Shown here: positions 1 through 20,427 of the stretch, one piece after another
How the letters are laid out: each line of letters starts with the position of its first letter
Position numbering within the stretch: position 1 is the first letter of the stretch
IMG/VR virus record: IMGVR_UViG_3300044620_000008
Coordinates: 1-20,427 of that record
From: a virus
Strand: one strand, 5' to 3'
DNA length: 20,427 nt
Program-made: the position numbers and the translations under genes
Notes under the pieces: model-generated
Told to the model about the DNA's origin: nothing
Databases searched by the model: none
The model's input: only the letters and a program-made list of their open reading frames with translations

Positions 1-155
1 TCCCGTTCGGGGTTATTTGTGGATAGGTCTAGTGTATTGTGCTTAAATGTGCCAGATAGGTAACATTTGTGTTTATGGTTGACATGATGTGTGGGATTGT
101 GGTAATTGGTTGTGTGAGCGCGAGATGGACTTGTGCTTAGAAACTTATTTACATT
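1..155. other. Leader / intergenic stretch before the tail gene cluster
   Basis: No convincing gene is visible. All three + frames entering from the left edge stop within the first 63 bases (at about 24, 46 and 63), so at most the last few codons of an upstream gene lie here. A short CCC-GTTC-GGG hairpin followed by TTATTT at the very left edge could be the remnant of a terminator, but its 5' side is cut off. A 21-codon open frame at 75-140 has no supporting feature. Confidence 0.6.
79..106 (+). promoter_or_regulatory. Weak sigma70-like promoter candidate
   Basis: TTGACA at 79-84 is followed after 16 bases by GGTAAT at 101-106, and the first gene starts 50 bases downstream. Only the position and the perfect -35 box support it. 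TTGACA also occurs by chance inside several coding regions of this window (for example near 2782, 7583 and 19868), so the evidence is weak. Confidence 0.25.
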
Positions 156-410
156 ATGCCAAGAGGCGATTCATACGATCTTCAAGGTCAAGGCGGCGGA
201 CAGGTGTACTCTGGTACGGATGCGGCTACTGGGCCATTCCGTTGGGTTCAGACTGTGAACGACACTGTGTTTAGTGTGTTTGTTGCGCCTAACCTTACGA
301 ATGCTAGCACGAAGCTGATCACCATTACGATTCCTGCTGGGGTTGGCATTGGTGGTAATATTACGAGCTTCACGCTTACATCTGGAGCGGTTATTGCGTA
401 TCGTGCGTAA
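156..410 (+). CDS. Small phage virion-associated protein (hypothetical)
   Basis: An 84-residue protein I do not recognise to family level. It is rich in Thr, Ile, Val, Gly and Ala with alternating beta-strand-like segments, and it has no catalytic motif, membrane segment or cysteine. Its second half (about residues 43-84) reads like a small all-beta domain of the kind found in head decoration or tail accessory proteins. Its TAA overlaps the ATG of the nozzle gene (TAATG at 408-412), so the two are probably co-translated and a virion role is likely. The start at 156 has no Shine-Dalgarno sequence, only an AT-rich leader, which matches other genes in this window. A longer-starting frame at 89 is out of phase and not credible. 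Confidence 0.7.
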   Translation: MPRGDSYDLQGQGGGQVYSGTDAATGPFRWVQTVNDTVFSVFVAPNLTNASTKLITITIPAGVGIGGNITSFTLTSGAVIAYRA

Positions 411-2713
411 TGTCCCAGTTTCGGTCTACTGGTGGGTTGGATGACGCTATCGGCAGCGATAACGACCGTGGATTCTTTGGTGTAAACCAGAGATTGCAGC
501 TTAACCAGTTGGAGGCAGGTGAGGTAAGGGAAAGCCTTAACGGACGCATGGAGGGCTTCTGGAGGCCGCGCAAGAGTGTGGTGTCTGTTAGCCCTGTACT
601 GACTACTGGAGGCACTCCGTTGAACCTTCCGTTCCACATTCTCCCAAGCCCATTCTACTTGGCTATCACCGCTGTGTCGTATTCCGCGAATGTGGTAACG
701 ATTACCGTGGCTGGACATGGGTTGACTATTGGGGAGGCTGGCAACCTTACGGTTAGCGGCATTACCTTTACTGGCACGGATAACAATGGGGTCAAGGCTG
801 TGACCGCGGCTACCGTGGACACATTGACCTTTCCTGTTACTGGCGTGACTGCTGTGGCACTAGGGGCAACCCCAAGGATTGCACAGATCAACATTAACGA
901 TGCCGCAGCCAGCGATGTGTTGGCATCCTGCATGTTCTCTGACCCTAACGAGTCCAACAAGGAGTACATCATTGTTGCGCTGGAGACTCTGGCGAAGAAG
1001 ATCGACCTTTCTACGACACCCTACACGGCAACGACCATTCCGTATCCCGTGGGAGCCACCGTTGGGAGTAACTGCGATATGTTGCAGTGCTTCGACAAGG
1101 TGATGATCATGCGGGATGGGCAACAAGCTCTTGAGTGGTATCCTAATGGAAGGGCTATTCTTTCTGCGTCCTCCAACGCGACCGCTAGTCCAAATACCGT
1201 GGTGACAATGAGAGTCCGTGAACACGGGCTAACCGTTGGTTCGTCTGTGGTTATCGCTGGGCTTACCAGTGGTACTCCTCCAAATGGGACATTCACGGTG
1301 GCAACAATCGTCGACCAAGACTCATTTACCTTTGTGGCATCTGGGATTTCTACTAGCACCACATTTGTAACCACGGCAGCAACCATGACTGATGGGTTTA
1401 CCCTGTCCCCCGGTGGTGCTTACACCCAGCCACAGGTTTTCAACATCCAAGCCAAGGATGTCGATGTAGTTAGTGGACTTGTTTCTGCCAAAGTTGTTGG
1501 GAATACGACAATTTTTGCTGGTGATATAATTATCGTTTACTCAACAGCTACTGCTGATTTTCAAGCCATGCTTGGTAATTCCTACCAAGTGGTAAATGCT
1601 ACCACTACGCTTATCGAATGGTATGCCCCTATCGGGAACTACAATACCTCTGCATCTGATATATTCGAGTTCGGTGGAAGGTTCAGCGCTGGCGGTGGAT
1701 TTATGCACCAACCCGGCGCGCCTTGGGCTACCTACTTCCAGCGCAGGTTGTTCGTTCCGTTCTACTACTCCCAATCTGGCACTTTTAGCGCACCAGTCTA
1801 CACTAGCAGGAAGATTTCTGACGAGATCGCGGTTTCCGACCTACTGGACACTACGACCTTTGACCAGATCGAGAATCAGTTCCGTATTACTGGTGGCACT
1901 GCCGACTATGTGGTGGCGATGCATGGTTTCTACGACGATTCCTTGGTGGTCTTGAACCGCAATAGCATCCACCTTGTGGCACAGACCCAAGGAAGCCTGT
2001 CTGACACCGTGGTCAAGGAGCTTACTGGCGAGGTTGGGTGTTTAGCTCGCAAGTCCGTGGTCATGCAGGCTAACAACATGCTATTCTTGGCCGACGAGGG
2101 CATTTACGGGCTTACCTTCCTTAACGATTACAACCTTCGCGGCACGGAGGAGCCACTTTCCAAGAACATTCAGCCGTACATTGACCGCATTAACAAGAAC
2201 CTTGCGGGTGATTCGGTAGCGGTTTACTTCAACAACCGCTATTACATCGCAGTCCCGCTGGATTCTGTCGCTGGAGGTGGTGATGCCCGTGGGAATAACG
2301 CAATTCTTATCTACAACTTCTTGAACAAGGGCTGGGAATCGCTGGATACCTATGGGGATTCTAGGTTTCTAATTAAGAACTTCATCACAGCAAGTGCTGG
2401 GGTGCGGAATAACCTGTATGCCGTTAGTTCCAATGGTGGCTTGCACCAAGTTGACGCTTCCGACTCGTCCACAGACCGCTTGAGCGTTACGAATGAAAGC
2501 ACAGATGTGGTTACTCCCACGATCAACTCGTATGTGACTAGCCGTGGGTACGACTTTAAGACCCTTGAGCGCAAGAGGTTTACTGATGCCCAAGTGCAAA
2601 TGCAGAACTTGGCGGGACATTGCGTTTGCCACCGAAGACCCAGACTCTGCAGAGAGTATTGGCACTACTACCACATTCCTTGGTGGTCAGATCCTATCAC
2701 CCAGCAGCCCTAA
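410..2713 (+). CDS. Tail nozzle / beta-propeller tail protein, C-terminus frameshifted
   Basis: A 767-residue frame resembling the tail nozzle or DNA-stabilisation proteins of short-tailed phages (functional analogues of T7 gp12 and P22 gp10), which close the tail end. Support: beta-rich composition throughout, and a GC(L)ARKSV...FLADEGIYGL stretch (about residues 543-568) typical of propeller blades in this group. Two copies of a small beta domain (about 86-150 and 246-325), each with an HGLT-x-G motif and an NG turn, look like inserted decorations; similar phage segments are often labelled FCCH-like in databases. From residue 736 the frame loses its character (Cys/His/Arg/Trp-rich) and stops at 2713. 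The natural continuation is in the +1 frame to 2867, giving about 818 residues. This is either an indel, a sequencing error in the GGG at 2614-2616, or a programmed shift. Upstream coupling is by TAATG. Confidence 0.72.
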   Translation: MSQFRSTGGLDDAIGSDNDRGFFGVNQRLQLNQLEAGEVRESLNGRMEGFWRPRKSVVSVSPVLTTGGTPLNLPFHILPSPFYLAITAVSYSANVVTITVAGHGLTIGEAGNLTVSGITFTGTDNNGVKAVTAATVDTLTFPVTGVTAVALGATPRIAQININDAAASDVLASCMFSDPNESNKEYIIVALETLAKKIDLSTTPYTATTIPYPVGATVGSNCDMLQCFDKVMIMRDGQQALEWYPNGRAILSASSNATASPNTVVTMRVREHGLTVGSSVVIAGLTSGTPPNGTFTVATIVDQDSFTFVASGISTSTTFVTTAATMTDGFTLSPGGAYTQPQVFNIQAKDVDVVSGLVSAKVVGNTTIFAGDIIIVYSTATADFQAMLGNSYQVVNATTTLIEWYAPIGNYNTSASDIFEFGGRFSAGGGFMHQPGAPWATYFQRRLFVPFYYSQSGTFSAPVYTSRKISDEIAVSDLLDTTTFDQIENQFRITGGTADYVVAMHGFYDDSLVVLNRNSIHLVAQTQGSLSDTVVKELTGEVGCLARKSVVMQANNMLFLADEGIYGLTFLNDYNLRGTEEPLSKNIQPYIDRINKNLAGDSVAVYFNNRYYIAVPLDSVAGGGDARGNNAILIYNFLNKGWESLDTYGDSRFLIKNFITASAGVRNNLYAVSSNGGLHQVDASDSSTDRLSVTNESTDVVTPTINSYVTSRGYDFKTLERKRFTDAQVQMQNLAGHCVCHRRPRLCREYWHYYHIPWWSDPITQQP

Positions 2714-2867
2714 CGAGGCTGAAACCGCAAGCATCCGATGCAGACTTGGTGGTCAGCGCGGCTATACTGGGACTATCACATTGACAAGGACTATCGGTTC
2801 ACCTAAGATCCATTCTATTCAAGTGGCGGGTTCCATCACTAACAGACAAATTCTATCACAAAAATAA
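2616..2867 (+). CDS. Displaced C-terminal segment of the tail nozzle gene (+1 frame)
   Basis: These 83 codons continue the nozzle protein after the shift at 2614-2616. Removing one G from the GGG run joins ...VQMQNLA directly to DIAFATEDPDS. The segment is beta-rich with regular spacing (for example GYTGTITLTRT and SIQVAGSITNR), as expected for the last propeller strands. Its TAA at 2865-2867 lies one base before the next gene's ATG at 2869, the tight spacing seen elsewhere in the window, whereas the frame-2 stop at 2713 leaves an atypical 155-base gap. The ATG at 2544 that opens this frame lies inside the upstream coding frame and encodes an unrelated peptide before 2616, so it is unlikely to be a real start. 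Confidence 0.7.
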   Translation, partial: DIAFATEDPDSAESIGTTTTFLGGQILSPSSPNEAETASIRCRLGGQRGYTGTITLTRTIGSPKIHSIQVAGSITNRQILSQK

Positions 2868-2868
2868 T

Positions 2869-3498
2869 ATGGGCGTTGTAAATACAACCTACACATTTAC
2901 AAGCACTGACACAATTACCAGTGCTAAGATGAATAACATCATTGATGATACGACATTTACCAGCGATGCAATCCAAGGAACAACCTTGCAGGTCGTATCT
3001 CCGGGTAAACTTGCCGTGTCTGCTGGTGGAATTACATCTAATGAGCTTGCTTCTAGCGCGGTCACCCAAGCGAAGCTGGGAACGAATGTGGTTGGAAACG
3101 GGCCGGCCTTTAGCGCATACCCAAGCACCGACCAAGCCGTTGCAACTGCTTCAGGCATTAGGGTTGTTTTAGGTTCTGAGAGTTTCGATACAAACAGTAA
3201 TTTTGCAAGCAGCAGATTTACGCCAAGCGTAGCTGGATACTATTTTTTTCATGGTGTGATTGGAATGACTGTAGGTGACGCTGAAGACCTTTGGGCGTTA
3301 ATATACAAAAATGGATCTCCTGTCGCGGATGGGGCTAGGATCAACGGTCAATCTTATAGCGCATCTGTATCTGGTTTAATTTACATGAATGGCTCGACTG
3401 ACTATGCTGAATTGTATGTGCGACATTTAACTGGATCAAATCGCACAATCCTTGCTAATGGTACTGTGTTTCAAGGCTACCTTGTTAGATCAGCTTAA
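2869..3498 (+). CDS. Tail fibre / receptor-binding protein with C1q-like head
   Basis: A 209-residue protein. Residues 1-78 form a Thr/Ser-rich stalk-like region with ITSNELASSAVTQAKLG, a pattern common in trimeric phage fibre stalks. Residues about 79-209 resemble a C1q/TNF-like jelly roll: PAFSAYPSTDQAV, then SFDTNSNF...RFTPSVAGYYFFHG, then an IYKNG turn, and a final GTVFQGYLV strand. C1q-like heads occur at fibre tips and bind host surface ligands; here host attachment is inferred. The gene directly follows the nozzle gene. The start at 2869 has no Shine-Dalgarno sequence but carries an AAAATAATATG leader identical to the one at 19831-19841. The C1q part is more AT-rich than the nozzle gene, so the head may have been exchanged as a module. 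Confidence 0.75.
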   Translation: MGVVNTTYTFTSTDTITSAKMNNIIDDTTFTSDAIQGTTLQVVSPGKLAVSAGGITSNELASSAVTQAKLGTNVVGNGPAFSAYPSTDQAVATASGIRVVLGSESFDTNSNFASSRFTPSVAGYYFFHGVIGMTVGDAEDLWALIYKNGSPVADGARINGQSYSASVSGLIYMNGSTDYAELYVRHLTGSNRTILANGTVFQGYLVRSA

Positions 3499-3513
3499 TA
3501 GAAAGATAAATTT

Positions 3514-4848
3514 ATGAACCTAAAAGATTTACTTAAAGTAGCTTCAGTTGTTATAGTTGGACTTTCCATAAATTATTTTGCATCAGATACTGGAATTAAT
3601 CAATGCTGGCTTCCACTTGCAGCCGCTGTAGTTGGTGGTGGTCTTTCCTTTCTTGGAAGCAGAAAGTCTGCTAAAGCAGCCGAGTCTGCGGCTAGAGACA
3701 TGCCAGAACCAATTGATATTTTCGCTAGGCCATACAATACGGTTAAGGGAAAAAAAGTTTATGGTAAGAGTTTGGCCCAGCAGCAAGCTGAGGGCATGCT
3801 TGGATACTACAAACAAAATGTTCCCGGATTCCTTGCTCTACAGAAAAAACTTGGCCCAGATTTAATGAAGCAATCGCTTCGTGAATCGCAGCAATATCTT
3901 ACTGGGTTTAAGGGGCAGGAGGGCTTGTTTGGATTAACTCAAAGAGCGAGTAGAGAAGCCCAGAAACAAATTGCCGATCTTCGTGCTAGGGAACTTGCCA
4001 CAATGAGCGGACAAACTGGTCGTGTCCGCAACTTGATGGACAAACTTTCTCCAGAGCAAGCTAGGGCAATCGACTTGCAACAAGCATACGCAGAACGAGC
4101 GCAAAGGCTTGAGTCTGAGTTTAAAGGTCAAGCAGCACCCTACACAGGCATGTTTGGCACAATGGCAGAAGAGGCTTATGCTCGTCGTGGAACGCTTTCC
4201 CCAGAAGAACAACGGGCAACTCAACAACAAGCCAGAGAGTCTGCGGCTGCAGCTGGACGGATTGGAGGTAATGCCGCTATTTCATCTGAGATTATGAATC
4301 GTGAGGCCGCACAGGCTGCTCGTAGGGCGGAGGCGCAACAAGCAGCACAAACAGCATACGGAAACATTGCTGATGTTGGTGCGCGTAGACAAGCACTTCG
4401 TGGCGAAGCAAGCGCAGCAACTGGTGAGTTGTTTACTAGGGCAGGTCAATTTTATACCACGCCCGGATTGAACTTGTTATCTCAAACCCCAGCAGCATTT
4501 GGGGCTGGAACTGGTTTGCTATCATCGGGTATGAGTGGGTCTGCTGCGACATCTGGTGGGTTCGATTACAATATGCCATTGAATTTCGCAAATCAATTAG
4601 GCGGAGCGCAAAACCAAGCAAATATGGCAGGACACACAATGAATATTCAAAATAAGATGAACTCTGCGAATGCACTTGGGCAGTTTGGTTCTACGCTTAT
4701 GGGTGCTGGAATGAGCGGTGGAATGGGTACTAGCTTTGGCAACTTTGGCAGTTTCCTTGGAAGTGGCAATATGGGCAACGCTGGGACTGCATTTGGGAAC
4801 ATGGGGAGAGAATCAATGGGTCTTCCACTAAGAGCATATACAGTTTAA
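3514..4848 (+). CDS. Internal virion / DNA ejection protein, membrane-active N-terminus
   Basis: A 444-residue protein. Two hydrophobic segments at the N-terminus (about residues 9-22 and 32-47, the second ending GGGLSFLGSR) are followed by a long helical, Ala/Gln/Arg-rich body (about 50-310) and a Gly/Met/Asn-rich low-complexity tail (about 320-435). This is the layout of small ejection proteins of podoviruses (T7 gp14 / P22 gp7 type), which leave the capsid first and help form a conduit across the envelope. Assignment rests on architecture and on its place as the first of three consecutive large genes between fibre and terminase; no specific family motif is recognised. The start has only an AT-rich leader (AAGATAAATTT). 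A signal peptide is unlikely because the hydrophobic segments are two and lack a cleavage pattern. Confidence 0.6.
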   Translation: MNLKDLLKVASVVIVGLSINYFASDTGINQCWLPLAAAVVGGGLSFLGSRKSAKAAESAARDMPEPIDIFARPYNTVKGKKVYGKSLAQQQAEGMLGYYKQNVPGFLALQKKLGPDLMKQSLRESQQYLTGFKGQEGLFGLTQRASREAQKQIADLRARELATMSGQTGRVRNLMDKLSPEQARAIDLQQAYAERAQRLESEFKGQAAPYTGMFGTMAEEAYARRGTLSPEEQRATQQQARESAAAAGRIGGNAAISSEIMNREAAQAARRAEAQQAAQTAYGNIADVGARRQALRGEASAATGELFTRAGQFYTTPGLNLLSQTPAAFGAGTGLLSSGMSGSAATSGGFDYNMPLNFANQLGGAQNQANMAGHTMNIQNKMNSANALGQFGSTLMGAGMSGGMGTSFGNFGSFLGSGNMGNAGTAFGNMGRESMGLPLRAYTV

Positions 4849-4852
4849 GATT

Positions 4853-7018
4853 ATGGCACTATTCGCAGGACAAGTACAAACAACTGGGTATCAAGCCCCA
4901 GATTACAATCAAGTAATCCAAGCTAATGCGCTGGCAAACGCGCAGCAGCAGCAAATGATTGGTGATCTAACTGGGCAGGTTAAGGACTACTTCAAACAGC
5001 AGGGGGAGAAGAAGAAGCTTGTCAAACAAAGCAGCCTTCAGATTGACGCTGCGCTCCAATTATTCCCAGACCTTGCCCCATCGCTTCAAAGCGTAAAAGA
5101 ACGCATGCGTGACGAGAACATCCCACTTGCTGATCGTGCTGCCGAAGCTGAAGTTGTTGCGAACCTAATCAACACTGGAATCGGTGAGATGCGGGATAGG
5201 TCTAATCGTTCATTTGAACAAGAAAAGTTTGCCGCCGATCAAGCATATCGCCAAGCAAATCTTGAAATAGAGGCAACTAGAATTGGAGTTGGCCAACAAG
5301 CAGCCCAACAAGCCGCTGAATCTGCCACAGCTAAAAGATCATTGAAGAAGATTGTTGTATCGACTCCACTTGGTGAGGCTGAACTCGATGTTAGCGTTGA
5401 CTCTCAAGGGAACCCATACGACATCCAAAGCGGAAAGCGTATTGGAGATCTTAAAAACTACGCAACTGGTGAAGGAACATGGGAATCCCCAGAGCAAAAC
5501 ATGCCTCCAACATCTCAAGTTGATTATAACCAGCTCCCATCTACTGGGAATTGGGGATTTACATCAAAAACACGCGACCAATTGCCAAAATCAACGGCTC
5601 AAGCTCGCCAAGTGTCACTTGATTTTAATGCGGCAGCCAGCAAGAATGCTAAAGGGATTGAAATTATTATCCCAAATGATGCTAGCAGGATTGAACGCAT
5701 GGCTGCTGAAGATTATGTTCAGCAAACTCAAAAATACTTCGCTGATCGTGGAGTAGATGTTCCAGTTCGTGGTGTCCGCACGGCAAAAGAAAACGGACGC
5801 GGTACACCTGGACGGTTCCACACAGAACCATTTTTTGTGGGCGATACAGCGGCAAGAAAGGTAATGGAATCTGATCCAGATGGTTATGCACAAGTTCTCG
5901 CCAATACGCTTGGGAAAATCAATAATGTGACATTTATTGCTCCACATAAGACCAATGACCCAGGCGCGTCTGATGGCAAGTTTAATGAACGAGATTTTGC
6001 CAAGGGTTCTATTATTCCTGCTCTTGAGCGTTTGAGCCGAGGTGACCTTTCAAGGCAGGCAATGGGAACGCCAGAGCAACAAGCTGAAGTTTCCAGAATG
6101 ATTGAACAAGGTTCTGAAATGGCTACATCTCAAGCGGTTCCAAGTGGAGCGATGGCTACTGAATCAGGCCTAAGTCAACAGCAGCCTCAGTTGCCGCAGC
6201 AAGTTCAACCAGTGGCCCAGCCAAGACTCGCTCGCGGGAGACTGCTTTCTGGCGGCGGCGATGAATATAGACCCTCGACGGCAGAAGAAGAAAAATTCTA
6301 CGGAACCAAAGGTCAAGTAAGTAAAAAAACTGGTAAATTTAGTCCAATTACACCGCCTCCGGGAATGGTTATTAGGCAATCGCCGGGAGGTGGTATTGAA
6401 TTTATTCAAGGTGCTGGAGCTGCGGATAGGTTTACAAAAGCTGCAGAAGAAGCTAAAAAACAAGCAGTTCAATCGGCTGATAGGAACATCCAAGATCTAA
6501 TGGAAGCTAAAAGGCTTTATGCTTCTGTGATGCAGTCAAAGGGTGTTATACCAGCAGCAGCAAGAAAACTTGAGTCCATTACGCCAGGTACGGAACTCCA
6601 TACAATCCAAGAAGGTCTTCTTAAGGACTTTAAAAACAGACTCGGGTTAGAACAATTGACGCAACTTCGAATGGCGTCTCCAACTGGAGCTGCTGTTGGA
6701 AACCCAACAAATGCCGAAGGGTTGCGTCTTGAGAGCGTGTTTGGTTCTCTAGACCCAACCTCAAGTCCAGCTATTTTTAACAGAAACATCAATAGGGCGA
6801 TTGAATCATATCTTGATGTTATTCATGGCACGCCAGAACAAAGAGACAAGTTGATGGAGGAAGGCAAGATTACCGCGAAGCAAAACGCTGAAATTGAGGC
6901 GCAGTACCCATCATCCACGATGGACACAATGGGCATCGAACAACCGAGGCAAACAGGCGGTACTGGGAACCCTGCTATTGACGAAATCATCCAAAGGAAT
7001 AACATCCAAATCAAGTAA
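4853..7018 (+). CDS. Internal virion protein with possible amidase-like domain
   Basis: A 721-residue protein. Residues 1-160 are helical and Gln/Ala-rich. Residues about 270-395 form a compact alpha/beta domain: an IEIIIPND strand, RGVRTAKENGRG, then GRFHTEPFF (H323, E325), FIAPHKTNDPGASDG (H365, D370) and NERDFAKG (E379, D381). The spaced His/Glu/Asp residues suggest a metal-dependent hydrolase, possibly an N-acetylmuramoyl-L-alanine amidase-like fold that opens peptidoglycan during DNA entry; this is inference. Residues about 410-470 are a Gln/Pro linker. Residues about 597-645 (LEQLTQLRMASPTGAAVG...SLDPTSSPAIF) match a motif I associate with the C-termini of ejection proteins of many short-tailed phages. 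Its TAA overlaps the next ATG (TAATG at 7016-7020), so it is coupled to the 1015-residue protein. A structural role is fairly sure; the enzymatic role is not. Confidence 0.6.
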   Translation: MALFAGQVQTTGYQAPDYNQVIQANALANAQQQQMIGDLTGQVKDYFKQQGEKKKLVKQSSLQIDAALQLFPDLAPSLQSVKERMRDENIPLADRAAEAEVVANLINTGIGEMRDRSNRSFEQEKFAADQAYRQANLEIEATRIGVGQQAAQQAAESATAKRSLKKIVVSTPLGEAELDVSVDSQGNPYDIQSGKRIGDLKNYATGEGTWESPEQNMPPTSQVDYNQLPSTGNWGFTSKTRDQLPKSTAQARQVSLDFNAAASKNAKGIEIIIPNDASRIERMAAEDYVQQTQKYFADRGVDVPVRGVRTAKENGRGTPGRFHTEPFFVGDTAARKVMESDPDGYAQVLANTLGKINNVTFIAPHKTNDPGASDGKFNERDFAKGSIIPALERLSRGDLSRQAMGTPEQQAEVSRMIEQGSEMATSQAVPSGAMATESGLSQQQPQLPQQVQPVAQPRLARGRLLSGGGDEYRPSTAEEEKFYGTKGQVSKKTGKFSPITPPPGMVIRQSPGGGIEFIQGAGAADRFTKAAEEAKKQAVQSADRNIQDLMEAKRLYASVMQSKGVIPAAARKLESITPGTELHTIQEGLLKDFKNRLGLEQLTQLRMASPTGAAVGNPTNAEGLRLESVFGSLDPTSSPAIFNRNINRAIESYLDVIHGTPEQRDKLMEEGKITAKQNAEIEAQYPSSTMDTMGIEQPRQTGGTGNPAIDEIIQRNNIQIK

Positions 7019-10000
7019 TGGAAGGTCAATTTAAAGTTGGTCAGTTTAAAGATGTGCTATCTTCTCTTCTTCAAAAGAGAACCGCACTAAATGGCGAGAT
7101 CGAAGCTCTTAAATCATCAGATCCATATGGGGCTGAGTTAAGGCAAGAAGACCTCAAGGCACTAGATCAAGACATTATTTCTGTTGACGAGGCAATTGGG
7201 CAAGAAAAAGGGAAAGCGTTAAAAGCCATTGAGACTGGCGAATATAAATTCGTCGGGCCTACTGAGGGAGTTCCTCCAATGCCAGGTGAAATCAGAGAAC
7301 CTGGGTTTAAGGCTCCTACCAATACTGAAAAGCTAAAATCAACATTGGCTGCCGCATTGGATGTTTCCCCAGATTCAATTGATTTGGATTCTGGACTTCC
7401 TAGTAGGGATCGGTTCAATATGTCATTTCTTCAAGATAAGTCAAAAGAAGACTATCTTGTTGGGAAATACAAGGATTCGGTTCAGACCGTAAATGTTGAG
7501 GGATCTCCAATGTTTCTTGTTAAGCGACCAGATGGGAAGCTAGTTGCTGCAGACGAACGAGGATTTAACCCTAAAGACCTGCTTGACATTGGAGGGGAAG
7601 TCTTACCTGCATTGGCTGGAATAACTGGCACAATTGCAGCGGCAAAGACCATGAGTCCATTTCTAGCTGCTGGTGCTGGTTCTGCCACTTCTCTTGCTGC
7701 TGGAACGGCTCAAGACCAATTTGTAAGAGCAGTTCTCGGTGTGGGGGAAAAACTTCCAGAAAGTCTACTCAGAAGAACTACTGAGGAGGCTACTGGTTTC
7801 CTCGTTGAAGGCGCACTTGGATTAGTTGCTAGTCCGTTTGTTAAGCGAATTGGGAAACCAGTAGAGAATAAGTATTACAAGTCACTACTTGACGCTGAAG
7901 AGAAATTTAATAAATCCCAATTCATGATAGATCGCGGCGACAAGGTTTTTGTGCCTACCGCCGCTGCCCGTGGGGAGGCGAAACTCGTAGAACAACTTCA
8001 GATTGGTGAGAAGATACCAAGATCGTTGCTTGGAAGGCGAATCTCAAAAACACGGAATATCCTTCAAGAGTGGATGGATTCAAGAACGCGTCCAGCAGAA
8101 GCTAAGGAAAGGCTTTACAAGGCCGCGCAAGATAACCTTACTCAAAGCAACCAAGAACTTGTTGATGTCGTGTCGGCTTACGACAAAGACATCGCAAAGC
8201 AGCTCCGTGGGGATCTTGATGAGAAACTTTACGATTTGCAAGCGAACATGGGCAAGGACACCAGTGTTCAACTTGGAAATGACTTAACGAACATTCTGTC
8301 AAAAGCTGAGGAAATGACAGATAATGTTAAGAATGATATTTACAAAAACTTTTACGATGCTGCCGACCAAACTGGGACATTCCACGACCCCACCGATGTG
8401 GCTGGAATTATTAGAGAGTCACTGAAAAAAAGCTACCCATTGCGGAACTCTGCCCTTGAACAGCTTGCTGACCAAATTGAGTCAAGGGCAACAAACGGCG
8501 AGAAAGCTGATTTACTCAGACAAAAGGTTGCGGAAGGAAAGGTTGGCGAAGACAAGCTAGAAAGCACATTGAAGGAGATCTCCCAACTTGAGCTTAATTC
8601 TGGCCCGATTGACCCATTGAGTCTTGATAAGTACCTAAGACTGGTTCGGGATGCCGTCCCAGAGGGTGGTGCTGTTGGTCAAGCGACACCTAAACAAGTA
8701 GCCAGCCAAGCTGAAACAGCTTTGCAAAAATATAGGGACGAGTCTTATGCTCAAGCCGGGCTAAAGGGCTTGTGGGATGAAGCTACGGTTAAATACAAGG
8801 AAAGGCTTGGTTTTGAGACTGGATCTGTAGGGCAGATATTAAAAGAGGCATTTGGGGAGCAGAAGATGACCCCGAGCCAAGTTGCATCAAAAGCCATCTC
8901 AGATCCAACAATTGCAAGAAAAGTGATTCAAGCGGCATCTATTGCTGACCCAGCTCAAGCTGCGGCATTACGCAACAGAATGGCTAATGCTTACCTTGAG
9001 AAAGTTGGCTTTAATGGTCGGAATGGGATTGAGGTTGGTGGCCCAGTCAAATTCGACGAGGAAATGGTTACTGAGTTGTTTGGTTATAGCCCAAATACTG
9101 GGGAAAGAAACGAGCACTACGGCATTTCAATGGTTAAGAAGCTAAACGCACTAAATCAATCCCTTCAAAGAAATGGGGCTGATGCGTCAAAGTTGTCAAT
9201 GCGTGATCTTGAGCCACTTCGTGCAACAATGTCGGAAAAGAGCTACAATGAAGCCGCCGACTTAATCGCAAAACGAGCAAAAGCCAAGGGCGATCTTGAT
9301 GCTTTCACTAACAACAAGATAATTGATGTGGTGCTTAAAGGTCATAATGGAGTCTTGGAGAACGCTCGCCTGCCAGAAGCGATGTTCACAGCACCAAATG
9401 CTCATGTATCACAAATTATGGGCAAGCTCAATGATGCTGAGAAAAAGGAGATTAGAAACGATTTCGTTTCTTACTTGTTTGCTCGTTATCAGCCTAAGGG
9501 TGACATCACTAAATATGGTAACGATCTGTGGGATGCCAGAAAATTCCTTGGTGAAGTAACCAAGGGGAAAAACAAGGCGACAATTGAGAGAAACATTAGA
9601 ACAGTTCTTGGTGATGATTTCTACGATGAGTTTAAAAACGCATCAATGGTTGCAACCTCAGTAAGAGAGGTTGGACCTATGGCAGATCAGGTGTCACCAA
9701 GGGGTGTTGTCTCTGGATCTGGAGCGCATGTTTACATGGCTGGCAAGCTATCTCATCCGATTAAGCACAGGATTGCATCATGGTTGTATGCTGGAGGTCA
9801 ATTGATGCCATTCATCAGGAAGGCATATAGAAACGAGGTATCTCAAGAACAATACGCCAAAAATCTTACTGCCGCTATAACTGCATCTAGCGCGACAAGC
9901 CGTGGTATTGGTGCTTTGTTTGGAACTGGCCGGAATGACCCAGCATTCATGGATTACATTGTCGAAAACCTCGGCGTTCTTCCGCAGGATGATGAAGATT

Positions 10001-10065
10001 TCCGCGAGAAGTACGGAACCAAACGCGAATCAATTTCCGGCAAGGATTATGAAATCAAAAAGTAA
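7018..10065 (+). CDS. Large internal virion / ejection protein
   Basis: A 1015-residue protein, the largest in the window. It is mostly helical and charged (Lys, Glu, Gln-rich). A conserved-looking DLLDIGGEVLPALAGITG stretch followed by Ala/Gly-rich hydrophobic sequence (about residues 187-232), and a second hydrophobic patch (about 258-275), are likely membrane-inserting parts. Long helical regions with LRxKVAEGKVGEDKLES-like heptads (about 480-520) suggest oligomerisation. These traits match the giant ejection proteins of short-tailed phages (role comparable to T7 gp15/gp16), which line the DNA channel. No lytic transglycosylase or other enzyme motif was found. It starts at an ATG overlapping the previous stop by one base. 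The gene is AT-rich compared with the terminase and capsid genes. It overlaps the 10049 gene by 17 bases. Confidence 0.62.
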   Translation: MEGQFKVGQFKDVLSSLLQKRTALNGEIEALKSSDPYGAELRQEDLKALDQDIISVDEAIGQEKGKALKAIETGEYKFVGPTEGVPPMPGEIREPGFKAPTNTEKLKSTLAAALDVSPDSIDLDSGLPSRDRFNMSFLQDKSKEDYLVGKYKDSVQTVNVEGSPMFLVKRPDGKLVAADERGFNPKDLLDIGGEVLPALAGITGTIAAAKTMSPFLAAGAGSATSLAAGTAQDQFVRAVLGVGEKLPESLLRRTTEEATGFLVEGALGLVASPFVKRIGKPVENKYYKSLLDAEEKFNKSQFMIDRGDKVFVPTAAARGEAKLVEQLQIGEKIPRSLLGRRISKTRNILQEWMDSRTRPAEAKERLYKAAQDNLTQSNQELVDVVSAYDKDIAKQLRGDLDEKLYDLQANMGKDTSVQLGNDLTNILSKAEEMTDNVKNDIYKNFYDAADQTGTFHDPTDVAGIIRESLKKSYPLRNSALEQLADQIESRATNGEKADLLRQKVAEGKVGEDKLESTLKEISQLELNSGPIDPLSLDKYLRLVRDAVPEGGAVGQATPKQVASQAETALQKYRDESYAQAGLKGLWDEATVKYKERLGFETGSVGQILKEAFGEQKMTPSQVASKAISDPTIARKVIQAASIADPAQAAALRNRMANAYLEKVGFNGRNGIEVGGPVKFDEEMVTELFGYSPNTGERNEHYGISMVKKLNALNQSLQRNGADASKLSMRDLEPLRATMSEKSYNEAADLIAKRAKAKGDLDAFTNNKIIDVVLKGHNGVLENARLPEAMFTAPNAHVSQIMGKLNDAEKKEIRNDFVSYLFARYQPKGDITKYGNDLWDARKFLGEVTKGKNKATIERNIRTVLGDDFYDEFKNASMVATSVREVGPMADQVSPRGVVSGSGAHVYMAGKLSHPIKHRIASWLYAGGQLMPFIRKAYRNEVSQEQYAKNLTAAITASSATSRGIGALFGTGRNDPAFMDYIVENLGVLPQDDEDFREKYGTKRESISGKDYEIKK

Positions 10066-10186
10066 AAAGCAAGTCCGCTACCTGCTCAGTAAGGTTTCTC
10101 CGCTTTCCTCGACGCAACAGAATAAGCTCAAAAAAGAGTTGCACTCTGGGGCCGTTAAGGTTAAAAACGGCAAGAAGACCAAATGA
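10049..10186 (+). CDS. Small basic phage protein (KSK-QxRYL type)
   Basis: A 45-residue, strongly basic protein (MKSKSKKQVRYLLSKV...). It begins inside the last codons of the 1015-residue gene and its TGA overlaps the next gene's ATG (ATGA at 10183-10186). Many phages carry a tiny basic protein near the packaging genes with a KSKAQxRYL-like start; this one matches that pattern, and its function is unknown. The same frame is open upstream to 9902, but that extension only mirrors the overlapping large gene, so the ATG at 10049 is preferred. Double overlap with neighbours and a normal amino acid composition favour a real gene. Confidence 0.6.
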   Translation: MKSKSKKQVRYLLSKVSPLSSTQQNKLKKELHSGAVKVKNGKKTK

Positions 10187-10734
10187 GCGACGAAGACCTA
10201 TCAGCGATTGATAGTAAAGAGGCGATGAAAGAGTTCTTCCTTGAAGTCAAGGAAAGGGCTAAGCAATTCCCTCGAAACACTATCGAGAACTACAACCCGA
10301 ATGTAGCGGCACAGATTCTCTGGATGCTGGCGCAGGGTGGGCGTATCAATGCTATTGCCAAGAAGTGCAGGGTGACGCATGAGACTGTCCGTGCGCTGGA
10401 GTGGAGGCATAACGACACGCTGGAGTCAAAGCGCAAGGAATTCTCCAAACGCTACGCCATTGCTGCGGCTGAGTACACCGACCTGTTGTTTGAGAAGGCC
10501 GAACAACTGAGCCGTGATCCAGACCAGCTCAAGGCAATCTCCCCAGACCGATTGGCGTTGACTATTGGCATTATGACCGATAAGGCTGGACAGCTCTCTG
10601 GCATGGCAAGTACCATTGTTGAGCATCGCAAGGGGCCGTCTATTGATGATGCGGCCAAGATGATCGCTGAAGCCAAGTCTAGGATTGCCAATAAAGTCAA
10701 AGCGCAAGCAGTAGAAGCTGAAGTGATTGAATAG
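10183..10734 (+). CDS. terS: Terminase small subunit (probable)
   Basis: A 183-residue protein, within the usual size range for small terminases. Residues about 52-76 (GGRINAIAKKCRVTHETVRAL) look like a helix-turn-helix. They are followed by a helical region (about 80-145) suited to ring assembly and a charged C-terminal tail that could contact the large subunit. Small terminases recognise phage DNA to start packaging. The call rests on the HTH, size and position: the large terminase follows after one inserted HNH gene. The start codon overlaps the previous stop (ATGA). The gene is GC-rich (about 55-58% in sampled stretches), in clear contrast to the HNH gene after it. Another DNA-binding protein cannot be excluded. 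Confidence 0.7.
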   Translation: MSDEDLSAIDSKEAMKEFFLEVKERAKQFPRNTIENYNPNVAAQILWMLAQGGRINAIAKKCRVTHETVRALEWRHNDTLESKRKEFSKRYAIAAAEYTDLLFEKAEQLSRDPDQLKAISPDRLALTIGIMTDKAGQLSGMASTIVEHRKGPSIDDAAKMIAEAKSRIANKVKAQAVEAEVIE

Positions 10735-10738
10735 CCAC

Positions 10739-10766
10739 TTGACACAACCATTGCAAATGATAAAAA
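10739..10766 (+). promoter_or_regulatory. Possible promoter ahead of the HNH gene
   Basis: TTGACA at 10739-10744 and TAAAAA at 10761-10766 are 16 bases apart in the only gap (10735-10817) inside the packaging cluster. The -10 box is poor. Homing endonuclease genes often bring their own control signals, which makes a promoter here plausible but unproven. Confidence 0.22.
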
Positions 10767-10768
10767 AC

Positions 10769-10802
10769 GAGTGCCAACTAGATATGCGGTCTAGAGGCAC
10801 TC
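10769..10802. other. Hairpin just upstream of the HNH gene
   Basis: GAGTGCC (10769-10775) pairs with GGCACTC (10796-10802), and inside it CTAG (10778-10781) pairs with CTAG (10791-10794), leaving a 9-base loop. On the - strand the stem is followed by a run of six T, the layout of a factor-independent terminator for - strand transcription; on the + strand there is no T run. It may instead hide or regulate the HNH start at 10818 in long transcripts, as described for some intron-free homing endonuclease genes of T4-like phages. Confidence 0.55.
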
Positions 10803-10817
10803 TAACACAATACATAC

Positions 10818-11345
10818 ATGACTATGCAAAGTGCTGAAAAAGTAAAACCAGAGGACGCTCTTGGTGTCAAACAATTATTTGATTATTTGAATTACGACCC
10901 ACAAACGGGTGTATTCACATGGAGGGTTGACATGCAAAGAGGTGGTAAGGCTGGCAATGTAGCAGGAAATGTGAATTGCCGTGGATACAGGTCGATCTGG
11001 ATTAATGGCCTGCAATTTCTTTCCCATAGAATTGCGTGGGCAATGTCTTATGGAGAGTGGCCGGAATTGGACATAGACCACATTAACGAAAATAAGTCGG
11101 ATAATAGGATTTCCAATCTACGCCATGCGAGTAGATCTGAAAACATGTTCAATAGAGGCAAGAACAAAAACAACACCTCTGGAGTTAAGGGTGTTTCGTT
11201 TTGTAAATGCACTGGCATGTGGAGAGCGCAAATGACGCTCAACAGAAAGCCAGTAAATATCGGAAGATTTAAAACCAAAGAAGAAGCCTCTGAAGCGTAC
11301 CTTAATAAAGCCAAAGAGTATAGAGGGGAGTTTGCTAAATGCTAG
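10818..11345 (+). CDS. Free-standing HNH endonuclease with AP2 domain
   Basis: A 175-residue homing endonuclease-like protein. Residues 23-36 (YLNYDPQTGVFTWR) are the usual N-terminal strand motif. The HNH core follows, with H70 (LSHRIAWAM) and LDIDHINENKSDNRISNLR (D87, H88, N96, N100). Residues 121-172 (SGVKGVSF...W-RAQMTLN...IGRFKTKEEA) are an AP2 DNA-binding domain. Such proteins cut related phage genomes lacking the gene and spread by repair. It sits between small and large terminase, a frequent site for such insertions, and its end overlaps the terL start by 7 bases. Its base composition (about 33-40% GC in sampled lines) is far below terS, consistent with transfer. The catalytic residues are intact, so it may be active. 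Confidence 0.92.
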   Translation: MTMQSAEKVKPEDALGVKQLFDYLNYDPQTGVFTWRVDMQRGGKAGNVAGNVNCRGYRSIWINGLQFLSHRIAWAMSYGEWPELDIDHINENKSDNRISNLRHASRSENMFNRGKNKNNTSGVKGVSFCKCTGMWRAQMTLNRKPVNIGRFKTKEEASEAYLNKAKEYRGEFAKC

Positions 11346-12940
11346 AATGGCGTAAACATCCTATCTTGAAGCCTCCTACTGATGAGGAGATAGCTGTAAT
11401 GGAACCAAGCGACTTGGTTAATCTCCATTACATTTACCATGAGGCGATCAAAAACTCGGAGGAAGATCCTTATAACTACGCATTTAGGCTTCCACACTGG
11501 GAGCTTGCAGAGAAAGAGCTGGGGAATCACAATGAAATTTTGGTAAGTGGTGGAAACAGGTCGGGCAAAAGTTTCTTTGCTAGTTATTGTGTAGTCCGTG
11601 CCGCAGTTGAGAACGCTGGGTCTGAGATATTTTGTTTCTCTCAAACAGCGGAGGTTTCAATCCGCCAACAACAATCGTTAATTTGGCACTGGCTTCCAAA
11701 GGAATTAAAACAAAAACACACCTCCTCATCAACTTACATCTCATACAAAAAGAAAACTGGATTCACGGATAACTCGCTTATCTTACCGAATGGCAGTCAG
11801 ATCATCTTTAAAACATACGCCGCTTACGCGAATAATGACACAATCCTTGAGGGTGCTGAATTAGGTTCAAGGACACCTGTCTGGCATAATATAGGAGTTT
11901 GGTTGGACGAGCATCTAGGCGGCCCCGAATTACTTAATACGCTAAGGTTCCGATTAGCTACGAGAAATTCTAAAATGCTCGTCACCTTCACTCCTATCGA
12001 TGGATGGACTGAAGTGATTAAAGAATACTTGGACGGAGCTACCAGCATAGAAAGCCGAGAAGCCGAGCTTCTAGGCGGTGAGCTCGTCCCCTATGTCCAA
12101 AGGAGTAAGAAACGCAATGCCAGCGTCCACTACTTCCATAGCAAGGATAACCCTTTCGGTGGCTACGAGCGAATCAAGGAAACCCTAGTTGGACGGCCTC
12201 GGGAGGAGATCCTAATTCGCGCGTACGGGGTTCCAGTTAAGTCCCACGCCACCAAGTTTCCCAAGTTCAATAAAGAAGTCAATGTTGTCCAGCCATCAGA
12301 GATCCCAACTACGAATGTTACTCGCTATCAGATTATTGACCCGGCGGGTGCAAAGAATTGGTTTATGGCTTGGATTGCTGTGGATGCGTCTGGTACATTT
12401 TGGGTATATCGTGAGTGGCCGGGTGTCGATGTAGGCGACTGGGCTGAGTGGAAGGGAGGCAAGTGGATGCCAGGACAAGGGGCTAAGGGGCAGGGCTTTG
12501 GTATCCGTGACTACATGGACTTGATTGCCGAGCTTGAGGGTGACGAGAAGATCTTCGAGAGACTAATTGACCCTCGGCTTGGAGCGGCAAAATACCAGTC
12601 AGCGGATGGGGCATCTTCCATTATCGAGGATTTGAATGATGCTGGCATGGTTTGTATTCCAGCTCCAGGGTTAGACATCGACGATGGACTACAAGCACTT
12701 ATTGGCAAGATGTCATGGGACACCACTAGACCTGCGGATTCGGTCAACCGACCGCATTTCTATGTATCATCCGAGTGTGAGAACATTATCCAAGCGTTGT
12801 CGGAATACACGGGTGACGGGGGTCTAAAGGAGGCATGGAAAGACCCAGTCGATGTTCTGCGCTACGCCGCCATTGCTGGAATAGATCATGTTGACGAAAC
12901 CAGAAATCTTGCTACAAGACAAGGAGCGGGAGGCTACTAA
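11339..12940 (+). CDS. terL: Terminase large subunit (packaging ATPase-nuclease)
   Basis: A 533-residue packaging motor. ATPase half: Walker A SGGNRSGKS (residues 70-78, K77), Walker B IGVWLDE (D190, E191) and a likely coupling motif TFTP (about 219-222). Nuclease half (RNase H-like): D334 in QIIDPAG, D411 in LIDPRLG and D505 in DPVDVLRY are good candidates for the metal-binding acidic residues. The enzyme translocates DNA into the prohead and cuts it at the portal. Length is typical. The start overlaps the HNH stop, with GGGGAG about 9 bases upstream, one of the few SD-like sequences here. The first ~700 bases are AT-rich (33-43% in sampled lines) and the rest GC-richer (50-62%), a step suggesting recombination or co-conversion with the HNH gene. 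Confidence 0.95.
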   Translation: MLEWRKHPILKPPTDEEIAVMEPSDLVNLHYIYHEAIKNSEEDPYNYAFRLPHWELAEKELGNHNEILVSGGNRSGKSFFASYCVVRAAVENAGSEIFCFSQTAEVSIRQQQSLIWHWLPKELKQKHTSSSTYISYKKKTGFTDNSLILPNGSQIIFKTYAAYANNDTILEGAELGSRTPVWHNIGVWLDEHLGGPELLNTLRFRLATRNSKMLVTFTPIDGWTEVIKEYLDGATSIESREAELLGGELVPYVQRSKKRNASVHYFHSKDNPFGGYERIKETLVGRPREEILIRAYGVPVKSHATKFPKFNKEVNVVQPSEIPTTNVTRYQIIDPAGAKNWFMAWIAVDASGTFWVYREWPGVDVGDWAEWKGGKWMPGQGAKGQGFGIRDYMDLIAELEGDEKIFERLIDPRLGAAKYQSADGASSIIEDLNDAGMVCIPAPGLDIDDGLQALIGKMSWDTTRPADSVNRPHFYVSSECENIIQALSEYTGDGGLKEAWKDPVDVLRYAAIAGIDHVDETRNLATRQGAGGY

Positions 12941-12946
12941 CAAGCT

Positions 12947-13135
12947 ATGAAGACTCAAAACAAACCGATAGTTGCCGAGGAACTTATCATCGATTGCCTA
13001 AAAGAAGCGTATCTCAAGAGGGCAAAAATGGAAGAATATGGGAAAACCCCTAGACTTACGGAGGAGATTGAAACCCTTGAACATGCGATTCGATACATGA
13101 AATCTAAACTAAACCATGAAAACAGCACTAACTAA
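12947..13135 (+). CDS. Small helical hypothetical protein
   Basis: A 62-residue protein, charged and predicted mostly helical (AEELIIDCLKEAYLKRAKMEEYG, then TEEIETLEHAIRYMKSKL). Periodic hydrophobic positions suggest a short coiled-coil or helical hairpin. No known motif. It lies 6 bases after terL and overlaps the next gene by 20 bases, so it belongs to the packaging operon. Small helical proteins between terminase and portal genes are common in phages, but no function is established here. Confidence 0.65.
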   Translation: MKTQNKPIVAEELIIDCLKEAYLKRAKMEEYGKTPRLTEEIETLEHAIRYMKSKLNHENSTN

Positions 13136-13406
13136 GAAAGCGGCAAAGCGCGGTCGCCCACCAAAAGCTAAGCCAGAAACCCTTGATTCCCCCGTAGAAT
13201 CTCAAGATGATACCACCTATGAGGGCGACTATCTAGTTATCCGCAAATGCCCAAACCCTAGTTGGGTAATGGTTCGCATGGATGGTGAAGCAGTCCCAGT
13301 CAAGGCTCCACCTCGGGTTTCGCACAAACTAGTTGGCAAACCTATAAAAGTTGTTATGATACGCCCCGAAGTAGGCGAGCAGTTCTACGAATACATGCCA
13401 TCATGA
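13116..13406 (+). CDS. Hypothetical protein with AT-hook-like N-terminus
   Basis: A 96-residue protein. The first 20 residues are strongly basic and contain KRGRPPK (residues 11-17), matching the AT-hook core GRP that binds the minor groove of AT-rich DNA. An acidic linker (about 22-36) and a beta-like domain (about 38-96, YLVIRKCPNPSWVMVRMDG) follow. The function is unknown; DNA or nucleoprotein contact at the portal is a guess from position. It overlaps the previous gene by 20 bases and the portal start by 4 bases (ATGA at 13403-13406). Confidence 0.68.
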   Translation: MKTALTKKAAKRGRPPKAKPETLDSPVESQDDTTYEGDYLVIRKCPNPSWVMVRMDGEAVPVKAPPRVSHKLVGKPIKVVMIRPEVGEQFYEYMPS

Positions 13407-15472
13407 GCGCACCAACAGAAGAGCAAGAAGAGTCGATGATCTACGCCGAGGACGGCCCTAATGTCATGGCGTTGGCTGATGCCTACGACAAGTGCCTAAT
13501 TGACTTGGAGGAATATTTTGAGGCTTGCTTGCGCTCGTATGATGACCGCCGAAACCTCTGGGAAGGCAAATCTGACGATCTCCGTAAACAGGGCGCAAAT
13601 GCCTTTCCTTGGCAGGGAGCTAGTGATATTGAGGTCAATGTCGTAGGGGAGCGTATCGACGCATTTGTGGCCATCCTAGACCAAGCCCTGCAGCGTTCCC
13701 ATATCAAGGCGTTCCCGACTTCTATGGCATCCATGCCCCGAGCCTCAATGGTGTCTGGATTCCTTAAATGGATGCGTTCGTCTTACATCCCGAACTTCCG
13801 TCAACAGATGGAATTGGGTGCTAATTATCTGCTAGAGAAGGGGTTGATGGTGTCATATGTCGGATGGAAGCGTGAAAAAAGGACATATTTACAACAGGTA
13901 TCCATCGAGGAAATCGCACAAGTCTCCCCCGATCTAGCGGAACTTATTGTTAGTGGTGCTGATGACGAGATGGTATTAGGTATGCTTCAGACAGCATTCC
14001 CCGACCTATCGTCAAAGCGTGCAAAAAAAGCCATTATGGATCTTCGTAAGAAGGGTCTGGCTGAAGTCTCTGTCCCTCGTACATCGGTAGATTGCCCAGT
14101 AGTTTACTCATGTGCCCCCGATGGCGAGGTTCTTTTCCCATCGTATGTGACTGATCCTCAACGCGCTCCGTATGTATTCTGGCGCACATTCCTAACATCT
14201 CAGGAGCTTGAGAAAAAAGTAACCTCCGAAGGCTGGGATGCTGATTGGGTTGAGAACGCTATTGAACGGCTCCGTGGTAAAGACTCCATGTATCTCGACG
14301 GCGAGAAGCTCAAGACAATCGACCGCTTGCCTATTACGGACGACAACGACCTTGTTATGGTGGTGTATGGCTACCAGAGACTCATCGACGAGGAGGACGG
14401 CTCTGAGGGCATCTACTGTACGGTCTTCCATCCAACCACTGAAGGCTTCGCCAAACACGAACTCCTTAACGGTTATGACGACTACCCCTTTGTGGTTACG
14501 CGCCTATCGAATGACCAGAAGCGCATGTACGAAACCCAGACCTTCTCGGACATCCTCCGTGGAGCGCAAATGCAAATCAAGACCGAGCGTGATTCTCGTA
14601 TTGATCGTGCTTCTCTGGCTACTCTCCCTCCATTGTTGCACCCGGCTGGTCGTCCTCCCTCTGATTGGGGGCCAGGAGTAAGGGTTCCGTATCGTCGCCT
14701 TGGTGAAATCCAATGGGGGCCACCGCCTCCAGCCGACAATGGCTCTGTTGAGGTTGAGGTATCCATGACCGCACAGGCAGATCGTGCCGTTGGTCTTGAT
14801 ATGTCCAACCCAATCTCCGCCTCCCGCCAGCAATTCGTGGTGTCTAAGTTCTTGGATCATGTCCGCGATGTGCTGAACATGGCGTGGAAGTTGTATCAGC
14901 GCATGGGTCCTGACGAGGTGTTCTTCCAAGTTACTGGCAATCCCAACCCACAGGTGATGACCAAGGGTTCGGCTGATGAGAACTTCAGCATCGTGGTGAA
15001 CTTCGACTCACAGAGCAACGACCCAGAGACTGCCGAGACACAGCTTAAGAACATGGTGTCATTGGTGCAGCTAGACCGCAACGGCATCATGGATGTGAAT
15101 AAGCTGCTTGAGTTTACGGCATCCAGCATAAACCCGATCTTTGCTGACTATGTTCTCCAGCCTGCCGAGGAAGCTCAACAAAAGGTGCAGAAGAATGTCA
15201 CCGACGACCTTGCTAAGATCTTCGCCGGCATCGAGGTTCCTGCCCAGCCTAATGGCGCACAGATGGCAATGCAGATGATCCAAGCGTATGTCCAGCAACC
15301 AGACATCATGCAACGCGCACAACAGGACGAGGCATTCGGTGCAAGGCTTCAGAAATACATGGAGCAATACCAGTTCCAGCTCCAGCAAATGCAGAACGCT
15401 GAGATCGGTCGTATCGGTACAGCCCCGGCACAAATGGGCGGAGTTCAAACCCAACAAATGCAACAAGGATGA
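13403..15472 (+). CDS. Portal protein
   Basis: A 689-residue portal, the ring through which DNA enters and leaves the head. Residues about 67-86 (AFPWQGASDIEVNVVGERI) match the signature W-x-G-ASD-I of portals of short-tailed and related phages. The length suits this group. Further features are the alpha/beta body (about 100-460), a likely stem/wing region around 440-520 and a Gln/Met-rich helical C-terminus (about 620-689, with YQFQLQQMQ) like the barrel or crown extension of P22-type portals. It is coupled to its neighbours by ATGA overlaps at both ends. It follows terL and two small genes, the normal packaging order, and scaffold and capsid genes lie downstream. Confidence 0.9.
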   Translation: MSAPTEEQEESMIYAEDGPNVMALADAYDKCLIDLEEYFEACLRSYDDRRNLWEGKSDDLRKQGANAFPWQGASDIEVNVVGERIDAFVAILDQALQRSHIKAFPTSMASMPRASMVSGFLKWMRSSYIPNFRQQMELGANYLLEKGLMVSYVGWKREKRTYLQQVSIEEIAQVSPDLAELIVSGADDEMVLGMLQTAFPDLSSKRAKKAIMDLRKKGLAEVSVPRTSVDCPVVYSCAPDGEVLFPSYVTDPQRAPYVFWRTFLTSQELEKKVTSEGWDADWVENAIERLRGKDSMYLDGEKLKTIDRLPITDDNDLVMVVYGYQRLIDEEDGSEGIYCTVFHPTTEGFAKHELLNGYDDYPFVVTRLSNDQKRMYETQTFSDILRGAQMQIKTERDSRIDRASLATLPPLLHPAGRPPSDWGPGVRVPYRRLGEIQWGPPPPADNGSVEVEVSMTAQADRAVGLDMSNPISASRQQFVVSKFLDHVRDVLNMAWKLYQRMGPDEVFFQVTGNPNPQVMTKGSADENFSIVVNFDSQSNDPETAETQLKNMVSLVQLDRNGIMDVNKLLEFTASSINPIFADYVLQPAEEAQQKVQKNVTDDLAKIFAGIEVPAQPNGAQMAMQMIQAYVQQPDIMQRAQQDEAFGARLQKYMEQYQFQLQQMQNAEIGRIGTAPAQMGGVQTQQMQQG

Positions 15473-15621
15473 AAGCCAAGATGATCAAACGAGCAGATGG
15501 TTCCATGTCCAAACGTGGGCTATACGACAATATCCGTGCAGCTGCTGGTTCTGGCAAGAAGCCTACCAAGGAAATGCTCAAGCAAGAACGCAAGATTAAA
15601 CGCGCAGAGAAGCGCAAGTAA
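15469..15621 (+). CDS. Small basic phage protein (SxRGLYDNI type)
   Basis: A 50-residue, very basic protein (MKAKMIKRADGSMSKRGLYDNI...). Its ATG overlaps the portal stop (ATGA at 15469-15472). The core SKRGLYDNIRAAAGSGKKPTK resembles a tiny protein found next to portal or capsid genes in many phages (pattern RGLYxNI...GSG..), whose role is not known. The C-terminus is a Lys/Arg/Glu helix. Tight coupling and the recognisable core make it likely real despite its size. Confidence 0.65.
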   Translation: MKAKMIKRADGSMSKRGLYDNIRAAAGSGKKPTKEMLKQERKIKRAEKRK

Positions 15622-15719
15622 CTTCATCAGCCATCCCTCTTAACAATGGATCTATTGCGAATCAACGCATGAACGCACAGGACGCTGTGAACTAGGTGAC
15701 TCTTCAATCTAACACCAAT

Positions 15720-15890
15720 ATGACACCAGAAGAAGCAGATCAAAATGGTTTCGACCACGGGCATTATGTTGTTTGCAAGTCAGGGTCAAGACCGCTTGCA
15801 TGGTTCGCATTAAAATGTGACGCTGTTGCATTCGCTGAAAGTGTGGTAAAAGATTTTTTGGTTGTACCTGCATACAAAATACCACTATGA
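15720..15890 (+). CDS. Small hypothetical protein
   Basis: A 56-residue protein (MTPEEADQNGFDHGHYVVC...), unrecognised. It has a compact alpha/beta look: an N-terminal helix, VVCKS strand, WFALKCDAVAFAESVVKDF helix and final strand. Two cysteines are present but no zinc motif. The frame could also start at the GTG at 15696 (64 residues); neither start has a Shine-Dalgarno sequence, and the ATG is preferred because the extra eight residues are low in information. The stop overlaps the next ATG (ATGA at 15887-15890), which supports translation. The 98 bases before it hold only very short open frames. Confidence 0.55.
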   Translation: MTPEEADQNGFDHGHYVVCKSGSRPLAWFALKCDAVAFAESVVKDFLVVPAYKIPL

Positions 15891-16090
15891 CACCAATACC
15901 GAAACCAAGCATACAAGTAGCCGTAGAAGCCCTCCGTGACCGTGAGGAGTATGCCGCTATCCTCCAGTTTATCCACGATGAGCGTGAGAAGTTCTTTGGT
16001 GACTTCCGCCAAGCAGAATCATCGAATGATGTAATGAAGCTCGCAGGAAGCATCTCTACGCTGGATGAGCTACTCTCAGTCTTGGCTTGA
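15887..16090 (+). CDS. Small helical hypothetical phage protein
   Basis: A 67-residue helical protein. The layout (VAVEALRDREEYAAILQFIHDEREKF..., then VMKLAGSISTLDELLSVL) resembles small proteins encoded beside portal genes in many phages, in which a charged helix is followed by an LAG-x-I-xx-LDELL segment. Function is unknown. It is the last gene before the long non-coding block, and two terminators begin 34 bases after its stop, so it probably closes the packaging operon. Confidence 0.65.
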   Translation: MTPIPKPSIQVAVEALRDREEYAAILQFIHDEREKFFGDFRQAESSNDVMKLAGSISTLDELLSVLA

Positions 16091-16123
16091 CAAACCCGCT
16101 AGAATAGTCTAAGCATTTCTCGA

Positions 16124-16148
16124 ACCTGCTTCGGTAGGTGTTTTGTTT
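16124..16148 (+). terminator. Factor-independent terminator with UUCG tetraloop
   Basis: ACCTGC (16124-16129) and GTAGGT (16134-16139) form a six-pair stem (one G-U) closed by a stable C(UUCG)G tetraloop, followed by GTTTTGTTT. It stands 34 bases after the last gene of the packaging operon. The stem is short, so termination may be partial, and a second terminator follows. Confidence 0.75.
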
Positions 16149-16170
16149 CATCGTTCGTTTCATAGTTTGG

Positions 16171-16208
16171 GAGAAGGTCACAGGTTAAAATCTGTGGCCT
16201 TTTCTTTT
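16171..16208 (+). terminator. Strong factor-independent terminator
   Basis: A 13-pair stem, GAGAAGGTCACAG (16171-16183) with CTGTGGCCTTTTC (16192-16204) including two G-U pairs, has an 8-base loop. The T-rich 3' arm and TTTT at 16205-16208 give the U tract. Together with the UUCG terminator upstream it insulates the non-coding block and capsid genes from packaging-operon transcription. Confidence 0.85.
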
Positions 16209-16227
16209 GGCATCACCAACGGTTAAG

Positions 16228-16249
16228 TTGACTTACACTTGACTTACAC
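16228..16249 (+). repeat. Tandem direct repeat TTGACTTACAC x2
   Basis: Two perfect 11-base copies lie head to tail at 16228-16238 and 16239-16249, followed by a partial third unit, TTGTGAC. An 11-base period places them on the same face of the helix. TTGACT resembles a -35 box, and TTTAAT at 16258-16263 resembles a -10 box, but the spacing (13 or 24) is wrong for sigma70. TTGACTT recurs at 16919 and 16942 on the far side of the block. Binding by a phage or host regulator is inferred. Confidence 0.8.
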
Positions 16250-16251
16250 TT

Positions 16252-16275
16252 GTGACCTTTAATTAAGACAGTCAC
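16252..16275. promoter_or_regulatory. Dyad GTGAC-N14-GTCAC around TTAATTAA
   Basis: GTGAC at 16252-16256 and GTCAC at 16271-16275 flank the self-complementary TTAATTAA at 16259-16266. The position just after the TTGACTTACAC repeats suggests an operator or start region for transcription of the block. The dyad is short and may be chance. Confidence 0.3.
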
Positions 16276-16289
16276 CTCGCTTGCGCTCG

Positions 16290-16700
16290 ATCAAACTTCC
16301 CTCCGAGAGGAAAAAGACACACCAACCTCTTAGGGCTGTGTTAACAAGCCCTATGATTCGTGGTCTACCATGTGGAACCCCTATTTCTAGAGACCCAATT
16401 CGGTTGTGCGCTCTTCCCCCCGCTTCGGATTAAAGCCTATAACGGACGCTGGATGATAGGTTGGAATCAGAGCCAGCCGCGAGCCTAATGGTAGTGAAGT
16501 ATTCTCATACCCCTTTGCCCGTCCTAATGGCTGTCTCGTTCCACTAGGAACCAGCACCTTGAAAAACAAAGGGCTAGCACGAGTCGAAGTAGGAAAACTC
16601 GTGCCAGCCCTAGATCCATTGCTCTACGCGCCGGAGGGGTGAATAGTGACGTGAATCCTACTTCGTCGTCAACGCCAAAATACACTATTCCGCCCCCTAG
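16290..16700 (+). ncRNA. Candidate large structured non-coding RNA
   Basis: Helices that can be read by eye: CCTC/GAGG (16300-16310); TAGGGCT/AGCCCTA (16331-16337 with 16347-16353); CTACCAT with ATGGTAG (16365-16371 with 16488-16494); AGCCTAT with ATAGGTT (16434-16440 with 16456-16462, one G-U); GCTG-GTTCC with GGAAC-CAGC (16530-16555, 4-base loop); a 15-position stem at 16570-16611 with one mismatch; and GAATAGTG with CACTATTC (16641-16648 with 16683-16690), extended by AGGGG with CCCCT. The last two hairpins can kiss through 10 bases. TAGGGCT at 16331 can alternatively pair with AGCCCTA at 16606-16612, closing the whole domain. Boundaries and strand are guesses; no known RNA family (tmRNA, RNase P, 6S, tRNA) was recognised. 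Confidence 0.42.
16570..16698 (+). other. Two hairpins with complementary loops (kissing-loop candidate)
   Basis: Hairpin A: AGGGCTAGCACGAGT (16570-16584) with ACTCGTGCCAGCCCT (16597-16611), 14 of 15 pairs, 12-base loop. Hairpin B: AGGGG (16635-16639) plus GAATAGTG (16641-16648) with CACTATTC (16683-16690) plus CCCCT (16694-16698). The loop of A contains CGAAGTAGGA (16585-16594) and the loop of B contains TCCTACTTCG (16656-16665), exact reverse complements over 10 bases. A small ACG/CGT helix (16649-16651 with 16667-16669) would present the B sequence at a loop apex. Confidence 0.7.
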
Positions 16701-16718
16701 TCAATAGGAAATCTTTAA

Positions 16719-16735
16719 GGTCGCAATTTGCGGCC
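16719..16735 (+). other. Short strong hairpin
   Basis: GGTCGCA (16719-16725) pairs with TGCGGCC (16729-16735), seven pairs with one G-U and a 3-base ATT loop. No T run follows, so it is not a terminator. It lies between the kissing hairpins and the tandem look-alike hairpins. Confidence 0.6.
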
Positions 16736-16797
16736 AAGGGTTAGGCTCTCCCCAAAGATGCATGCTTAGCCCGAAAGACACACGCTAGACGGGAAAA

Positions 16798-16898
16798 GAC
16801 GCATGTTTTTGCGTCAAATCTTGTGACAAAAAGTACCCAGTATTTGTCACGGTTTTGTCAGAAAAACTACCCATTATTTCTGACATAATGCGTCAAAT
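16798..16898 (+). repeat. Repeated TGCGTCAAAT with alternative pairing to GACGCA
   Basis: TGCGTCAAAT occurs at 16810-16819 and again at 16889-16898, flanking the two tandem hairpins. GACGCA at 16798-16803 can pair either with the first copy (local hairpin, 6-base loop) or with the second copy (enclosing the two hairpins). This is the form of a two-state RNA switch, though function is inferred. Confidence 0.6.
16823..16884 (+). repeat. Two tandem hairpins with matching loops and different stems
   Basis: First: GTGACAAA (16823-16830), loop AAGTACCCAGTA, TTTGTCAC (16843-16850). Second: GTCAGAAA (16857-16864), loop AACTACCCATTA, TTTCTGAC (16877-16884). Both have 8 perfect pairs and 12-base loops that agree at 10 of 12 positions, while the stems differ at compensating positions. 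Six bases separate them. This looks like RNA structure or a duplicated protein-binding hairpin upstream of the scaffold and capsid genes. Confidence 0.75.
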
Positions 16899-16918
16899 TT
16901 AATACCTTACCAAACTAC

Positions 16919-16948
16919 TTGACTTAGTAAGGATTAAATGCTTGACTT
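16919..16948 (+). repeat. Second pair of TTGACTT repeats upstream of the scaffold gene
   Basis: TTGACTT lies at 16919-16925 and 16942-16948, 23 bases apart (about two helical turns). With the pair at 16228 and 16239 this gives four copies in the non-coding block. No well-spaced -10 box follows either copy, so a regulator site is as likely as a promoter. Confidence 0.5.
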
Positions 16949-16955
16949 CGCTCAT

Positions 16956-16970
16956 CGCCACCGCAGGGCG
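16956..16970 (+). other. GC hairpin before the scaffold start
   Basis: CGCC (16956-16959) pairs with GGCG (16967-16970) across a 7-base loop, and outer CGC/GCG (16950-16952 with 16978-16980) could extend it. It ends close to the ATG at 16987 and could affect scaffold translation. Only weakly supported. Confidence 0.35.
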
Positions 16971-16986
16971 TTAACCAGCGTACAAA

Positions 16987-18027
16987 ATGACTAATACCAA
17001 TCAAGCTAACGCCGAAGCTGAAGAATCGGTGGACAATATCTCATTCGAGGAGCTTATCGCTCGGAGAATTGGGGAAGCAACTGCACCAGAGGAGACTGAA
17101 GAGGAACCCCAGGATGCCGAGGAGACCGAAGAAACCGAACCTGCCAGTCAAGATGACGAGGAAGAGGTGGAGGAAACCGAGGAAGAATCCGAGGAGGAAT
17201 CAGAGGAAGCCGAGGAGCAGTCAGACATAGACCTGTTGAATCTCTCACCGGAGCAGATCCAAGAGCTTGCCAAAAAAGGTAAGAGTCGCCTCCTTCAACG
17301 GATTGGTGAACTCACCGCCCAAAAGCGAACCTTAGAGGAAAAGCTTGCGGCTCAACCGCAGATGACTCGTCAAGTCGAGGAGAATGAGATCCCAGAGGCT
17401 ATCCGTAAATTGGAGAGCTTCGAGAACCTCAAAGACTTCTACGACGAAATGACGAAGACTCTAGAGTCAACGGACGAGATCTTGGATGAACACGAAGACT
17501 ACGGCCCCGATGACATCATCACCGTTGGCGACAAAGAGTTCACCAAGCGTCAAATTCGCAAGGCCAACAGGAACGCCAAGGAAGCACTAACCAAGTACAT
17601 CCCAGCCCAACAGCAGCAGTTGATCAAAGTTGCCCAGTTCGGGGAGATGTCCAAGCAGTACTCCGAGGCAGCACGAAAAGAAGTTCCAGAGATCCAAGAC
17701 GAAGAGTCCGAGATTGGGAAGAACTACAAGGTGCTAGTCGAAGATCCCCTAGTTTCCAGAGTGAAACGCGAAATCCCCGAGATTGGGATGCAAATTGAAT
17801 ACATTCTTGCTCATGCGGCAAGGTCTATCTTTGGAAAGAAAGCTAAGGCTATCCAAGCTGGAGCTGGGAACAAGTTGAAGGTGTCGCCACCCGCTTCCCC
17901 AGTTGGATCTGGTTCGGTTAAGTCTGGTTCAAATGCCAAAGCAAAGGTCAAAGACGCATACAGCAGGTTTGAAACGACTGGTTCGGTCGATGATTGGGTT
18001 GCCTCACGAATCGCTAAGTTAAAATAA
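16987..18027 (+). CDS. Scaffold / capsid assembly protein
   Basis: A 346-residue protein immediately before the capsid gene. Residues about 31-79 are an extreme Glu/Asp/Thr/Ser run; residues about 85-125 are a likely coiled coil (LSPEQIQELAKKG...RIGELTAQKRTLEEKL). The middle is helical and charged. The C-terminus (about 300-346) is Ser/Gly/Lys-rich and ends in a basic helix, DDWVASRIAKLK, the place where scaffolds usually touch the capsid shell. Acidic, coiled-coil proteins in this position guide prohead assembly and then leave. There is no protease motif, so loss by exit rather than self-cleavage is likely, though unproven. The start has no Shine-Dalgarno sequence (GCGTACAAAATG). Confidence 0.82.
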   Translation: MTNTNQANAEAEESVDNISFEELIARRIGEATAPEETEEEPQDAEETEETEPASQDDEEEVEETEEESEEESEEAEEQSDIDLLNLSPEQIQELAKKGKSRLLQRIGELTAQKRTLEEKLAAQPQMTRQVEENEIPEAIRKLESFENLKDFYDEMTKTLESTDEILDEHEDYGPDDIITVGDKEFTKRQIRKANRNAKEALTKYIPAQQQQLIKVAQFGEMSKQYSEAARKEVPEIQDEESEIGKNYKVLVEDPLVSRVKREIPEIGMQIEYILAHAARSIFGKKAKAIQAGAGNKLKVSPPASPVGSGSVKSGSNAKAKVKDAYSRFETTGSVDDWVASRIAKLK

Positions 18028-18047
18028 CCTTTATTTAAATAATCATT

Positions 18048-19034
18048 ATGAGTATCTCAAATACCTATCAACCAAATGCGCCCCAAGCCAAACTCGGCAC
18101 GGGTTCCGCTATCTCCAACCGCGAGGATCTCAGCAACGAGCTGACCCTCCTTGCTCCCGAAGAAACCCCGCTCCTTAGCCTTTGCGCCAAGGGTAAAGCA
18201 AGTGGTACTTTCAGCGAGTGGACTGCCGATGTTCTTTCGGCTCCTTCGACTGCTGGTATCTCTGAAGGTACGGATGTGACTGCCTTTGATGACAAGTTCG
18301 CTAGCCGCGCTCGTCTTGGCAACTACACCCAGATCTTCCGCCGCGACTACATCGTGTCGAACCTGCAACAAGCCGTTAGCTCCGTTGGCCCCGCAAACGT
18401 TGCACAAGCTGAAGCCAAGTCGATGCGTGAACTGAAGCGCGATGTCGAAGCCGCTATCTGCTCGGACAATGATCGTACCGTTGAAAACGGTGCTGGCACT
18501 CCATACGCCCTCCGTGGTCTTGGTGACTGGCTCGACTCGGCTGGCCCTTCGGATGTTCCTGCCGCTTATCGTACGCCTTCGGCTTCGATCCAGCTCAGTG
18601 CTCCTAACGAGACGACCTTCAACGACATCATCGCGTCGATCTACACCGTCAATGGCGAGGCCAATAACCTCACCCTTATCGCTGGTGTTGCTCTCCGCAA
18701 GGTGATCAGCAACTTCACCCGTTCGTCTGGTGCTGCTACCTCGGAAGCCGTTTACACGGTTAACCAAGACGCATCCGCTAAGAAGGTCACTCACGCTGTT
18801 TCGATCTACGAATCGGACTTCGGCATCGTCAATGTGATCAACGGCAACCCTGCCTGTATGCCCTCCGCTAACCGTGGTTATGTGGTGAATCCGAAGTATC
18901 TCGGCTTCAACACCCTTATCCCGATGGGTTCGACCCGCCTTGAGAACCAAGGTGGTGGCGAGCGTGGCTTCGTGGACATGGTTGGTACGCTTGTTTGTAA
19001 GCACCCTGGCGCACACGGCAAGATCGCTTACTAA
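18048..19034 (+). CDS. Major capsid protein, SU10-type HK97 fold
   Basis: A 328-residue major head protein. The N-terminal pattern (REDLSNELTLLAPEETPLLSL, then FSEWTADVL...GISEGTDV) and the following RLGNYTQIFRRDYIVS segment match the SU10 major head protein family of short-tailed phages, an HK97-fold branch. Position after an acidic scaffold and before a small beta protein fits. Codon choice is distinct: frequent TCG, C-ending codons and higher GC than the ejection genes, as expected for the most highly expressed product. That bias also creates a 327-codon antisense open frame (18057-19040), which is a shadow. The start lies behind an AT-rich leader (AAATAATCATT) without a Shine-Dalgarno sequence. 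Confidence 0.88.
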   Translation: MSISNTYQPNAPQAKLGTGSAISNREDLSNELTLLAPEETPLLSLCAKGKASGTFSEWTADVLSAPSTAGISEGTDVTAFDDKFASRARLGNYTQIFRRDYIVSNLQQAVSSVGPANVAQAEAKSMRELKRDVEAAICSDNDRTVENGAGTPYALRGLGDWLDSAGPSDVPAAYRTPSASIQLSAPNETTFNDIIASIYTVNGEANNLTLIAGVALRKVISNFTRSSGAATSEAVYTVNQDASAKKVTHAVSIYESDFGIVNVINGNPACMPSANRGYVVNPKYLGFNTLIPMGSTRLENQGGGERGFVDMVGTLVCKHPGAHGKIAY

Positions 19035-19066
19035 TCGCAACTAAACACCAAAAGAAAGAAAATATT

Positions 19067-19492
19067 ATGCCACAACTCGTCAACCAAGAATCGCGTGGTT
19101 TCACGCATTTCTTCCGCATCACTGGTACTGAACTTGCCACCACTGGTTATCTCACCTCGTCGGAGAAACTGATCGCTTTGCTTCCTTCGGGTGGTATCAT
19201 CACTAACGCAGCCGTTGTTGTTAATACCGCACTTGCTGGTGCGTCTGACATCACGATCTCCGTTGGAACGATTACTGGTACTGCTACCAACCTGATCGCT
19301 AGCACAGACCTCGACGCACTTACCAAAGTTGCTTACAACACTGGTTCAGCGGTCGACACGGAACCCGGCCTCATCAACAACACCACTGCAGCGATCCCTG
19401 TGTTCGCTCGTTTTGGTGGAACCGTTGCCAGCCTTACTGGCGGCGAATTTACGGTTGCACTTACGATCCTTGATCCGGGTGCTATCGCCTAA
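19067..19492 (+). CDS. Capsid decoration / head protein (probable)
   Basis: A 141-residue, Thr/Ala/Gly/Val-rich all-beta protein. The layout is FTHFFRITGTELATT, then KLIALLPSGGIITNAAVVVNTALAGASDITISVG and a C-terminal GGEFTVALTIL strand, as in small head proteins encoded right after SU10-like capsid genes. It probably binds the outer capsid surface and stabilises it, but direct proof is lacking. Codon choice is like the capsid gene's, suggesting high expression. It starts after an A-rich leader (AAAGAAAGAAAATATT), and a strong terminator lies 8 bases after its stop, so capsid and decoration genes end one abundant transcript. Confidence 0.65.
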   Translation: MPQLVNQESRGFTHFFRITGTELATTGYLTSSEKLIALLPSGGIITNAAVVVNTALAGASDITISVGTITGTATNLIASTDLDALTKVAYNTGSAVDTEPGLINNTTAAIPVFARFGGTVASLTGGEFTVALTILDPGAIA

Positions 19493-19500
19493 TCCCTGAT

Positions 19501-19538
19501 GGCGGGGGGTGGGTTCTATCCCCATCCTCCGCTTTCTT
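19501..19538 (+). terminator. GC-rich terminator after the capsid/decoration genes
   Basis: GCGGGGGGTGGG (19502-19513) pairs with CCCATCCTCCGC (19521-19532) over 12 positions including two G-U pairs, with a 7-base loop, followed by TTTCTT. The strong stem and T run fit factor-independent termination. The next gene starts 13 bases later, so read-through must supply the tail genes. Confidence 0.82.
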
Positions 19539-19550
19539 CAAAACCAAACG

Positions 19551-19832
19551 ATGATATCTGAAGAGGCAATGACCGATGCGTTGGTAAAGGAGCTTTGCTC
19601 TGGTCGCCAGCTCATGGAAACAAAACAAAAATTCCGCGAGATTTCCGCAGCACAAGAGGCTGACACTCTCCGTGGAGTAAAAACTGGCGCGTTGGGCCGA
19701 GCCGTTGCGGTTGTCCCTACGCATGAGTATTTCCTAATCCGCAACAAGTACGGTGAAGACGCATGGCATGACCGCGAGTTTATCCGCGACTTCCAGAAAT
19801 TCCACCCAGAGCTTTCCCCTAACGCTGTTTAA
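19551..19832 (+). CDS. Small conserved-type phage protein
   Basis: A 93-residue protein (MISEEAMTDALVKEL...). The C-terminal half follows a pattern seen in small proteins near the capsid genes of short-tailed phages: FREISAAQEADTLRGVKTGALGRAVAVVP, then an EYFxIRxKYGEDAWHDREFI segment and FQKFHPEL. Function is unknown. The frame is open back to a GTG at 19509, but that lies within the terminator stem; the ATG at 19551, after the hairpin, is chosen. The N-terminus is helical and acidic. It lies 6 bases before the adaptor gene. Confidence 0.68.
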   Translation: MISEEAMTDALVKELCSGRQLMETKQKFREISAAQEADTLRGVKTGALGRAVAVVPTHEYFLIRNKYGEDAWHDREFIRDFQKFHPELSPNAV

Positions 19833-19838
19833 AATAAT

Positions 19839-20427
19839 ATGACCACCAAGACCTATACCGAACTGCTTGACATGATCAAGTCCCTCTGCGGTGTCGAGTT
19901 CGCCACAATCGAACTTGGCCGCATTAACGCATTGGTAAATCGCCGCGCTAAACGGGCGTATCGTTCATCCAACAATTGGCCCCGCTTTATTACTGTTGGT
20001 CAATCCCGCGCAGTCACCAGTAAAAATGTGCCATACACAGAGGGTGCGCTTGACACAATCGGAACATTTCTAAAAATTCAAGCTGTTGCTCCTTACACTG
20101 CTTCAAGTCCACAAGATTTCAACTTCTATGTGGATTCCGCTGGAGCAAAATTGATTACAAGTGCCAATCCAGCTACAGCGTTTGTTACTTACAAAAAGGT
20201 TTTGTCTGATGTTTATGGTGAGACCGCTGGTATGCAAGCATCGGTTCCATCCGAGTGGTTTGACTACATTGCTCACGGCGTTTACTCCGACTATCTTCGT
20301 GCTGAAGGACAGCAAGAAAAATCACAACTAGCCGACAATGAGGCGGCGATGATTCTTAATGATGAACTTGTTCAAATTGAACAACAAGGTGCAGGAATGA
20401 CATTTGGGACAAGGTACTTGACCAATG
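19839..20427 (+). CDS. Head-tail adaptor / tail tubular protein (partial, runs off window)
   Basis: 196 codons without a stop reach the window end. The start ATG at 19839 has an AAAATAATATG leader identical to that of the fibre gene at 2869. The N-terminus (TYTELLDMIKSLCGVEF...RINALVNRRAKRAYRSSNNWPRF) is helical and resembles adaptor or tail tubular proteins of short-tailed phages (role like T7 gp11 or P22 gp4), which sit below the portal. A beta-like middle (about 58-130) and a helical end (VPSEWFDYIAHGVYSDYLRAEGQQEKS) follow, also typical of this group. The call rests on sequence character and on its place after the capsid genes; the missing C-terminus limits certainty. Confidence 0.62.
   Translation, partial: MTTKTYTELLDMIKSLCGVEFATIELGRINALVNRRAKRAYRSSNNWPRFITVGQSRAVTSKNVPYTEGALDTIGTFLKIQAVAPYTASSPQDFNFYVDSAGAKLITSANPATAFVTYKKVLSDVYGETAGMQASVPSEWFDYIAHGVYSDYLRAEGQQEKSQLADNEAAMILNDELVQIEQQGAGMTFGTRYLTN

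Follow-up and report, generated by a model that had tools for sequence, protein, structure and literature searches.

Here we describe a previously unlisted RNA element in the portal-to-capsid interval of a family of uncultured phages, in which two hairpin loops stay complementary while their sequence differs between phages, the behaviour to be expected of an RNA lock-and-key and not of a chance pair of hairpins. Comparison of relatives brings out complementarity, covariation and hypervariability of the loops, together with a terminator-like hairpin and a promoter-like element. The RNA family is new to Rfam, occurs at nearly a hundred uncultured phage loci and shows unusually strong natural covariation.

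The stretch of DNA analysed (hereafter “the window”) comprises 20,427 nucleotides of IMG/VR record IMGVR_UViG_3300044620_000008. The element sits there in an 890-base gap that holds no convincing genes and is bordered by a portal-side gene cluster on one side and by probable scaffold and major head protein genes on the other:

16177-16210, plus strand: terminator-like hairpin of the portal gene cluster, recognised from sequence
16987-18027, plus strand: probable scaffold gene, the open reading frame (ORF) directly 5' of the major head protein gene
18048-19034, plus strand: major head protein gene (phrog_1328, E 7e-54)

The scaffold gene is named, as a probable assignment, from its position and acidic N-terminus, and a PHROG search of this ORF gave no match. 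A terminator-like hairpin recurs near the corresponding place in relatives, whether the RNA element is present or absent. Compared with shuffles, the whole noncoding gap has folding z-scores of -6.5 on the plus strand and -5.0 on the minus strand; a tRNA search of the window found none. Several neighbouring features are recorded here in their own right. A conserved plus-strand element lies immediately 5' of the scaffold gene (16953-16980; e.g., ATCGCCACCGCAGGGCGTTAACCAGCG, GCACCGCCGAGCGTAAATGGCGTT) and in the same place in most relatives, including phages that lack the kissing-loop RNA; it is possibly a leader hairpin. The stretch from the RNA promoter to the scaffold promoter holds a pair of similar inverted repeats whose loops are related (TGTGACAAAAAGTACCCAGTATTTGTCA and TGTCAGAAAAACTACCCATTATTTCTGACA; 16819-16885), and the L019 group carries TTTTCTCCGAC repeats in the corresponding region. 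Farther away, an ORF just 5' of the terminase gene (10818-11345) resembles, by eye, an HNH plus AP2-type homing endonuclease.

The core of the element is a short module of three hairpins, all assigned here to the minus strand for reasons given below:

16570-16611, minus strand: hairpin A, terminator-like and GC-rich, its stem pairing 16570-16584 with 16597-16611
16585-16594, minus strand: loop A kissing sequence (the plus strand reads CGAAGTAGGA)
16615-16635, minus strand: small hairpin C (TCC 16615-16617 with GGA 16633-16635), a helix of covariance model R1
16647-16671, minus strand: hairpin B, the 5'-terminal hairpin of the predicted RNA, stem 16647-16651 with 16667-16671
16656-16665, minus strand: loop B kissing sequence (the plus strand reads TCCTACTTCG), covarying with loop A

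Hairpin A forms 14 of its 15 stem pairs, the sole mismatch being an A·C when read on the plus strand. In hairpin B, TGACG (16647-16651) pairs with CGTCA (16667-16671) inside an outer GAATAGTG/CACTATTC helix, and 92% of cells are paired across 33 distinct rows. Hairpin C is longer in relatives (e.g., CCAG/CTGG, GCTAA/TTAGC). A preliminary description of this DNA had picked out hairpins A and B and a 10-base match between their loops; re-reading of the sequence recovers both hairpins where it placed them, and CGAAGTAGGA in loop A and TCCTACTTCG in loop B are indeed exact reverse complements over 10 bases at those positions.

Relatives were sought among viral contigs (IMG/VR); protein scans with capsid and portal sequences, together with scans for DNA motifs from the gap, yielded about 240 loci. 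Covariance model R1 describes the three hairpins and leaves the loop-loop pairing out; its seeds were 16 sequences picked at loci where the module had been recognised beforehand, and because the pairing is absent from R1, loop complementarity can be tested free of that bias. R1 finds the module at 95 of the ~240 loci (several contigs being represented by more than one locus), comprising 65 distinct modules and 35 distinct loop pairs. Long contigs carry one sense-strand copy of the module each in 15 of 21 cases and none in the other six. Where the element is missing, the gap spans only ~200 nt, the portal, scaffold and capsid genes are kept and R1 matches nothing in the contig; the element is therefore an accessory insert. 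Among annotated phages, DNA similarity was limited to a single weak 39-base match, and in the nearest named phage, C75C1 (capsid 54% identical), the gap is only 56 nt and contains no element. Bacterial genomes searched for the T2 motif (see below) and for a capsid relative yielded neither. Pattern matches at L227, L230, L232, L239, L240, L241 and L243 were set aside as chance hits in unrelated, apparently coding sequence.

Across these relatives the pairing between the loops is retained. At least seven contiguous pairs are kept in 34 of the 35 distinct loop pairs, with 8–11 in most, and the loop pairs comprise ~20 different 8-mer specificities. The mean Watson-Crick run of 8.6 over the 35 pairs compares with 4.13 ± 0.25 when partners are permuted (0 of 20,000 permutations as high), which bears out the earlier contention that the match exceeds chance. 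In a 33-row alignment, changes occur on both sides at all nine kissing pairs and 97.3% of kissing cells pair, as against 33–46% in controls in which the whole structure was slid, a test that leans towards the structure since its register is the best match, unlike the permutation test. Six extra T4 contigs, which stood outside model building (i.e., out-of-sample), were fetched by a motif ~200 nt away; five of the six reach the module, and there the loops are complementary and of two different types. The preliminary description had named independent change of the two loops, with loss of complementarity, as the outcome that would count against it; homologues show the opposite, the single clear exception being L100/L180, in which loops A and B belong to different types; recombination or chimeric assembly may have produced this contig.

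The loops are hypervariable beside near-invariant stems. Specifically, of 43 module pairs with no more than 5% difference in the rest of the sequence, 27 carry different loops (a count inflated by pairs involving L100); between the window and L008 everything but the loops is the same, while 56% of their kissing positions differ. Summed over pairs in the 33-row alignment, the kissing helix shows 1 one-sided against 113 two-sided changes, and stem A 37 against 52. Such a pattern points to the loop sequence itself as a specificity tag, or to exchange of the two loops as a unit. One could also suppose that no selection is involved, with template switching between the inverted repeats keeping the loops identical; such mutational homogenisation would account for loops that change together almost without intermediates, but stem A, an inverted repeat of greater length and closer spacing, goes uncorrected, with its many A·C cells (G·U on the minus strand), and we regard it as most improbable.

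The same comparison bears on the strand. Read on the plus strand, stem A contains 86 A·C cells vs. 9 G·U, and as an A·C on the plus strand is a G·U on the minus strand, hairpin A pairs better as minus-strand RNA; there, 330 of 330 cells of the inner ten pairs are standard (100%), and 10 of 10 tested pairs have changed on both sides. In stem B the strand signal is mixed (23 G·U vs. 16 A·C on the plus strand). Transcription-like signals flank the module on the minus strand:

16677-16704, minus strand: sigma70-like promoter, TTGACT-16-TATTTT, with a predicted transcription start near 16670
16562-16569, minus strand: U-rich tract 3' of hairpin A (minus strand TTGTTTTT)

In relatives, the minus strand carries TTGAC-16/17-TAnnnT or a close variant 1–2 nt 5' of the module, directly before hairpin B, which overlaps the predicted first transcribed bases. 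At least 9 of 12 consensus positions match in 60 of 72 distinct loci (0.3 in shuffles), and the other 12 have at least seven matches, many reading TTGCGT-17-TAGATT. At the other end, the 12 nt after hairpin A on the minus strand include 6–9 T in all 74 distinct loci, so that on this strand hairpin A joins a GC-rich stem to a U tract in the manner of an intrinsic terminator; a simple terminator scan overlooked it, the loop being longer than 8. The short module is thus very likely read from the minus strand, and the predicted unit is likely a ~110-nt minus-strand RNA (16670 to ~16562) running from the promoter through hairpins B, C and A in that order.

These observations revise the preliminary description in part: a structured RNA at the locus stands, while the strand on which it was read does not, the minus strand (i.e., opposite the capsid genes) being the most likely. 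A large structured RNA on the plus strand, or a packaging element of the capsid operon, could draw on the strong folding of the plus strand and on the adjoining capsid genes; the A·C and G·U counts of hairpin A, the minus-strand promoter and the U tract all speak against it, and relatives with ~200-nt gaps keep portal, scaffold and capsid genes without the element, so packaging does not need it. We consider such a plus-strand role very improbable, and found no evidence for the DNA packaging element that had been suggested. More generally, the strand of a structured RNA spotted by eye needs testing before it is interpreted.

The position of the promoter also invites an explanation at the level of DNA, by which the loops would be identical inverted protein-binding sites near a minus-strand promoter, kept identical by a regulator whose specificity changes. 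That the sites form exact inverted repeats, adjoin the promoter and have almost no G·U cells in the loop helix would fit. On the contrary, both sites fall exactly in the loops of conserved hairpins, and operators as a rule allow mismatches and occur at further places, yet a search of ten long phage contigs for a second target of the loop 9-mers revealed no consistent further site. We rate this explanation as improbable.

Beyond the terminator-like hairpin, the sequence is modular. In the window it is followed on the minus strand by a structured domain with two crossing helices:

16259-16561, minus strand: T1 structured domain, 3' of the terminator, replaced by an unrelated T2, T3 or T4 in relatives
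16365-16371 with 16488-16494, minus strand: T1 helix of seven pairs, four with changes on both sides
16322-16328 with 16458-16464, minus strand: T1 helix of seven pairs, covarying

As these two helices cross, they make a pseudoknot. Four unrelated domains occur behind the same short module: T1 at 35 loci (including the window), T2 at 40, T3 at 15 and T4 at three plus later finds; L067 and L071 have the module with intact loops and no recognisable T domain. L144 (T1) and L152 (T2) share the same loops and stem A and differ in their domains, and hence domains have been exchanged at the terminator. Read-through of hairpin A would give a product of ~410 nt that includes one of the four domains. 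The T domains are likely read from the minus strand as well, a call that for T2–T4 rests on fewer data than for T1. On that strand T1 folds better than shuffles in the window (z -3.0) and L046 (z -2.5), not in L144, and the apical loop of its hairpin 16331-16353 is a GNRA in most distinct second-clade variants; against this, the helix 16331-16335 with 16349-16353 has 10 G·U cells on the plus strand. The best T2 helix has 11 A·C and 0 G·U on the plus strand, and shuffle folding of T2–T4 gives no clear strand preference. Owing to helices that cross, RNAalifold did not resolve the whole T domains into one clear fold. Identities as a group I intron or as RNase P were also weighed for these domains and abandoned, there being no match to Rfam.

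A number of loci have an ORF 3' of the RNA on the minus strand, one with a T5orf172/MUG113 match and others HNH nuclease-like by eye (WHIDHI...NLQPLWAEDN motif) and without a Pfam match. Other features of this region were noted in passing. A family of 161–163 aa ORFs in the same position and on the same strand (L008, L003, L013, L015, L020 and L076) looks, by eye, like a sigma-factor-like helix-turn-helix and has no Pfam match. A recombination endonuclease VII-like gene is inserted on the plus strand beside the RNA module in L042 (3266-3784; PF02945, E 1e-22) and L010 (3117-3635). In T4 (L065, L070, L076, L268-L276), a minus-strand hairpin with a TTCAATC loop and a stem that varies resembles a tRNA T-arm by eye, and short direct repeats (TTGACTTACAC; 16227-16250) at the far end of T1 are common to T1 and T2 phages.

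This architecture admits a reading in which the helix between the loops does no more than shape or multimerise a ~410-nt phage RNA, the T domain is the working part and the loops drift by compensatory change. The covarying T1 pseudoknot, the GNRA apical loops, strong folding family-wide, the combination of a conserved 5' module with an exchangeable domain, and the location in phages would all suit it, and a purely structural kissing helix would covary too. However, a structural helix under ordinary drift usually leaves wobble intermediates, and here the loops evolve much faster than the adjoining stems with almost no one-sided intermediates; moreover, the terminator-like U tract parts the module from the T domain, and L067 and L071 keep intact loops with no such domain behind them. 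We hold this structural role, the main rival to the reading that follows, to be possible but less likely than not.

We tentatively lean, with confidence somewhat short of even, towards an accessory minus-strand RNA unit whose loop pair controls transcription past hairpin A, in the manner of the autoregulated termination of P4 CI and IsrK. In outline, a sigma70-type promoter would start an RNA on the strand opposite the capsid genes, and the nascent RNA would fold hairpin B at once, then hairpin C and finally hairpin A; together with the U-rich tail, hairpin A would act as an intrinsic terminator and release the ~110-nt RNA. Some transcripts would pass on into a T1–T4 domain and, in some phages, into accessory genes. 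Loops B and A would form a strictly Watson-Crick helix of 8–11 pairs, either intramolecularly or by contact of the short RNA with a nascent, neighbouring or read-through transcript, and this helix would set how often transcription passes hairpin A, the long RNA thereby coming under the control of the short one. Being the part that varies, the loop pair would serve as the specificity tag that determines which phage's RNA recognises which. Transcription, termination, action in trans and the effect on read-through are inferred. Several points weigh against this model. Hairpin B overlaps the predicted first transcribed bases, the strand signal of stem B is mixed, and no convincing gene lies downstream of the element on the minus strand of the window, although the T domain might itself be what is made; pairing alternatives 3' of the terminator are weakly supported (mean run 4.55 vs. 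4.09).

A further and rather unlikely extension is that these RNAs serve self-recognition among phages. One short RNA would carry both a key (the loop of the 5' hairpin) and a lock (the loop of the terminator hairpin), coordinated loop change would have produced the ~20 specificities, related phages in one cell could tell their own transcript from a competitor's, and the exchangeable structured RNA domains would be the controlled output. Hypervariable loops on conserved stems, strict Watson-Crick pairing and exchange at the terminator make it a testable question whether loop identity serves self vs. non-self recognition or autoregulated termination.

The Rfam search that the preliminary description had proposed returned no gathering-score match in Rfam 15 for the window or 16 relatives (module and T domains), and its suggestion of a phage-encoded structured RNA is supported, with a conserved loop-loop helix and no Rfam family. 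Weak matches to psRNA14, ctRNA_p42d, CsrC, RefA9 and Scr3202 fell far below gathering scores, mostly over terminator-like hairpins, and were rejected. The published literature that we searched yielded no description of the element. It belongs among phage structured or regulatory RNAs, as an RNA family absent from Rfam.

Among known systems, phi29 pRNA is likewise a phage RNA with complementary loops, though its loop helix has 4 pairs vs. 8–11 here, and it is part of the packaging motor, whereas some relatives lack the present element though their capsid genes are the same. ROOL and GOLLD have structural or multimerising kissing loops, and GOLLD combines a conserved 3' part with a variable 5' part (PMC12286853). 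Our element resembles them as a phage-encoded structured RNA with kissing loops and with one conserved and one variable part; it differs in being shorter and in having its conserved part at the 5' end, and while GOLLD and ROOL often lie near tRNA genes in phages, the window has none. Their models (RF02032 and RF03087, respectively) matched nothing at E up to 5 in the window or up to 3 in L070 and L052. In HK022 put RNA, two stem-loops bind RNA polymerase and suppress termination (PMC9378689). Our predicted phage RNA likewise opens with hairpins, with no put-like sequence shown. Closer in evolutionary behaviour are incompatibility RNAs of the ColE1 RNA I/RNA II type, in which loop-loop recognition diversifies with complementarity kept, just as loop sequences change here with pairing retained; those are sense and antisense RNAs, however, whereas both loops here lie on one strand of one short RNA, and no replication origin is seen.

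The closest parallel in organisation is offered by the CI RNA of satellite phage P4 and by Gifsy-1 IsrK, in which one promoter gives short and read-through forms and the transcript contains complementary stretches; P4 CI RNA pairs with its own leader, causing termination, and a terminated short RNA that acts on its own read-through transcript is also known (PMC4825925). Our search found no sequence relation or Rfam match to either. Relatives conserve promoter-like and terminator-like sequences that would allow short and read-through forms here too. The likeness lies in complementary stretches under selection within one predicted transcript, and the difference in where those stretches sit, for here they are the loops of a 5' hairpin and of a terminator-like hairpin, and they are hypervariable.
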